This document shows, piece by piece, positions 1-64,000 of a DNA stretch of 64,000 nucleotides (position 1 is its first letter; the number at the start of each line of letters is the position of its first letter). The notes beneath the pieces were generated by a model. That model was given only the letters and a program-made list of their open reading frames with translations, did no database searches and was not told where the DNA came from. The stretch spans positions 6,980-70,979 of the forward strand of contig CALALQ010000307.1 in NCBI GenBank assembly GCA_937925595.1. Reading direction: 5' to 3'. Made by a program: the position numbers and the translations under genes. This stretch comes from an uncultured Demequina sp. (lineage in GTDB: Bacteria; Actinomycetota; Actinomycetes; Actinomycetales; Demequinaceae).

Positions 1-1
1 C

Positions 2-613
2 TGCCCTCCCGACCAGGCGGTGCTCATGGACTTCGCCACCACTCCCCCAGAGATCAGCTTCCAGCCTCTGTACTTCCCCGAATACGGCCTAGGGCTGCTG
101 CTGATCGACACCGGCAAGCCCAATCCCCTGACCCTCGCCGAATACTCCTCGCGCTGGACGCAGGTGGCTGCTGTGTGCGCAGAGCTTGGGGCCGAGAACC
201 TCCGCGAGGTCGCCGACGCCCCTCACGCACGGCGCCGCATCGAGACGCTGCGCGACCCCCTCCTCAAGGCCAGGGCGCGCCATGTGATCAGCGAGATCGA
301 GCGGGTTCGCCTGGTGGCGGCGGAACTGTCTGGCACCGCACCGGCGCATGAGCGCTTCGTCACGATCGGCAAAGCGCTCTACCGCTCCCACGCCTCGCTC
401 GAGGTCGACTACGAACTGTCGAACCCCGAGATCAACGCGGTAGTTGACGCGGCCTTCCGTGCGGGAGCCTTGGGAGCACGCCTTGTCGAGGGCGGCTTCG
501 GCGGTGCGGCAGTAGCCCTCATTCGCAGGGCGCAGGCGGACGTGACCGCTCGTCTCATCACCCAGTCGATGACGGAAGCCGGTTACTCGGCGCCGTCATT
601 CGGGATGATCTAA
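2..613 (+). CDS. galK: Galactokinase, C-terminal part (5' end outside window)
   Basis: This is the C-terminal ~203 residues of a GHMP-family galactokinase, which phosphorylates galactose to galactose-1-phosphate in the Leloir pathway. The frame is open to the window edge, so the N-terminal part with the sugar- and ATP-binding motifs lies upstream. Visible signatures are the segment SHASLEVDYELSNPEI and the glycine-rich GHMP motif 3 (EGGFGGAAVALI) about 40 residues before the end. The stop TAA overlaps the TAG of xthA on the other strand by 4 nt, so the genes converge with no room for a terminator between them. Family assignment is confident; the substrate (galactose rather than another sugar) is inferred from the family. 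Confidence 0.9.
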   Translation, partial: CPPDQAVLMDFATTPPEISFQPLYFPEYGLGLLLIDTGKPNPLTLAEYSSRWTQVAAVCAELGAENLREVADAPHARRRIETLRDPLLKARARHVISEIERVRLVAAELSGTAPAHERFVTIGKALYRSHASLEVDYELSNPEINAVVDAAFRAGALGARLVEGGFGGAAVALIRRAQADVTARLITQSMTEAGYSAPSFGMI

Positions 614-1410
614 AGGTCGTAGTCGACGACGAGCGGGGCGTGGTCCGTCCAGCGCGCATCCCACGACGCCTGCCGATCGACTCGCGCTGACGTCGCGACC
701 GCGGCGAGCGAGGGACTCGCGATCTGATAGTCGATGCGCCACCCGGCGTCGTTGTCGAAGGCCTTCCCCCGCTGCGACCACCACGTGTACGGCCCGTCGA
801 CGTCACCGGACAGCGTGCGGTGCACGTCGACCCAGCCGCTGCCGAACCACCCATCGAGATAGGCGCGCTCCTCCGGAAGGAAGCCGGCGCTCTTGAGGTT
901 GCCCTTCCAGTTGCGGATGTCGCGCTCGGTGTGGGCCGTGTTGACGTCTCCCATGACCACCGCGTACTCATGCGCTGTGGCGAGCTCGGCAAGCCGCAGC
1001 GTCACGAGATCGAGGAACGCGAACTTGTCGATCATCTTGGGAGTGCCCACCTCGCCCGAGTGCACATACGTCGAGACGATGCGCACCGGTCCGCGCGAGG
1101 ACTGCACTGTGCCCTCGATCCACCGACCGGTGTGAGTCGCCTCAGCGCCCACGGGGCCGAAGACCTCGACCGCCACCTGCACGTCGGTCAGCGGCGTGCG
1201 GGACAGAATCGCGACGCCGGAGCGGCCCTTCTGCTCACTCTCCTGATGCGCGACGTGCCACTCGTTTTCGAACGCTTCACGCACTATCGCATCGGGGGCG
1301 CGCACCTCCTGCAGACACACGACGTCCGGCTGAGCCTGGTCGAGCCATTCGAGCATTCCTTTGCGCAGCGCAGCGCGCACGCCGTTGACATTGACGGTGG
1401 CAATTCGCAT
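610..1410 (-). CDS. xthA: Exodeoxyribonuclease III (AP endonuclease)
   Basis: This 266-residue EEP-fold nuclease acts in base-excision repair, cutting at abasic sites and removing 3' blocking groups. It begins MRIATVNVNGVRAAL with the conserved metal-ligand Glu in CLQEVRAP (about residue 35). It continues with STYVHSG, the VMGDVNTAH motif, the FDNDAGWRIDYQIASP segment and the C-terminal catalytic DHAPLVVDYDL. Length and motif order are normal for the family. It is read leftward and lies 165 nt downstream of folD. That gap holds a 14-bp inverted repeat, so separate transcription is likely. It converges on galK with a 4-nt overlap. Confidence 0.95.
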   Translation of the reverse strand: MRIATVNVNGVRAALRKGMLEWLDQAQPDVVCLQEVRAPDAIVREAFENEWHVAHQESEQKGRSGVAILSRTPLTDVQVAVEVFGPVGAEATHTGRWIEGTVQSSRGPVRIVSTYVHSGEVGTPKMIDKFAFLDLVTLRLAELATAHEYAVVMGDVNTAHTERDIRNWKGNLKSAGFLPEERAYLDGWFGSGWVDVHRTLSGDVDGPYTWWSQRGKAFDNDAGWRIDYQIASPSLAAVATSARVDRQASWDARWTDHAPLVVDYDL

Positions 1411-1458
1411 GACAAGAACCTATCTCCAACAGCTGACACCATCGCACGCCTCTCACGT

Positions 1459-1561
1459 CCCTCCTCCACACATTTCGGGTTGCGAGAAACAGCCCCAGGC
1501 CGCCTACCAGGCAGTTTGATTCGGCCCGACGCTGCCTCACCCCAGATTGTGTGGAGGAGGG
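1459..1561. repeat. 14-bp perfect inverted repeat spanning the folD-xthA gap
   Basis: The arms at 1459-1472 (CCCTCCTCCACACA) and 1548-1561 are perfect inverse complements separated by 75 nt. Two smaller potential stems lie inside: TTTC/GAAA within 1473-1489 and AGGCAG/CTGCCT at 1509-1514 and 1532-1537. Together they could fold as a three-way junction. The whole unit fills most of the non-coding space between folD and xthA. It could be a folD terminator, a structured xthA leader or a small non-coding element; the sequence does not decide. Confidence 0.5.
1526..1534 (+). repeat. Intergenic copy of the CCGACGCTG 9-mer
   Basis: Exact copy of the window-wide over-represented 9-mer, here inside the folD-xthA gap and within the loop region of the 14-bp inverted repeat. 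Function unknown. Confidence 0.6.
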
Positions 1562-1575
1562 TCGCGGGGGTCGGG

Positions 1576-2457
1576 TCAGGCGAGCGAGCGCTCTGCGGAC
1601 TCCACCACGTTGGCGAGCAGCATGGCGCGCGTCATCGGACCCACTCCGCCGGGGTTCGGCGAGTACCACGAGGACTTGGCCACAGCGTCGGCCGCGATGT
1701 CCCCAGCGACGCGAGACTTGCCGGTCTCCGGATCCGCGACCCGCGAGACGCCAACATCGACAAGCACGACCCCGTCCTTGACCATGTCACCCGTCACGAG
1801 GTCGGGAACGCCTGCGGCGGCGACGATGACGTCGGCGGTGCGAGTGTGCGCGGCGAGATCGGCGGTGCCCGTGTGGCACAGCGTCACGGTCGCGTTCACG
1901 GCGCGGCGGGTCAGCAGCAGTCCGATGCTGCGGCCCACCGTGGTGCCGCGGCCGATCACCACGACGTGCTTGCCGCGCAGGGACACACCGTGGCGCTCGA
2001 TGAGCTCGATGATGCCCTTGGGCGTGCACGGCAGCGACGAATCGATGTCTTCGCTCATGCGCAGCACGAGGCGACCCAGGTTGGTGGGGTGCAGTCCGTC
2101 GGCGTCCTTGTCAGGGTCGATGAGCTCGAGCACGCGGTTGCTGTCGATGCCGGCGGGCAGGGGCAGCTGCACGATGAAGCCGGTGCAGTCGGGGCTCGCG
2201 TTGAGGCGCTCCACGGCGGCCTCGATCTCCTCCTGCGTGGCGCTCTGCGGCAGGTCCTCGCGGATCGAGGCGATGCCGACCTCGGCGCAGTCAGCGTGCT
2301 TGCCGTTGACGTACCAGGTGGAGCCGGGGTCGCCGCCAACCAGCAGGGTGCCGAGGCCGGGGACGACGCCGCGCTCGCGCAGCGCCGCCACCCGTTCCGT
2401 CAGCTCTGCCTTGATGGCGGCCGCGGTCGCCTTGCCGTCAAGAACTTGAGGGCTCAT
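1576..2457 (-). CDS. folD: Bifunctional methylene-THF dehydrogenase / methenyl-THF cyclohydrolase
   Basis: FolD (293 aa) interconverts 5,10-methylene-, 5,10-methenyl- and 10-formyl-tetrahydrofolate using NADP. It carries the catalytic Tyr/Lys motif YVNGK (about residues 49-53), the substrate-loop QLPLP, the Rossmann segment with [16 protein letters not shown] and the C-terminal [14 protein letters not shown]. Length is typical. It starts 12 nt after glyA on the same strand. GlyA generates methylene-THF and FolD oxidises it, and both probably sit behind the ZTP riboswitch upstream of glyA. The codon series includes one copy of the CCGACGCTG motif (1683-1691), read as Ala-Asp-Ala. Confidence 0.97.
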
Positions 2458-2469
2458 GGGCGCGGCGCC

Positions 2470-3762
2470 TTACTGCTGCAGGCCGTAGTACAGCGGGAAG
2501 TCGTCCGCGAGCTTCTTGATCCGCGCACGGAGGGCCGCGATGTCCGCGCCGCCCTTGAGCGCGGTCGCGATGACGTCGGCGACCTCGGTGAACTCCTCTG
2601 CGCCAAAGCCGCGAGAGGCAAGCGCGGGCGTGCCGATGCGCAGGCCAGAGGTGACCATCGGGGGGCGGGGGTCGAACGGCACGGCGTTGCGGTTGACGGT
2701 GATGCCCACCTCGTGGAGCAGGTCCTCACCCTCCTGGCCGTTGAGCGGCGAGTTGCGCAGGTCGACCAGCACCAGGTGAACGTCCGTGCCGCCGGTGACG
2801 ACGTTGAGGCCCGCTTCCACAGCGTCGGGAGCGGTGAGGCGCTCGGCGAGAATGCGAGCGCCCTCGAGCACGCGCTCCTGGCGCTCCTTGAACTCGGGCT
2901 GAGCGGCCGCCTTGAGCGCGACCGCCTTGGCCGCGATCACGTGCATGAGCGGACCACCCTGCTGGCCCGGGAACACCGCAGAGTTGAGCTTCTTCGCGTA
3001 CTCCTCGTCGCGGGACACGATGAGACCGGAGCGGGGGCCGCCGAGCGTCTTGTGCACGGTCGTGGACACGACGTCGGAGTGCGGCACCGGCGAGGGGTGC
3101 AGACCAGCGGCGACAAGACCGGCGAAGTGCGCCATGTCCGTCCACAGCTTGGCGCCCACCTCGTCAGCGATCTCGCGGAACGCGGCGAAGTCGAGGTGAC
3201 GGGGGTAGGCGGACCAGCCGGCGATGATGACGTCGGGGCGCTCGGCGAGAGCCTGCTCACGCACCTTGTCCATCTCGACGCGATGGGTCTGCTCGTCGAG
3301 GCCGTACGCGGCGACCTCGTAGAGCTTGCCGGAGAAGTTGAGCTTCATGCCGTGGGTGAGGTGGCCACCGTGGGCGAGCGACAGACCCATGATCTTGTCG
3401 CCGGGGTTGATGAGCGCGTGCAGCACCGCGGCGTTGGCGGTGGCACCTGAGTGGGGCTGCACGTTCGCGTAGGCAGCGCCAAAGAGGGACTTGGCACGCT
3501 CGATGGCGATGTTCTCCGCGACATCGACCTCTTCGCAGCCGCCGTAGTAGCGACGGCCCGGGTAGCCCTCCGCGTACTTGTTGGTGAGCACGGAGCCCTG
3601 TGCCTGAAGCACGGCGCGGGGCACGAAGTTCTCGGATGCGATCATCTCGAGGTAGGTCTGCTGGCGGCCCAGCTCGCGGTCAAGGACCTGTGCGATCTCG
3701 GGGTCGAAGTCCTGCAGCGACGCGTTCATCACGGCTGCGGTGGCGCTTGAGTCGGTGCTCAT
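2470..3762 (-). CDS. glyA: Serine hydroxymethyltransferase
   Basis: A PLP enzyme of 430 aa that converts serine plus THF to glycine plus methylene-THF. The PLP-binding lysine is in [14 protein letters not shown] (Lys about residue 238). Other family motifs are [24 protein letters not shown], and [13 protein letters not shown] ahead of the lysine. The ATG has a purine-rich ribosome-binding site (GAAGGA) just upstream. It is first of the folD-glyA pair and is preceded by a recognisable ZTP aptamer, so expression should rise when purine/one-carbon metabolism is short of formyl-folate. Confidence 0.97.
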
Positions 3763-3780
3763 TTCCGTCCTTCACTGTCT

Positions 3781-3890
3781 AGCCGGCGTGGGCCGCCGGA
3801 TCTCCGGTGACCTTGGCCCAGGCGAACGACCAACAGTCTGAAGTGTGTCGCTCCCTCGTGGTGACTCACGTGCGCCAGTCGCGACAGGGG
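3781..3890 (-). promoter_or_regulatory. ZTP (pfl motif) riboswitch upstream of glyA-folD
   Basis: On the minus strand the leader contains TCGCGACTGGCG (plus-strand 3873-3884). After a variable hairpin region comes TCGCCTGGGCC (plus-strand 3815-3825). These match the two conserved halves of the ZTP/ZMP aptamer (CGYGACUGGCG ... CCGCCUGGGCA). Downstream is a 6-bp stem CCGGCG/CGCCGG (about 3782-3798), followed by the glyA ribosome-binding site. This stem is a candidate expression platform; no clear U-tract follows, so control could be translational. The class is known to precede glyA and folate genes, which fits the context. Confidence 0.85.
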
Positions 3891-3907
3891 AAGTCTAGCA
3901 ACAAGGC

Positions 3908-3916
3908 CCGACGCTG
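3908..3916 (+). repeat. Intergenic copy of the CCGACGCTG 9-mer
   Basis: Exact copy located between the 3' end of the GNAT gene and the glyA leader. On the minus strand it lies 22 nt past the GNAT stop, in the position expected of a transcription terminator, with only a weak 4-bp stem (CCCG/CGGG) around it. Confidence 0.6.
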
Positions 3917-3937
3917 TGGCCGGGTCAGCGGTGGCGC

Positions 3938-4465
3938 CTAGTTGTCGCCGCGCACCGCGACGTCATCGACGTCATCGACGATCGCGCCAGCCTCGAGCAC
4001 CTTGCGCAGGTATGCATACGTGAGGTCTCCGGCAACCTGATCGAACTGGTGCTCGTAGCCCGCCTTGTTGTACAGCGCGATGTTGTGCTTGGAGTTCTGG
4101 CCGGTGAAGACCCACACCTCGCGCGTGTTCTCAGGAAGGTAGCTCAGCACGGCGAACAGCAGCTGGGTGCCGATCCCCTTGCCCTGCATGTCGGGGACCA
4201 CAGCGAGACGACCGATGGTGGCCTTGTCATCCTCGATGCCCACGCGGATCGAACCCACGAGGCGGTGACCCTTCCATGCGCCGAGGGTGACGACATCTGG
4301 CGACTGCAGGTCGACGATGAGCTCCTCGAGCGTCTGCGTCAATGCGGGAATGTTGGGGTCGTTGAAGATCTGCGCCTCAGAGACGAACGCGGCGCGTCGG
4401 ACGGTGAGCAGTTCGCCCGCGTGCTCTGGGGTGACGACGTCGATCCGGGGCTGGTCTTCGGCCAT
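3938..4465 (-). CDS. GNAT-family N-acetyltransferase
   Basis: A 175-residue acetyltransferase of the GNAT fold, with the acetyl-CoA-binding motif A as VVPDMQGKGIGTQLL (Q-x-x-G-x-G). This is followed by the conserved NKAGYEHQ segment typical of motif B. The start was set at MAEDQPRI (ATG at 4465) because the upstream extension (to 4561) is Arg-rich shadow sequence and would run into the promoter of the divergent gene at 4622. The substrate cannot be read from the sequence. It is divergent from the wall-polymer gene that begins at 4622, across a 156-nt shared promoter region. Confidence 0.85.
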   Translation of the reverse strand: MAEDQPRIDVVTPEHAGELLTVRRAAFVSEAQIFNDPNIPALTQTLEELIVDLQSPDVVTLGAWKGHRLVGSIRVGIEDDKATIGRLAVVPDMQGKGIGTQLLFAVLSYLPENTREVWVFTGQNSKHNIALYNKAGYEHQFDQVAGDLTYAYLRKVLEAGAIVDDVDDVAVRGDN

Positions 4466-4621
4466 GCTCCTATCGTGGCAGTCCGGCACCGATTCTCGAT
4501 CGCGACGCGGCCCTGAAATGCGCAAAACGCAATGAAAACGCAACCTTCCGCGAGGCATCACGCCCGCGGGTATTCTTGGTTGGCGCTCACTGCGACGCGC
4601 GAGGACACGGGAAGGAACCCC

Positions 4622-5824
4622 ATGCCGCTGAGTATCCGCGCCCTTGCCGGCGGGCTCATCAGGCGCTGGGGGCTCCTACCGGGAGGGCTCGCCGACGGCA
4701 TCGGCGACGACGACAAGCTCGGCGATGCTGTGCTCACGACCCGCGCGGTCGTGTTCTTCCCGGATCCGCCAGAGAACATCTATCAGCTGCGCCAGTGGTA
4801 CCGAGCGCTCGAGGCCCTCGACGAGGCGATGGGCGTGACTGTCATCGTTCAGGATTCGCGCACTGCGGCGCTTGTCCGCGACGAGGCAAGCCTGCCCGTG
4901 ATCGCGGCGGGCCGGACGCGCACTGTGGGTCGGCTGTTGGAGCGGGGACGCGTGCGACTCGTGCTGTATGTGGGTCAGTCGAACGCCAATGCGGTCGCGC
5001 TGCGCTGCGCCCACGTGACTCACGTGTTTCTCAATCACGGCGACTCCGACAAGTTCGTCTCTGTCTCCAATCAGGTGAAGGCCTTCGACAAGGTGTTTGT
5101 GGCTGGGCCCGCCGCGGTCGATCGCCATGCTCAGGCGCTCATGTTCTACGACCCTGCGGCGCATGTGCGGATCGTCGGCCGGCCCCAACTGCCTCCCAGC
5201 GCGCAGCCGGCTGGCGGGCTCACGGTGCTCTACGCGCCCACGTGGGAGGGCACCATGACAATCAATGCCTACTCCTCCGTGCAGGCTTACGGAGAGCGAC
5301 TCCTCCGCGCCCTGCTCGCTGATCCTGAAGTCTCGGTGATCTATCGACCTCACCCGCGCACAGGAGCTTCGGACAAGTCATTCAAGGCCGCGGACCAGCG
5401 ACTGCGCTCAGTACTTGCCGCGCATCCGGACCGCGCGTCGGTCGACGTCAGCCCTGATCCCACTCAGTCGTTCCATCGGGCGCACATCATGGTGTCCGAC
5501 GTTTCGGCAATCGCCACCGACTGGCTTGGCCAGGGCCGCCCCCTCGTGTCGTTCGAGCCAGCCGATCCTGGTGCGCGCGTCGCGGCCCCGGCGCGACTGT
5601 TCTCCAACACCCCGCACCTCAACGCCGCGAACATCGATGACGGCGTCGCTGTGGTGCGCTCCGCGATCGCAGACGACGAGAGCACCAAGACACTCGCTGA
5701 GCTCGCCGACTATTACCTGGGGGGCCTCAGCGCGGAACAGGCAACTGAGCGCTTCGTCGCTGAGTGTGAGAGCGCCGCAGCGGAGTGCGACGCAGAGCGC
5801 GCCCGATTGGGAGTTGAGCAGTGA
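4622..5824 (+). CDS. CDP-glycerol:poly/prenyl glycerophosphotransferase family protein (TagB/TagF-like)
   Basis: A 400-residue Glyphos_transf-family enzyme that should transfer polyol-phosphate from a CDP-activated donor during wall teichoic or related polymer synthesis. Visible are HVFLNHGDSDKFVS, the LYAPTWEGT motif, VIYRPHPRTG and the C-terminal VSDVSAIATDWL. In that last motif the usual TDYSS loop appears as SDVSA. The start was set at MPLSIRAL (ATG 4622), behind GAAGGAA; the 30-residue upstream extension looks non-coding. The stop overlaps the GTG of the next gene (GTGA), indicating translational coupling. As a single-domain member it is more likely a primase or short-linkage enzyme than the main polymerase; this is inference. 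Confidence 0.85.
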   Translation: MPLSIRALAGGLIRRWGLLPGGLADGIGDDDKLGDAVLTTRAVVFFPDPPENIYQLRQWYRALEALDEAMGVTVIVQDSRTAALVRDEASLPVIAAGRTRTVGRLLERGRVRLVLYVGQSNANAVALRCAHVTHVFLNHGDSDKFVSVSNQVKAFDKVFVAGPAAVDRHAQALMFYDPAAHVRIVGRPQLPPSAQPAGGLTVLYAPTWEGTMTINAYSSVQAYGERLLRALLADPEVSVIYRPHPRTGASDKSFKAADQRLRSVLAAHPDRASVDVSPDPTQSFHRAHIMVSDVSAIATDWLGQGRPLVSFEPADPGARVAAPARLFSNTPHLNAANIDDGVAVVRSAIADDESTKTLAELADYYLGGLSAEQATERFVAECESAAAECDAERARLGVEQ

Positions 5825-6615
5825 GCAGAGAGTGGCCGGCCATCGAAGCGATGCGCGACGTCTGCCAGCCGCCACATATTCGCGGCAGGAAGTCCGCGGA
5901 GCACTGGACGGCGACCCTGTTCGGTCGCAGCTTCTCGATCTACCTCACTCGCGTCGCAGTATGGCTTGGCCTTTCCGCGAACGCCGTGACCGTCCTCATG
6001 ATCCTGTGCGGCTGGGCGGCGGCGGCCGCGCTCCTCATTCCAGGGATCTGGGGTCCCCTGCTCGCGTGCTTCCTCGCCTTCTTGCAGATGACCCTCGATT
6101 CGATCGATGGCGAGGTGGCGCGCTGGCGCGGCACCACCGGACCGCGCGGCATCTTCCTCGACCGCATCGCCCACACCACCACGGAGTCCGCAATCCCGCT
6201 CGCCGCGGGACTCGCGGTCACCCTGTCGTCGTCGCCTCACGACTGGCGATGGGCGGCGCTCGGCGGCGCGGCAGCGACGCTCGTGCTCGTCAACAAGTCG
6301 CTGCGCGACGGCATGCGCCTTGCCCGCGTGCAGGCCGGTCTCGAGCTGCCCAAGGATGAGGCGGGGGCTCGCGTCATCTCGAATTCGCTCATTGGGAAGG
6401 CCCGACGCGCGGCGGACTTCGTGCCGATTCACCGCCTCTATCACTCGGTTGAGCAGACCATCGTGATCCTCGTGGTCGCGATCCTTGGAGCCATCTTCGG
6501 CTTCTACGGCTTGGCGGTCGCCCTCGCCTTCCTCGCGTGCGCGCTTCCGTTCGTCATCGTGGGCCAGCTCGTCGCGATCCTCGCGTCGAGCACCCTGCGC
6601 AGGCCACAGTCGTGA
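5821..6615 (+). CDS. CDP-alcohol phosphatidyltransferase family membrane protein
   Basis: An integral membrane enzyme (264 aa, about six hydrophobic segments) of the CDP-alcohol phosphotransferase superfamily, which swaps CMP for an acceptor alcohol. The signature is present as D93-x-x-D96-G97-x-x-A100-R101 ... G110-x-x-x-D114-x-x-x-H118. The fourth acidic position of the canonical D-x-x-D-G-x-x-A-R-x8-G-x3-D-x3-D is therefore His rather than Asp. The gene is sandwiched with GTGA overlaps between a glycerophosphotransferase gene and a glycosyltransferase gene, so a role in making a phosphodiester-linked surface polymer or lipid anchor is likely. The acceptor is unknown. Confidence 0.85.
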   Translation: MSREWPAIEAMRDVCQPPHIRGRKSAEHWTATLFGRSFSIYLTRVAVWLGLSANAVTVLMILCGWAAAAALLIPGIWGPLLACFLAFLQMTLDSIDGEVARWRGTTGPRGIFLDRIAHTTTESAIPLAAGLAVTLSSSPHDWRWAALGGAAATLVLVNKSLRDGMRLARVQAGLELPKDEAGARVISNSLIGKARRAADFVPIHRLYHSVEQTIVILVVAILGAIFGFYGLAVALAFLACALPFVIVGQLVAILASSTLRRPQS

Positions 6616-7475
6616 CTCCTCGCTGGTCTGCCGTGGTGCTGAGCCAGGGCACCCGCCCCGTCGAACTGGCGGCCGCGGTCGAGTCGCTCCTTGCGCAGAC
6701 GGATGTCTCGCTTGAGGTGATCGTCGTGGGCAACGGATGGGAGCCGTCGGGCCTGCCCCAAGTGGTGCGCACCGTTCACCTGCCTGAGAACCTTGGCGCC
6801 CCGGGCGGCCGCAACAAAGGCATCGAGGTGGCCACCGGCGAACTGTTGTACTTTCTCGACGACGACGCCGTGCTCCCAGACGCCGACACTCTGTCGCGCG
6901 TCGAGGCGCTTTTCGACGCCAACCCCCAACTCGGCGTGGTGCAGACGCGCATCGAGACGCCTGAGGGTGACTCACTGAGCCGCTGGGTCCCGCGACTGCG
7001 CAACAAGGACCCGCGCCACGGCTCCGAGGTGTTCTCCGTGCTCGAGGGTTCGGTTGCCGCTCGCGCGGAGGTGCTGCGCCGCACCGACAACTGGCCGGGT
7101 GAGTTCTTCTACGCCCACGAGGGCATCGAACTCGCATGGCGTACATGGGATGCGGGCTATTCCGTCGAGTACCGGCCGGACCTGCGCGCCGTGCACCCAG
7201 CCGTGGCGCGCTCTCGCCACGCCGACCACATGTGGCAGGACGCTCGCAACCGCATCTGGCTCGCCAAGCGCAACCTGCCCTGCCTCATCGCCGTGTTTTA
7301 CGTGTTCAACTGGGCCGCGCTCACTGTCCTCAAGAACCTCAAGTGGCCTGGCCACATCGCCGCCTGGTGCCGGGGCGCCTTGGCGGGACTGCGCACCAAT
7401 GGAGGACAGCGTCGGCCCATGCGCTGGGCCACGGTCTGGACCATGACGCGCAAGGGCCGCCCGCCTGTCATCTAG
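6612..7475 (+). CDS. Glycosyltransferase family 2
   Basis: A 287-residue GT-A glycosyltransferase. The N-terminal nucleotide-sugar fold reads WSAVVLSQG ... VIVVGNG, followed by NLGAPGGRNKGIEVA and the metal-binding LDDDA motif (about residues 81-85). The C-terminal half has a hydrophobic stretch (LIAVFYVFNWAALTVLKNL) suggesting membrane association. GTG at 6612 was chosen because it overlaps the preceding TGA (GTGA); the alternative upstream start at 6537 would overlap the previous gene by 79 nt. It probably adds a sugar to the same surface polymer as its neighbours. Donor and acceptor cannot be told from sequence. Confidence 0.9.
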   Translation: MTPRWSAVVLSQGTRPVELAAAVESLLAQTDVSLEVIVVGNGWEPSGLPQVVRTVHLPENLGAPGGRNKGIEVATGELLYFLDDDAVLPDADTLSRVEALFDANPQLGVVQTRIETPEGDSLSRWVPRLRNKDPRHGSEVFSVLEGSVAARAEVLRRTDNWPGEFFYAHEGIELAWRTWDAGYSVEYRPDLRAVHPAVARSRHADHMWQDARNRIWLAKRNLPCLIAVFYVFNWAALTVLKNLKWPGHIAAWCRGALAGLRTNGGQRRPMRWATVWTMTRKGRPPVI

Positions 7476-7530
7476 CTGCGGCACGGTACCCTCATTACGC
7501 GGTGATTCGCCGCACCCATTGAGGAGCCCC

Positions 7531-7932
7531 ATGTCCACCAGAGTCATCACGTTCGGCACGTTCGACGTCTTCCATGTGGGACACGTCAACATCCTGACGC
7601 GCGCCCACGACCTGGGTGACCACCTGATCGTGGGAGTCTCCACCGACGAACTCAATTTCCAGAAGAAGGGCCGCTACCCGATCTACCGGCAGGAGCACCG
7701 CCTGCAGATCGTGCAGAGCCTCGACTGCGTGTCTGAGACCTTCTACGAGCACTCGTTGGGGAAAAAGCGCGAGTACCTGCTTGAGCACAAGGCGGACATC
7801 CTCGTCATGGGCGAAGACTGGGCAGGCAAGTTCGACGAGTTCCGCGACATCGTGGACGTCGTCTACCTGCCGCGCACCCCAGACATCTCAACTACCGACG
7901 TCATTCAGGCCATCAGAGAGGCGGAGCTGTAG
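7531..7932 (+). CDS. tagD: Glycerol-3-phosphate cytidylyltransferase
   Basis: TagD-type nucleotidyltransferase (133 aa) that makes CDP-glycerol from CTP and glycerol-3-phosphate. It has the CTP-binding HxGH motif (F-H15-V-G-H18), the substrate-loop VSTDELNFQKKGR and the C-terminal RTPDISTTDVI, the family's ISSTxI-type motif. Length is typical. The start is MSTRVI (ATG 7531) behind GAGGAG. It supplies the donor for the Glyphos_transf enzymes in this window. purU follows after only 2 nt, so these two unrelated functions are co-transcribed. Confidence 0.95.
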   Translation: MSTRVITFGTFDVFHVGHVNILTRAHDLGDHLIVGVSTDELNFQKKGRYPIYRQEHRLQIVQSLDCVSETFYEHSLGKKREYLLEHKADILVMGEDWAGKFDEFRDIVDVVYLPRTPDISTTDVIQAIREAEL

Positions 7933-7934
7933 CA

Positions 7935-8786
7935 ATGGCGGACCTGCCGCGTTACGTCCTCAGTCTGTCCTGCCCGGATCAGCCGGGCATCGTCCACGCC
8001 GTGAGCGGCGCCGTCGCGTCGCTTGGCGGCAACATCACCGAGTCCCAGCAGTTCGGGGCCTCGGACACGGGTCAGTTCTTCATGCGCGTCGAACTCGAGG
8101 CCGGGGCGCCGGAGGAGCAGCTGCGCGCGGCTCTCGCGCCCGTGATTGAGCGCTTTTCGATGTCGCTGAACCTCGATCACGCCGGGCGCAAGATGCGCAC
8201 CATCATCATGGTCTCGAAGGCCGAGCATTGCCTCAACGACCTGCTCTACCGCGAGCGCGCGGGTCTGCTCCCCATTGATGTCGCGGCGGTCGTGGGCAAC
8301 CATGAGACGCTGCGTCCGCTCGCCGAGTTCTATGGCAAGGAGTTCATTCACCTCCCGGTCACGCCAGAGACCAAGCCCGACGCTGAGGCCGCCCTGCTGT
8401 CGCTCGTCGAGGAGCGTGGGGTCGAGTTGGTGGTCCTCGCCCGCTACATGCAGATCCTCTCGAGCGAGCTCTCCGAGGCGCTGTGGGGCCGTGCGATCAA
8501 CATCCACCACTCGTTCCTGCCGTCCTTCAAGGGAGCGCGCCCGTACTTCCAGGCGCATGACCGCGGTGTCAAGCTGATCGGCGCCACCGCGCACTACGTG
8601 ACGAGCGACCTCGACGAGGGCCCGATCATCGAGCAGGATGTGGATCGCGTCGACCACTCGCACACGCCGGAGATGCTCACGGCGATCGGCGCCGACGTGG
8701 AGCGTCGCGCGCTCGCGCGCGCCGTGCGCTGGCACGCCGAGCACAGGGTGCTCCTCGACGGGCACCGCACGATCGTCTTCCGCTGA
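7935..8786 (+). CDS. purU: Formyltetrahydrofolate deformylase
   Basis: PurU (283 aa) hydrolyses 10-formyl-THF to formate and THF, balancing the one-carbon pool. Residues ~8-85 form an ACT regulatory domain (YVLSLSCPDQPGIVHAVSG). The rest is a formyltransferase-fold domain with INIHHSFLPSFKGARPY (catalytic Asn/His) and TSDLDEGPIIEQ (catalytic Asp). It is 2 nt behind tagD and converges on nagA with a 1-nt gap. It complements glyA-folD 4 kb to the left and purN/purH near 36-38 kb. Confidence 0.95.
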   Translation: MADLPRYVLSLSCPDQPGIVHAVSGAVASLGGNITESQQFGASDTGQFFMRVELEAGAPEEQLRAALAPVIERFSMSLNLDHAGRKMRTIIMVSKAEHCLNDLLYRERAGLLPIDVAAVVGNHETLRPLAEFYGKEFIHLPVTPETKPDAEAALLSLVEERGVELVVLARYMQILSSELSEALWGRAINIHHSFLPSFKGARPYFQAHDRGVKLIGATAHYVTSDLDEGPIIEQDVDRVDHSHTPEMLTAIGADVERRALARAVRWHAEHRVLLDGHRTIVFR

Positions 8787-8787
8787 G

Positions 8788-9660
8788 TCAGAGTCCCAGC
8801 ACGCGAGCAGGCACTGTGCTTGCCGCGGCAACTGCCTGCTCCCGAGGCACCCCGGCGCCGACGCACACCTCGACCGCTCTGTCCATCGTGAGCGTCGAGC
8901 CCGCGAGCGTGTCGGTACCAGCGACGACAGCGCGACCGTCAACCACCTCGACATCGAGCGAGCCCAAGCGGTAGCTGCCGTCCTCGGCCGCGGCGGCGGC
9001 CATAGCGTCGGTCACGAGCACCACTCGCCCAGGCGCGGCGGCGAAGACCGAGCGGATAACGCGCGGATCCACGTGGATGCCGTCGGCAATGATCTCGATG
9101 GCCACGTCGTCACGGGCCAAGGCGGCGCCCATCGGTCCGGCGGCACGTGCGGTGATCCCCGCCATGGCGTTGAAGCCATGGGTCACGAGCCGCGCGCCAG
9201 CGTCGAATGCGGCGTCGGCCTGTTCCGCCGTTGCCGCGGTGTGGCCCACTGCCACGGTGACACCGGCGGTCGCGAAGCGAGCAATCGCGTCGAGCGCGCC
9301 GGGCAGCTCCGGCGCGATGGTGATCTGCAGCAGGTCATCCCCCACGATGTCGAGGATGTCGCCGACAAGATCCGGCGTGGGGTGCCTCAGCGCCGAGGAA
9401 TCATGCGCGCCTTTGCGCGAGAGGGCGAGGAATGGCCCCTCAAGGTGAATGCCCGCGATGCCTGGCTCCTCGGCGCGAGCCGCGCGGGTGACTTCGACCG
9501 CGTGAGCGAGCTCCTCGAGCGGCATTGACACCAGTGACGCGACCACCGCGCAGGTGCCGTGGGCACGGTGGGCCGCGAATGCCGATCGCGTGCCTTCTGC
9601 CGACGCCCCGAACGCATGACCGCCGCCGCCGTGGCAGTGGATGTCGACGTATTCGGCCAT
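8788..9660 (-). CDS. nagA: N-acetylglucosamine-6-phosphate deacetylase, short form
   Basis: An amidohydrolase-superfamily enzyme expected to deacetylate GlcNAc-6-P to GlcN-6-P. Metal/substrate motifs are VDIHCHGGGG at the very N-terminus, GIHLEGPFLA, VAVGHTAAT, THGFNAM and VTDAMAAA. At 290 aa it is about 90 residues shorter than common NagA. It lacks the N-terminal beta-sandwich segment before the DxHxHG motif, and it stops at PARVLGL without the usual C-terminal GxIxxGxxADLVVLD. It starts 9 nt after nagB and is last of the operon. The frame is clean and the catalytic motifs are intact, so this looks like a compact variant rather than a pseudogene. Confidence 0.85.
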   Translation of the reverse strand: MAEYVDIHCHGGGGHAFGASAEGTRSAFAAHRAHGTCAVVASLVSMPLEELAHAVEVTRAARAEEPGIAGIHLEGPFLALSRKGAHDSSALRHPTPDLVGDILDIVGDDLLQITIAPELPGALDAIARFATAGVTVAVGHTAATAEQADAAFDAGARLVTHGFNAMAGITARAAGPMGAALARDDVAIEIIADGIHVDPRVIRSVFAAAPGRVVLVTDAMAAAAAEDGSYRLGSLDVEVVDGRAVVAGTDTLAGSTLTMDRAVEVCVGAGVPREQAVAAASTVPARVLGL

Positions 9661-9669
9661 ACCGCGAGC

Positions 9670-10452
9670 CTAGATGCCTTGCCAGTCGGGCTTGTGGTCC
9701 TGCGCCCAGCGGTAGTACTCGCCGTAGCGCAGGCCCGACGCTGCGGCGGGGTCGAGCACCACCGTCACGTGTTCGTGGAGTTGGATGGCGCTGCCCGGCA
9801 TCGATGCGGTGACGGGCCCCTCGACAGCCGCTGCCACGGCAGCTGCCTTCGCCTCGCCGAACGCGAGCAGCACCAGGTGCCGGGCGCGCAGGATGGTGCC
9901 GAGTCCTTGAGTCACGCAGTGGATGGGCACCTCGTCGAGGCTTGAGAAGAAGCGAGCATTGTCGATGCGCGTGCGCTCCGTGAGGGTCTTCACCCGCGTG
10001 AGAGACCCGAAGCTCGATCCGGGCTCGTTGAAGCCAAGGTGTCCGGTGGCACCGATCCCCAGCAGCTGCAGGTCGACTCCACCACCTGCACGCAGTGCCT
10101 GCTCATAGCGCTCCCCGGCCGTCGAGATGCCCCCGATTGAGCCGTCAGGCACATGCACCCGCTCCGGATCCAGGCCCAGCGGCACGGTCACCTCGCGGTC
10201 CACCACTGCGCGGTAACTCTCTGGATGCCCGGGCGGCAGGCCCACATACTCGTCGAGGGCGAAGGCGGATATCTGCGAGAAGTCGGTGCCGTTCGCCGCC
10301 TCCTTGCGCAGCGCCTCGTAGACCGGAAGGGGTGTGGAGCCGGTGGCGACGCCGAGCGTGAAAGTGGGCTGGGCCCGAACTTGCTGGGCGATGTGGGCGG
10401 CGACGAACTGTCCGGCGGCCGCCGCATCGGGAAGAACGATGACCTCAGCCAT
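9670..10452 (-). CDS. nagB: Glucosamine-6-phosphate deaminase
   Basis: NagB (260 aa) converts GlcN-6-P to fructose-6-P and ammonia, feeding glycolysis. Motifs are LGVATGSTPLPVY, the catalytic ALDEYVGL, the substrate-binding LGIGATGHLGFNEPGSS and the C-terminal HEHVTVVLD. Length is normal. It lies between the ROK kinase gene (2-nt gap) and nagA (9-nt gap), completing the kinase, deaminase and deacetylase set needed to use imported or recycled N-acetylglucosamine. One CCGACGCTG copy lies antisense inside it at 9735-9743. Confidence 0.95.
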   Translation of the reverse strand: MAEVIVLPDAAAAGQFVAAHIAQQVRAQPTFTLGVATGSTPLPVYEALRKEAANGTDFSQISAFALDEYVGLPPGHPESYRAVVDREVTVPLGLDPERVHVPDGSIGGISTAGERYEQALRAGGGVDLQLLGIGATGHLGFNEPGSSFGSLTRVKTLTERTRIDNARFFSSLDEVPIHCVTQGLGTILRARHLVLLAFGEAKAAAVAAAVEGPVTASMPGSAIQLHEHVTVVLDPAAASGLRYGEYYRWAQDHKPDWQGI

Positions 10453-10454
10453 GC

Positions 10455-11360
10455 TCAGGCCCCCGGATGCGCGGCGAGGTCTGCCGCTCCAAGTGCCGCC
10501 ACGGGCACCTCAGGATCGAGCAGCTCGATCCTCGCGGCGATCTCCAGCGACTCGAGGAAGCCAGACTTGTCGGTCCATGCAGCGAGGTGGCGGTTGACGC
10601 CAGCCATGAGGTCGTCGCCAAGCGCGGCGAGGCCGCCGCCAAGCACGATGGTCTCAACGTCGAGCATGAGCACCAGTGCACGCGCAGCAGATGCCACACC
10701 GAAGTACAGGCCCTCACGAATCGCCACCGCGCGCGCGTCGCCAGCGGCGGCTGCCTCCAGCACGTCGCGAGCGATCGCACCCTCGACGCCCCACTGTCGC
10801 ACCAATCCCGATCCCGAGGCGTAGGTCTCAAGCGCGCCAGGGAGCCCGTCCGCATCGAGCGGTCCCTCCGGATCGACGCTGATGTGGCCCAGTTCGCCCG
10901 CGGTGCCGCGAGCGCCTCGCCACAGCCTGCCGCCAAGAATGAGCCCGGTCGCCAGGCCCGTCCCCAGATTGAGGTACGCGAGAGAGTCCCCTTGCTTGCC
11001 TGACTGAGTGCGCAGCGCCCAGGCGCCGAGCGCCGCGACATTCACGTCGTTGTCGATCGTGGGGCGAATCCCCCAGGCCTCCTCGAGCGCGCCCGAGAGG
11101 TCGAGCCGCTCGATGCCGAGGTTGAGCGCGTAGGTGACCACGCCGTCGGTCACGCCGCCGGGGATGCCGATCCCGATGCTTGCGACCGCATCGAGGCTAC
11201 CGCCGGCCTGGGAAAGGGCGGCCTCGACGCTCGCGGTGGCCGCCTCGACGACCTCCTGTGGTCCCTGACCAGAGGGCGCGCGGTGGCGGCCGACGATCAC
11301 ACCATCGTCAATGACGACGACGTCCGTCTTGGTTCCGCCGATGTCTACTCCGAGCCGCAC
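10455..11360 (-). CDS. ROK-family sugar kinase (probable N-acetylglucosamine kinase)
   Basis: A 301-residue ROK kinase with the phosphate-1 motif GVDIGGTKTDV, the IPGG motif, the catalytic Asp in TIDNDVNVAALG and the GTGLATGL adenosine loop. The usual ROK zinc motif (H-x9-C-x-C-G-x2-G-C) is missing its cysteines: after ELGHIS the sequence reads VDPEGPLDADGLPGALE. This contrasts with the intact CACGKDGC in the ROK repressor of the same operon. GTG at 11360 overlaps the nagZ 3' end by 16 nt. Its place before nagB and nagA argues for GlcNAc (or GlcN) kinase activity; substrate is inference. Confidence 0.85.
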   Translation of the reverse strand: MRLGVDIGGTKTDVVVIDDGVIVGRHRAPSGQGPQEVVEAATASVEAALSQAGGSLDAVASIGIGIPGGVTDGVVTYALNLGIERLDLSGALEEAWGIRPTIDNDVNVAALGAWALRTQSGKQGDSLAYLNLGTGLATGLILGGRLWRGARGTAGELGHISVDPEGPLDADGLPGALETYASGSGLVRQWGVEGAIARDVLEAAAAGDARAVAIREGLYFGVASAARALVLMLDVETIVLGGGLAALGDDLMAGVNRHLAAWTDKSGFLESLEIAARIELLDPEVPVAALGAADLAAHPGA

Positions 11361-12793
11361 GAGTCACGTCCAATCAGATCGAGCAGGGCGGCGCCAACCA
11401 GGCGCGATGCCCCAAAGGTAGCAATGTCGACCCCGGCGCAGTCGGGCAGCGGCCAGCCCATGTCGACGACGAGCACTTCGCCGCGAGCCTTGAGCTCGGC
11501 AGTGGCCGCGCCGGCGAAGGCGTGGCGATGGAGGTCCTTGCCCACGACGACGGTGAGCTCTCCAGCGCGGGGCGGAGGAAGTTCGCTGTCAGGGGTGATG
11601 ACCGACGCTGGGTTCACTCCCGCGCTGAACGGTCCCCATGGGGCGGTGCCGACGGCCATGTTGGGAGCAGTCTCAATCGCCACCCAGGCGACGGGTCGCC
11701 CGTGCAATCGTGACAGCAGGTCTCGCGCCGCGTCGCTCACGTGGAAGGCACCGCGCACCTGCGCGCGGCTGAGTCCCGGCACCGCGCCTGGGACGAGGTC
11801 GCCGGGGATTGCGACCTCGTCCCGCTCGCGAGCGAGTTCGCGCCCTAGCGATCGAACTCGTGCCGCTGCCGACTCGACGGCTTCGGAAGGGAGGGAACCG
11901 TCGCCGATGGCTGCGTCTATTGCGCCGAGAATCTCGCCAAGCTGTTCATCCGTGTTGCTCGTGCCGATGCACAGCAGGTCGACTCCTGCTGCGAGCGCGG
12001 ACACTGCAGCAGCGGGGATCCCGCGGTCAGCACTCGCGCCCGCCATGTCGAGCGCATCGCTCACGATCACGCCGTCGAAGCCGAGCTCTCCACGCAGCAG
12101 GTCACCGAGGATGCGGCGAGAGAAGGTCGCGGGCACGTCGTCGAGCGCGGGAACCACGATGTGACTGGACATGATCGTGCGAGTTCCCGCGGCAATGGCT
12201 GCCTTGAACGGCACCAGCTCGCGCTGGGCGAGCGTCTCGCCATCTGCCTCGACCACCGGAAGCGCGTGGTGCGAGTCCTGGGAGGTGTCACCGTGGCCAG
12301 GGAAATGCTTCGCGCACGAGGCGACGCCCGTGGCCTCGATGCCGCGCGTCCAGGCGGCAGCATGCTCGGCGACGGCCGCCGGATCCGTGCCGAAGCTTCG
12401 AATGCCGATCACGGGGTTATCGGGATTCGAGTTGACGTCGGCGTCGGGCGCGAGCGCAAGGCCCACGCCCGCCTGCCGCAGCTCCCATCCCACCTGGGCG
12501 CCAACGCGCTCGGTGAGCGCAGCGTCGGCCAGTCGCCCAAGCACTGCGTTGCCAGGGAAAGGCGATCCCTCGCGCTGGTAGAGGCGAGTGACGTCGCCAC
12601 CCTCTTCGTCGATCGCGATGACTGCGTGAGGGTTCACCGCGTAGATCGCGGAGGTGAGCTCCCTCAGCTGCTCTCGCGAGGCGATGTTCATGCCGAACAG
12701 GCACACGCCGCCAAGACCATCGCGGAGCCGACGCTCAAGCCAGTCAGGAAGCTCGGTGCCGTCGAAGCCCGGCAGCAGAACGGAGGAGGTCAT
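11345..12793 (-). CDS. nagZ: Glycoside hydrolase family 3 beta-N-acetylglucosaminidase (NagZ-like)
   Basis: A 482-residue GH3 enzyme that should release GlcNAc from muropeptides or chitooligosaccharides. It has the NagZ-specific KHFPGHGDTSQDSH loop with the His/Asp acid-base dyad, and the nucleophile Asp in VIVSDALDM. Upstream lie the IDEEGGDVTRL and RSFGTDPAAVAEHA segments. About 140 residues follow the TIM barrel as a C-terminal domain. ATG at 12793 overlaps the permease stop (ATGA). A longer apparent frame to 13492 is the shadow of the permease gene and was not used. No signal peptide, so it acts in the cytoplasm on imported sugars. Confidence 0.9.
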   Translation of the reverse strand: MTSSVLLPGFDGTELPDWLERRLRDGLGGVCLFGMNIASREQLRELTSAIYAVNPHAVIAIDEEGGDVTRLYQREGSPFPGNAVLGRLADAALTERVGAQVGWELRQAGVGLALAPDADVNSNPDNPVIGIRSFGTDPAAVAEHAAAWTRGIEATGVASCAKHFPGHGDTSQDSHHALPVVEADGETLAQRELVPFKAAIAAGTRTIMSSHIVVPALDDVPATFSRRILGDLLRGELGFDGVIVSDALDMAGASADRGIPAAAVSALAAGVDLLCIGTSNTDEQLGEILGAIDAAIGDGSLPSEAVESAAARVRSLGRELARERDEVAIPGDLVPGAVPGLSRAQVRGAFHVSDAARDLLSRLHGRPVAWVAIETAPNMAVGTAPWGPFSAGVNPASVITPDSELPPPRAGELTVVVGKDLHRHAFAGAATAELKARGEVLVVDMGWPLPDCAGVDIATFGASRLVGAALLDLIGRDSCGSE

Positions 12794-13629
12794 CCCTTCA
12801 CCGCCCCCGACACGAGACCCGCTGTCATGCGGCCCTGCACGATCATGAAGAAGATGATGATGGGAACGGCAACAAGAGTCGAGGCGGCCATCACCTGACC
12901 CCAGTCGGTCTCGCGCGTCGCAGAAGCCTGGATGAACCCGCGCAGCCACAGCGGAAGCGTCGCGCTGTCGTCCTTGGTGAGGAGCACCAGGGCCACGGTG
13001 AACTCGTTCCATGCCTGGAGGAAGGCGTACACCGCGGAGGCCACCAGGCCGGGCATGAGCAGCGGGAACGTGATCTTGAAGAACGCCTTGGAGCGGCTCA
13101 GGCCGTCCACCATCGCCGCCTCTTCGAGGTCGGCCGGAACTCCTGCTACGAAGCCGCGCAGCATCCACACCGTGAACGGCACCACCGCGGCGATGTAGAT
13201 GACGCTCACACCGATCACGGTGTTGAGCAGGTTCACCGAGGAGATCATCTTGTACTGCGCGATGAACAGCGCCTCTGCGGGAAGCATCTGGATGAGCAGC
13301 ACCGCAAGCACGAAAGATGCGCGGCCACGGAAGCGGAAGCGCGAGATCGCGACGGCCGCGAGGAACGCGAACAGCACCGCGAAGAACACCACTACGGCGG
13401 CGATGGCGAGGCTCATCCCGAGCGCCTTGAAGAAGGAGCCGTCCGCGAGCACCGCTTGGAAGTTGCGGAATGACCCACCGAACGGCACCCACGTAGGGGT
13501 GAAGCGCTGCAGAGTGCGGTTGGCGAGGAAGGACGAGTTGATCATCCAGTAGACGGGGAACACCCAGATGAGGGCGAAGACGATGGCGAGCGAGTTGACG
13601 CCCGCCTTGCGCAGGCCGCGGCGGTTCAC
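12790..13629 (-). CDS. ABC sugar transporter permease (MalG/NgcG type)
   Basis: A 279-residue inner-membrane permease of the CUT1 sugar ABC family with about six hydrophobic segments. The EAA loop that docks on the ATPase is EEAAMVDGLSRSKAFFKITFPLL followed by MPG. GTG at 13629 is preferred: GGAGG lies 7-8 nt upstream and the start overlaps the previous stop as GTGA. The alternative GTG at 13656 would overlap more and lacks this site. It pairs with the permease at 13626-14582. No ATP-binding subunit is encoded in the operon, so a shared MsiK-like ATPase elsewhere is likely. Confidence 0.9.
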   Translation of the reverse strand: MNRRGLRKAGVNSLAIVFALIWVFPVYWMINSSFLANRTLQRFTPTWVPFGGSFRNFQAVLADGSFFKALGMSLAIAAVVVFFAVLFAFLAAVAISRFRFRGRASFVLAVLLIQMLPAEALFIAQYKMISSVNLLNTVIGVSVIYIAAVVPFTVWMLRGFVAGVPADLEEAAMVDGLSRSKAFFKITFPLLMPGLVASAVYAFLQAWNEFTVALVLLTKDDSATLPLWLRGFIQASATRETDWGQVMAASTLVAVPIIIFFMIVQGRMTAGLVSGAVKG

Positions 13630-14582
13630 TGCGAGTCCTCCTTCATGACGCGCCACACATAGGCGCCGGAGACGGCAAGGGTGATGAGCAGCACGATGAC
13701 CGACGCTGCGGCAGAGACCCCGAAGTGTTGGGACCCGGTGCCGATCTTGTAGATGTAGGTGCCGAGCAGGTCGAACTCAGTGGCGTTCGAGCCGGCGTCC
13801 TGGAGGATCTTGATCTGCGTGAACACCCGCAGATCCCAGATGATCTGAAGCAGCAGGACGATCGACATGACCGGTCGAATGATGGGAAGTATGACCAGGC
13901 GCAGTCGCTGCGAGCCGCTCGCACCGTCAAGATCCGCCGCCTCAAGGACTTCTTCGGAAACCTGGGTGAGTCCCGCGTACAGCGAGAAGGCGACGAAGGG
14001 CACCGACATCCAGATCACGATGATCGAGGCGACCGCGAAGAAGCTCAGCGGCTCCGCGAGCCAGTCATAGCGGTACATGTCGACGCCGGGGAGCTTGTCG
14101 AGCGTGTAGTTGATGACGCCGCGGCGGCGATCGAACAGCCAGGTCCACACCGTCATCGCCGCGACAACGGGCATGGCCCAGGCGAGCAGCAGCGAAATCT
14201 GCAGCGCGAGTCGGGCCGCGCGGCTGGCAGCGGCCATGAGCAGCGCGAGACCGAGGCCGATGGCTAGGGTGACGGCGGCCGTGACCGCGCAGAAGATAAG
14301 TGAGCGACCCACAACTCCCCAGAACTGGGTGTCGGTGATGAGGCTCGTGTAGTTGTCGAAACCCACCCACGGCGCAGGCTTGCCGAACTGCTGGGCAAGG
14401 CCGTAGTCGCGGAAAGAATTGACGAGCTGCCACGCCGTGGGATAGCCGGTGCCGATCACGAGTATCGCGATGGCGGGGACGAGCAGCCAGTACGGAATGC
14501 CGCCGCGGCGCTTGCGCCGGTTCTTGGGAGCGACGGTCGTTGGGGTGACGGTCGCCGGCGTGCGATCGATGGTGACGCTCAA
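13626..14582 (-). CDS. ABC sugar transporter permease (MalF/NgcF type)
   Basis: A 318-residue permease with a basic cytoplasmic N-terminus (PKNRRKRRGG) and about six transmembrane segments. Its EAA loop is EEVLEAADLDGASGSQRLRLV followed by ILPIIRP. It appears to start with TTG (14580-14582) preceded by AAGGAGG at good spacing, an unusual start codon with a strong ribosome-binding site. A 104-nt gap with a 13-bp perfect hairpin separates it from the binding-protein gene, a common way to make less permease than binding protein. Confidence 0.88.
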   Translation of the reverse strand: MSVTIDRTPATVTPTTVAPKNRRKRRGGIPYWLLVPAIAILVIGTGYPTAWQLVNSFRDYGLAQQFGKPAPWVGFDNYTSLITDTQFWGVVGRSLIFCAVTAAVTLAIGLGLALLMAAASRAARLALQISLLLAWAMPVVAAMTVWTWLFDRRRGVINYTLDKLPGVDMYRYDWLAEPLSFFAVASIIVIWMSVPFVAFSLYAGLTQVSEEVLEAADLDGASGSQRLRLVILPIIRPVMSIVLLLQIIWDLRVFTQIKILQDAGSNATEFDLLGTYIYKIGTGSQHFGVSAAASVIVLLITLAVSGAYVWRVMKEDSQ

Positions 14583-14634
14583 GGCGACCTCCTTCTCAAG
14601 TATGGGGCGATAGGTGAGAGGCGATGCCTGTCAC

Positions 14635-14669
14635 AGGTCGGGCCGCGAGGATCACCCGCGGCCCGACCT
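14635..14669 (-). terminator. 13-bp perfect hairpin between binding protein and permease genes
   Basis: AGGTCGGGCCGCG at 14635-14647 pairs perfectly with 14657-14669 around a 9-nt loop. It lies 18 nt beyond the stop of the solute-binding protein gene. There is no clear U-tract, so it may act as a partial terminator or as an mRNA 3'-end stabiliser that raises binding-protein output over permease output. Confidence 0.75.
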
Positions 14670-14686
14670 ATGAGGATCAGGCTGTG

Positions 14687-16000
14687 TCAGCCGTTGATGA
14701 GTGCGTTGATCTTCTCGTCGTACTCAGCGGCGAGCGCGGCGACATCGCCACCGGCGTTCACCTTGCCGAAGAACTCCTCGAGAAGGCCGGAGCCCTCAAC
14801 TGCCGCCCAGCCCGGCGCGGCGGGCGTGAGCTTGGAGCCGGCCGCAGAGGTGCGCAGCGCCTCCGCGAACTGGTCGTCGCCAAGCGCGCTCGCGTAGTCG
14901 AGGTTCGCGGGGCCAAGACCGTTCTCGCCCAGCAGCTGCTGGTACTCAGCGGAGAAGATGATCTTGAGCAGCTCGCGAGCGCCCTCCTGGTTCTTGGATG
15001 CAGCGGAGATTGCGATGTTCGAGCCACCGGCGAACACCGGGGCAACGCCACCGTCGACGCCGGGCAGAACGAAGACACCGAACGTCTCGTCGTTCCACAC
15101 GTTGATCGGGTCGCCGTTCTCGTTCTCCGAGAGGTCACCGATCGACCAGTGGGCCCAACCCGGAGCGATGATCGTGGCGGCCTCTGGCTGGCCCGTGGAC
15201 TCGTTGTTGTTGATGTTGACCCACGGGGTGGAGTCGAACTCGGTCACGGGAGCGTGCGACGAGTTCTTGTAGAGGTCCTGAAGCATCTGCAGACCCTTGA
15301 TCGAGTTGGGGTCGGAGAGCGTGGAGACCCACGTGTCGCCGTCCTTCTTCGCAAGGTCGCCGCCATTGGCGAAGATCCACGAGATGCCGTTTCGCCAGTC
15401 GGAGCCGCCGAGGTAGAAGCCGGAGGTGTCGGCATCGGTCAGCTTCTTGGTGACGTCAGAGAACTCCTGCAGCGTGGTGGGAACCTCGACGCCGGCAGCG
15501 GCGTACAGGTCCTTGCGGTAGAAGTTGTAGCGCGAGCCGAAGTAGTACGGCAGCGCGTAGTTCTTGCCGTCGACGATGCCGACGTCCACGAAGGACTTCA
15601 GCAGCGAGTCGCCGCCGAGCTCCGCGTACAGGTCGCTGACGTCAGAGAATGCGCCGACGGTCGTGAAGGTGGGCGACCAGGTGTTGCCGATCTCCGTGAC
15701 GTCGGGAGTATTCTCGCTATCGGGCAGAGCCGTGGTCAGCTTGCTAAGGGCGTCGCCCCAGCCCTGCTCCTCGATAGTAAGGGTGCCCCCGGTAGCTTCT
15801 GCGTACTCCGTCTTCAAGTAGTCGCGCAGAGCTTCCGGGGTGTCACCACCCATGAGCCAAAGCGTGATGTTCTGACCCTCGGCAGAGCCGCCCGTGTCGC
15901 CAGGCGCGGCGCTGGGGTTGTCGTCGGACGACGAGCATCCGGCGAGAACGAGGGCTCCGGCAGTCGCGAATGCCGCGATGCCAACCATCGTCTTCTTCAT
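14687..16000 (-). CDS. ABC transporter sugar-binding lipoprotein (NgcE/DasA-like)
   Basis: A 437-residue extracellular solute-binding protein, family 1. The signal peptide ends in a lipobox LVLAGC (Cys about 22), so it is a membrane-anchored lipoprotein. A Ser/Gly/Asp-rich linker leads into NITLWLMGGDTPEALRDYL. The body shows the usual aromatic-rich sugar-binding segments, such as ALPYYFGSRYNFYRKDLY, FYLGGSDWRNGISWIF and APGWAHWSIG. The start is preceded by AGAAGGAAAAGG. It is followed by two permeases and amino-sugar catabolic genes, so N-acetylglucosamine, chitobiose or a muropeptide sugar is the likely ligand; this is inference. Confidence 0.92.
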   Translation of the reverse strand: MKKTMVGIAAFATAGALVLAGCSSSDDNPSAAPGDTGGSAEGQNITLWLMGGDTPEALRDYLKTEYAEATGGTLTIEEQGWGDALSKLTTALPDSENTPDVTEIGNTWSPTFTTVGAFSDVSDLYAELGGDSLLKSFVDVGIVDGKNYALPYYFGSRYNFYRKDLYAAAGVEVPTTLQEFSDVTKKLTDADTSGFYLGGSDWRNGISWIFANGGDLAKKDGDTWVSTLSDPNSIKGLQMLQDLYKNSSHAPVTEFDSTPWVNINNNESTGQPEAATIIAPGWAHWSIGDLSENENGDPINVWNDETFGVFVLPGVDGGVAPVFAGGSNIAISAASKNQEGARELLKIIFSAEYQQLLGENGLGPANLDYASALGDDQFAEALRTSAAGSKLTPAAPGWAAVEGSGLLEEFFGKVNAGGDVAALAAEYDEKINALING

Positions 16001-16061
16001 ACCTTTTCCTTCTCCCTTGGTGAGTGGCGCGTGACCCCGCGGCCACGACGAGTGCTGGCGA

Positions 16062-17249
16062 TCATGAGATCCCCAGCTGGCCGGTGAGGACCATGACCGC
16101 GGCGCCGAGCACGACGATGTCGCGACCCAGCGTGGTCATCCGCAGCGTCAGGTCGCCATGGAAGTCGGCGATCGTTCGGTTGCGGAGCGTCTCGGCGGTG
16201 CTGCCAAGCAGCGTTCCGTCGAGAAGATCGAGTGGGCCGGAGAGCACGACCTCACCCAAGTTCAATGCTGCGATGACGGGCGCCATCGCGATTCCCAGCC
16301 GCTCACCCGCCTCGGCGAGGACGCGCTCGCTGTCGCCAGCGTCGGCCCCTTCAAGACGGGACTGGAGGCGAGGAATGGCAAGCCAGGTCTCGAGGCAGCC
16401 GTCCTTGCCGCAGGCGCAGCGCTCGCCGCCGTCGGTGCCGACCACGACGTGGCCGATCTCGCCTGCGGCCGAGCGTGCGCCCTGAACCACCTGACCCGCC
16501 ACCACCACGCCGGCACCAACACCGCGGCCCACGCGGATGAGCATCATGTCCGCGTCGCCGCCGCCGAAGGTGCGCTCGGCGAGGGCGGCGACGTTGGCAT
16601 CGTTGGCCACCTGGACCGGCAGCCCGCTGTGCGCCGCGAGCATTGACTGCAGCGGAACATCGGTCCACCCCAGGTTGGGAGCGGAGAGAATGACGCCCTC
16701 CGCGCTCACCACACCTGGCGTGCCCACACCGATGCCGAGCACGGGAACCGTCGCCTGCGCGACGAGGCGGTCGAGCAGTTCGGTGACAGCAGCGACTGCC
16801 GCATCGCCGGAGACTCCTGTGACATCTGACTGCTCACGGTGCAGCACGGTGCCGTCGAGGTCCATGAGCGCGCCGCGGAAGATCGCGTCGTAGCTGAGGT
16901 CCAGCCCCACGATCGCGAAGCCGGTGCGGTTGATGTCGAGGAGCGTCGCTGGCTTGCCAGGGCGAGCGTCGTTGCGGATGCCAAGTTCAACGACGAGCTG
17001 CTGGGCGATGAGGTCGGAGACGAGGTCTGAGATGGTGACGCGCGTGAGACCCACTTCGCGAGCGAGGTCGGCGCGGGACAGGCCGGCCGCGCGGTACAGC
17101 GATTGGAGAACGAGGGCGCGATTGTGAGCGCGGGCGTGCTCGGGGAGGACCCGAGCACCGGGGCGCACGGCGGCGGCCCATGCGCGATCGCTCTGGGTGC
17201 GTTCGCGAGCGCCTTCCGTGTCGGTGGTCCGAGTCGACTCCGTAGTCAT
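16062..17249 (-). CDS. ROK-family transcriptional repressor (NagC/Mlc-like)
   Basis: A 395-residue regulator. An N-terminal winged helix (about residues 45-80, LSRADLAREVGLTRVTISDL) is joined to a ROK sugar-binding domain with GVGTPGVV, VANDANVAAL, GRGVGAGVV and an intact zinc motif (CACGKDGCLE). It is the first gene of the leftward amino-sugar operon, 61 nt before the binding protein. A near-perfect palindrome lies 5-23 nt upstream of its ATG, which points to autorepression relieved by an amino-sugar or its phosphate. Confidence 0.9.
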   Translation of the reverse strand: MTTESTRTTDTEGARERTQSDRAWAAAVRPGARVLPEHARAHNRALVLQSLYRAAGLSRADLAREVGLTRVTISDLVSDLIAQQLVVELGIRNDARPGKPATLLDINRTGFAIVGLDLSYDAIFRGALMDLDGTVLHREQSDVTGVSGDAAVAAVTELLDRLVAQATVPVLGIGVGTPGVVSAEGVILSAPNLGWTDVPLQSMLAAHSGLPVQVANDANVAALAERTFGGGDADMMLIRVGRGVGAGVVVAGQVVQGARSAAGEIGHVVVGTDGGERCACGKDGCLETWLAIPRLQSRLEGADAGDSERVLAEAGERLGIAMAPVIAALNLGEVVLSGPLDLLDGTLLGSTAETLRNRTIADFHGDLTLRMTTLGRDIVVLGAAVMVLTGQLGIS

Positions 17250-17253
17250 GTTT

Positions 17254-17272
17254 GTTAGTAAAGGTTACGAAC
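17254..17272. promoter_or_regulatory. Candidate ROK-repressor operator
   Basis: An inverted repeat GTTAGTAA-AGG-TTACGAAC has 8-bp arms with one mismatch and a 3-nt spacer, and begins 5 nt upstream of the repressor ATG. Flanking GTTTGT (17250-17255) and ACAAAC (17271-17276) extend the symmetry. A-T-rich half-sites of this shape are usual for ROK repressors. Binding here would block the operon promoter or ribosome access. It also lies about 210 nt upstream of the divergent CHAP gene. Confidence 0.7.
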
Positions 17273-17481
17273 AAACGTTGCGCAACCCCATCAAACGTTT
17301 CGAGCCAGAAAAGTTACCGGCCTGTAATAAAACTCGACCCCTGGGGGTAACTCGCCACCACAGCCGAGTCATGAGGGATGCAACCGCAACCCCGTGCAAT
17401 GCGTCACACCTCATAAGGGCCCCCATTGCTTCACGGAACGCGGGGGTTACCATGACACGGACATATAGGACGGAGTCCCCC

Positions 17482-18954
17482 ATGAACGTCGCGCAGTCCT
17501 CCGGTCACACGCGCAACGCGGCCCGCTTGGCCGCACTTGTCCTTGTAGTCGCCATGTCCTTCGTGCTCCTCGCGCCGGTCGCGAGCGCCGCTCCCGGCAG
17601 CGACTTCACGGTTTCTGCGCCGGCGATCGTGAAACGCGGTGCGACGCTCAAGGTCACGATCAACACGGGTGACGACTACACCGGCAAAGCCACGCTGTGG
17701 TACCTCAACCTCGGCAAGTGGAAGAAGAGCTCCATCACGGCCGACGTGGTGAACGGCAAGGGCACTGCGAGCTTCCAGCCGGCTTACAGCCGTGCGTACT
17801 ACGTCGAGCTCGACAACGGCAAAGTGTCGAAGGGCTTCCGCACGGTCGTCGAAGACAAGAAGCGCTACGCGGTTCGGGGCAGCTTCTCGTGGAACACCGC
17901 GGCAGCGGGCGAGATGGTGTGGGTCAAGGGCAAGGCCTATCTCAAGGGCAAGGCCAAGTCGGGACTCACGGTAGTGCTTGACCGCAAGAAGGATGGCGCC
18001 ACCAAGTGGACCTCCTTGACCTCAACGACGTCGACGTCGTCGGGCGCGTACTCGTTCCGCCTGGCCCCAGCGGTGGGCTACTCGTACCGTGTGCACATCA
18101 AGGGCACCGGCGCCGCGTCCGGACACTTCCACATCGAGCGCACCGATGCCGATCGCAGCCTCGAGTCCCGCGCCAAGCAGCTCGCCAGCAAGCTGGGCAC
18201 CGCCAAGGGCAGCATCAAGAACGTCGCCGCTGAGAACCTCCCGTCCGGGGTCGACGCCGCGCGCTATCAGGTGTTCACCAAGGGCAAGCTGTTTGAGGTC
18301 ACACGATCCGGCAAAGTTCGCACGTGGCTCGTCTACGGCAAGATCGGCGACAAGTACGCCGCCCTCAGCGGCCACAAAGGCAAGCTCGGGCTGCCCATGC
18401 GCGACGCCAAGTGCAGCCTCATGGAGAAGGGCTGCGTCCAGCGCTTCACTGGCGGCTCCCTCTACTTCAACGCGTCCAAGCTGAGCAAGAAGAAGGTCTA
18501 CGTTGCCTACGGCAAGGTCGTAGAGACCGAGATTCTCGCAGCCGCGCTGTCGCAGGTCGGGTACGAAGAGCCCAGCTGGCGAGTCAACAAGTACACCAAG
18601 TGGCTCGGATCCCGACCCGCATGGTGCATGACGTTCACCGCTTGGGCCGCCGCAGCGTCGGGCAATGGGAGCATGGTTCCCAACTCCGCAACCTACGACA
18701 AGTACGTCGCGACCATGAAGAAGTCCGGTCGCCTCAAGTACTCGGGCACACCGCCTGTGGGCGCGGCCCTGCTCATGGACTGGAGTACCGGAAAGCCCAG
18801 CCACTCCGCTCTGCTCGTGAAGGTCTCGGGCAAGTACATCTACACCGTCGAGGGGAACACGACCGATGGCTCGGGTGACCCGCAGCGCGGCGTGTATTAC
18901 CGCAAGCGACTGCTCAGCGACATCTGGGCGTGGTACATGCCGTCCGACAAGTAG
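17482..18954 (+). CDS. Secreted cell-wall protein with LGFP-like and CHAP domains
   Basis: A 490-residue exported protein with a signal peptide (hydrophobic core about residues 16-36, cleavage near ASAAPG). Ig-like, Lys-rich repeat segments (40-215) follow, then an LGFP-type repeat region (260-330) around KLGLPMRDAKC and GCVQRFTGGSLYF. A C-terminal CHAP/NlpC-like domain has catalytic candidates Cys382 (RPAWCMTFTAW), His441 (PSHSALLVK) and Glu457 (YTVEGNT). It is expected to bind and cut peptidoglycan peptides or cross-links. It diverges from the ROK repressor and converges on the DHHW gene with 3 nt between. Confidence 0.85.
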   Translation: MNVAQSSGHTRNAARLAALVLVVAMSFVLLAPVASAAPGSDFTVSAPAIVKRGATLKVTINTGDDYTGKATLWYLNLGKWKKSSITADVVNGKGTASFQPAYSRAYYVELDNGKVSKGFRTVVEDKKRYAVRGSFSWNTAAAGEMVWVKGKAYLKGKAKSGLTVVLDRKKDGATKWTSLTSTTSTSSGAYSFRLAPAVGYSYRVHIKGTGAASGHFHIERTDADRSLESRAKQLASKLGTAKGSIKNVAAENLPSGVDAARYQVFTKGKLFEVTRSGKVRTWLVYGKIGDKYAALSGHKGKLGLPMRDAKCSLMEKGCVQRFTGGSLYFNASKLSKKKVYVAYGKVVETEILAAALSQVGYEEPSWRVNKYTKWLGSRPAWCMTFTAWAAAASGNGSMVPNSATYDKYVATMKKSGRLKYSGTPPVGAALLMDWSTGKPSHSALLVKVSGKYIYTVEGNTTDGSGDPQRGVYYRKRLLSDIWAWYMPSDK

Positions 18955-18957
18955 CAG

Positions 18958-21069
18958 TCACTCGCCCGCGCTGCGCCACACGTCGCGATCGAAAGCTCGC
19001 GACAGCAGCGTCACGGGATTGTGAAGCACCACCACGCCATCCGCGTCCACCTTCTCAACAAAGCGCGCGACGGGTCCACCCGTCCACTTGCGCTCATCGA
19101 TGAAGTACACATCCGTTGCGCGCTCGGCGAGCCTTGCCGCGGGCCAGGCTCCGAAAGAGTCGCTGAGGATGACGATGGTGCCGCGAGCGGCAGGATCGTC
19201 ATTGTGGAAGTGCATGAGGCCGCTCGTGCCGCCTAGGAAGGCGCGGTAGCGGTTCGCCTCACGCTGAGGGTTCGTCAACCAGTCGCGGTTGAGCGGACTC
19301 AAGCCGCAGTCGTCAGCCACGAAGCACATCGTGGCCCTGAAACCGCCCTCTGGGGTCTCGTAGACAAGGTCGTCGGGAATCACCGGCTCCGTCGCGGGCA
19401 CCAGCAGCGCCTCTGAGCCGTAGAAGGGAAGTTTGCCAACGCCGCGGTTCCAGGCGCGATCGTCCGCTCCGAGCTCCACCCCTGCGCCCTCAAGGCGGGT
19501 GGCAATGCGATCCACCGCAACTTTGGCCCCGTCGATGGTCCAGTGGTGGTCGGTGCGGAAGTAGTAATCGTCGCGGTGCGCGGGGTCGGACAGCAGCGCG
19601 GTCAAGTCCTCGGCCCCCACCGCCTTGCTCAACGCCTCCACTACCGAGGCGGAGTTGCTCACGACCGGATTCGGGACGTCGGCTGGCATCAGGTCCTCGA
19701 ACACCATTTCTTTCCGGGGCGCGACGAACCATACCTGGGCCGCACCGGTCGCGCGGATGGCATCACGGAGGCGGCGCGCATCGTCGGCGAGTGTCGGGTC
19801 GAATGTCTGGCGCGGGCCCACCTCGAGCATGAGTCCCTGGGGCGTAACCACGGCGACCCGCTCGAAGACCTTCGGCTCCACCAGTTCGACATCGCCGCGC
19901 ACGGTCCACACGCTCGGGTCGAAGGAACGCGACAGCAGGGACCAGGGGTTGTGCAGCGCCACCACTGCATCGGGCCGCAGCTCGCTCGCCAGCTCGTCAA
20001 GGGGAGGGCCCTGGTAGTGGCGCTCGTCGATGACCACCAGCTCCGAGACGCGCTCCGCAAGATACGTGGCGAAAGCGTTGCCGAATGAGTCCTTGAGCAG
20101 CAGCACGGTGCCGTGCGCGGAGGGCGAGTCGTTGGTGATCGTGATCATGCCCGTGTCGCCACCGAGGAACATCTGGTAGCGGTTGGCGTATTTGCCCGGG
20201 TGATCACGGATCGATTCATCGATCGTCGGCAGGCCGCAGTCGCCATCGACACACATCGTCGCCCTGAAGCCGCCCTCGGGCGCGGGATACGTGAGGACGT
20301 CCGGCGGCGCGGCTCCCGCAGTGACCGCCCGTCCCGTCGAGCCATAGAACACCGAAGCTGCGGTTCGCGGCGCATAGGTGCGAGGGTCGGTGCCCAGCTG
20401 CACGCCCTTGGCTGTCAACTCGTCGGCCACCGCGTCAGCAGCCGCGCGCGCCGCAGCGGGCGTCCAATGGTGGTCGGCGGCAAAGAATGCATCACCTGCC
20501 TCCGCGCGGACCTTCATGTCATCAGTGAGATCGAGAAACTCCCCCGCCCCACTCCACGCCTCGGCAATTGCCGCGTGCGCAGCAGGATAGTCCGAGGGCC
20601 AGCCAGCCGGGACCCCGTCGGCGAGGATCTCCTCCTTGCGAGGCACGTACACGAACAGGGTGGGCACGTGAGGAGACACCTGCGCTAGCGCTTGTGCTTC
20701 AGCGGCAAGCGACTCCCGAATGGTGAGCCTGGGCGGCATGTCCAGGAGCTGGCCGTGCGGACCGTCCACATAGACGTCGTTGATGATGGGATCGCGGAAC
20801 GCCCTGACCACCACCGCCGCGCGGATCTCGAGCATTGTCGCCCTGGCGGGAAGCCTGCCGTCCATGAAGGCGTCGAAGCGAGCCATCCACGACTTGTCGA
20901 GCACCTCTCCCGCCGTCGGCTTCGCAATAGTGGGTCGCTCGGCCCCGTCAAGCACGCTGAAGCCGGGCTCGCGATTCAGGAGCGCGTAGGCGCCCCCTGC
21001 CGCGGCAACCGCCACCAGAGCAAGACCCGGCACGAGGCGGAGGAATGACTGACCACGCGAAGACGTCAT
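18958..21069 (-). CDS. Membrane-anchored double DHHW (AlgX/AlgJ-like) acetyltransferase-fold protein
   Basis: A 703-residue protein with one N-terminal membrane anchor (about 10-31) and two successive SGNH/DHHW-type domains. Domain 1 has DHHW at 199-202 and KDSFG at 326-330; domain 2 has DHHW at 507-510 and SDSFG at 636-640. The copies share EGGFRATMC, LGG-TG/TSG and HNP-LLSR-FD landmarks in the same order. This is an internal duplication with both catalytic sets retained. Such proteins accept acyl groups from an MBOAT partner and O-acetylate extracellular polysaccharide; the MBOAT gene lies 2 nt upstream. Confidence 0.85.
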   Translation of the reverse strand: MTSSRGQSFLRLVPGLALVAVAAAGGAYALLNREPGFSVLDGAERPTIAKPTAGEVLDKSWMARFDAFMDGRLPARATMLEIRAAVVVRAFRDPIINDVYVDGPHGQLLDMPPRLTIRESLAAEAQALAQVSPHVPTLFVYVPRKEEILADGVPAGWPSDYPAAHAAIAEAWSGAGEFLDLTDDMKVRAEAGDAFFAADHHWTPAAARAAADAVADELTAKGVQLGTDPRTYAPRTAASVFYGSTGRAVTAGAAPPDVLTYPAPEGGFRATMCVDGDCGLPTIDESIRDHPGKYANRYQMFLGGDTGMITITNDSPSAHGTVLLLKDSFGNAFATYLAERVSELVVIDERHYQGPPLDELASELRPDAVVALHNPWSLLSRSFDPSVWTVRGDVELVEPKVFERVAVVTPQGLMLEVGPRQTFDPTLADDARRLRDAIRATGAAQVWFVAPRKEMVFEDLMPADVPNPVVSNSASVVEALSKAVGAEDLTALLSDPAHRDDYYFRTDHHWTIDGAKVAVDRIATRLEGAGVELGADDRAWNRGVGKLPFYGSEALLVPATEPVIPDDLVYETPEGGFRATMCFVADDCGLSPLNRDWLTNPQREANRYRAFLGGTSGLMHFHNDDPAARGTIVILSDSFGAWPAARLAERATDVYFIDERKWTGGPVARFVEKVDADGVVVLHNPVTLLSRAFDRDVWRSAGE

Positions 21070-21071
21070 GA

Positions 21072-22526
21072 CTAGAACCTGAAGTAGATGAAGGGCGAAT
21101 AGGACACGGAAACGAGGAACACTGTCGCCAGAGCGAGGGCGGCCACGACGATCACTGTCATGAGCACTGAGGAGGCAAGCGTCATGCGCTCAGGCGGCTC
21201 AGCGTCGGCGTTGTATCCGCTTCCCAGATGAGGGTCGGCAGGAGGCATCGACTGGGCACGAAGCTTTGACACAAGCCGGTTGGCGACTCCGGCAGCCAGG
21301 ACGGCGGACACAATCAGCAGCACCCATCCGCGTCGCAGGACAAGTTCGGCAAGCGGGTCCCACGCGGAGACGCCCACGCCGACCATCGCCCGGTAGTACT
21401 CGATCGCTTGAGTGAGGTCCTCGGAACGGAACATCACCCAACCGAGCACCGCAACCACCAGGCCATAAAGGTGCTGAAGCCCACGGGGAAGGCGCTCCAG
21501 CAGGCGCCCCCACACGAAGCGCTCGAGTCCGATGAGCACGCCGAAGTACAGTCCCCACAGCACGAACGTCCATGCGGCACCGTGCCACAGCCCAGTGAGC
21601 GCCCACACAATCAACAGGTTGCGCCACACCAGCACCGGGCGCACTCGTGAACCTCCCAGCGGAATGTAGACGTAGTCGCGGAACCACGCACCCAGGGAGA
21701 TGTGCCACCGCTGCCAGAACTCGCGCGCGCTGCGCGCCTGGTACGGATAACGGAAATTCTCATGGAAGTGCACGCCGAGCATCGCCGCCAGTCCGATCGC
21801 GATGTCCGAGTACGCAGAGAAGTCGAGGTAGATCTGGGCCGAGTACAAGACCGCGCCAAGCCAGGCTCCTCCGGCTGAGCCTGGCGCTCCTGTGGCGAAG
21901 AGCTCGTCAACCAGCGGCGCGAGCGAGTCGGCGATGACGGCCTTCTTGACCAGCCCGGTCGCCACCAGGAACGCGCCGAAGCCGAACATGCCCGCGTGGA
22001 ATCGCGGCCTGCGCAACTGGGCGCCAATGTGCTCCCAGCGGACGATGGGGCCAGCCACAAGGTGGGGGAACATCAACAAGTAGGCGGAGAAGTCGACGAG
22101 CCGCGGCGCACCCGCACCCCGCCGGCGGTGGATGTCGATGAGATATCCCACGGCCATGAAGGTGTAGAAGGAGACGCCGATCGGCAGCACCACACGCAGT
22201 TCGCTGGCCGTCTCCGCCAGCCCGATAGTCGTCAAGAAGAAGACCGAGTACTTGAGGTACAGCAGCGGGGCCAGCACAACTGCGATGCCAGTGGCGAGCA
22301 CCCACGCGCGGGCGGCACCGCTGCGGTTGACGAGCAATCTGCCCGACATGTAGGTGACGAACGAGGTGGCGAGGATGAGCAGCACCAGCACCGGCTCGCC
22401 CCATGCGTAGAACACCGCGCTCGAGGCAAGCAGCGGCAGCACTCGCCAACGCCGTGGGAACAGGTAGAACCCTGCGAGCGCGAGCGGAAGAAAGACAAAG
22501 ACGAAGGTAGTTGACGTGAAGACCAT
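21072..22526 (-). CDS. MBOAT-family membrane O-acyltransferase (AlgI/DltB-like)
   Basis: A 484-residue polytopic membrane protein of the MBOAT family that moves acyl groups across the membrane to surface polymers. Family hallmarks are FWQRWHISLGAWFRDYVYIPLGG and the catalytic-His segment ALTGLWHGAAWTFVLWGLYFG. ATG at 22526 begins MVFTSTTFVFVFLPL; the extension toward 22784 is a shadow of the TagF gene. It sits between the TagF-like gene (2-nt gap) and the double DHHW gene (2-nt gap), so the three are one transcription unit. O-acetylation of the teichoic-type polymer is the natural inference. Confidence 0.92.
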   Translation of the reverse strand: MVFTSTTFVFVFLPLALAGFYLFPRRWRVLPLLASSAVFYAWGEPVLVLLILATSFVTYMSGRLLVNRSGAARAWVLATGIAVVLAPLLYLKYSVFFLTTIGLAETASELRVVLPIGVSFYTFMAVGYLIDIHRRRGAGAPRLVDFSAYLLMFPHLVAGPIVRWEHIGAQLRRPRFHAGMFGFGAFLVATGLVKKAVIADSLAPLVDELFATGAPGSAGGAWLGAVLYSAQIYLDFSAYSDIAIGLAAMLGVHFHENFRYPYQARSAREFWQRWHISLGAWFRDYVYIPLGGSRVRPVLVWRNLLIVWALTGLWHGAAWTFVLWGLYFGVLIGLERFVWGRLLERLPRGLQHLYGLVVAVLGWVMFRSEDLTQAIEYYRAMVGVGVSAWDPLAELVLRRGWVLLIVSAVLAAGVANRLVSKLRAQSMPPADPHLGSGYNADAEPPERMTLASSVLMTVIVVAALALATVFLVSVSYSPFIYFRF

Positions 22527-22528
22527 GC

Positions 22529-25500
22529 TCAGCGCACACCCGTCCCGAACAACTCGGCGATGACCCTCGCGGCCGCACCGCCATCGTCGTGTGGGCAGTA
22601 GCGCCCGGCGAAGGCATCGAGGTTGTACCCGGGGAAGCTGCCGTGGTCGACCGCCGTGGCAAGACAGTCCAGCAGTTCGTCCATTCCCTTGACTATGGGG
22701 CCGGGCAGATCTTTCTCGTAGTCGAGATAGAAGCCGCGGACGTGGTCGCGATACTCCTCGAGGTCCGGAGCGAAGAACACGCAAGGTCGACGCGTGTTGA
22801 GGTAGTCGAAGAACACCGACGAGTAGTCCGTCACGAGCACATCTGCCGCCACCAGCAACTCCTGCACGTCGGGATACGAGGTTGCGTCAATGATGCAGTG
22901 CGCGACCTCATCCGGGATGGCTGCCGCATGTGTGTCGAGGATGTGCCGGCGAATCACCAGAGTCGCGCGGTCGCCCAGTTCTCGACCAAATCGCCGCAGG
23001 TCGATCGCCTCGGAAGGACCGGCCACCAGTTCTCTGTCGAGTCCGGCGTCACGGAACGTGGGTGCGAAGAGCACAAGTTTGCGGTCGCGCCCGATGCCGA
23101 GCCGGGCGCGCACTTTGTTGGCCGCTTCGCTCGCCTGGCTGCCAAAGAAGATGTCGTTGCGCGGGTAGCCCACCTCGAGCACCCTCGCGTGGTGTTGGAA
23201 CGCCGACGCCATCGCGGCTGTCGTGTGAGCGTTCGGCGAGATCAGGACGCTCCATTGAGCCGCTGCAGTGGTCGCTCGATCGACATAACCGGCGTCTCGC
23301 CCTGTGATGTGGTCGAGGTCGTGGAGCATTCGCTTGAGTGGAGTGCCGTGCCAAGTCTGGACCAGCACTTGTCGCCTTCGCCGCCGCACGTATGAGGGAA
23401 AACTCTGGTTGGTGATCAGGTACTTGGCCCGTGCCAGCGCGCGGAAGTAGGCCACCGACAGTCGGGGGACGACACTTGTGCGCTCACTCGCATCGGGTAT
23501 GGGGATGTTCGCGGCCCAGACCACGCGAAGGTCGGGCCGCGTTCGCACCAGCTCGCGGTAGAGAGCCTTCGGAGAGTCGCCGTAACCGCGCCCCAAGTCG
23601 CATTCGAAGACCACGGTGTCGCTGCGCAGCGGCAGAAGCCGGGAGAGCCGGTAGATCGCGCGGAGCGCCGGAAGGTGAAGTCTGCGCCGGCGCAGCTGGG
23701 TGGCCACGATTCTCAGGGCCTTGGCTGCTCGTCGTCGCAGGGTGCCGGGCCGCGTGCGGCGCGCCGTCAGGACCGCCTCGAAGATGCGCTGACGTGAGCG
23801 GGTGTCTTGCATGGGGAAGTAGCTGTCCGCGAGCGCACCGTGCGCGGGCTCTTGCGCGAAACCGTCACCGGCCCTGCGCTCGAGCGCCCCGAGCACACCA
23901 TCCTCGGAGACACACACGTCACCCGGAAGGTCGGAGTCGAGGTCAAGGTGGGATCCCCGCGCACCAAGGAAGCGGTCACGGTCGAACTGGTAGTAGACGA
24001 CCGGCCGATGAAGGAGCGCGAAATCGAAGCCGACGGATGAATAGTCGGTGACGAGCAGTCGGCTTGTTCTCAGCAGCTCCTGAACCGGGATGTCGCCCTG
24101 ATGCCTTATCTGCACTCCGGGGACGTCGAGGTCTTCGACGAAGTGTCGGAAGTTGGGGTGCAGCATGACGACGACGTCACAGCCGCGTGCCAACTGCGCG
24201 AAGCGCGGATGAGTCAGCAGCGACCGCCACCGTTCGAGGAACTCGCTCTCGCGAAAGTCCTCCGGTGTCAGCACCCAGTCGCGCCACGTGGGGATCACCG
24301 CGATCTGCTGCCGCGGCTCGCTTGGCGTCAGCAGGGTGTCGAAGCGACTCAGCCCCGTCACCGCGATCTGCTCCGGACGATAGTGGAAGTCGCGACGAAT
24401 GAGGTCGCGCTCTCGCGGTGAGCTGACGATGAAGAGATCGGTCACGAACCCGCCCAGCCCCCTCCCGTACAGATTGGCCATCCATTTGGTGCCCATCACT
24501 CCGTGCTGGAGAAATACGCGGATCCCTCGCACCTTCTTGCGCACCGCGGGAACCCGCGCCGGAAACAGATAGTCCGCGTGGTGTGACCCGACCACGCGAT
24601 CGGCGAGCAGCGCGGCGGCGACGTGTTCGGGTGAGCCATGGATGAGCGTGGGACCGACGGCCTGAATCGCTGCGAGGTCCGGCGAGTCGTGAGCAACAAC
24701 GTAGCGAGCGTCGATCTCTGGGTGCTCGGCGCACACATAGGCGAAGAAGGCTGCTCCCGTGTCCTGAGCCTTGTACGGCAGCTCACCGATGAGCCACAGC
24801 GGGCGGTTGCGTCGCCTATAGAGCCAGCGCCGCAGTCCGAGACCTTTGGCTAAGCGGTGGAAGGTGCGGACTGATTCCGCAGGGAGCGTGGAGGTGTAGA
24901 TCGTGAGCAGCCGCGCCTTGAATGTCAGGCGGGGATCGTAGAACGTGGCAGTTTCCCCGCGCTCTACAAGTCCCGAGCGCAGCCGACCCAGTTGACCTGC
25001 GAAGCTCACCGAAGCAGGGACCCTGACCGCGGCCGTCCCAGCTTGGGAGGTGACAAGGAGCGACACATCCTGGAACTCTTCTCGAGCCTCCGAGTCGATG
25101 TCCTCCCAACTCACTCTTGCCTCAACTCGGTAACGGCGCCACGGACCGACCTGGTGGGAAAGCCGCGTCGGATTCGCCGGGTACAGCTGCTCCCTGCCCG
25201 TGGCACGCTCCACTGTCCGCACCACGATGGTCTGGATGCGGTGAGGGGCGAGACTCAACTCGGCCTGAAGCGTCAGTGATCGCCCACTGGAGGACAGGCG
25301 CCGGGTGGAGATCGCGGGAGTCTCCAGAGCGTCGGGCTGGACGATGACGCACAGAGGCGCGCGCCGCGAGCAGGTGACGAGCACTTCAACGCCATGCACC
25401 GAGCGGGATGCGAGGTCGTCTACTTCCCAGGGAACGTGCTCCCAAGCGACCTTCACGGGACCGTCGGCGAGGACGAAGTCGCCTCTCCACCCCTTGACGA

Positions 25501-25684
25501 GGGGAAGGGAACGAAGGTCGAGTTCGCCGATGAGATCACGGCCAACGGGACGCAAAGCGATAGGAGTGCTTCCACCACTCGCTTCATCGAGCGCAAGCGC
25601 CAAGCGATGGACGGGCGCGACGTCGACAAGAGTGATCTCGAGTGTGTGCCCCTCACACCGCACGCGCACCGACGAGAAGGGCAC
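22529..25684 (-). CDS. Large two-domain glycerophosphotransferase / teichoic acid polymerase-like protein
   Basis: A 1051-residue cytoplasmic enzyme. Residues 1-280 look like beta-rich accessory domains. Two Glyphos_transf (TagF/GT-B) domains follow. The first spans about 290-640 (LQHGVMGTKWM at 392-402, TDYSS at 546-550). The second spans about 690-1045 (TWHGTPLKRM at 777-786, TDYSS at 952-956). Each carries the catalytic HG and DYSS motifs expected for CDP-polyol-dependent transfer. The TagD and TarI-like enzymes in this window could supply the donors, and two domains with different specificities could build a mixed polymer. Start at 25684 is the first plausible Met; the downstream genes are MBOAT and DHHW. 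Confidence 0.87.
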   Translation of the reverse strand: MPFSSVRVRCEGHTLEITLVDVAPVHRLALALDEASGGSTPIALRPVGRDLIGELDLRSLPLVKGWRGDFVLADGPVKVAWEHVPWEVDDLASRSVHGVEVLVTCSRRAPLCVIVQPDALETPAISTRRLSSSGRSLTLQAELSLAPHRIQTIVVRTVERATGREQLYPANPTRLSHQVGPWRRYRVEARVSWEDIDSEAREEFQDVSLLVTSQAGTAAVRVPASVSFAGQLGRLRSGLVERGETATFYDPRLTFKARLLTIYTSTLPAESVRTFHRLAKGLGLRRWLYRRRNRPLWLIGELPYKAQDTGAAFFAYVCAEHPEIDARYVVAHDSPDLAAIQAVGPTLIHGSPEHVAAALLADRVVGSHHADYLFPARVPAVRKKVRGIRVFLQHGVMGTKWMANLYGRGLGGFVTDLFIVSSPRERDLIRRDFHYRPEQIAVTGLSRFDTLLTPSEPRQQIAVIPTWRDWVLTPEDFRESEFLERWRSLLTHPRFAQLARGCDVVVMLHPNFRHFVEDLDVPGVQIRHQGDIPVQELLRTSRLLVTDYSSVGFDFALLHRPVVYYQFDRDRFLGARGSHLDLDSDLPGDVCVSEDGVLGALERRAGDGFAQEPAHGALADSYFPMQDTRSRQRIFEAVLTARRTRPGTLRRRAAKALRIVATQLRRRRLHLPALRAIYRLSRLLPLRSDTVVFECDLGRGYGDSPKALYRELVRTRPDLRVVWAANIPIPDASERTSVVPRLSVAYFRALARAKYLITNQSFPSYVRRRRRQVLVQTWHGTPLKRMLHDLDHITGRDAGYVDRATTAAAQWSVLISPNAHTTAAMASAFQHHARVLEVGYPRNDIFFGSQASEAANKVRARLGIGRDRKLVLFAPTFRDAGLDRELVAGPSEAIDLRRFGRELGDRATLVIRRHILDTHAAAIPDEVAHCIIDATSYPDVQELLVAADVLVTDYSSVFFDYLNTRRPCVFFAPDLEEYRDHVRGFYLDYEKDLPGPIVKGMDELLDCLATAVDHGSFPGYNLDAFAGRYCPHDDGGAAARVIAELFGTGVR

Positions 25685-25852
25685 CCCGGGCTGAACTGAC
25701 AGCGGGTCCTCCTACGTCCAGGCCGGATGGCTCGCGTCCGGTCGCGTCCCTCAGGAGTGCATCGCGATTCTATCGGGGTCAGGGTGTCGGAACCCGGTCA
25801 GGCTCGCCTCCTCCCGCAGGTAAGGCGCGGTGCCGTAGACTTCTGCTCCTGT

Positions 25853-25873
25853 CCGGCGCTATGAGGGCGCCGG
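25853..25873 (+). promoter_or_regulatory. Leader hairpin in the divergent polymerase/pyruvyltransferase promoter region
   Basis: The 251-nt gap 25685-25935 separates divergent wall-polymer genes and must hold both promoters. A 7-bp stem CCGGCGC/GCGCCGG with a 7-nt loop lies here, about 60 nt before the pyruvyltransferase ATG. A weak -10-like TAGACT precedes it near 25838. No operator or repeat was recognised elsewhere in the gap. Confidence 0.4.
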
Positions 25874-25935
25874 TTGACCGCAGCATCCGTGGAGCGAGCC
25901 TGCCGTCCACCGGACGTCGAGTAGAGAGAACACCC

Positions 25936-27585
25936 ATGAAGATCGGCATCATCGGCATCAACAGATACGCGAAGTTCTTGAATTTCGCATGCGATCTTCA
26001 CGTGTACGCGTTCCAGCAGTTCCTCGAGCAGAACGGCTACGAGTCGACGATCCTCGACTACCACCCGGTGTACTTCGACAACTTCAACATGCGCCACCCC
26101 GCTGACCACGCGGACGAGAAGCTGCGCAAGGCACTCGCCATGCCCTCTGACACACCCGCCAAGAGGCAGGCGCGAGACGCGGCCGTCGCCAAGTGGACCG
26201 AGCGGTCGCGCGACTATCGCGAGGTCTACGAGGAGCGCGAAGTCCGCTACGACAAGTTCGAGGCGTTCGTCGAGAAGAACCTCAAGTTCACCAAGGAGGT
26301 TTACGACTCTGACCTCCTTGAGGTGCAGGACCCGGGCTTTGACTGCTACATGTGCGTCACCGACGTCATCTGGCAGTCTCTGCCCCGCCACAACTTCGAC
26401 CGCGGCTTCCTGCTTGGCAGCAAGGCGTTCGAAGGCAAGCAGAAGATCGCATACGCCGCGAGCCGTGGCGCCTCGAAGGACTACACCAAGCGTCAACAGG
26501 AGCTGTTCCTCAACTACCTCGACGACATCGACGCAGTGAGCGTCCGGGAAGCCGACTTCGCGAAGTACATCGAATCACTGTCCGGCCGCGAGGTCCCCAC
26601 GGTGCTCGACCCCACGCTGCTTCACGACCGTGACTTTTGGGACAAGGTGGCGACCAAGCCCAAGGAGAAGAAGTTCGTCCTCCTCTACTACGTGATGGAG
26701 AGCTCCACCGACACCATCGCGAAGGCTGTCGAGTATGCGAAGCACCACGACCTCACTCTCGTCGAGGTGTCGGACCGCCCGCTCAAGTACGGCAAGGTCA
26801 AGGACCCCGATGTGAAGCACATCGCCCGCTACGACGTGGGCATGGACGAATGGCTCGGCTACATCCGCGACGCGGAGGCTGTGTTCACCAACTCATTCCA
26901 CGGGTGCTGCTTCGCGACCATCTTCGAAAAGGCGTTCTTCGTTGGTGCCCGCAACGGCTCGAAGGTTCCCAACTTCCTCGCGACGTTCGGCCTGCAGGAC
27001 CGCCGCTTCCAGGCGAGCGACGATGTCTCCACGTTCGTCCACGAGGTTGACTACGTGGCCGTGAAGAAGATCCTCGACGAGCGCCGCGCCGAGTCCGCCG
27101 AGTTCGTGCTGGGCGCCCTGAAGGAGGCCGAGCGAAAGGTGGCCGCCGGCGAGTCCAAGGACCCCGCCAAGTACGAAGCCCGTCGCCAGGCCCTGACGTA
27201 CCCCGCGAAGTTCCACAGCGGCGCGGGTGGAGGCACGGGCCTTTCGGTCAAGCAGAAGTTCCGCCGTCGCGTGGAGGTTCAGAAGCTCAGTGGGGGCGGC
27301 GTCGAGTACAAGGTGCCCAAGGCGAGATACCGCAACGACGGCACCGCGGAGATCCCTGGCGTCCGCTTTCGCCGCGAAGGGCGGACCTTCGCCGGTTGGC
27401 GCCTGCGGTTCCGCATCGACAACCGCTGGTTCTGGTACCTGGACGACGGCACGATCGAGGTTGGCACCGTCGGCGGTCAGGAGCTCGCCGATCGCGCGAA
27501 GGTGTTCGCCGATGGCGACAGGATCCCGCATCTGCCCGTCAATCACGTGAGCGTCGCGGTGTTCGTGGCCCAGTGGGAGAAGTAG
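25936..27585 (+). CDS. Polysaccharide pyruvyl transferase family protein
   Basis: A 549-residue GT-B-fold protein of the polysaccharide pyruvyltransferase family, which transfers pyruvate from PEP to sugars of surface polymers as ketals. The N-terminal MKIGIIGINRYAKFLNFACD, the QQFLEQNGYESTILDY nucleotide-fold segment, and the C-lobe VFTNSFHGCCFATIFEKAF motif are characteristic. About 110 C-terminal residues (RREGRTFAGWRLRFRIDNRW) form an extra basic/aromatic module of unknown role, possibly carbohydrate contact. ATG 25936 follows GAGAGA; in-frame sequence to 25642 is not credible coding. It is divergent from the TagF-like gene and upstream of the SDR-polymerase-TarI block. Confidence 0.8.
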   Translation: MKIGIIGINRYAKFLNFACDLHVYAFQQFLEQNGYESTILDYHPVYFDNFNMRHPADHADEKLRKALAMPSDTPAKRQARDAAVAKWTERSRDYREVYEEREVRYDKFEAFVEKNLKFTKEVYDSDLLEVQDPGFDCYMCVTDVIWQSLPRHNFDRGFLLGSKAFEGKQKIAYAASRGASKDYTKRQQELFLNYLDDIDAVSVREADFAKYIESLSGREVPTVLDPTLLHDRDFWDKVATKPKEKKFVLLYYVMESSTDTIAKAVEYAKHHDLTLVEVSDRPLKYGKVKDPDVKHIARYDVGMDEWLGYIRDAEAVFTNSFHGCCFATIFEKAFFVGARNGSKVPNFLATFGLQDRRFQASDDVSTFVHEVDYVAVKKILDERRAESAEFVLGALKEAERKVAAGESKDPAKYEARRQALTYPAKFHSGAGGGTGLSVKQKFRRRVEVQKLSGGGVEYKVPKARYRNDGTAEIPGVRFRREGRTFAGWRLRFRIDNRWFWYLDDGTIEVGTVGGQELADRAKVFADGDRIPHLPVNHVSVAVFVAQWEK

Positions 27586-27666
27586 TCCCCCGCTGTCGCT
27601 CAAACGGCGCGTTCTACGCGTCGCGTTAGAATTACGGTCAAACCACAGACGGGATAGACCATCACC

Positions 27667-28755
27667 ATGCCCTCAGCTGGTACCTCCGCCGACGCGCGTG
27701 GCTTCACGAGTGAAGTCATCAGCAGAGACGTCGAAGAAGTCATCGCCGCTGACTTGCCCTGGGAGCAGTTTGCGGGCAAGACGGTCCTCGTGACGGGAGC
27801 CGGTGGCATGATCCCCGCCTACGCCGTCTACGTCCTGCTGGCGCTCAACGACCGGCATGACTTGGGCATCACTGTCATCGGCCTTGTCCGCAATGCCGAC
27901 AAGGCCCGACGCTCGCTAGCGGTGGGCGAACGACCGGACCTGGTGCTCGCGACGGGCGACGTGCGCGAACCTCTGACGCTCGACCGACGAGTCGACGTTG
28001 TGATCCACGGTGCCTCCCCTGCGCGCCCCTCTCTTCACGCCGCGAGTCCCGTCGACACGATCCGCGCCAACGTCCAGGGAGCGTTCAACCTGCTGGACCT
28101 GTGCATCGGCGACAGTCCGGCACAGTTCGTCCTGATGTCATCGTCCGAGGTTTATGGTCAGCAGCCAGATGACGCGGCGCTGGTCACCGAAAACAGCTAT
28201 GGCGCGGTCGACATCCTCAACCCCCGTTCGTGCTACACGGAGGGCAAGCGCGCTGCGGAGACCATTGCGGTGACCTACAGCGTGCAGTACGGCGTGCCCG
28301 TCACCATCGCTCGGTTCGGTCACATCTACGGTCCCGGCATGGCTCTCGACGACGGGCGCGTTCAGGCGGACTTTGCCGCGGACATCCTCGCGGGCCGCGA
28401 CATCACGCTCAACAGCGACGGCAGCGCGCGCCGCACGTACACGTATGTGGCGGACGCCATCCTTGGCATGTTCTACGCCATGCTGAAGGGCGAGGAGATC
28501 GCCTACAACATCGCAGACAAGGACGGCTTCGTCTCGATTCGCGAGCTCGCCGAGGCCTTCACCGAGGCCCGCCAGGACCTGGGCCTGCAGGTCCGATTCA
28601 GCGAGGGCGTCGACCTCACCAGATACAACCCTGTAAAGGGACTTGGGCTCGACGATTCACGCTTGCGCAGCTTGGGATGGACGCCGCAGGTGGGGCTGCG
28701 TTCTGGGCTCGACCGGACCCTCGCCTGGCACGAAGAGCGGAGCACCACCATATGA
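27667..28755 (+). CDS. NAD-dependent epimerase/dehydratase (extended SDR)
   Basis: A 362-residue extended short-chain dehydrogenase. The Rossmann motif is TVLVTGAGGMIPAYAVYVL (GxxGxxx, with Pro-Ala in place of the usual final Gly). It has MSSSEVYGQ and the catalytic Y-x-x-x-K as CYTEGKRAAE. C-terminal ARFGHIYGPGM and RTYTYVADAI are typical of nucleotide-sugar epimerases. The stop overlaps the next start (ATGA). It is coupled to a polyol-phosphate polymerase and a TarI-like cytidylyltransferase, so it may act on a CDP- or NDP-activated sugar/polyol used by them. Which reaction it performs is not readable. Confidence 0.85.
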   Translation: MPSAGTSADARGFTSEVISRDVEEVIAADLPWEQFAGKTVLVTGAGGMIPAYAVYVLLALNDRHDLGITVIGLVRNADKARRSLAVGERPDLVLATGDVREPLTLDRRVDVVIHGASPARPSLHAASPVDTIRANVQGAFNLLDLCIGDSPAQFVLMSSSEVYGQQPDDAALVTENSYGAVDILNPRSCYTEGKRAAETIAVTYSVQYGVPVTIARFGHIYGPGMALDDGRVQADFAADILAGRDITLNSDGSARRTYTYVADAILGMFYAMLKGEEIAYNIADKDGFVSIRELAEAFTEARQDLGLQVRFSEGVDLTRYNPVKGLGLDDSRLRSLGWTPQVGLRSGLDRTLAWHEERSTTI

Positions 28756-30482
28756 CCGACGCTGCCCTCGCCACCGAGCCCGATCCCCGGTATGAGCTCA
28801 ATGTCACCTCGGTGTCTTGGGAGCGGGTGTGGCTCACCATCCATCTTGAGGCGGCGCCCCTGCAGGGTTCCGAGCCGCTTGGCGAGACGCTCGACACCGA
28901 GCTGTTCACTGCGCGCCGCCAGTTCCCTGCCCCGGCAGCGCGAGTCGCCGACGGCAAGTACGAGATCCTGATCAACGTCACGACGTTCGCCGACCGAGAA
29001 GCGATTCCCAATGGACGCTGGCGCATTCGCCTGGCGTCGGATCCGGGGACGATCGCCACCGTTGACGCTGCCATCCTGCCCTCGTTCGACGACACCTCGC
29101 GAGTCTTCCTGTTCAACTCGAGTCGTCAGGTGTACACCGTCTCGTTCGGCATCGCTGACAGCGACGAACGGCTCGACTTCCAGGTGCGCGCGTTCCACAT
29201 GGTGGAACCACCAGCCCGCCGCAGGCTTCGCCAACTGCCCCGCCGAGTGCGCAAGGCGCTGATCGGACCGGCAGCCAAGCGCCGCTATGCGCGCTTGATC
29301 TATTGGTTCTTCCGCACCTTCATCGGCCCGCGCAAGGGGCAGCTCCTCTTCGCGTCCGAGCAGCGCACCGCGATCGAGGGAAACCTCAAGCGCGTGCACG
29401 AGCGTCTGGTCGAGCGCGGACTCGCCGACAACTACACGATGAAGTACTCGTTCCGCATCCCCAAGGACTCAGCGTGGCGCAGCACCATCCGCGTGCTCTA
29501 CCTGCTGGCCACCAGCGAGACTGTGCTGCTCGACGATTACTTCGCGATGCTCAACAACATCCCGATCGACAATCGCACCCGCATCATCCAACTGTGGCAT
29601 GCGGGCAGCGGATTCAAAGCCGTTGGCTTCAGCAGGTTCGGCAACTCCGGTTCGCCGATGCTCCAGAACGCTCACCGCTCCTACACCTATGCGATCACTG
29701 GCTCCACACATCTGGTGCACGTCTATGCGGAGGCCTTCGGGATCGAGCCCGAGGCGATCATCCCCACGGGCCTGCCGCGAGTCGACTGGTTCCTCGACGA
29801 GGAGCGCACTCAGGCCTACAAGGACGAGTTCTATGCCCAGTACCCGCATCTCAAGGACAAGCGGATCATCCTGTTCGCGCCCACCTTCCGCGGCTCCTCG
29901 ATCAAGACCGCGTACTACGACTACGACCTGATCGACTTCAAGGGGCTGTACGAAATCTGCGGCCCTGACACCGCGGTGCTCTTCCGCATGCACCACTTCG
30001 TCGACGAACCCATCAGCATCCCCGCGGAGTACGCGGATCGCTTCTTCGACTTCACCAAGTACCCCAAGGGCCTCGAGCTGCTCCACGTCACGGACCTGCT
30101 GATCACCGACTACTCGTCGATCATTTACGAGTACTCGCTGCTGGACCGGCCCATGCTGTTCTTCGCCCCCGACAAGGTGAACTATGCGGCGACTCGCGGC
30201 TTCCACCGCGACTACGACGAGACTGCGCCGGGACGGGTGGCCACCACATTCGCCGAGGTGCTCGACGCGATCGCAACGGGCGAGTTCGAGGTGGAGAAGG
30301 TCGCCCAGTTCCGTGCTGAGAACTTCGACAGGGTGGACACGGGTGCGGCAGATCGGGTCATCGACCAGCTGCTCCTCGCCGACGCTCCCCCGCGGCTCAC
30401 GCGCCAGCAGCTTCGTGCTTTGGCGGCGAGCAAGGAACAATGGGAGGACGAGGCCGGACACGAGGAGGACCACGTCGTATGA
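28752..30482 (+). CDS. CDP-polyol phosphotransferase (TarL/TagF-like polymerase)
   Basis: A 576-residue protein with a ~130-residue beta-rich N-terminal region and a Glyphos_transf domain (about 190-550). The HG motif is modified: IIQLWHAGSGFKAVGF instead of WHGTPLK. LFAPTFRGSS, FRMHHFVDEP and LLITDYSSIIYEYSLLDRPMLFF are intact. It starts in an ATGA overlap with the SDR gene and ends in an ATGA overlap with the cytidylyltransferase gene. The order SDR-polymerase-TarI suggests it consumes the CDP-polyol (ribitol-like) made by the last gene. The first codons (ATG ACC GAC GCT GCC) contain a CCGACGCTG copy. Confidence 0.85.
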   Translation: MTDAALATEPDPRYELNVTSVSWERVWLTIHLEAAPLQGSEPLGETLDTELFTARRQFPAPAARVADGKYEILINVTTFADREAIPNGRWRIRLASDPGTIATVDAAILPSFDDTSRVFLFNSSRQVYTVSFGIADSDERLDFQVRAFHMVEPPARRRLRQLPRRVRKALIGPAAKRRYARLIYWFFRTFIGPRKGQLLFASEQRTAIEGNLKRVHERLVERGLADNYTMKYSFRIPKDSAWRSTIRVLYLLATSETVLLDDYFAMLNNIPIDNRTRIIQLWHAGSGFKAVGFSRFGNSGSPMLQNAHRSYTYAITGSTHLVHVYAEAFGIEPEAIIPTGLPRVDWFLDEERTQAYKDEFYAQYPHLKDKRIILFAPTFRGSSIKTAYYDYDLIDFKGLYEICGPDTAVLFRMHHFVDEPISIPAEYADRFFDFTKYPKGLELLHVTDLLITDYSSIIYEYSLLDRPMLFFAPDKVNYAATRGFHRDYDETAPGRVATTFAEVLDAIATGEFEVEKVAQFRAENFDRVDTGAADRVIDQLLLADAPPRLTRQQLRALAASKEQWEDEAGHEEDHVV

Positions 30483-31192
30483 ACATTGCAGCGATCTTCG
30501 CTGGCGGCATCGGCTCCCGTGTCACCGCCGCCACCCTGCCCAAGCAGTTCCTGCAGGTGCACGGCACGCCTCTCATCGTGCATACGATCAACCACTTCCA
30601 GTACCACCCGGAGATCGACGGCATCGCCGTGTCGATCCTTCCGGAGTGGCGGGATCACTTCGCGCAGCTCGTGGTGAGGTACAACCTCACCAAGGTCAGG
30701 TGGATCGTCGACGGCGGCGCCACGGGCCAGGAGTCCCGTCACCGCGCGCTGCGCGCGATCTCAGCGGACAGCCCTCCGGACACCGTGGTGCTGCTCCACG
30801 ATGGCGTGCGGCCGCTCATCGACGCTGACCTCATCTCAGCGAACATCCGCACGGTGCGCGAGCACGGCCCTGCGGTCACCACTACGAAGGTCACCGAGAC
30901 GATCGTGTCTTCTGCGGCGGACGTCATCGATGACGTCATGCCGCGAGAGCACCTGTACACAGCTCAGGCCCCGCAGAGTCTGCGACTTGAGACGGCTTTG
31001 GAGATCTACGACCAGGCGGTCGCCGATGGCGACAACGACTCGATCGACACCGCGACCCTGCTGCGCAGGTACGGCCACACCATCCACCGCGTAGATGGGC
31101 CGCGCTCCAACATCAAGATCACGACGGTCGAGGACTTCTACATCTGCCGTGCTCTCTTCGACGTCATCGAGCACAACCAGATCGGCGGCTGA
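30479..31192 (+). CDS. tarI: IspD/TarI-family cytidylyltransferase (probable D-ribitol-5-phosphate cytidylyltransferase)
   Basis: A 237-residue cytidylyltransferase of the IspD/TarI family that activates a phosphorylated polyol with CTP. The nucleotide-binding N-terminus is FAGGIGSRVTAATLPKQFLQVHG. The LLHDGVRPLID metal segment and the C-terminal NIKITTVEDFYI are also present. TarI rather than IspD (isoprenoid pathway) is chosen because it is translationally coupled to a polyol-phosphate polymerase. A TarJ-type alcohol dehydrogenase, usual beside TarI, is absent here; the SDR two genes upstream may fill or change that step. Converges on mdh with 9 nt between. Confidence 0.8.
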   Translation: MNIAAIFAGGIGSRVTAATLPKQFLQVHGTPLIVHTINHFQYHPEIDGIAVSILPEWRDHFAQLVVRYNLTKVRWIVDGGATGQESRHRALRAISADSPPDTVVLLHDGVRPLIDADLISANIRTVREHGPAVTTTKVTETIVSSAADVIDDVMPREHLYTAQAPQSLRLETALEIYDQAVADGDNDSIDTATLLRRYGHTIHRVDGPRSNIKITTVEDFYICRALFDVIEHNQIGG

Positions 31193-31201
31193 CAGCCGGG
31201 C

Positions 31202-33437
<2,236 letters not shown>

Positions 33438-33580
33438 GCTTGCTCCTCGCGGGCGTGTGGTTGTGTCTGAGCACAAATCTAGTCCACGCCCGGGCCGTCG
33501 CTTTTCCCGGCCCCAGCGGCAGCACCGTGGCAGGATGACGGTTTGTGGGCTGTGGCCCGCGAATTCACCTAGGAGGAGAC

Positions 33581-34423
33581 ATGTCCGACACCCCCGCGGC
33601 GGATGCCGCAGAAGAGTTCAACGAGGAACTCGACGCTGAGATCTGGGCCGACGAGCCCGCCGGTCCCAGCCTGCTCGCGAAGATGGGCGCCGAGGTTGTC
33701 GGCACGTTCGTCCTCGTTCTGCTCGGCGTGGGGGCCGCTCTGCTGAGCGGCCTCGGCAACAACGGCAGCCTCACGGTGGGCCTGTCGTTTGGTGTGGCCG
33801 TCATCATCGGCGCGACGGCCTTCGCCGCCGTGTCTGGCGCACACTTCAACCCCGCCGTGACCGTTGGCCTGTGGCTTGCGGGACGGTTCCCTGGCCGCGA
33901 CGTGGTTCCTTTCATCCTCGCTCAGGTGATCGGCGGTCTGGTCGCCGGAACCGCGCTGTACACGGTGCTGGCCACCGGCGAGGGACTCGACGGCGAGCGC
34001 GCCAGGGCGCTGCTTCAGGGGGCATCCAACGGGTTCGGCGAACACTCGCCCACCGCGGAGCAGGGAGTGAACTTCGGCTTGGGCGCGGGCCTGCTGGTCG
34101 AGGCAGTCGCAACCGCCCTGCTCGTGCTGACGATCCTCTCTGCGACCTCACGCCTTGCGGCTAAGGCCGCCGCGCCATTCACGATCGGTCTCGCGCTGGC
34201 GATCCTGGTGATCTTCGCGATTCCGTTCACCAACGCGGGCCTCAACCCCGCTCGCTCCACCGCGAGTGCGCTCTTCGGCGGCGACTGGGCGCTGAGCCAG
34301 CTGTGGCTGTTCTGGTTGGCACCGATCGTCGGAGCCGCGATCGTGGGACTGCTCTACCGCGTGTTCGCTCCCGCGGAGGAGGAGCTCGAGATCGTCGAGA
34401 CCATCGCGGTCATCGAGGACTAG
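33581..34423 (+). CDS. aqpZ: Aquaporin Z-like MIP channel
   Basis: A 280-residue major-intrinsic-protein channel with six membrane helices and both half-helix NPA boxes ([10 protein letters not shown] and [10 protein letters not shown]). The following Arg in the second box is the selectivity-filter residue. An acidic ~35-residue N-terminal tail ([16 protein letters not shown]) and acidic C-terminus are additions to the core. ATG 33581 has AGGAGGA upstream; the longer in-frame start at 33545 has none. The filter seems water-type rather than glycerol-type, but this call is tentative. A strong terminator follows 15 nt after the stop. Confidence 0.9.
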
Positions 34424-34438
34424 CCCTCACAGACGGAG

Positions 34439-34472
34439 CAACGGGGTCCCGCCACGCGGCGGGGCCCCGTTG
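34439..34472 (+). terminator. Terminator of the aquaporin gene
   Basis: A 15-bp stem (34439-34453 with 34458-34472) closes a 4-nt ACGC loop with one G-T wobble. It is followed by TGCTCTCTG. It separates the aquaporin gene from the inverted-repeat nuclease unit that begins about 60 nt later. Confidence 0.88.
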
Positions 34473-34530
34473 TGCTCTCTGCGCCGTGGGCATCGGCGCA
34501 TGCCGTCCACGTTCGCGCCCTCAAACGCCC

Positions 34531-34590
34531 TGCGTGTCGGTTGCGCCCAGATTCTCGGGAGTCAAGCGCGCTGGATGTCGATTGCGGTCG
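34531..34590 (+). repeat. Left 60-bp inverted-repeat arm of the AbiEi/DUF559 unit
   Basis: This arm is the inverse complement of 35577-35636 with 55 of 60 positions identical; all five differences are transitions. Weaker similarity (9/13) continues outward to 34518. The arm contains two related sub-repeats 41 bp apart, with TGTCGGTTGCG at 34535-34545 and TGTCGATTGCG at 34576-34586, each preceded by a CGCSCTG-like block. A degraded third echo (CAGTTCTCGGGAATCA, 34625-34640) lies nearer the gene. Confidence 0.9.
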
Positions 34591-34670
34591 AGACGACCGT
34601 CGCATCGAAGGTCTCGCGCTGTCCACAGTTCTCGGGAATCACAACCACGGGCGCGCTCGCTGCGGTACGC

Positions 34671-35576
34671 ATGACTCCCATGGCCCCCGACGCGACCGAC
34701 CTCGCAGCGACGCTCGGTCGCGACCCTCGCGGCTGGACAGTCGCGGAGCTCGAGCACAGGTGGTCGCGCGCCGCGCTGCGCGCAGCCGTCGCCGCGGGCA
34801 GCGTCGCGAGGGTCGCCCGGGGGATCTACGCTGCAACCGAGCACGCATCCTCATTTGCGGTGCGGGCCCACGTCGCGCACCTTGTGTGCGGGCCACGCTC
34901 CGTCGTGATTGGCCCTGCTGCGGCAGCCTTCCACGGCCTGTGTGACATGCCGGAAGACGTCGTGGTTGCGGCGCCTCATGGCCTCAAGGTCGCCCACCCT
35001 GACTGGCTCACCGTTCGCAGGATGCGCGCCCAAGTCCCGTCTCTCATGGCCGGCCATGTTCCCATCGCGATCCCCCCGTGGGCTGCAGTGACGGCGTACG
35101 CGCTCGTGTCTCCCGCACGTCGCGACAGTGTCATCTACCGAGTGGTCCAGTCTCGTCTGGCACAGCCAGCAGATCTCTTCGAGGTGGCGTCCGCAATGCC
35201 ACGCCTGCGCGGCCGGAGGCACTTCGAAGCAGTGGTCGGCGCCGCCGTTCAGGGTTCCGAGAGCCACCTGGAAACCGTGGGCCTTCGCCAGGTGTTCAAC
35301 ACGAAGGACTTCGCCGACTTTCTCCGGCAGCATCGTGTCCGGACCCCGGCCGGCAACATGCGCCTCGACATGTACCACCCGGCATCACGTACCGCCGTCG
35401 AGCTCGATGGAGCGGGAACACACGGCAAGCCCGAAGCTCAGTTGAGCGACATGCGGCGTGACGCGGAACTGGCGCGCGTGGGGATCTTCACGCTTCGGCT
35501 CAGTTCGGTGGACGTGTTCCGCCACAAGGAGTGGTGTCGGCAGGTGGTGCTGGAGACTGTCGCGGCGCGCATGTGA
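34671..35576 (+). CDS. AbiEi-antitoxin-like / DUF559 endonuclease-domain protein
   Basis: A 301-residue protein. The N-terminal ~60 residues resemble the AbiEi-type winged-helix region (WTVAELEHRWSRAALRAAV ... ARGIYA). The C-terminal third is a DUF559 (Vsr-like PDDEXK) nuclease domain. Its candidate active-site residues are Glu198 (GSESHLE), Asp233 (RLDMYH) and Glu244-x-Asp246 (AVELDGAGTH). ATG 34671 was chosen as the first start past the repeats; 34680 is possible. No partner toxin gene is adjacent. It is enclosed by 60-bp inverted repeats, the right one starting at the base after its stop. It sits between the aquaporin gene and the DUF3017-purH operon, which looks like an insertion. Confidence 0.8.
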   Translation: MTPMAPDATDLAATLGRDPRGWTVAELEHRWSRAALRAAVAAGSVARVARGIYAATEHASSFAVRAHVAHLVCGPRSVVIGPAAAAFHGLCDMPEDVVVAAPHGLKVAHPDWLTVRRMRAQVPSLMAGHVPIAIPPWAAVTAYALVSPARRDSVIYRVVQSRLAQPADLFEVASAMPRLRGRRHFEAVVGAAVQGSESHLETVGLRQVFNTKDFADFLRQHRVRTPAGNMRLDMYHPASRTAVELDGAGTHGKPEAQLSDMRRDAELARVGIFTLRLSSVDVFRHKEWCRQVVLETVAARM

Positions 35577-35636
35577 CGACCGCAATCGACATCCAGCGCG
35601 CTTGACCCTCGGGAATCTGGGCGTAATCGACACGCA
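35577..35636 (-). repeat. Right 60-bp inverted-repeat arm of the AbiEi/DUF559 unit
   Basis: Inverse complement of 34531-34590 (55/60). It begins immediately after the TGA of the nuclease-like gene. Two sub-repeats (GCAATCGACA at 35582-35591 and GTAATCGACA at 35623-35632, each followed by CAGCGCGCT) are 41 bp apart. Similarity fades by about 35650, just short of the 3' end of the DUF3017 gene. Confidence 0.9.
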
Positions 35637-35671
35637 GCGCGCTGAAGGGTTCAGGCAGAGTTGCTGCGGCT

Positions 35672-35938
35672 TCAGCCCAGGGGCGTGGTCATGCCCAACA
35701 GTCCCAGGCCAGCGCCCAGCACGCCAAGGACCGCTACATCGACGGCCCGCGAGCGCACGGCGAAGGCCCGACTGGGAGGCGCGACCATGCGCGCCACGGC
35801 TCCCGCGATCGCGAAGGCCGCGAACAGCAGCACCGCCGCCCGCGCATTGACGAGTACGCCGAACAGCACGATGGCGACGCCAGCGAGCGGCACGATGAGT
35901 GCCACGCGCGGCAGCGAGCTGCGTCCTGGTTCGGCCAT
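35672..35938 (-). CDS. DUF3017 small membrane protein
   Basis: An 88-residue protein with three hydrophobic segments and no catalytic motif, matching the actinobacterial DUF3017 family that usually lies directly after purH. Its ATG overlaps the purH stop by one base (TGATG), indicating translational coupling. Function unknown; conserved linkage to purine synthesis is the only clue. It is the last gene of the purN-purH-DUF3017 unit. Confidence 0.8.
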   Translation of the reverse strand: MAEPGRSSLPRVALIVPLAGVAIVLFGVLVNARAAVLLFAAFAIAGAVARMVAPPSRAFAVRSRAVDVAVLGVLGAGLGLLGMTTPLG

Positions 35939-37491
35939 CAGTGGAAGAAGTGCCTGGTACCCGTGTGGTACAGCGTGATTCCCGCGGCGGCAGCGGCGTC
36001 AATGACCTCGCCATCGCGCACCGAGCCGCCGGGCGACACGATCGCCCGCACGCCCGCCTCGGCAAGCACCAGCAGGCCGTCGGCGAAGGGGAAGAACGCG
36101 TCCGACGCTGCGACGGCTCCCTCCACACGGTCGCCAGCGCGCGTCACGGCAAGGCGACAGGAGTCAACGCGGTTGACCTGGCCCATGCCGATGCCGACGG
36201 CAGCGCCGTCCTTCGCGAGCAGAATCGCGTTCGACTTCGCCGAGCGGCAGGCCCTCCACGCGAACTCAAGGTCCGCGAGCGTCGCGGCGTCCGCGGGCTC
36301 ACCCGCGACCAGCTCCCATGACGCGGCGTTGTCGCCGGGCGCATCGATGCGGTCGGGGCTCTGGAGCAGGAGGCCGCCGCTGATGTGGCGGGCGTCGCCG
36401 CTGCCGGCGTCTGCGGCAACCTCGAGGACGCGCAGGTTCTTTTTCGCAGAGAGAATCTCGAGCGCCGCAGGCTCGTAGCCGGGGGCGACAACGACCTCGG
36501 TGAAGATTGGCGCAATCGACTGCGCGGCCTGAGCTGTGATGATGCCGTTCGCGGCGATCACGCCGCCATACGCGGAGACCGGGTCCGTCGCGTGGGCCCG
36601 CTCGTGCGCCTGAGCGATCGAGTCGCCCACCGCGATGCCGCAGGGGTTCGCGTGTTTGATGACCGCCACCGCGGGCTGCGTGAAGTCGTGCGCGGCGCGC
36701 CATGCGGCGTCCGCGTCCACGTAGTTGTTGTACGACATCTCCTTGCCCTGCAGCTGGCGGGCGCCTGCGAGGCCGGGAGCGCCGTAGTCGTTGCGGTACA
36801 GCGCGGCGCTTTGGTGGGGGTTCTCCCCGTAGCGCAGCGTCGCCTCGCGAGTGGCGCTGAAGCCCACCCAGCCGGGGAAGCCGCCCTCAGCGTCGGACGC
36901 GACGACGTTGCCCATCCACGAGGCGACGGCAATGTCATAGGTGGCCGTGTGGCGGAAAGCCTGGGCGGCGAGCGACTTGCGCTGTTCGAGGGTGAAGCCG
37001 CCAGCCTCCACGGCCGCGAGCACGTCGCCGTAGGCCTCGGGCGTGACCACGACGGCGACGCTCGGGTGGTTCTTGGCTGCGGCGCGCACCATGGACGGGC
37101 CGCCGATGTCGATCTGCTCCACCACCGCGTCCTCGGAGGCGCCGGAGGCGACCGTCGCGGCGAACGGGTAGAGGTTCACCACCACGAGCTCGAAGGGCTT
37201 GATGTCGAGCTCGGTGAGCTGCTCACGGTGGTCGTCGAGGCGACGGTCCGCGAGGATGCCCGCGTGGATGCGGGGGTGGAGCGTCTTGACGCGACCGTCG
37301 AGGCACTCGGGAAAGCCGGTGACCGCCTCGACCGGGGTCACGGGCACGCCCGCCTCGGCGATTTGCGAGGCGGTGGAACCCGTCGACACGATCTCGACGC
37401 CAGCCGCGGCAAGCCCGCGCGCCAACTCTGTCAGTCCCGTCTTGTCGTAAACAGAGACGAGTGCCCTGCGCACCGGAATCCGGTCGCTCAT
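35938..37491 (-). CDS. purH: Bifunctional AICAR formyltransferase / IMP cyclohydrolase
   Basis: PurH (517 aa) performs the last two steps of IMP synthesis. The N-terminal MGS-like cyclohydrolase domain has [25 protein letters not shown] and [15 protein letters not shown]. The C-terminal AICAR transformylase domain has the Lys-His pair in [13 protein letters not shown] and the end [15 protein letters not shown]. It uses 10-formyl-THF, linking it to folD/glyA/purU in this window. It starts in an ATGA overlap with purN. Confidence 0.97.
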
Positions 37492-38111
37492 GCGTTCTCC
37501 TTGCTGCCGATGCGGACGATGCGGCCGTCTACAGTCCAGCCTTCACGCAGCATCCGCCCCACGGTGGTGGCGACGAGTTCGCGCTCAACGACCTTGATGC
37601 GCTCGTGAAGGGTTTCCTCTGTGTCATTGTCCCAAACCTCGACGGCGGCCTGCGCGACGATGGGACCCGTGTCGATGCCCTCATCGACGATGATCACGGT
37701 GCATCCCGTGACCTTCGCGCCGCCAGCGAGCGCATCGCGTACGCCGTGGGCGCCGGGGTACGAAGGAAGCAGCGCCGGGTGCGTGTTGATGATGCGACCG
37801 CCAAAGCGCGACAGTGATGGCGCGCCCAGAATCTTCATGAAACCGGCGAGCACCACGAGGTCCGGGTCGAAGCTCGCGATGGTGCGCGCAACCGCCTCGT
37901 CCCACAGCTCGCGGCTGGGGAAGTCCTTGAGGCTCACGACAGCGGTGGGCAGACCCGCCTCGGAGGCAATCTCGAGGCCGCGGATTCCAGGCCGGTCGGA
38001 GATCACTCCTGCGATCCGCACTCCGTACTCGGGGTCCTTGGCGGCGTCGATGATCGCCTGCATGGTGCTGCCTGCGCCAGAGATGAGAACGACGATCGAC
38101 GCGGGAGCCAC
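37488..38111 (-). CDS. purN: Phosphoribosylglycinamide formyltransferase
   Basis: PurN (207 aa) formylates GAR using 10-formyl-THF. It has [13 protein letters not shown] (phosphate-binding loop), VLAGFMKIL, the catalytic Asn/His in [16 protein letters not shown] and the catalytic Asp in [15 protein letters not shown] start at 38111. It heads the purN-purH-DUF3017 operon, with a 46-nt divergent promoter gap to the small membrane protein at 38158. Confidence 0.96.
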
Positions 38112-38157
38112 GCGAAGAGCCTAACGGGAGGTCAGCCGTGGCACCTACGCTTGACCC

Positions 38158-38574
38158 ATGACCACCACGCCGACGCAACGTCCCCAGCTGCCGCGAGAGC
38201 TTCGCCGTGACGCGATGTGGACGTTCGTGCTGCTGGGACTCAGCGCGCTGCTGTGGATGCTGGGCCTGCCGCTTTCCCTCATGGTGCTGGCCTCTGGCCC
38301 CGCGACTGTCTCGTTCGCCATCTCCGCGCTCATCAACTCGCGCGGGGTCGTGGACGCTGCCGCGATTCGCGTCTGGCTGGGCGTCGCCATCGCCATGGGC
38401 GGGCTGATCCTGCTCGCCGGACTGGGTCTGCTGCTGATGCGCGGCCCCACAGAACAGTTCGAACGCTGCCTCGACCGCGCCATCACGGAGACCGCGCGAC
38501 GCGAGTGCCAAGTGGAGTTCGAGAAGGCCCGCGACGATCTCCTCAAGAAGTACGGCGCGGTCACCACTCGCTAA
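38158..38574 (+). CDS. Small membrane protein of unknown function
   Basis: A 138-residue protein not recognised as a named family. A basic N-terminus (QLPRELRRDAM) is followed by two strong hydrophobic segments (about 21-45 and 70-95). A charged cytoplasmic-looking tail with two Cys (RCLDRAITETARRECQVEF) ends in KKYGAVTTR. It diverges from purN and its TAA overlaps the TAG of the DUF6350 gene by 4 nt. It probably has a structural or regulatory membrane role; nothing more can be said. Confidence 0.7.
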   Translation: MTTTPTQRPQLPRELRRDAMWTFVLLGLSALLWMLGLPLSLMVLASGPATVSFAISALINSRGVVDAAAIRVWLGVAIAMGGLILLAGLGLLLMRGPTEQFERCLDRAITETARRECQVEFEKARDDLLKKYGAVTTR

Positions 38575-39785
38575 GCGGGCTGCTCGTCAGGGACGACGCT
38601 GAGGACAGGCTCCTTGCGGCGTCGCCCAGGCAGGAGGCCAGCGAGCAGCAGCAGGCCGTGGCCAAGGAAGTACCCGCCCGCCGCGAGGAAGCCGCTCGTC
38701 ACGGCCACCGGGAGCACCTCCACGCCCACCACCTCCAGCCGGCCCGGGCCCAATGCACCCGACGCGATGGCCCCGAGCAGTCCCACGCTCACGACAAACA
38801 CCGCGAGCCCGGCGCCCACTCCGGGGAGGTCGGCCAGCGACGTCGTGATGCGCCCGCCAAGCGCCACCCTCACAATCATCGCGACCGCAACGATCGCCGC
38901 GGGAGCCCACACCAGCAGCCCACCGCTCACCGTGGGCAGGGCGCCGAAGATCGGGAAGGCGGGCACAGCGTCGGCCGCAATCTCGTTTGGCGAATACAGA
39001 CTCCCCTCACCCACCGAGAAGCCCTGACCGGTGAGCCAACCCAGCATCCACACGCTGAGGTTGGGCGTGTAGAGCGCCTGGCCGAGCGCCAGTGCGAATC
39101 CGCCAAGGGGATCGATGCCCAGCGCCTCGACGCCGGTCGCGATGCGACCTCGGCCCAGATAGGTGAACACGCCCCCAACGACCGCTGCCACAGCGAGCAC
39201 ACCCACGACGGTTGCGAGACCCAGCCGAAGCCCTTGGCGCACTGCGAGCGAAACGCGCGGCACCCAGCCGAACTCGGCGCCGTAGGCACGCCAGATGCCC
39301 ACCGCGACGGCGGGGCCGGCGATCAGCACGGCGACGACAGCGGTCTGCAAGGTGCGGTTGGCGAGGTCCGGATAGCCGCGATTGGAGAGCACCTCAGCGA
39401 GGCACACGAGGCCCGCGTAGGTGCCGGTGGCGATCGCCCAACTTGCCCACGTCTTGGTGCAGAAGCGCCGCGCGATGGCCGCCAGAATCGCCGCCGCGAT
39501 GAGCGTGAATCCCAGCGGCACCAGGGTGAACGCGATGCCATCGACGATGTACGGCACGCCGTGCGCAAGCAGCCACACGCGGACGGACAGCTTGGTGACC
39601 GCCATCCAGTCGATGTCCGTGGAGCCGTTGGCGGTGGGCGCAGCGGCAGCCGCCGCGAACGCCGGGCCCAGCACCACGATGATGCCGAGCGCCGCCGCCT
39701 GCACGCCCGTCAGCACGCCGCCAACCCAGCCGGGAGCGCCAGCGAGCAGCGCTTGAAGCCGGGTGGGCTGGGGTGCGGGAGTCAC
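38571..39785 (-). CDS. DUF6350 polytopic membrane protein
   Basis: A 404-residue protein with roughly ten hydrophobic helices, GTG start. Segments such as LSVRVWLLAHGVPYIV, GGFALALGQALYTPNLSVWMLGW and SVGEGSLYSPNEI fit the actinobacterial DUF6350 family. Members are commonly encoded between sucCD and purN, as here. No enzymatic motif is visible and the role is unknown. It could share transcription with sucCD upstream, although 86 nt with a CCGACGCTG copy lie between. Confidence 0.75.
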   Translation of the reverse strand: MTPAPQPTRLQALLAGAPGWVGGVLTGVQAAALGIIVVLGPAFAAAAAAPTANGSTDIDWMAVTKLSVRVWLLAHGVPYIVDGIAFTLVPLGFTLIAAAILAAIARRFCTKTWASWAIATGTYAGLVCLAEVLSNRGYPDLANRTLQTAVVAVLIAGPAVAVGIWRAYGAEFGWVPRVSLAVRQGLRLGLATVVGVLAVAAVVGGVFTYLGRGRIATGVEALGIDPLGGFALALGQALYTPNLSVWMLGWLTGQGFSVGEGSLYSPNEIAADAVPAFPIFGALPTVSGGLLVWAPAAIVAVAMIVRVALGGRITTSLADLPGVGAGLAVFVVSVGLLGAIASGALGPGRLEVVGVEVLPVAVTSGFLAAGGYFLGHGLLLLAGLLPGRRRKEPVLSVVPDEQPA

Positions 39786-39802
39786 CCCGCTATGGTCGCA
39801 AG

Positions 39803-39811
39803 CCGACGCTG
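39803..39811 (+). repeat. Intergenic copy of the CCGACGCTG 9-mer
   Basis: Exact copy in the 86-nt gap between sucD and the DUF6350 gene, 61 nt past the sucD stop on the minus strand. No pairing partner of the motif is nearby. Confidence 0.6.
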
Positions 39812-39871
39812 GCCTCCTTGGGAGCGGCGCGCGGGCTTAGCGCGGCCCCACCCCAAAGGACGGCTCGGCGA

Positions 39872-40756
39872 CTAGGCGTTGGTGGTGAGGATCTCTCGCA
39901 TGATCGCGGCGGTCTCCGAGGGCGTCTTGCCTACGCGCACGCCGGCGGCCTCGAGGGCCTCCTTCTTGGCCTGTGCGGTGCCGGAGGAGCCGGACACGAT
40001 GGCGCCCGCGTGGCCCATGGTCTTGCCCTCTGGGGCCTCGAAGCCCGCGACGTAACCCACGACGGGCTTGGTGACGTGCTCGCGGATGTACGCGGCCGCG
40101 CGCTCCTCGGCGTCGCCGCCGATCTCGCCGATCATGACGATCGCGGCGGTGTCGGGGTCGTTCTCGAAGGCCTCAAGGCAGTCGATGTGCGTGGTCCCGA
40201 TGATGGGGTCGCCGCCGATGCCGACGCACGTGGAGAAGCCGAGGTCACGCAGCTCGAACATCATCTGGTAGGTCAGCGTGCCGGACTTGGACACCAGGCC
40301 AATGCGGCCCGGGCCGGTGATGTTCGCGGGGGTGATGCCTACGTTGGACTGGCCGGGCGTGATGAGTCCGGGGCAGTTGGGGCCGATGAGACGAGTGCCT
40401 TTGGACTGGGCGTAGGAGAAGAACTCGGCGGTGTCCTTGACCGGAACGCCTTCCGTGATGATCACGACGAGCGGCACACCCGCGTCGACGGCCTCGATGA
40501 CCGCGCCCTTGGTGAAGGCCGGGGGAACGAAGACCACCGAGACGTCGGCGCCGGTGGCGGCCACAGCGTCGGCCACCGTGCCGAAGACCGGGACGGTGCG
40601 CTCGGGGAACTCGACCTGCTCCCCCGCCTTGCGGGGGTTCACGCCGCCAACGATGTCGGTGCCGGAGGCGAGCATGCGCGTCGTGTGCTTCATGCCCTCG
40701 GAGCCGGTCATGCCCTGGACGATGACCTTGGAGTCCTTGGTGAGGAAGATTGCCAT
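39872..40756 (-). CDS. sucD: Succinyl-CoA synthetase alpha subunit
   Basis: SucD (294 aa) forms the catalytic alpha subunit of succinyl-CoA ligase. It has [14 protein letters not shown] (CoA-binding Rossmann segment), [13 protein letters not shown], and the phosphorylated active-site His in [13 protein letters not shown] near residue 250. ATG 40756 ([10 protein letters not shown]) is used. It follows sucC by 13 nt, so the subunits are co-expressed. Confidence 0.97.
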
Positions 40757-40769
40757 GGCTGGTCGCTCC

Positions 40770-41942
40770 TTACGCTGCCGCGGCGGCGAGCTCAGCGGCC
40801 TTGGCCGCGGCGCCGTCCATGGTGTCGACGATGGTGACGAGTGGGTGGTTGGCTGCGGCGAGGATCTCGCGACCCTCTTCCACGGCGTTGCCGTCGAGGC
40901 GAACGACGAGCGGCTTGGAGGCCTCGGAGCCGAGGGTCTCGAGAGCGCCGACGATTCCCTTGGCAACCTCGATGCAGCTGGTGATGCCGCCGAAGACGTT
41001 GACGAACACCGACTTCACCTGCGGGTCGCCCAGGATCACGTCGAGGCCGTTCGCCATCACCTCTGCCGACGCTCCACCACCGATGTCGAGGAAGTTCGCC
41101 GGCTTCTGGCCGCCGTGAGCTTCGCCCGCGTAGGCGACGACGTCGAGAGTCGACATCACGAGGCCAGCGCCGTTGCCGATGATGCCGACGGAGCCGTCAA
41201 GCTTCACGTAGTTCAGATCGAGCGCCTTGGCCTTCGCCTCGAGCGGGTCCGCTGCGTCCTTGTCCTCGAGCGCCTCGTGGTCCGCGTGGCGGAAGTCGGC
41301 GTTGGCGTCGAGGCTGACCTTGCCGTCGAGCGCGATGATCTTGCCGTCCTCGGTCTGGACCAGCGGGTTCACCTCGACGAGGGTCGCGTCTTCGTCGCGG
41401 TATACCGCCCACAGCTTCTCGATGACCGCGGCAACTTCGCCCGCGATCTCCGCGTCGAAGCCAGCCGCAGAGACGATCTCGGCGGCCTTCGCGGCATCGA
41501 TGCCGACGATCGGGTCCACCGCCACCTTCGCGAGCGCCTCCGGGCGCTCCACGGCGAGCTGCTCGATCTCCATGCCGCCTTCCACAGAGCACATCGCAAG
41601 GTAGCGGCGCTCCGCACGGTCGAGCAGGACGGAGAAGTAGAACTCCTTGGCGATGCGCGCACCCGCGGCGATCATCACGCGGTGCACCGTGTGGCCCTTG
41701 ATGTCCATGCCGAGGATCTGCGCGGCAGCCGCCTCAGCGTCGGCCGGATTGTGCACGACCTTCACACCGCCGGCCTTGCCGCGACCACCGGTCTTGACCT
41801 GGGCCTTGACGACGACGGTCCCGCCGCCCAGCGACTCAGCGGCGGCGCGAGCCTCCGCGGGGGTGGTGGCGACGATTCCCGGCAGCACGGGCACCCCGTG
41901 CTTTTCAAAGATGTCGCGCGCTTGGTACTCGAAGAGGTCCAT
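40770..41942 (-). CDS. sucC: Succinyl-CoA synthetase beta subunit
   Basis: SucC (390 aa) has an ATP-grasp domain and binds nucleotide for succinyl-CoA ligase. Motifs are [38 protein letters not shown], the metal-site [17 protein letters not shown] and NIFGGI-like [13 protein letters not shown] 41942 is 6 nt after GAAGGA; a TTG at 41948 is a less likely start. First gene of the sucC-sucD unit. Confidence 0.97.
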
Positions 41943-42038
41943 CCTCAATCCTTCGCAGGTGGGGTGCGCAGCAGTGACGCGTTAAGGGTTCGGGCCAAGC
42001 CTAATCGTGTGGGGCGGGTGCGTGTGCCGCCAAGACCG

Positions 42039-42641
42039 TCAGCGGGAACTCGACTCTTCCAAGTCATCCACAACACTGGTTGCCTCCAGAGGCCACGCAC
42101 GCGATTGCTTCGCTTCAAGGAGCGCGTCACGAATGTCGCCAAACCACTCCTGGTAGGGCGGGTCGACAAACGCGATGTATTTAGCAAGTTCCTCCAGAGT
42201 CACCCGAGCCATTCGCACACGATCGCGAACGGGCACCACCTCACGCAGGCCCCGCGTCCGGCTCAGATGGGCGACTCCCTTATTGAAGTCGGCTCGGCGC
42301 GATTTGATCGGGTCAGAGCCGCCCCAGAGTGCTGCGAGATCCCCAGCCTCCACATCGTCCCCATGCTCAGGGTTAGTGCAACCAGAAGGGCACCGGAGGA
42401 AGTCGGCGATCACCCGGGTGTGAATTACGAGATCGTGCATTCCCATAGGGTGGTTGAAATGCCGACGACTGCCTTTGTTGAAGTCGAAGAGCTCGCCGAA
42501 GCGCAAATGCTGGACTACGCCCTCGCCCCGGAAGCCCAGAGCATCGAGGAGGCAAAGCACTTCCCACGAGAGCGCCTGTCGAATTACGCGTTCGAGTTCT
42601 AGGTCACTCGGCCTTGTTCTCGGCGGGCGCCTGTTCCCCAT
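42039..42641 (-). CDS. Orphan protein of unknown function, atypical composition
   Basis: A predicted 200-residue soluble protein with no family I recognise. Notable stretches are FDFNKGSRRHFNHPMGMHDLVIHTRVIADFL, interrupted in the middle by no motif of known function. Next comes a Cys pair (RCPSGC) with NPEHGDD, and then two further FNKG/RDR blocks. DNA here is visibly less GC-rich than the flanking sucC and regulator genes. It ends 97 nt from sucC and begins 8 nt from the response-regulator stop. Mixed composition and isolation suggest recent acquisition. The start is uncertain; internal ATGs near GMHDLV are alternatives. Confidence 0.55.
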   Translation of the reverse strand: MGNRRPPRTRPSDLELERVIRQALSWEVLCLLDALGFRGEGVVQHLRFGELFDFNKGSRRHFNHPMGMHDLVIHTRVIADFLRCPSGCTNPEHGDDVEAGDLAALWGGSDPIKSRRADFNKGVAHLSRTRGLREVVPVRDRVRMARVTLEELAKYIAFVDPPYQEWFGDIRDALLEAKQSRAWPLEATSVVDDLEESSSR

Positions 42642-42649
42642 GATTCCCC

Positions 42650-43297
42650 CTAGAGGTCTGCAGCAGAGCCCGGCGTCACGAAACCTGACTCGTACGCGAC
42701 GATCACGGCTTGCGTCCGGTCGCGCACACCCAGTTTCATCAGGATCGACGCCACGTGCGATTTCACCGTCTCGACAGATACGAACAGGCCCGACGCTATC
42801 TCCTGGTTGGAGCGGCCCCTCGCCAATTCTCGCAGCACCGCCTGCTCGCGTTCCGTGAGTTCTGGAAGCTGCACTCCCTGCGACGTGGCGAAGCGCTCGA
42901 TGACGGCCCGGGTCGAGGCCGGGAAAAGCAGCGACTCCCCCGCCGCGACGATCCGCACGGCCTCGATGAGCTCGGTGGGCGGCACTCGCTTGAGGACGAA
43001 GCCCGCGGCACCCGAGCGCATCGCCTCGAAGACGTACTCATCGACCTCGAAGGTGGTCAGGACGAGCACGGCCGTCTCAGGGTGAGCCGCGGTGATCTCG
43101 CGGGTCGCCTCGAGCCCGTCCATCATGGGCATGCGCACGTCCATGAGCACCACGTCAGGGGTGTGCTCTCGCACCGCCTCGATGGCCTCGGCGCCGTTCC
43201 CGGCCTCGGCGACCACCTCCCAGCCGGCCTCGGAGCTCAGGATCGCGCGCAGGCCCATCCGCACCAGCGGATCGTCGTCCGCGATGACGATTCTCAT
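42650..43297 (-). CDS. LuxR/NarL-family response regulator
   Basis: A 215-residue regulator: receiver domain with acidic pair IADDDPL, phospho-acceptor Asp in VVLMDVRMPMMDG (about residue 54) and conserved Lys in FVLKRVPP. A LuxR-type HTH follows (LTEREQAVLRELARGRSNQEIASGLFVSVETVKSH). ATG 43297 begins MRIVIADDD; the longer frame upstream overlaps the kinase gene. The cognate kinase lies 13 nt upstream. The divergent MMPL exporter gene is the likely target. Confidence 0.93.
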   Translation of the reverse strand: MRIVIADDDPLVRMGLRAILSSEAGWEVVAEAGNGAEAIEAVREHTPDVVLMDVRMPMMDGLEATREITAAHPETAVLVLTTFEVDEYVFEAMRSGAAGFVLKRVPPTELIEAVRIVAAGESLLFPASTRAVIERFATSQGVQLPELTEREQAVLRELARGRSNQEIASGLFVSVETVKSHVASILMKLGVRDRTQAVIVAYESGFVTPGSAADL

Positions 43298-43310
43298 GCG
43301 TGGATCTTTC

Positions 43311-44684
43311 TCACGAACCAACTGTCTCGCGAAGCGCGCTCCACGGCGAGTCAGGCTCGCTGGCGGGGCCAAGGCTCGCCTCCAGAGGGATGAGCGCCAT
43401 CACCTCGAAGCCGCCATCATCGGTGGGGCCGATGCGTGACGCACCGCCAAGCAGGCCCACGCGATCGCGAATGCCGGCCACGCCGCGCCTGCCGGAGACC
43501 TGCGCCTCGTCGATGGGCGCGCCACCGGATCCGTTCGCCACGCGAATCGCGAGTGCGTCGCCGTCCTGGGTCACGGTCACCTCGACTGCCGCACCGGGTG
43601 CGTGCTTCGCCGCATTGGTGAGCGCCTCTCGCACGATGCCGAAGGCGGCTCGGCCCACTGCCGGCGCCACCTCCGGCGCCTCGAGGGTCGCGTCGATCGT
43701 CATGCCTGCGGCGCGGGACCCGTCAATGAGTCCGGGCAGGTCGCCGATGCCAGGAAGCGGTGCCCTCGTCTCGGGCTCATCGCCACGGAGCTGGGCGATG
43801 ATGCGGTCCAGTTCGCCCATGGCGGCCCGTCCGCGCTGCTCGATGTTGCGCAGTGCCTGCTTGGCGAAGGCGGGGTCAGACTCAAAGACATGAGCACCGG
43901 CTCCGGCCTGCACCACGGTCATGGTGATCATGTGGCCGATCGAGTCATGGAGCTCCTGGTCGATGCGGATGCGCTCTTCGGCACGCTCCGCGCGCTCTTC
44001 GGCGCGGGCCACGCGCTCCGACTCCCCCTGGCCGAGCGCCCAGGCGGCGACGGGAACATGCATCGCGCCAAGGCCGCGCATCAGCCACGCGCAAGGCACG
44101 GCGAAGAGCAGTGTGATCGGGTACAGCAGCCAGTAACCCCAGTCGCGAACCCACATGGTCGGGCCTCCACCCCACTCGGTCCACGGCTCGGTGATGACGC
44201 CAAAGTCAATGAGGGTCATCCACACCGCGGTCGCGAGCAGCGAGAAGGGCACCGTCACCGCAACGACGGCAAACGAGAACCCCACGGGGCCGAAGACGCC
44301 GCGGAATACCGTCCATGCGGCGACGCGCCAAGCGTGGGCGTCGCCAAAACGCGCGACACTCCAGCGCAGCATTCGCGTCCACCAGTTGCCCGTGGCCTCG
44401 ACTCCTTGAGACAGCCGCGGCGGTGCGGGCCTGTCAATCCCCGCGTCGAGCAGCGAGTTGATGTGCACCCGCTCGAAGCTGCCGATCCACCGCATCGTCA
44501 CCTGCGTGAGGACCAGCAGCGGAACGCCAACCCAGATGATGATGAGCGAGACGCCCGTGCTGTATGCGGTCACCGCCCAGGTGAACCACAGCACGCCAAG
44601 CGGCAGGCCGGCAAGCAAGTAAGCGGTGGCTCGCCACGTGCGGCCACTCCAGATGACTCCGAAAATGCGGTTGATAGCTGACAT
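43311..44684 (-). CDS. NarL-type sensor histidine kinase
   Basis: A 457-residue membrane kinase. Its N-terminal half has four to five hydrophobic helices in two groups. A linker coiled-coil (ERAEERIRIDQ) leads to the HisKA_3 dimerisation box with phospho-His in ELHDSIGHM. A HATPase follows, with REALTNAAKHAPGA and GRRGVAGIRDRVGLLGG. It has no large extracellular sensor domain, so it may sense the membrane itself, as in cell-envelope-stress kinases. Its partner is the regulator 13 nt downstream. It diverges from the MMPL exporter across 227 nt. Confidence 0.92.
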   Translation of the reverse strand: MSAINRIFGVIWSGRTWRATAYLLAGLPLGVLWFTWAVTAYSTGVSLIIIWVGVPLLVLTQVTMRWIGSFERVHINSLLDAGIDRPAPPRLSQGVEATGNWWTRMLRWSVARFGDAHAWRVAAWTVFRGVFGPVGFSFAVVAVTVPFSLLATAVWMTLIDFGVITEPWTEWGGGPTMWVRDWGYWLLYPITLLFAVPCAWLMRGLGAMHVPVAAWALGQGESERVARAEERAERAEERIRIDQELHDSIGHMITMTVVQAGAGAHVFESDPAFAKQALRNIEQRGRAAMGELDRIIAQLRGDEPETRAPLPGIGDLPGLIDGSRAAGMTIDATLEAPEVAPAVGRAAFGIVREALTNAAKHAPGAAVEVTVTQDGDALAIRVANGSGGAPIDEAQVSGRRGVAGIRDRVGLLGGASRIGPTDDGGFEVMALIPLEASLGPASEPDSPWSALRETVGS

Positions 44685-44744
44685 GCCCTCAATCGTGCCG
44701 GTGGGCGCCCCACCATGCCCACACCCGTGAGCCTGAACTTTTAC

Positions 44745-44760
44745 TCCCCCGTGAGGGGGA
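44745..44760. promoter_or_regulatory. Small palindrome in the kinase/MMPL divergent promoter
   Basis: TCCCCC-GTGA-GGGGGA, a 6-bp inverted repeat with a 4-nt centre, lies in the 227-nt region between the divergent kinase and exporter genes, 151 nt before the exporter ATG. It is a candidate operator for the LuxR-type regulator; nothing else in the gap stands out. Confidence 0.4.
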
Positions 44761-44911
44761 TGGACTGGGCCGCCTCACCCGCGCAGGGGAGCCGCTTTTC
44801 ACCCGCCCGGCATGCCACAAACCACTCGCTCGCGGGCTGTGCCGAGCGCCCCTGATTTCTAGTTTCGGAGGGTGGCCACCAACCCGGGGTGGCCTTCCCA
44901 AAGGAGGGGAC

Positions 44912-47080
44912 ATGAAACTCGGACTTACAGGGCGACTTGCCCGAGCGTCGGCCGCACGGCCTTGGCTCACCATTTCAGTGTGGATCCTGGCGTTGGCTGG
45001 ATCCATCGTTCTTGCCGGCGGCCTTGGTGACGCGCTCACCCAAGACGACCGCAACCTCGTCACCACCGAATCGGAGACAGCCGCCAAGGAGCTCGACCGG
45101 CTCCGCGGAGGCGAGGAAGAGCCGGACGTCGAGACCATCGTGGTCACGGCGGACTCCGCCGTCTACGGAGACGCCGCCTTCACCGCGGCGGTCGACAAGG
45201 CCATCGCCGCGCTCGAAGGAATCGACGGTGTCGCTGTGGTGACGGGCCCCGCTGAGTCGGGCGCCGTCGCACCGGGCGGCGAGAGCGCTCTCGTCACCGC
45301 GGTGCTCGAGGACAACTTCCCAGAGGAGTTGGGCGAAGAAGTCATCGCAGCGCTCGAGGGTGCCGAGCCGGAAGGCTTCCACTACCTGCCCTTCGGGGAC
45401 CAGGCGGCGGGCGCCATCTTCGACGGCCTCGCGGAGGACACCCTCATGCGCGGAGAGCTCATCGGCATCTCGGTTGGCCTGGTGATACTGCTGGTGGTCT
45501 TCGGCGCGCTCATGGCCGCCGGCATTCCGCTGCTGGTCGCGATCGTGTCCATCGCCGGCGCCGTGGGCGCCACGGCGATCGTCGGTCAGACCTTCGAACT
45601 GTCGTTCTTCATCGTCAACATGATCACGATGATGGGCCTCGCGCTCGGCATCGACTACTCGCTGGTGATGGTGCAGCGCTTCCGCGAGGAGCTCGCCCAC
45701 GGACACAGCGTGCGAGACGCCGTCGCCATTGCGGGGAGCACAGCGAACCGCGCGGTGCTCTTCAGCGGCATCACCGTGGTGATCTCGTTGACGGGACTGT
45801 TGATCGTGCCCTCCACGATCATGCGCAGCCTTGGAGCCGGAGCGATCATCGTGGCGATCATGTCCGTGATCACTTCTTTGACCCTGCTTCCCGCCGTGCT
45901 GCGACTGCTGGGCCACCGCGTCAACAAGGGCCGCATTCCTACGGCCCACCCCGGCGCAGAGCCGCGCGCCTGGGCCGCCATGGCACGCGCCGTCATCCGG
46001 CGCCCCGCGATCGCGATCATCGGCGGGCTCGCCGTCATCGTGACGCTGGCTCTGCCGGCGCTGTCGCTGCGCCTCACCTTCCCCGGAATCGACGCCCTTC
46101 CCGAGGACAACGACTTCCGGCTCGCCGTTGACACGCTCGTGGACGACTACGGCTTCGGCGCCTGGCAGACGTACGTCGTGGTGCCCGACGCTGCGGCAGT
46201 GAGGGACGACGTCGAGGCCTTCGCGACGCGCCTTGAGCAGTCCGATCCCTTCGCCGACACCTCAGTCGAGTGGTTCGGCGACGGAGCGATCATCGTCACC
46301 CACGACATCTACGACAGCGCGGACAAGGCCTCGGAGCAGGCAATTCACACGCTCCGCGACGAGTGGGTGCCCGAGGCGTTCGGCAACGACATCGTGGCCT
46401 ACGTGGGCGGTGACCAAGCCGGCGCCGTCGACTTCAAGGGCATCATCTCGAGCGCCGTGCCATGGGTCGTGCTGTTCGTCCTCGGCACGAGCTTCCTGCT
46501 CCTGATGCTCGCGTTCAGGTCGGTGGTCATCGCGGCCACCGCAATCACGCTCAACCTGCTGTCCACAGCCGCCGCATTCGGTGTACTGGTCGCGATCTTC
46601 CAGTGGGGATGGCTTGCGGAAGCACTCGACGTTCCGCAGGTCGATGGCATCGCCACGTGGCTGCCGCTGTTCCTGTTCGCGGTGCTGTTCGGCCTGTCGA
46701 TGGACTATCACATGTTCCTGCTGACCCGCATCAAGGAGCGTCACGACGCGGGTGACGATACCCGCACGGCGGTGGTGCACGGTCTGTCGCGCACCGGCTC
46801 GCTCATCACGGGCGCCGCTCTCATCATGGTGGCCGTGTTCCTTGGCTTCGCGCTGGGAGACGTGCCCGAGTTCAACCAGATGGGCCTCGGCCTCGCTATC
46901 GCCGTCATCCTCGACGCGACCATTGTGCGCACGATCCTGGTGCCGTCGATCATGGTGGCGCTGGGCCACCGCAACTGGTACCTGCCGCGCTGGCTCCAGT
47001 GGCTGCCTGAGATGCGCATCGAATCCCCGGCTCCCGAAACCGATCCGGAACCGGACCGCGAGCTCGTCGCCGCGAGCTAG
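44912..47080 (+). CDS. MMPL-family RND-type membrane transporter
   Basis: A 722-residue exporter with the MMPL layout: one N-terminal helix, a soluble extracytoplasmic domain, five clustered helices, a second soluble domain and a final six-helix bundle. Proton-relay signatures occur in both halves as GIDYSLVMVQRFREEL and SMDYHMFLLTRIKERHD. ATG 44912 follows a strong AAGGAGGGG site. It likely exports lipids or amphiphilic compounds. The divergent two-component system suggests induction by envelope-active agents. A hairpin terminator built from two facing CCGACGCTG motifs follows 9 nt after the stop. Confidence 0.9.
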   Translation: MKLGLTGRLARASAARPWLTISVWILALAGSIVLAGGLGDALTQDDRNLVTTESETAAKELDRLRGGEEEPDVETIVVTADSAVYGDAAFTAAVDKAIAALEGIDGVAVVTGPAESGAVAPGGESALVTAVLEDNFPEELGEEVIAALEGAEPEGFHYLPFGDQAAGAIFDGLAEDTLMRGELIGISVGLVILLVVFGALMAAGIPLLVAIVSIAGAVGATAIVGQTFELSFFIVNMITMMGLALGIDYSLVMVQRFREELAHGHSVRDAVAIAGSTANRAVLFSGITVVISLTGLLIVPSTIMRSLGAGAIIVAIMSVITSLTLLPAVLRLLGHRVNKGRIPTAHPGAEPRAWAAMARAVIRRPAIAIIGGLAVIVTLALPALSLRLTFPGIDALPEDNDFRLAVDTLVDDYGFGAWQTYVVVPDAAAVRDDVEAFATRLEQSDPFADTSVEWFGDGAIIVTHDIYDSADKASEQAIHTLRDEWVPEAFGNDIVAYVGGDQAGAVDFKGIISSAVPWVVLFVLGTSFLLLMLAFRSVVIAATAITLNLLSTAAAFGVLVAIFQWGWLAEALDVPQVDGIATWLPLFLFAVLFGLSMDYHMFLLTRIKERHDAGDDTRTAVVHGLSRTGSLITGAALIMVAVFLGFALGDVPEFNQMGLGLAIAVILDATIVRTILVPSIMVALGHRNWYLPRWLQWLPEMRIESPAPETDPEPDRELVAAS

Positions 47081-47089
47081 CCGCAACAG

Positions 47090-47133
47090 CAGCGTCGGCC
47101 CCGCCTCTGATCTCCCAGGCAGGGCCGACGCTG
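47090..47133. terminator. Bidirectional terminator hairpin built from two facing CCGACGCTG motifs
   Basis: A 17-bp stem (47090-47106 with 47117-47133, one mismatch) closes a 10-nt loop in the 67-nt gap between convergent MMPL and ldh genes. Each arm begins or ends with the full 9-mer (CAGCGTCGG at 47090-47098, CCGACGCTG at 47125-47133). It would terminate both genes. Confidence 0.88.
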
Positions 47134-47147
47134 TCGTGTGTAAGCGG

Positions 47148-48101
47148 TCAGCTCACCCCGAACTTCTGGGCGGTCTCCTTGATGGAGCGGGCAGAGGTCG
47201 CGAGCGCGGCGTGCTCGCCGGGCGCCAAGCGGACGTCGACCTGCTGGACGATGCCGCCGCGGCCGACGATCGCGGGAAGCGACATGCAGACCTCGCCCAC
47301 GCCGGGGAAGTCGGTGAGGGTCGAGACGGGAAGCACCCGGTGCTGGTCGCCGAGCACGGCCTCGACGATGCGGGCGCCAGCGGCACCGATCGCGTAGTTG
47401 GTCGCGCCCTTGCCCTCGATGATCGTGTACGCGGAGCGCACCACGTCGTTGTGGATGCGACGGCGGACTTCGTCCGTCATGACGACTACGCCGTTCTTGT
47501 CCACCCACTCAAGCAGCGGCACACCGCCGATGGTCGCGGAGGACCACAGCGCGACCTCGGTGTCGCCATGTTCACCGGCGATGTAGGCGTGGACGTTGCC
47601 CACGGCCACCTGCACCTCTTGGGCGATCTGGTGGCGAAGGCGCGAAGAATCGAGGACCGTGCCGGAGCCGAACATGCGTGCGGGGTCCATGCCGGACTTC
47701 TTGATCGCGGCGTAGGTTACGACGTCCACCGGGTTAGTCACGAGGATGTAGATGGCGTTGGGCGCCACCTCGAGCAGCGGCGGCAGCACCTTGTCCATGA
47801 GCGAGATGGTCGCGCCCGCGAGGTCCATGCGGGTCTGTCCTGGCTGCTGCTTGGCGCCGGCCGTGATGACCACGATGTCGGAACCTTCGATCACGTCGAC
47901 CTGGTCCGAGCCGATGACCTTCGCCTCCGGCATGAACTGGATGCCCTGTGCAAGGTCGAGCGCCTCGGCTTCGACCTTGGCCTTGTTGATGTCGTAGAGG
48001 GCGACGGTGCGTGCAAAGCCGCGCATGAGGCCTGCGTAGGCGAGCGTCGAGCCGACCGCTCCCGCCCCAATGATCGATACCTTCGAGGTCTTGGCTTCCA
48101 T
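47148..48101 (-). CDS. ldh: L-lactate dehydrogenase
   Basis: A 317-residue NAD-dependent 2-hydroxyacid dehydrogenase of the LDH/MDH family. Lactate specificity is indicated by Gln in the loop KQQPGQTRMDL (malate dehydrogenases have Arg there). The Rossmann motif is IIGAGAVGSTLAYA, and the catalytic His is in IAGEHGDTEV. It reduces pyruvate to lactate to regenerate NAD during oxygen limitation. It sits alone between the hairpin terminator and the pcrA gene, 78 nt after pcrA on the same strand. Confidence 0.95.
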   Translation of the reverse strand: MEAKTSKVSIIGAGAVGSTLAYAGLMRGFARTVALYDINKAKVEAEALDLAQGIQFMPEAKVIGSDQVDVIEGSDIVVITAGAKQQPGQTRMDLAGATISLMDKVLPPLLEVAPNAIYILVTNPVDVVTYAAIKKSGMDPARMFGSGTVLDSSRLRHQIAQEVQVAVGNVHAYIAGEHGDTEVALWSSATIGGVPLLEWVDKNGVVVMTDEVRRRIHNDVVRSAYTIIEGKGATNYAIGAAGARIVEAVLGDQHRVLPVSTLTDFPGVGEVCMSLPAIVGRGGIVQQVDVRLAPGEHAALATSARSIKETAQKFGVS

Positions 48102-48179
48102 GCGGGACAGCCTAGCGGCGGGTGACTCCGACGAGAGGTCGAGCGGTCCCTGCGCCCACGACGCGGCCAGCGTCTGTGG

Positions 48180-50531
48180 CTACAGCTTCTCCACCGGTGA
48201 GAAGCGCAATAGCAGGCGCTTTACGCCCGCGTCGCCAAAGTCGACCTTCGCGACGGCGTTCTTGCCAGAGCCTTCCGTCGCGATCACGGTGCCCAGTCCG
48301 TGCTCGTCATGCGTCACGCGGTCGCCCACCTCGAGACCAATATCGCCCGACGCTGCGGCACCAGGCGGGCTGGGCGGCACCCTGCGCGTGGAGACGGCTC
48401 CGGCGCGGGAATAGGTGTTGCCATCGTCGCGGTCCTGGCTGGCGCCGTAGCCCATTGAGCTCCAAGCGCCGGAGCGGGCGGAGCCGCGGTCCGAGCGAGC
48501 ACGCAGCGTCGCCATCGAGGTCTGCGATCGCGACCACGAGACGAGGTCCGTGGGGATCTCCTCGACGAAACGCGACGGCGGGAAGTACTGGGGGGCGCCA
48601 AAGCTCGCGCGCACCTCTGCACGCGTGAGGTACAGGCGCTGGCGAGCGCGAGTGAGGCCCACGTAGGCGAGGCGACGCTCCTCCTCCACCTCGCGCGGCC
48701 CACCATTCTCAAGCACGCGAGCGTGCGGGAAGGTGCCGTCCTCGAGACCGGTGAGGAAGACAACCGGGAACTCGAGGCCCTTCGCCGTGTGGAGGGTCAT
48801 GAGGGTCACGACGCCGCCGCCGTCCTCGTGGTCAGGGATCTGATCCGCGTCCGCGACCAGGGCGACCTTCTCGAGGAAGTCCGCGAGGGTGCCCTCCGGG
48901 TTCTCCTCCGAGAATTCGCGACCCACAGCCACGAGCTCCATGATGTTCTCGATGCGGCTCGCGTCCTGCGGGTCCTCAGAGGCGCGCAGCGCGGAGAGCA
49001 TCCCCGAGCGGTCGGCAATCGCGTCGAGCACGCCAGCGGGACCGTTGTCCTTGGCAAGGTCGCGGAGGTCGTCCATCATCGCGACAAACGCGTCGATCGC
49101 CGCGACCGATCGCGACTGGATCCCCGCCTCCGACGCGAAACGCAGCGCTCGGCCAAAACTCAGGCCAGCGTCGGGCCGTGAGCGCCGCAGGCTGTCCACA
49201 CCCTCGATCGCGACGTCGCCGATGCCGCGCTTGGGTACGGCGATGGCGCGGCGCATCGCGATGTCGTCGTCCTCGTTCACCACGGCGGCGAGGTACGCGA
49301 GCATGTCCTTGATCTCTTTGCGCTCGTAGAAGCGCGTGCCGCCCACAAGCTTGTAGGGGATCTCCGCGCGGATGAAGCGCTCTTCGAGCGAACGGGACTG
49401 TGCGTTGGCTCGGTACATGATCGCGATGTCGGACCACGCGAACTCGCCCTTGTCCACGAGTCGCTTGATCTCGTCGGCGACGAATCGCGCCTCGTCCTGC
49501 TCGGTGTCCGCGACGTAACCCGTGATGCGCTCGCCGGCCCCAGCGTCGGTCCACAGATTCTTGGGGCGGCGGTCCGTGTTGTTCGCGATGACCGCGTTCG
49601 CCGCGCTGAGGATCGTCTGCGTGGAGCGGTAGTTCTGCTCGAGGTGGATGACCTCTGCCTGGGGGTAGTCCTTCTCGAACTCGTTGATGTTGCGGATCGA
49701 GGCGCCGCGGAAGGCGTAGATGGACTGGTCGGCGTCACCCACGACGGTGAGCTCTCCCTGGGGGAGGCTCGCGTCGTCGTCCGGCCCCACCAGTTCACGG
49801 ACCAGCACGTACTGCGCGTGGTTGGTGTCCTGGTACTCATCCACCAGGATGTGGCGGAAGCGCTCGCGGTAGCGGCGCGAGACGGCCTCGTTGTCCTGCA
49901 GCAGGCGCACGGTCTTCACGATGATGTCGTCGAAGTCGACGGCGTTCGCGGCCTCGAGGCGGCGCTGGTACTCGGGGTACGCGAGCGCGGCGGCATGGTC
50001 GACGCTGTGGCGGCTTGCTCCCTCGGCGGCGGCCAATGCGATGTCCGGCGAGATGAGTTCATCCTTGAAGCGCCCGATGCGCGACAGGATCGCCTTGGGA
50101 GAGAACTTCTTAGGGTCGAGGTCGAGCTCCTTCATGACGAGCTTCATGAGGTTCACGGAGTCCGAGGTGTCGTAGATCGAGAACGAACTCGTGAGTCCCG
50201 CAAGCTCGTGGTCCTTGCGCAGGATCCGCACGCACGCGGAGTGGAACGTCGCCACCCACATGAAGCGCGCCTCGCCGCCAACGAGCGCCTCGACACGCTC
50301 GCGCATCTCCCCTGCGGCCTTGTTGGTGAACGTGATCGCGAGGATCTCGTGAGGGCGAGCCCTGCCTGATTCCAGCAGATGAGCGATGCGGTGCGTGAGG
50401 ACGCGGGTCTTGCCGGAACCCGCCCCCGCCATGATCAGCAGGGGGCCGCCAGCGTGCAGCACGGCCTGCGCCTGCTGCGGGTTGAGACCGGCGACGAGAG
50501 GGGATTCCGAGACTTCAAAGAGCGCGTCCAT
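48180..50531 (-). CDS. pcrA: ATP-dependent DNA helicase PcrA/UvrD
   Basis: A 783-residue SF1A helicase, 3'-5', acting in nucleotide-excision repair and removal of recombinases. It begins LNPQQAQAVLHAGGPLLIMAGAGSGKTR (Q motif and Walker A, Lys about 41). Further motifs are AITFTNKAAGEM, the DEXX box VDEYQDTN, GDADQSIYAFRGA, QNYRST and VTLMTLHTAKGLEFPVV. The C-terminal tail resembles the PcrA RNAP-binding region (GDRVTHDEHGLGTVIATEG). ATG 50531 (MDALFEV) is preferred to the longer frame at 50564. Confidence 0.96.
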   Translation of the reverse strand: MDALFEVSESPLVAGLNPQQAQAVLHAGGPLLIMAGAGSGKTRVLTHRIAHLLESGRARPHEILAITFTNKAAGEMRERVEALVGGEARFMWVATFHSACVRILRKDHELAGLTSSFSIYDTSDSVNLMKLVMKELDLDPKKFSPKAILSRIGRFKDELISPDIALAAAEGASRHSVDHAAALAYPEYQRRLEAANAVDFDDIIVKTVRLLQDNEAVSRRYRERFRHILVDEYQDTNHAQYVLVRELVGPDDDASLPQGELTVVGDADQSIYAFRGASIRNINEFEKDYPQAEVIHLEQNYRSTQTILSAANAVIANNTDRRPKNLWTDAGAGERITGYVADTEQDEARFVADEIKRLVDKGEFAWSDIAIMYRANAQSRSLEERFIRAEIPYKLVGGTRFYERKEIKDMLAYLAAVVNEDDDIAMRRAIAVPKRGIGDVAIEGVDSLRRSRPDAGLSFGRALRFASEAGIQSRSVAAIDAFVAMMDDLRDLAKDNGPAGVLDAIADRSGMLSALRASEDPQDASRIENIMELVAVGREFSEENPEGTLADFLEKVALVADADQIPDHEDGGGVVTLMTLHTAKGLEFPVVFLTGLEDGTFPHARVLENGGPREVEEERRLAYVGLTRARQRLYLTRAEVRASFGAPQYFPPSRFVEEIPTDLVSWSRSQTSMATLRARSDRGSARSGAWSSMGYGASQDRDDGNTYSRAGAVSTRRVPPSPPGAAASGDIGLEVGDRVTHDEHGLGTVIATEGSGKNAVAKVDFGDAGVKRLLLRFSPVEKL

Positions 50532-50566
50532 GACTCGCAGAAGTCTAGGCGCAGGGCAGGACACGG

Positions 50567-50588
50567 CCGACGCTGTTGCCGGCCGGCA
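50567..50588. repeat. CCGACGCTG 9-mer next to a 12-bp palindrome
   Basis: The exact 9-mer (50567-50575) is followed by TGCCGGCCGGCA (50577-50588), a perfect 12-bp palindrome, in the 60-nt gap between the HEAT-like gene and pcrA. On the minus strand this lies directly after the HEAT-like stop, where a terminator would be expected. A 5-bp stem GGCCG/CGGCC can also form across it. Confidence 0.55.
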
Positions 50589-50591
50589 GGG

Positions 50592-51041
50592 TCAGCTCGC
50601 CTTCGCGACCGTGCCGCAGCGCTCGAAATCCTCGAGGGCGCGCTCGGCAGCGGCGCGCACCTGAGGATCGTCGTCGTACTTCGACAGGCCGAGCATCGCT
50701 CGCCATACCTCGCGGTCAGCAGGGGCGCGTCCCGCCTTCGCCAGGATCGAGAAGCACGTCGCGGCGGCGGCCCGCACCGCGGCGCGATGATCGCGCGCGA
50801 GTCCGATGAGCTGCGGAGCCATCTCCGCGAGCGCAGCAAGGCGCTCGGCACGCACAGCCTCACGAATGCGCAGAGCGCCGGTCTCCGTAGGCGGCTCGTA
50901 TTGGTGGTGACCGATCCAGAAGTCGACTGCGCGCAGCGGGTCGGCCTGAGCGCGTCGATAGGCGCTCGGCAGGTATGCCACATCCACACGTCTGGGGGCA
51001 CTTTGCGTGCTCAGAGTGTGATGTACGTCACTTCTTGGCAT
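50592..51041 (-). CDS. Small HEAT-repeat-like protein of unknown function
   Basis: A 149-residue protein. Its middle and C-terminal part is alpha-helical with HEAT-like repeats: RLAALAEMAPQLIGLARDHRAAVRAAAATCFSILAKAG, then DDDPQVRAAAERALEDFER. The N-terminal 45 residues are non-repetitive (DVAYLPSAYRRAQADPLRAVDFW). HEAT repeats usually mediate protein contacts; no enzyme motif is present. ATG 51041 is used; an in-frame GTG sits 6 nt upstream. It precedes pcrA on the same strand but is separated by the palindrome/9-mer element. Confidence 0.7.
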   Translation of the reverse strand: MPRSDVHHTLSTQSAPRRVDVAYLPSAYRRAQADPLRAVDFWIGHHQYEPPTETGALRIREAVRAERLAALAEMAPQLIGLARDHRAAVRAAAATCFSILAKAGRAPADREVWRAMLGLSKYDDDPQVRAAAERALEDFERCGTVAKAS

Positions 51042-51111
51042 GCCCACAGATTACTCGGCGGTAAGGATCTGGCAACCCCCGCGTCGGGCCGATTGCGTCT
51101 AGCCTGGAAAG

Positions 51112-51813
51112 GTGACCAAAGGCGCAAAGGCGGGCGGCAGGAAGAGCGGCGAGCACCGCTGGCCGGCTGTCATCGCCGTCGTGGTCGCAGCTGGCCTGTA
51201 TGCCACCGGCCCCGGCGTGTTTCATCCCGCGGTCCACTGGATCGTCGCGGGAATCTGCATTGCGCTGTTGATCCCTCTCATCGCGCTCAACCCGGTGCGC
51301 TTCACCAATGAGAGCACCACCGCTCGCGTACTCGCGATCTCCCAGGCGCTGCTGCTGTTCACCGCGAATCAGGTGAGCGTCGTCATGCTCGTGATCGCTC
51401 TGGTTCAGCCAGACCCGGCGTCAGGGCCGGGCCTGCTCCTCGCGGCCGGGCAGGTGTGGTTCACCAACGTGATCGTTGTGGCCCTGGTGCTGTGGGAGAT
51501 CGACCGCGGCGGGCCTTTCAAGCGCTGGGCGGACGCGCGCGAGGACATCCCCCGCGCGGACATCCGCTTCAGCCAGGACGAGGACAAGGACACCATCGAC
51601 GAGGTGCACAAGGCGTCGGCATTCAGCGAGAACGACTGGCGGCCGCAGTTCTTCGACTACCTGTACTCGTCGCTGTCGAATTCGATGGCGTTCTCTGCCT
51701 CAGACTCAATGCCGCTCTCGGTGCGCGCGAAGGCGCTGTTCGGGCTCGAGGCGCTGAGCGGTTACGTGATCCTCGCGCTCGTGATCGCAAGGGCCGTGTC
51801 CCTGCTGGGCTGA
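51112..51813 (+). CDS. DUF1345 family membrane protein
   Basis: A 233-residue protein, GTG start, with five to six hydrophobic helices. The acidic loop EDIPRADIRFSQDEDKDTI and the signature DYLYSSLSNSMAFSASDSMPLSVRAKALFGLEAL fit the DUF1345 family, whose two-helix segment recalls ion-channel pores. No function is established. It diverges from the HEAT-like gene (70-nt gap). Downstream is a 318-nt region with mirrored repeats. Confidence 0.8.
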   Translation: MTKGAKAGGRKSGEHRWPAVIAVVVAAGLYATGPGVFHPAVHWIVAGICIALLIPLIALNPVRFTNESTTARVLAISQALLLFTANQVSVVMLVIALVQPDPASGPGLLLAAGQVWFTNVIVVALVLWEIDRGGPFKRWADAREDIPRADIRFSQDEDKDTIDEVHKASAFSENDWRPQFFDYLYSSLSNSMAFSASDSMPLSVRAKALFGLEALSGYVILALVIARAVSLLG

Positions 51814-51847
51814 CCGAGCCTCAGTGCCGCGCCACCCCCACTTCTTA

Positions 51848-51911
51848 GGTTTAGGCACGTCACTCGCACTAACCGGGCGCACGCGGCGCGGTTTAGGCAC
51901 GTCACTGGCAC
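51848..51911 (+). repeat. Two direct copies of a 22-bp repeat (left half of a mirrored element)
   Basis: Copies at 51848-51869 and 51890-51911 share GGTTTAGGCACGTCACT and end GCAC, differing at one position; the period is 42 bp. They face the two inverted copies at 51984-52047. The enclosing gap 51814-52131 (318 nt between the DUF1345 gene and the response regulator) has no credible gene. The 72 nt between the halves show no open frame of note. Confidence 0.88.
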
Positions 51912-51983
51912 TGCAGCTCCCACACCGGCATGGAGGACCCACGCCAGCGTCACTCCGCGCGAAGGCCCGGTGCTCGCGCAATA

Positions 51984-52047
51984 GTCGCACTCACGTGCCT
52001 AAACGAAGCGCCAGCGCCGCCAGAGGTGCCAGTGACGTGCCTAAACC
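51984..52047 (-). repeat. Two inverted copies of the same repeat (right half of the mirrored element)
   Basis: The copy at 52026-52047 is the exact inverse complement of the 51890 copy over 22 bp. The copy at 51984-52004 keeps ACGTGCCTAAAC exactly but differs at about five positions in its other part. Spacing is again 42 bp. The overall pattern is two forward, 72 nt, two reverse. After 52047 the gap runs through G-rich sequence to the regulator stop at 52132. Confidence 0.88.
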
Positions 52048-52131
52048 GTGGGGGGTGCGGGGTGGGGCCGCGCTCGGGCTGGGCTGGTGCGGACGCGCCC
52101 GCGCTGGGCTGGGTGCGGGGCTGCCGTGCCG

Positions 52132-52782
52132 CTACGCGATTCCTCGCCTTGCGGCCCAGTGCGCGAGTTCGTGGCGGTTGGACAGCTGCAGCTTGTGCAG
52201 CACCTTGCCCACATGCGTCTCGACGGTCTTCACGGAGATGAACAGCTTCTGCCCCACTTCGCGGTATGTGTAGCCGCGGGCGATGAGTCGCATCACCTCC
52301 TGCTCGCGCTCGGTGAGCTTGTCGAGGTCCTCATCCGCCGCCGCGACTTCGCCACCGGCCGCGTTGAATGCGTCGAGCACGAAGCCCGCGAGGCGCGGAG
52401 AGAACACCGCGTCGCCCGTCGCCACACGGCGCACTGCGTCCGATAGGTCGGGGCCAGAGATGGACTTGGTGACGTACCCGCGAGCACCCGCACGCACTAC
52501 CGCGACCACGTCCTCCGCGGAGTCGGAGACGGACAGCGCGAGCACCTTGGGCGGGCTAGAGCCAGCGAGCACCTCGGCGAGCACGTCGAGCGCACCTCCA
52601 CCCGTTCCACCTGGCAGATGCACGTCGAGGATCACCACTTCAGGCCTGGTGACACGCACCGCCTCGATGGCGCCCTCGACGTCACGGGCTTCGCCCACGA
52701 CCTCAATATCGGCGTCGAGCGATTCGCGAACGCCCACCCGGATCACGTCATGATCGTCGACGACCACTACTCGCACAGTCAT
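52132..52782 (-). CDS. LuxR/NarL-family response regulator (PspC-linked)
   Basis: A 216-residue regulator. Its receiver domain has VVVDDHDVIRVG, phospho-Asp in VVILDVHLPGGTG (about residue 53) and Lys in YVTKSISG. An Ala/Glu/Asp-rich linker leads to the LuxR HTH LTEREQEVMRLIARGYTYREVGQKLFISVKTVETH. It starts in an ATGA overlap with the kinase gene. Together with the divergent PspC-domain protein this resembles LiaSR/PspC-type envelope-stress systems of Gram-positives. Confidence 0.93.
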   Translation of the reverse strand: MTVRVVVVDDHDVIRVGVRESLDADIEVVGEARDVEGAIEAVRVTRPEVVILDVHLPGGTGGGALDVLAEVLAGSSPPKVLALSVSDSAEDVVAVVRAGARGYVTKSISGPDLSDAVRRVATGDAVFSPRLAGFVLDAFNAAGGEVAAADEDLDKLTEREQEVMRLIARGYTYREVGQKLFISVKTVETHVGKVLHKLQLSNRHELAHWAARRGIA

Positions 52783-53795
52783 CGGTTCTCCTCTCGCGGC
52801 ACCGTGATGGTGACCTCAGTCAACTCCCCCGGGGCGCTCCGCAGCACGGCGTCGCCGCCAGCCCGGCGCACGCGCCCAATGATCGAATTCCGGATGCCCA
52901 GCCGATCCTCAGGCACCGCGTCCGGATCGAAGCCCGGCCCGGAGTCGCGCACGAAGATCTCGTAGCCGCCCTTGGTGATCTCGGCATACACAGAGATAGG
53001 CCCGACGCCGTGGCGGGCAGAGTTCGTCGCCGCCTCTTTCGCGGCGCTCACCGCGGCGGCGAGAGGGCTGGTCGTGGGGGCGTCGCCGACGGCGACCACT
53101 TCGATCTGCACGCCGAACGAGTCCTCGACCTCGTTCATCGCGGTGTTCAGCGCGGCTGCGACGGACTCGGACGGCGAGCGTCGCTCCTGGTAGAGATAGG
53201 CGCGCAGGTCTCGCTCTTGGGCGCGTGCGAGGCGCGCCACCTTGTCCGCGTCGTTGGCGTTGGCGCGAATGAGCGTGAGGGTCTGCAGCACGGAGTCGTG
53301 AAGATGGGCGGCGATCTCCGCGCGCTCGAACTCGCGCACGCGCCGCTCCCGCTCCACCGTCACTTGGCGGATGAGCCGCAGCCACCACGGCGACAGCAGC
53401 AGCGCCGCGCCCACCACGGCAACTGCGACGACGACCCACGCCCGCACCGAGGCGGACGTGGTGAAGTCGGAGGTGCCGAACAGCCAGATCGCGAAGCCCG
53501 CCGCGGAAAGTCCCACTGCGATGCGCAGCCACGCGTCGCGCGATACAAGGGACACCACGTCGGGACGTCGAGCGTCGGACGCCACCACCGCGTCCAGCGG
53601 GCTCCATACGAGCACCAGCGCGGCGCTGAAGATGATGAGCGGAATCAGCCATGGCGGAATCGTGAGCTCCTCGCCCTTGGAAAGCGCCATCACCACCGCG
53701 GTCGCGAGCATCGCAAGCCCCACGAACGCGCGCCACCACAGTCGTGGGGCGGACGGACGCTCAAGGGGGCGAGCTACTCGCGGGCTGACTGTCAC
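52779..53795 (-). CDS. Sensor histidine kinase (PspC-linked)
   Basis: A 338-residue kinase with four hydrophobic segments in the first ~165 residues. A short coiled-coil (VERERRVREFERAEI) leads to the HisKA_3 phospho-His box IAAHLHDSVLQTLTLI. The HATPase has KEAATNSARHG, FVRDSGPGFDPDAVPEDRLGI and a G2-like GIRNSIIGR. GTG 53795 (MTVSPRV) is preferred; upstream in-frame starts to 53876 would crowd the divergent promoter. It is translationally coupled to the downstream regulator. Confidence 0.9.
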   Translation of the reverse strand: MTVSPRVARPLERPSAPRLWWRAFVGLAMLATAVVMALSKGEELTIPPWLIPLIIFSAALVLVWSPLDAVVASDARRPDVVSLVSRDAWLRIAVGLSAAGFAIWLFGTSDFTTSASVRAWVVVAVAVVGAALLLSPWWLRLIRQVTVERERRVREFERAEIAAHLHDSVLQTLTLIRANANDADKVARLARAQERDLRAYLYQERRSPSESVAAALNTAMNEVEDSFGVQIEVVAVGDAPTTSPLAAAVSAAKEAATNSARHGVGPISVYAEITKGGYEIFVRDSGPGFDPDAVPEDRLGIRNSIIGRVRRAGGDAVLRSAPGELTEVTITVPREENR

Positions 53796-53932
53796 GCGCC
53801 CATCGTCACATACCCGCACGCGTGAAAGGCCTGACCCGAGGGACTTTTCAGGGTGCCAATCAGGGTGATACCTCATGGCGGGGGCCCGTGCACCGCCCGC
53901 ATAGTGGCTACAGAGGCGAAAGGAGCCATCAA

Positions 53933-55384
53933 GTGTCTGACGAACCTGTCAACGAAGCCCCCTTCTTCTCGACCATTCGGTCGTGGAGGATCGTGCGGGG
54001 CGACAGCCGCGTGTTCGGCGGTGTGCTGAGCGGACTCGGTCACCGTGTCGGCCTTGCCCCAACCCCCGCTCGCATCATCTTCGTGGCGCTCGCGATCCTC
54101 ACGGGAGGCATCGCGGTGATTGGCTACGCCGCGCTGTGGGCGCTGCTGCCGGACTCGCGCGGCAGCATCATCATCCAAGACTTCGGCCGCGGCCGGCCTA
54201 ACGTGGGAGCCCTCGTCGCCATCGCGGTGGTGACGGTGTTCGGCTTCATCTACCTTGGGGACTTCGGCCTCCTCGGCAACTGGGACATCCTCACCAACGG
54301 CAGCATGGGCCCAGGCGGAAGCCTCGCACGCCTGTTCGTCATGGGCGCCGCGATACTCGTCCCCATCGGAATTGTGGCCGGCGTCATCGGTCTCATCGTG
54401 TGGGCCGTGCGCTCGTCGTCGAACAACGCCAACAGGGCCGCGGGCGGCTACGCTCGCCTCCCTGACGGCACCGTCCCCACCGGTCCTGCTCCCACGGTCG
54501 CAGCTGCCGCGGCAGCCCCGGCCGACGCTGCGGCAGCGGCAGCGGCCCCCTCACCTGCGCCGGCCCCCGCCTACGCGGCACCCCCGCCGCCGGTGCCTCC
54601 CGTGTACTCGGCCCCGCGCCAGCCGTGGGTGCCCGGTCCCGGAAAGGTGGGCTACCTGCTCGCCCTCGCGTGGATTCCGCTGACGATCGCCATCACGATC
54701 TACCTGTCTGCGAGCGACCGGCTCGCGGTGTTCCCCCTCATCGCCGCGGGCGTCATCTACACGGCTGGCCTTGGTGTCATCGTGATGATCACGGCGCTGC
54801 GTGGCCGCAAGTCAGGGTTCCTGGGCTTCGTGAGTGTCGTCGCGCTCATCCCGCTCGCCGTGATTCTCGGCAACGCGGATCAGATCCGCAGCGACTACGC
54901 GAACGGCTACCGAGGCGACTGGTGGTCCCCCACCGTCGTAGTCGAGAGCCACGACGCCTACCCCGACGACGAACACGTGTCGGACCCGGAGCCGGAGCCA
55001 TTCGACCCCGCATCTGCGTTCCTCGACTACTCCACGGTCGTGGTCAATGGCAGCTGCCACTCGCTCGACCACGAAGGGGGCATCGACGCCGACGCGACGA
55101 TCCGCCTCGCGGAGGTCGCGCAGAACCAGACGATCACGGTCTCGTCCTCGACAACGCGACTGATCATCCCGGACGGAACCAACCTCAACATCGTCCCGCC
55201 GTCGAGCGGCGAGGACTGGGATCCTTCCGTTGACGTGATCTGGGCAGACCGCGACGTGACCTGCTACCTCAACACGGGCGCGCCCAACGGCGTCACGCTC
55301 GCGGATGTGGACGGCCCAACACTCACCGTCCGCGTCCAAGACGGCGGATGGGACTCAATGACTGTGTGGATCGAGGAGAACTGA
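53933..55384 (+). CDS. PspC-domain membrane protein with Ala/Pro-rich linker
   Basis: A 483-residue protein, GTG start behind AAAGGAG. Residues ~12-75 form a PspC domain (RGDSRVFGGVLSGLGHRVGLAPTPARIIFV). Two further helices follow, then a low-complexity Ala/Pro linker (about 185-225). Four more helices (about 235-320) come next, and then an extracytoplasmic region of ~150 residues rich in Asp/Thr/Val with a Cys pair (GSCHSL and DVTCYL). It is likely the membrane-stress sensor/effector for the divergent two-component system. A Cys pair outside suggests a disulfide. Confidence 0.85.
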   Translation: MSDEPVNEAPFFSTIRSWRIVRGDSRVFGGVLSGLGHRVGLAPTPARIIFVALAILTGGIAVIGYAALWALLPDSRGSIIIQDFGRGRPNVGALVAIAVVTVFGFIYLGDFGLLGNWDILTNGSMGPGGSLARLFVMGAAILVPIGIVAGVIGLIVWAVRSSSNNANRAAGGYARLPDGTVPTGPAPTVAAAAAAPADAAAAAAAPSPAPAPAYAAPPPPVPPVYSAPRQPWVPGPGKVGYLLALAWIPLTIAITIYLSASDRLAVFPLIAAGVIYTAGLGVIVMITALRGRKSGFLGFVSVVALIPLAVILGNADQIRSDYANGYRGDWWSPTVVVESHDAYPDDEHVSDPEPEPFDPASAFLDYSTVVVNGSCHSLDHEGGIDADATIRLAEVAQNQTITVSSSTTRLIIPDGTNLNIVPPSSGEDWDPSVDVIWADRDVTCYLNTGAPNGVTLADVDGPTLTVRVQDGGWDSMTVWIEEN

Positions 55385-55385
55385 C

Positions 55386-55652
55386 ATGGCTGAACTTCGC
55401 AAGGGATATGCAGAGCGCATCACCGGCGTGATCTGGGGACTCATCGTCACGGGAGCAGCCGTGGCCGCGATGTATGCGCTGTCCGGCTACACGATCGACA
55501 TGGTCAACGTGACGATCGTCGCCCTCATAGCGCTGGGCGGCTGGCTCGTTGTCTCCGCCCTGATCTCCACTCGTCCGCGCAAGGTGGCCGACGCTGGGGC
55601 AAGTGATCTCGATGAGCCGGCCCCCGCGTCGGCGCTGGGAGACAGCGACTAG
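55386..55652 (+). CDS. Small two-helix membrane protein
   Basis: An 88-residue protein beginning one base after the PspC gene stop. It has two hydrophobic helices (about 14-31 and 40-60) and an acidic tail (DLDEPAPASALGDSD). No family recognised. The tight spacing implies co-expression with the PspC protein and a shared envelope role. It converges on the first GGDEF gene. Confidence 0.75.
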   Translation: MAELRKGYAERITGVIWGLIVTGAAVAAMYALSGYTIDMVNVTIVALIALGGWLVVSALISTRPRKVADAGASDLDEPAPASALGDSD

Positions 55653-55655
55653 GAG

Positions 55656-56741
55656 CTACAGGGAGACCCGGTTGCGGCCTGCCTGCTTGGCGCGATACAG
55701 GGCCTCATCTGCCGCGGAAATGGTCGACTCCGGAGAGGAGTCGGCCATTTCTGCTGCCCCGATGGAGATCGTGATCTGGTGTGGCTCCACGGAGCAGGGC
55801 ACGGCGGTCTGGGCGACGCGACTGCGCGCCCGCTCCAGAATGGGCAGCGCCTTGTCGAGCGGCTGGTCCACGATGAGCACAAACTCCTCGCCGCCCCACC
55901 GGGCCACCAGGTCTTCAGACCGGAGTGAATCGCTCAGCACGTCCGCCACGTGTCGCAGGGCCTCGTCGCCGCAGTCGTGGCCGAAGGTGTCGTTGAGCTG
56001 CTTGAAGTAGTCCATGTCCGCGATGGCGATCGTGAGCACCTCGCCGCTGTCCGCGGCGGCCTCAAGCTTTCGCCACACAGGACGGCGGTTCGCCAGCCCG
56101 GTCAGCGGATCCGTCGTGGCAGCGAACTCCGCGATGCGCAGCGACTCCTCGACGAGTTTGCGGCTCGCTCGCAGCGCACGGGTGAGCTCGAGCGCGAGTG
56201 CGAACAGGCCAACGGTCATCACCGTGCGGTTGAAGGAGTTGAGGGTCGACGTCTGCTCGTAGGACAGCGGCGACCAGACGGCGTGCCGGTGGGTGAAGAA
56301 CACCTGGCCGATGACGATGGCGAGGACGAGCGCTCCCACACATATGAAGCGCGCCTTGTTGTGCCCTTCGGGGATGACCACCATCACGCCGAGCGCCCCG
56401 ATGAACAGGTAGGAGCCGAATCCCGCGTCCACGGAGAATGCCGAGCCCGCGAACAGGATGAACGGGATCGGCAGAAGCTGCGAGAGGACTCCCGCAAGGT
56501 ACTGGTGGCCGCGGAACGTCAACACGACCGTCGCCAGTTCGCCCGCGGCCAAGATGAACGTCGCGACCGTGATGGCGGTGGGGATGTTCGGATCGGGAAG
56601 GAAGTACAGTCCCAGCCCAATGGCCAGGGCGGTCGACGCTGACGCGAAGATGAGCAGCGCGAGTCGCCTGCGGCGCGCCTCAGCCGCACGGTCCTCCATG
56701 AATTGGAGCCGCGCAGCCTCGAGGTCGCTGATTACTCCCAC
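55656..56741 (-). CDS. GGDEF-domain diguanylate cyclase (membrane)
   Basis: A 361-residue protein with about six membrane helices (25-195) and a C-terminal GGDEF domain. The catalytic loop is intact as RWGGEEF. The product-inhibition I-site RxxD is present as RSED five residues before it. [11 protein letters not shown] and [14 protein letters not shown] are also present. It should make c-di-GMP from GTP. The apparent GTG start (56741) overlaps the guaA stop by 10 nt; ATG 56699 is an alternative. It closes the overlapping leftward operon containing guaA. Confidence 0.88.
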
Positions 56742-58297
56742 TCGATGGTGCCCGGCGGCTTGGAGGTCAGGTCGAGGACAACGCGGTTGACCTCCTTGAC
56801 CTCGTTCGTGATGCGCGTCGAGATGCGCTCAAGCACGTCGTAGGGCACGCGGGTCCAGTCCGCCGTCATGGCGTCCTCGCTGGACACGGGACGCAGCACG
56901 ATGGGATTGCCGTAGGTGCGACCATCTCCTTGGACACCGACAGAGCGCACATCGGCGAGCAGCACCACGGGGCACTGCCAGATGTCGCGGTCGAGACCCG
57001 CTGCCGTGAGTTCGGCACGCGCAATGGCGTCGGCCGCCCGCAGCACGTCGAGGCGCTCCTGGTTGACAGCACCGATGATGCGGATGCCAAGCCCGGGGCC
57101 AGGGAACGGCTGTCGCCAGACGATCTCTTCGGGGAGGCCCAACTCAAGGCCCACCGCGCGCACCTCATCCTTGAACAGCGAGCGCAGAGGCTCGACGAGC
57201 TCGAACTTGAGGTCGTCGGGAAGTCCGCCCACGTTGTGGTGGCTCTTGATGGTCGCGGCACCTTCACCGCCGCCGGATTCGACGACGTCCGGGTACAGCG
57301 TGCCCTGAACCAGGAACTTCACCTCTTCGCCAAGTCCCGCGGAATAGACGAGCTTGCGAGCCTGCTCCTCGAAGGCGCGAATGAACTCACGGCCGATGAT
57401 CTTGCGCTTGGTCTCGGGGTCGGTCACCCCATCGAGTGCGTCGAGGAACCGCGACTTCTCGTCGGCGACCACGAGCTTGACGCCCGTGGAGGCCACGAAG
57501 TCGCGCTCCACCTGCTCCGCCTCTCCCGCGCGCAGCAGGCCGTGGTCAACGAAGATGCAGGTGAGCTGGTCGCCGACGGCGCGGTGGACCAGCGCCGCAG
57601 CAACCGCGGAGTCGACGCCGCCGCTGAGGCCGCAGATCACTCGACCGGAGCCCACCTGGGCGCGGATGCGCTCGACCTGCTCCTCGATGACGTTGGCGCT
57701 CGTCCAGTCGGGAGTGATGCCAGCGATGCGATACAGGAAGTTCTCGATGGCCGCCTGTCCCAGCGGCGAGTGCTTCACCTCGGGGTGCCACTGCACGCCA
57801 CTCATGCGGCGCTCGACGTTCTCGAATGCGGCGACGGGCGCTCCCTCAGTGGTGGCCAGCACCGTGAATCCCTCGGGGGCGGCGTGCACGGCGTCGCCAT
57901 GGCTCATCCACACCTGCTGCTCGGCCGGGCTTCCGGCGAGCTGTTCCCCAGCGTCGGCCACCGTGACCGTGGTGCGCCCATACTCACGCAAGCCGGTCTG
58001 CGCGACCGTGCCTCCCAGTGCCTGTGCCATCGCCTGGAAGCCGTAGCAGATGCCCATCACGGGCACGCCGGACTCAAAGAGGGCGGGGTCGATCGCCGGG
58101 GCGCCAGTCTCGTAGACGGAGGAGGGGCCGCCCGAGAGGATCACCGCAGCCGGATCCTTGGCGAGCATCTGCTCGGCCGTCATCGAATGAGGGACGATCT
58201 CCGAGTAGACGTTCGCCTCGCGCACGCGACGGGCGATCAGCTGAGCGTATTGCGCTCCACAGTCAACAACGAGTACGGGACGATGCGCGGTGCTCAC
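56732..58297 (-). CDS. guaA: GMP synthase (glutamine-hydrolysing)
   Basis: GuaA (521 aa) converts XMP to GMP. The N-terminal class-I glutamine amidotransferase domain has the nucleophile Cys84 in MGICYGFQ and the His-x-Glu of VQWHPEV. The ATP-pyrophosphatase P-loop is [14 protein letters not shown] (about residue 225). The C-terminal dimerisation domain ends [15 protein letters not shown] 58297 overlaps the upstream DUF3817 stop (GTGA) and its own stop overlaps the downstream GGDEF gene, so it is translationally coupled on both sides. Confidence 0.97.
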
Positions 58298-58653
58298 GGC
58301 TCAACACTACCGGCGACAGCCGCGCGAGCCTCGGCTGCAATGCGGCGCTCAAGGACGAACGACAGGAACGGCACCACGCCACCAAGAGCCATGACCACGA
58401 GGCGGCCAAGACCCCAGCGCATGAGCAGCCACAGGTGAACGGTCGTGGCCAGATAGATGACATAGATCCAGCCGTGCACCATCGCGATCAAGCCGGTCAC
58501 GGTGACGAACGTGGGGTTCGCGCCGTCGCCAAGGATCAGCTTGGCGAACAGGCCGATGAACACGGCGAGCAGAAAGCTTCCCGTGATGATCGCCATGATC
58601 CGGTAGCGCTTGAGGGCTCCCGGCACTCGGGGGTCGGCGGCGGGCTGAGTCAC
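58294..58653 (-). CDS. DUF3817 membrane protein
   Basis: A 119-residue protein with three hydrophobic segments: [42 protein letters not shown] and [18 protein letters not shown]. This matches DUF3817, a small family commonly encoded just upstream of guaA in actinobacteria. It starts GTG in a GTGA overlap with the SURF1 gene and ends in an overlap with guaA. Function unknown. Confidence 0.85.
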
Positions 58654-59390
58654 TGCGTTGCCTCCTGGGGCTGCGAGGGGTCGCGTCCATTGTCCCGCAT
58701 GGCGCGCGCACCCACGAACAGCGCGAAGGCCCCAAACACCCACCATTCGAGGGCGTACATCACCGAGCGGATGTTGAGCTCCCGCTCTGGTGGGGGCGGC
58801 GGGAGCGGATCCCACGACGCGGACCCCTCATACGACGACAACACCGCGCTGTACAGGGGCGACGGCCACACCTGGGCGAGTTCAGACGGAGAGATCGTGT
58901 CGTTCCATACAGTTCCGGGGATCGCCTGCCCGTCATGGCCCGACGCTGGGGTCGCCTCCTCCGCCGCCCTCAGGTAGCCGGTGACCACCACCTGTCCAGG
59001 GCCCGGGTCGGGCCCCACCGGACTGCTCGCGTGGCGCCAACCCACGATGACCGGAAGGGTCGCCGACTGGCCGGTGCCCGTAGCGTCGGCGTCCACGACT
59101 AGGGCCCTGACCAGGAGCACGGCCTCCTCGCCCTCCACCGCTCTGCCGGAGACCAGCACCGCGTCGACGTCCGCCCAGGTGCCCGAGACCGAGACCTGTC
59201 TGCTGATCGCCAAGCCAGCAGGGGTGGCGGGCGCGAGGACGTCGGCGATGGGGACGCTCGGCTCGGGGGCGACGGTCACGCCGGTGGCCTCGGCGCGACT
59301 CCACTGCCACATGCCGAGCACGACGCACACGGCGACCAGGGCGACAGTGAGCGCGGCGATTCCCACCCGCGCGAGCGGCGAGGGGGTCAT
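58650..59390 (-). CDS. SURF1-family protein
   Basis: A 246-residue protein with the SURF1 layout: one N-terminal helix ending GMWQWSRAEA, a periplasm-facing beta domain with VSVSGTWADVDAVLVSGR, VIVGWRHASS and VVVTGYLRAAEEATP, and a second helix near the C-terminus (MYALEWWVFGAFALFVGA). SURF1 proteins help insert haem a into cytochrome c oxidase, so respiration with an aa3-type oxidase is implied. Starts and ends in 4-nt overlaps with its neighbours. Confidence 0.88.
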   Translation of the reverse strand: MTPSPLARVGIAALTVALVAVCVVLGMWQWSRAEATGVTVAPEPSVPIADVLAPATPAGLAISRQVSVSGTWADVDAVLVSGRAVEGEEAVLLVRALVVDADATGTGQSATLPVIVGWRHASSPVGPDPGPGQVVVTGYLRAAEEATPASGHDGQAIPGTVWNDTISPSELAQVWPSPLYSAVLSSYEGSASWDPLPPPPPERELNIRSVMYALEWWVFGAFALFVGARAMRDNGRDPSQPQEATQ

Positions 59391-60526
59391 GAGCGGCGAC
59401 GGCGCTGATCGGGCTGAGGAAGCGTGATCGGCGGGGGTCCTGCGAGTGATCGGACGGCGTTGCGGCCGGACCGCTTCGCCTCGTACAGCGCGAGGTCGGC
59501 GCGCTGGAGGGCACCATGCGTCATGCCGTCGGGGTGCGCGTTCGTCACGCCCACCGAGACGGTGACGTTATGGGAGTGCCCCATGCAGGTGATGGTCTGA
59601 GCGAGGTCGGTGCGCACGCGCTCCATCGTGGTGGCGGCGTCCTCAAGTGTCGAATCGGCCATGACAAAGATGAACTCCTCACCACCCCAGCGTCCCACGG
59701 AATCGCCCGAGCGCAGACTCTCCCTGAGCCGCGCGCCGACGACCGCGAGCACTGTGTCGCCGCACTCATGACCGAACGTGTCGTTGAGCCGCTTGAAGTG
59801 ATCGAGATCCGCGATGGCGACTGCGTAGGACGTCGTGGTGCTGAGCTGCGAGAGGCGTTTGAGAATGGGCCTGCGGTTGGGCAGCCCCGTGAGCTCGTCG
59901 GTATTGGCGAGGTATTCGGCGCGAGCCGTCGCAGCGTCGGCCTGCGCCCTGAGGCGAGCGGCCGAGTAGTACGCGACGGCGGAGAGTGTGTACATCATGA
60001 GGAGCGTGATCGTGGCGTTGGCGGAGAACAGGACGCCGCTGCGCACGGGAGGGATGTCGACGCCAGTGCCCGTCTCGGAAACCACCAGCTGGCAGTAGCA
60101 GAAGGCGCCGATTGCAATGGCGACGTAGACCCACCGCAGCACTCGCTGGCGGCTCGTGAAGATCATGTACACCAGTTGCCCCACCGCGATGAGATAGAGG
60201 TGCCAGCCTGCGATCCAACCCAAGTATGCGGTGACCACCGTGACCTGCGCCGTGCCCGCAGTGAGGGCGATGATCGAAGCTGCCAGTTGGTGGCCGCGGT
60301 TCACGAGCACCAGACCGGCGATGAAGACGGCGGCAGTGACGACGCTGGAGACCACGATCGCGGAGACTTCGTACACCACGAAGAACACGGCGTACACAAT
60401 GGCGAGTGTGAAGGCGTAGACCAGAAAGGCCTGGGTGACGCTCGCCGCTCGCGCCGATTCTCCGGACAGAGAGCCCACGCGGCGCTCGATGAGCCGCGCG
60501 AAGGCTCCTGCGGCTCCGGTGCTCAC
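59387..60526 (-). CDS. GGDEF-domain diguanylate cyclase (membrane)
   Basis: A 379-residue protein with six hydrophobic helices (about 28-195) and a GGDEF domain with RWGGEEF, I-site RSGD five residues before it, TDELTGLPNRR and DLDHFKRLNDTFGH. GTG 60526 follows GGGAGG. Its stop overlaps the SURF1 start (ATGA). It has the same architecture as the proteins at 55656 and 60591 but low identity in the membrane part, so they probably respond to different cues. Confidence 0.88.
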   Translation of the reverse strand: MSTGAAGAFARLIERRVGSLSGESARAASVTQAFLVYAFTLAIVYAVFFVVYEVSAIVVSSVVTAAVFIAGLVLVNRGHQLAASIIALTAGTAQVTVVTAYLGWIAGWHLYLIAVGQLVYMIFTSRQRVLRWVYVAIAIGAFCYCQLVVSETGTGVDIPPVRSGVLFSANATITLLMMYTLSAVAYYSAARLRAQADAATARAEYLANTDELTGLPNRRPILKRLSQLSTTTSYAVAIADLDHFKRLNDTFGHECGDTVLAVVGARLRESLRSGDSVGRWGGEEFIFVMADSTLEDAATTMERVRTDLAQTITCMGHSHNVTVSVGVTNAHPDGMTHGALQRADLALYEAKRSGRNAVRSLAGPPPITLPQPDQRRRRS

Positions 60527-60590
60527 CTCACACCTCCCTCAGACCCGGCGTGGGTTCACCTCCAGGTTACGCCGCGCCGAGTGCTAAGGG

Positions 60591-61715
60591 TCAATCATGG
60601 TGGCTGGCACCGATCGCCGCACCCAGAACGAGGTTGCGGCCGGAGGCCTTGGCCTCGTAGAGCTTCGCGTCGGCGAGGCGAAGCAGCTCGTCGCGAGGAG
60701 CATATTGGCGACCGTGGGCGACACCAGCGGAGATGGTGACGCGCTCTGCCACGCCATCCATCGCGTACTCGTCCTCGACCTCCGCGCGGACGTGCTCGAT
60801 GATCGCGAGCGCTCGCTCGAGGGAGACCTTGGGCAGCACGATGAGGAACTCCTCGCCGCCCCAGCGGGCAACGGTTCCCTTGTCGCCCACTGCCCTCGCG
60901 ATGGAGCGCGCGACGTTGGCGAGCACCACGTCGCCCGCGCCGTGACCCAGCGCGTCGTTGATGCGCTTGAAGCGGTCAAGGTCCACGAGCGCGAGCGCGT
61001 ACTGACCGGTGCGGGAAGCGTGCTGGATGACGGGAGCGATGCCGCGACGGTTGAGCGACTCGGTGAGCGAATCGGTTTGGGCGGCGGCCTGCGCTTCCGT
61101 CAACAGGATCGCGTTGCGGGTGCGCTCACGCTGGTAATAGAAGTTGTTGAAGGCCGCGATCGTGTACAGCAGCACGAGCACGGAGACCACGTTGAATGAT
61201 GCGAGCAGGCGCACGTTCTCGATGGCGTAGCCGTCGCGCGGCGAGTCGAACGTGGGCAGCACGAACACCGCGACAAGCACGGCTGCGGCGAGGATCCCGA
61301 TGCTGAGCCGGAGCGCCCACCGACGCGAAGGGAACAGCGCGAAGCACAGCGCCGGGATCGCCAGCAGATGCAGGTGGAACGCGGCACCACGTGAGTACAC
61401 GTCAGTGAGATAGGCGTACTGCATCAGCGGAGCGATGAGAGCCAGGGTCGCGGCGAGCAGCGACATGCCCAGGCGGTTGAACCACAGTCCTGCCGCCCAA
61501 GCGAGCACCATCACGGCGTGGGTTGCTGCGGGGGCCGGTTCTGGACCGCCGATCACTGCGAGGACGATCACCCACGGCAGGCTCGCGGCCACGGCCAGGA
61601 TGTAGAAGCGATTGCCGGCGGCGACAGCGCGCGCTTCCTCGGTGGGATGGGGATCGACGCCGACGCGCGACAAAGTCGACCACACAGTCGACACATACGC
61701 GCGCAACCGCCTCAT
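60591..61715 (-). CDS. GGDEF-domain diguanylate cyclase (membrane), no I-site
   Basis: A 374-residue protein with six hydrophobic helices (about 40-200), a short coiled-coil (FYYQRERTRNAI) and a GGDEF domain with RWGGEEF, TDSLTESLNRRG and DLDRFKRINDALGHGAG. The RxxD product-inhibition site is absent: the equivalent stretch is AVGDKGTVARW. It may therefore escape feedback inhibition, unlike its two paralogues. It lies 64 nt upstream of the next GGDEF gene and diverges from pta across 244 nt. Confidence 0.88.
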   Translation of the reverse strand: MRRLRAYVSTVWSTLSRVGVDPHPTEEARAVAAGNRFYILAVAASLPWVIVLAVIGGPEPAPAATHAVMVLAWAAGLWFNRLGMSLLAATLALIAPLMQYAYLTDVYSRGAAFHLHLLAIPALCFALFPSRRWALRLSIGILAAAVLVAVFVLPTFDSPRDGYAIENVRLLASFNVVSVLVLLYTIAAFNNFYYQRERTRNAILLTEAQAAAQTDSLTESLNRRGIAPVIQHASRTGQYALALVDLDRFKRINDALGHGAGDVVLANVARSIARAVGDKGTVARWGGEEFLIVLPKVSLERALAIIEHVRAEVEDEYAMDGVAERVTISAGVAHGRQYAPRDELLRLADAKLYEAKASGRNLVLGAAIGASHHD

Positions 61716-61959
61716 TGATGTTCGCTTTCCCCGCCTAGCCGCGCTTCCCCGCGCGACCAGAATTCTAGGGTGGTGCCCCTCACACGCGCAGGGCTTTGTG
61801 GAACACCCAACACGCCCCGCATTTCCCTCTTAATGGTGAAAACTGCCCTATTTCGGGACAGATTTCAAGCACAATCCACCATCTGTAGAGGACGCGGTGC
61901 CGTCCCCGCAGGGACCTTTGGCGCGAATCGGTCCGCTCCTTCGTGAAATGCTGGTGCGC

Positions 61960-64000
61960 GTGACTCGCAGCATCTACATCACCTCGACCGAAGGCGACTC
62001 CGGCAAGTCGACCGTCGCGCTCGGCATCACGGCCGCGCTCACCCGGTCGGTGGGCAAGGTGGGGATCTTCCGCCCCGTGGCTCGCGTTGCCGATGGCTCG
62101 GACCACGTGGTGCAGCTGCTGCTCGCCCACGACGGCGTCAACCTCACCTACGACGAGTGCGTCGGCGTCACCTATGACGATGTCCACGCCGACGCTGACG
62201 CGGCTCTTGCGACGATCGTCGCCCGGTACCACGAGGTGGCTCGCAAGTGCGAGGCAGTGGTCATCGTGGGCACCGACTACACCGACATCTCCGGTGCCGC
62301 CGAGTTCGAGTTCAATGCTCGGATTGCGGCGAACCTAGGCGCCCCTGTGGCACTGGTGGTGCACGGCATCGATCGCACGCCTGCCGAGGTGGCGCATGTC
62401 GCGGAGCAGGCAAGAGCAGAACTTGAGGACAGCCACGCTCACGTGGTCGCGGTCTTCGCCAATCGCTGCAACCCCGCCCAGCTCGACGAGATCGCCGCGG
62501 CACTGCCTGCCGACATCCGCATGGGGGCCCTGCCGGAGGATCCGATTCTCGACGCACCGCTCGTGAGCGAATTGGTGGCCGCCACGGGAGCCAAGTTCCT
62601 GTCCGGCGACCCCGAGCTGCTGAGCCGCGAGGCGCGTTCCATCACCATCGGCGCGATGACCACCGCCCACCTGCTCGACCGCCTCGAAGAGGGCTCCGTC
62701 GTCATCACGGCGGGAGACCGCGACGACGCGATCCTCGCGCTGCTGTCCGCCCACTCGGCCGCCGGCTTCCCCTCTCTCGCCGGCGTCATCCTCACTGGAG
62801 GATTCGAGCCCGCCCCCACCGTCGCCAAACTGATGGCGGGACTGCGTTCGCCGCTCCCTGTGGTTGCCACAGCGTCGGGCACCTTCAAGACCGCCACCCG
62901 CGCCTACAAGACGCGCGGCCGCCTCACCCGAGACAGCAGGCTCAAGGTCGACACCGCGCTCGCGTCGTTCGAGAAGCACGTCGACGCCTCCGCGCTGCTG
63001 AGCGTGCTCAATGTGGCGCGCACGGACGTCGTGACGCCGCTCATGTTCGAGTTCGACCTGCTGGATCGCGCTCGCAGCTCGAAGCGCCACATCGTGCTGC
63101 CAGAGGGCAGCGACGACCGCATTCTGAGGGCGGCCGCGACGCTGCTCACTCGCGATGTCGTGACGCTCACGATCCTGGGCGACGCAGAAGCGATCACCGC
63201 GCGCGCGGCGGAACTCGGCGTCGACATCTCCGGCGCGGCGATCGTCTCCCCGTCCGACCCCAAGTACGTCGAGCGCTTCGCCGCGGCGTATGCGCAGGCC
63301 CGCGCCTCCAAGGGTGTGACACTGGACCAGGCTCGCGACCAGGTGCAGGACGTCAGTTACTTCGGCACCATGATGGTGCGCGAGGGTCTCGCCGACGGCA
63401 TGGTCTCCGGCGCCGCCCACACCACGGCACACACCATCACCCCTGCGTTCCAAGTCATCAAGACCCCTCCGGGCGTCTCAATTGTGTCCTCGGTGTTCTT
63501 CATGTGCCTGCCCGATCGCGTCCTTGTCTACGGCGACTGCGCGGTCAACCCCGACCCCACCGCCGAGCAGCTTGCGGACATCGCGATCTCCTCTGCGGAG
63601 ACCGCCCGCCAGTTCCACATCGAGCCGCGCGTCGCGATGCTGTCCTACTCGACGGGTGAGTCCGGTTCCGGCTCCGACGTCGACAAGGTGCGAGAGGCCA
63701 CGCGACTGGTCCGCGAGCGTCGGCCCGATCTGCTCGTGGATGGACCCATGCAATACGACGCCGCTGTGGAGCCGTCCGTCGCCGCCTCGAAGGCACCGGA
63801 CTCCCCCGTCGCCGGCCGCGCGACCGTGCTGGTCTTCCCCGATCTCAATACGGGAAACAACACGTACAAGGCGGTGCAGCGCTCCGCGGGCGCTGTCGCG
63901 ATCGGCCCGGTGCTGCAGGGACTGCGCAAGCCGGTCAATGACCTCAGCCGCGGCGCGCTCGTGCAGGACATCGTCAACACCGTCGCGATCACCGCGATCC
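61960..64000 (+). CDS. pta: Phosphate acetyltransferase, long form (3' end outside window)
   Basis: About 680 residues are visible of a long-type Pta that interconverts acetyl-CoA and acetyl phosphate. An N-terminal BioD-like P-loop domain (IYITSTEGDSGKSTVALGI) and a DRTGG-type middle domain precede the catalytic PTA_PTB domain (RHIVLPEGSDDRILRAA, YFGTMMVREGLADGMVSGA, MLSYSTGESGSGSD). The frame runs open off the right edge. GTG 61960 is chosen by the usual family N-terminus (TRSIYI); in-frame ATG 61948 and GTG 61897 (behind AGAGGA) are alternatives. The 244-nt upstream gap is relatively A-T-rich around 61830-61880 and must hold the promoter; no repeat was seen there. Confidence 0.93.
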   Translation, partial: MTRSIYITSTEGDSGKSTVALGITAALTRSVGKVGIFRPVARVADGSDHVVQLLLAHDGVNLTYDECVGVTYDDVHADADAALATIVARYHEVARKCEAVVIVGTDYTDISGAAEFEFNARIAANLGAPVALVVHGIDRTPAEVAHVAEQARAELEDSHAHVVAVFANRCNPAQLDEIAAALPADIRMGALPEDPILDAPLVSELVAATGAKFLSGDPELLSREARSITIGAMTTAHLLDRLEEGSVVITAGDRDDAILALLSAHSAAGFPSLAGVILTGGFEPAPTVAKLMAGLRSPLPVVATASGTFKTATRAYKTRGRLTRDSRLKVDTALASFEKHVDASALLSVLNVARTDVVTPLMFEFDLLDRARSSKRHIVLPEGSDDRILRAAATLLTRDVVTLTILGDAEAITARAAELGVDISGAAIVSPSDPKYVERFAAAYAQARASKGVTLDQARDQVQDVSYFGTMMVREGLADGMVSGAAHTTAHTITPAFQVIKTPPGVSIVSSVFFMCLPDRVLVYGDCAVNPDPTAEQLADIAISSAETARQFHIEPRVAMLSYSTGESGSGSDVDKVREATRLVRERRPDLLVDGPMQYDAAVEPSVAASKAPDSPVAGRATVLVFPDLNTGNNTYKAVQRSAGAVAIGPVLQGLRKPVNDLSRGALVQDIVNTVAITAI

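Follow-up and report, generated by a model that had tools for sequence, protein, structure and literature searches.

A nuclease gene enclosed by inverted pairs of half-sites and its family of flanked homologs with dispersed arms in actinobacteria

We found that a nuclease gene in the 64-kb stretch of DNA analysed here (the window) is enclosed by two inverted arms and belongs to a family of repeat-flanked genes in related genomes. In this family the arms are dispersed without the gene, arm units are gained or lost between sister genomes, and the gene flips its orientation at shared loci. The reading that we favour, and consider probable, is that of a self-recognising nuclease gene whose own recognition repeats have become dispersed, similar to the REP/RAYT system (REPtron) but with an unrelated enzyme. 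A first-pass annotation had proposed a minimal mobile or selfish element whose protein recognises its own ends. That idea was right in outline; the larger result is a whole family of such genes with cognate arms dispersed around genomes.

The flanked gene and its place in the window

The first-pass annotation had described two inversely complementary stretches, and our recount agrees with it: 34531-34590 and 35577-35636 match at 55 of 60 positions, and all five differences are transitions. A repeat search extended the pair to 73 nt (Table 1), with four differences beyond the 60-bp core, two of them transversions. The right arm begins one base past the stop codon of the nuclease gene, as had been reported. 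Each arm is composed of two half-sites of about 22 bp, 41 bp apart, corresponding to the two sub-repeats per arm described before; a half-site pattern (22 nt, up to 3 mismatches) gave exactly these four matches in the whole window, with 0.03 expected in shuffles. We also scored the upstream flank of each gene against the reverse complement of its downstream flank (flank score). The window unit reached 55, against a maximum of 17 in 558 ordinary genes from stretches of two related genomes, confirming that the inverted repeat is real and beyond chance.

Table 1. Positions of the gene, its arms and half-sites, and the neighbouring host genes in the window
Feature	Position	Strand	Remarks
Aquaporin gene (host, left boundary)	33581..34423	+	aquaporin Z model 5.6e-64, under its cut-off
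Left (upstream) arm, 73 nt	34518..34590	+	repeat search; 64/73 match right arm
Half-site 1 (outer, left)	34524..34545	+	pattern match, 3 mismatches to consensus
Half-site 2 (inner, left)	34565..34586	+	pattern match, 0 mismatches; 41 bp from half-site 1
Partial third copy of the stretch between half-sites, TTCTCGGGAATCA	34629..34641	+	just 5' of the nuclease gene; direct repeat with 34552-34564, between the left half-sites
AbiEi-DUF559 (Vsr-like) nuclease gene, 298 aa	34680..35576	+	best start ATG 34680
AbiEi-antitoxin-like part (winged helix and second domain)	34686..35249	+	model residues 2-189
Vsr/EDxHD-type PD-(D/E)XK nuclease domain	35256..35573	+	model residues 192-297
Right (downstream) arm, 73 nt	35577..35649	-	repeat search; first base after stop codon
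Half-site (inner, right)	35581..35602	-	pattern match, 0 mismatches
Half-site (outer, right)	35622..35643	-	pattern match, 0 mismatches; 41 bp further outward
Gene adjoining purH ('DUF3017'; host, right boundary)	35672..35938	-	beside aquaporin in 27/30 relatives' loci; no NCBIfam match

Most protein searches were run with the 297-aa translation of 34683-35576, which lacks the initial Met. The AbiEi-like part and the PDDEXK (DUF559) domain with plausible catalytic residues, both named in the first-pass annotation, were recovered. Pfam matches were to MTES_1575 (6e-7), AbiEi_4 (4.4e-5) and DUF559 (6.1e-4), all under the curated cut-offs, and the only meaningful matches in Pfam, NCBIfam and PADLOC were AbiEi and DUF559/MTES_1575-type relatives. 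MTES_1575 is named as a Vsr-type REase in a passage of a HEPN survey (PMC3710099). The catalytic domain has a Vsr-type fold and fits the catalytic fold of EDxHD homing endonucleases. In the nuclease domain, seven catalytic-type residues (E197, D229, E240, D242, H247, D256 and R259, 297-aa numbering) are identical, and thus intact, in 102 of 102 family members, suggesting that catalysis is retained although the arms and the greater part of the protein diverge. No HUH (TnpA-REP) tyrosine nuclease was detected in the window protein with Pfam, NCBIfam or PADLOC.

Plasmid or phage carriage of the gene was rejected, as a tblastn search of plasmid and phage collections with the window protein gave no match. 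The four scanned neighbours (aquaporin, isocitrate dehydrogenase, DUF3017 and purH) gave no PADLOC match and included neither an AbiEii nucleotidyltransferase toxin nor a partner DNA methyltransferase. A toxin-antitoxin or defence island was therefore rejected, and the earlier statement that the gene has no toxin partner holds for these neighbours.

The right-hand host gene presumably encodes DUF3017, a name taken over from the first-pass annotation. A search of genome contigs with the window protein yielded no confirmed close relative, and purH was therefore used to look for relatives. The window purH is 75% identical to that of the Demequina-like MAG HGW-Actinobacteria-4, and the isocitrate dehydrogenase is 92% identical to that of Demequina salsinemoris, which makes a Demequinaceae source probable. 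DUF3017 was present in 43 of 47 Demequinaceae genomes, and 30 loci were taken from these 43. The aquaporin gene lay near DUF3017 in 27 of them, and in none was a nuclease gene found beside it, so that the interval is empty of nuclease homologs in 30 of 30 loci, with a correspondence that is not base-exact. This absence restricts the window unit to its own lineage at the aquaporin/DUF3017 interval; occupation of the same place in all relatives, the outcome that the first-pass annotation had set against its proposal, is not what the loci contain.

In the closest DUF3017 relative (G040, 74%), the aquaporin/DUF3017 interval holds a different palindromic repeat (L182:1780-1860), with similar copies at two other places of that genome (L312 and L313) and no nuclease gene alongside. 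This palindrome was tried as an element arm and rejected, having five matches against two for the reversed control and lying beside none of the six G040 homologs examined.

Flanked homologs and the relation of arms to protein

Homologs of the window protein were found in 46 of 47 Demequinaceae genomes, in 1-7 copies each. We analysed 101 Demequinaceae loci together with the window (102 in all) and later added 18 further loci. The first-pass annotation had named a lack of similar repeat-flanked genes elsewhere as a point against its idea; what we found were flank scores of at least 20 in 61 of 101 homologs and of at least 25 in 43, while none of the 558 ordinary genes (two genomes) reached 18. 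Among the 18 added homologs, 11 scored at least 24, shuffles giving at most 16. The remaining 40 of 101 homologs have no clear inverted repeat, which counts against the self-recognising gene. In an initial control, the upstream flank of one gene was compared with the downstream flank of another, and 24 of 510 comparisons reached 20, some with very high values. Such values accompany host flanks that the loci share in opposite orientation, which is why ordinary genes were taken as the control instead. By the same test as the initial control, same-direction flank repeats reach 20 in 14 of 102 family loci.

The spacing of the half-sites recurs in the family. The best direct-repeat lag was 41 in 26 and 42 in 8 of 102 upstream flanks, and 41 in 17 and 42 in 2 of 102 downstream flanks, counts that are not independent events since many of the loci are related; in the gene-body control, lag 41 was outside the eight commonest lags. 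A single arm of the window type consists of two direct half-sites without a palindrome. Palindromic arms were found in a sister subfamily and are clear by eye in four loci (L309, L316, L317 and L325); automatic sorting by arm type could not assign 16 of 61 and placed two members at one host locus (locus 0) among the palindromes. One gene (L145, G022) is surrounded by eight half-site matches in both orientations, instead of four, and runs of CCCGCATCGTCC/CCCGCATCGGCC-like units adjoin some elements (L088, L090, L105 and L319). Profile matches were also found in 9 of 15 genomes of other actinobacteria. They comprised 25 loci, 17 of them analysable and 7 scoring at least 20, with flanked homologs in Kribbella, Pseudactinotalea (twice), Arachnia, Modestobacter, Terrabacter and Nocardioides.

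We then compared arms with proteins. The two arms of the same element had a median score of 29. Arms of different elements had a median of 9-10 when the proteins were less than 50% identical and of about 50 when they were more than 70% identical, the latter from just 11 pairs. Arm similarity rose with protein identity (Spearman 0.22, a value reached in none of 500 permutations), with a coefficient of 0.41 among 24 elements at locus 0. The correlation is modest and partly due to shared ancestry, which counts against the favoured reading. Indirect support for a protein that would recognise its own ends comes from this tracking of the protein by the arm sequence and from the dispersal of cognate arms described below.

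The arms might alternatively pair in a transcript that spans the gene and so affect RNA stability. The first-pass annotation had pointed out that four of the five arm differences in the window are G-U compatible. This stands for the window but does not extend to the family, where G-U-compatible differences and A.C transitions were equally common among members with strong arms (127 vs 142), alongside 432 transversions. Moreover, some arms stand alone, and unrelated genes can have arms on either side. With no G-U bias in the family, the RNA hairpin reading was rejected, and a structural RNA now seems hardly credible.

Dispersed arms, turnover and orientation

A search for arms without DUF559 genes had been suggested in the first-pass annotation, and such gene-less cognate arms were indeed found in relatives, with clear half-site dispersal in 7 of the 9 genomes scanned. 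The locus-0 half-site of G007 gave 48 matches in that genome at 3 mismatches (reversed control 0). At 2 mismatches across 47 genomes, this pattern had 42 matches in G007, 18 in its sister G021, 1 in G034 and none in the 44 others (reversed control 0). A G023 half-site pattern was found in 6 of 47 genomes, with 14 matches in G023, 6 in G019, 5 in G027, 4 in G014 and 1 each in G024 and G038. The patterns are thus confined to the carrier and its close kin, and the mark is clade-specific. Dispersed half-sites numbered 24 in G023, 13 in G027, 13 in G010, 10 in G045 and 17 in Arachnia (G060), each with a reversed control of 0. Three observations count against the self-recognising gene. G024 showed little dispersal (3 half-sites, control 0), G018 had 3 half-sites of which two are its own arms (control 0), and the window half-site is concentrated in none of the 47 Demequinaceae genomes, having 39 scattered matches in 23 of them, at most 4 per genome (reversed control 8).

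The arrangement of the arms was examined in G007. A second half-site was found 41-42 bp away in 29 of 31 arms at 20 loci (up to 6 mismatches). By our reading, the match list resolves into 36 arms. Two belong to the element itself, 7 close convergent pairs account for 14 and 3 wider convergent brackets for 6; one arm is part of a same-direction pair, and 13 of the 34 gene-less arms are solo. At distances below 300 bp there were 7 convergent pairs, 1 same-direction pair and no divergent ones. By crude gene calls, all 30 placements fell outside predicted genes, and half of the 20 arm loci (10) sit between converging genes. The spacers of two-arm units were dissimilar from one another by eye, so one unit is not simply a copy of another, a point against the self-recognising gene.

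Three convergent brackets in G007 enclose whole unrelated genes, namely smc (L238, a wide bracket; SMC model 1e-270), a short-chain dehydrogenase-like gene (L239, by eye) and an unnamed ORF (L224). Of the 13 solo arms, 11 are in minus and 2 in plus orientation on their contigs, which could reflect replication direction.

In a regulatory role, the protein would act as a repressor or as a global regulator; its operators for looping and autoregulation would be the flanking arms, and its regulon the dispersed arms. AbiEi is described as autoregulating through promoter repeats (PMC7319586), and in the window the upstream arm overlaps the promoter region; single arms adjoin many genes. However, repression needs no mirror-image arm 3' of the stop codon, and the arm loci between converging genes are off promoters. 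The site sequence turns over between sister clades, and the nuclease residues are invariant while the remainder of the protein diverges fast. The spacing also differs from the gaps given for AbiEi (3 bp) and Rv2827c (13 bp) in the same source. Taken together, we regard regulation as very unlikely.

In order to follow turnover, 400-kb stretches of G007 and G021 were compared, of which 339 kb aligned at 87%. Two arm units were common to both (G007 1218986 and 1244539), two were seen in G007 only (1300805 and 1554628), and G021 alone has one, a unit of two arms between converging genes; the corresponding place in G007 is a short spacer. A clean, base-exact empty site was not obtained for the dispersed arms, the intergenic DNA of the sister genomes being too diverged to define an insertion point and its target-site duplication; this counts against the self-recognising gene, as does the failure to see a target-site duplication of more than 4 bp around the window arms. 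The locus-0 proteins of G007 and G021 are 49.7% identical, while ordinary proteins of the pair have a median identity of 91.8% (n=276, 2.2% of them below 60%) and the elements at two other loci are 86% and 92% identical. The locus-0 gene of G021 (L170) has no recognisable arms, though that genome has its 18 dispersed sites, again a point against the favoured reading.

The elements occupy 8 shared host places and 12 single ones, the window's being single. At the largest shared place, between clpX and valS (named from L119 only), 20 genes point in one direction and 17 in the other; the split was 15/1 and 9/1 at two other shared places and uniform at the remainder. On the protein tree we counted 5 orientation changes by parsimony, with at least 2 forced by well supported branches. 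The family genes persist long at shared loci, unlike an active transposon, and this too was counted against the favoured reading. The 'mobile unit' of the first-pass annotation is therefore retained in part: the gene is absent from the relatives' interval and flips elsewhere, but most members stay long at few shared loci, and it is the arms rather than the gene that multiply most clearly.

These results bear on two further explanations. In a classical minimal transposon, the gene and its terminal inverted repeats would move together, the PD-(D/E)XK protein would be a TnsA-like transposase and gene-less arm pairs would be MITEs. Terminal inverted repeats are indeed a trait that the family has in common with insertion sequences and MITEs, and so is a place that is empty in relatives, here without base-exact correspondence. 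However, a target-site duplication sought in the outside flanks of the window arms was not seen (at most 4 matching bases), solo arms are numerous, the spacers of arm pairs are unrelated, most genes remain at the 8 shared loci, and the family matches of the window protein include no DDE, HUH or serine/tyrosine recombinase domain. We consider this explanation unlikely. A homing-type selfish gene, whose nuclease cuts alleles or sites without the element and which is copied in by repair, with the arms as recognition sites and homology tract, would also account for the flips and the allele replacement at fixed loci. Nevertheless, the target of a homing gene is usually interrupted by the gene whereas the present one lies between two whole inverted sites, gene-less dispersed arms are unexpected of simple homing, and the orientation changes are few. 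Homing is accordingly judged quite unlikely.

Proposed mechanism and known systems

For the self-recognising nuclease gene we propose the following. The AbiEi-like part would bind the arms, each a pair of half-sites, in direct orientation here (41 bp, about four helical turns) and palindromic in the sister subfamily. The Vsr/EDxHD-type domain would nick or cut the arm-bound DNA, and repair or transposition would copy the arms to further intergenic positions, either one at a time or in convergent pairs. The gene would be the autonomous member and the arms its small non-autonomous followers. It would mostly stay at a few chromosomal loci, where it may be flipped or replaced by other alleles, and would occasionally settle at a new one, as between the aquaporin gene and DUF3017. 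Since the gene is marked on both sides and the mark multiplies in cis and in trans, an arm-recognising nuclease that causes arm copying is the simplest account, and it is also the one given for REPs and RAYTs. We infer binding, cleavage and copying of the arms by the protein, as well as arm dispersal in the window's own genome.

A wider proposal is put forward tentatively, with somewhat less than even confidence. The family may represent a new class of genome parasite, in which an AbiEi-Vsr nuclease reads paired half-sites and spreads its arms as non-autonomous repeats, its recognition changes with the arms by lineage, and inversion or replacement of its own gene is driven at fixed loci. It would be a non-HUH counterpart of REP/RAYT across several actinobacterial families, hidden under labels like 'endonuclease domain-containing protein'. 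In these actinobacteria, AbiEi-DUF559 or 'very-short-patch-repair endonuclease' genes are multi-copy, and no role has been assigned to them. If the proposal is true, they would drive a second REP-like system of independent evolutionary origin. A protein-DNA recognition code could then be read from sequence, as each gene has its own four sites alongside, and dozens of natural protein/site pairs would be at hand for studying how winged-helix nucleases change specificity. How dispersed small repeats arise in high-GC genomes would also become directly testable.

Full-text searches of the open-access literature gave no paper joining DUF559 or very-short-patch-repair endonuclease with inverted repeats, and none of the open-access papers mentioning DUF559 appears to treat such a repeat system, judged by title or the start of the abstract. 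Within this literature, the unit is undescribed, as the first-pass annotation had supposed. TnsA of Tn7 differs in domain order, the winged helix being N-terminal in the window protein, and transposition genes such as TnsB or TnsC are lacking beside the window gene. The catalytic domain is of the Vsr/EDxHD type, like those of the Vsr mismatch endonuclease and the homing endonuclease I-Bth0305I. By the neighbourhood gene list, the window gene is neither beside a cytosine methylase nor inside an intron or intein; it is free-standing between two intact inverted arms that resemble recognition sites. AbiEi and Rv2827c (type IV toxin-antitoxin AbiE) illustrate that an N-terminal part of this kind can bind repeats of about 23 bp, as described in PMC7319586. 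The window gene differs from them in having no AbiEii toxin among the scanned neighbours, an extra nuclease domain, and sites that flank the gene as mirror images, 41 bp apart.

The closest parallel is the REPtron. REP doublets are described as extragenic inverted repeats linked to a RAYT gene that is flanked by them (PMC3116915), and the REP repeat and its RAYT enzyme as co-evolving (PMC8266576). The present enzyme combines an AbiEi-like part with a nuclease of the PD-(D/E)XK/Vsr type whereas RAYT is an HUH tyrosine nuclease, and the family is for that reason not a member of REP/RAYT. The repeat of the window subfamily is a pair of direct half-sites rather than a hairpin or palindrome, and copies number in the tens rather than the hundreds. 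As in the accounts of REPtrons, a nuclease gene is flanked by inverted cognate repeats, these repeats are found in intergenic DNA as singlets and inverted doublets (here in the relatives), and repeat and protein change together between lineages.
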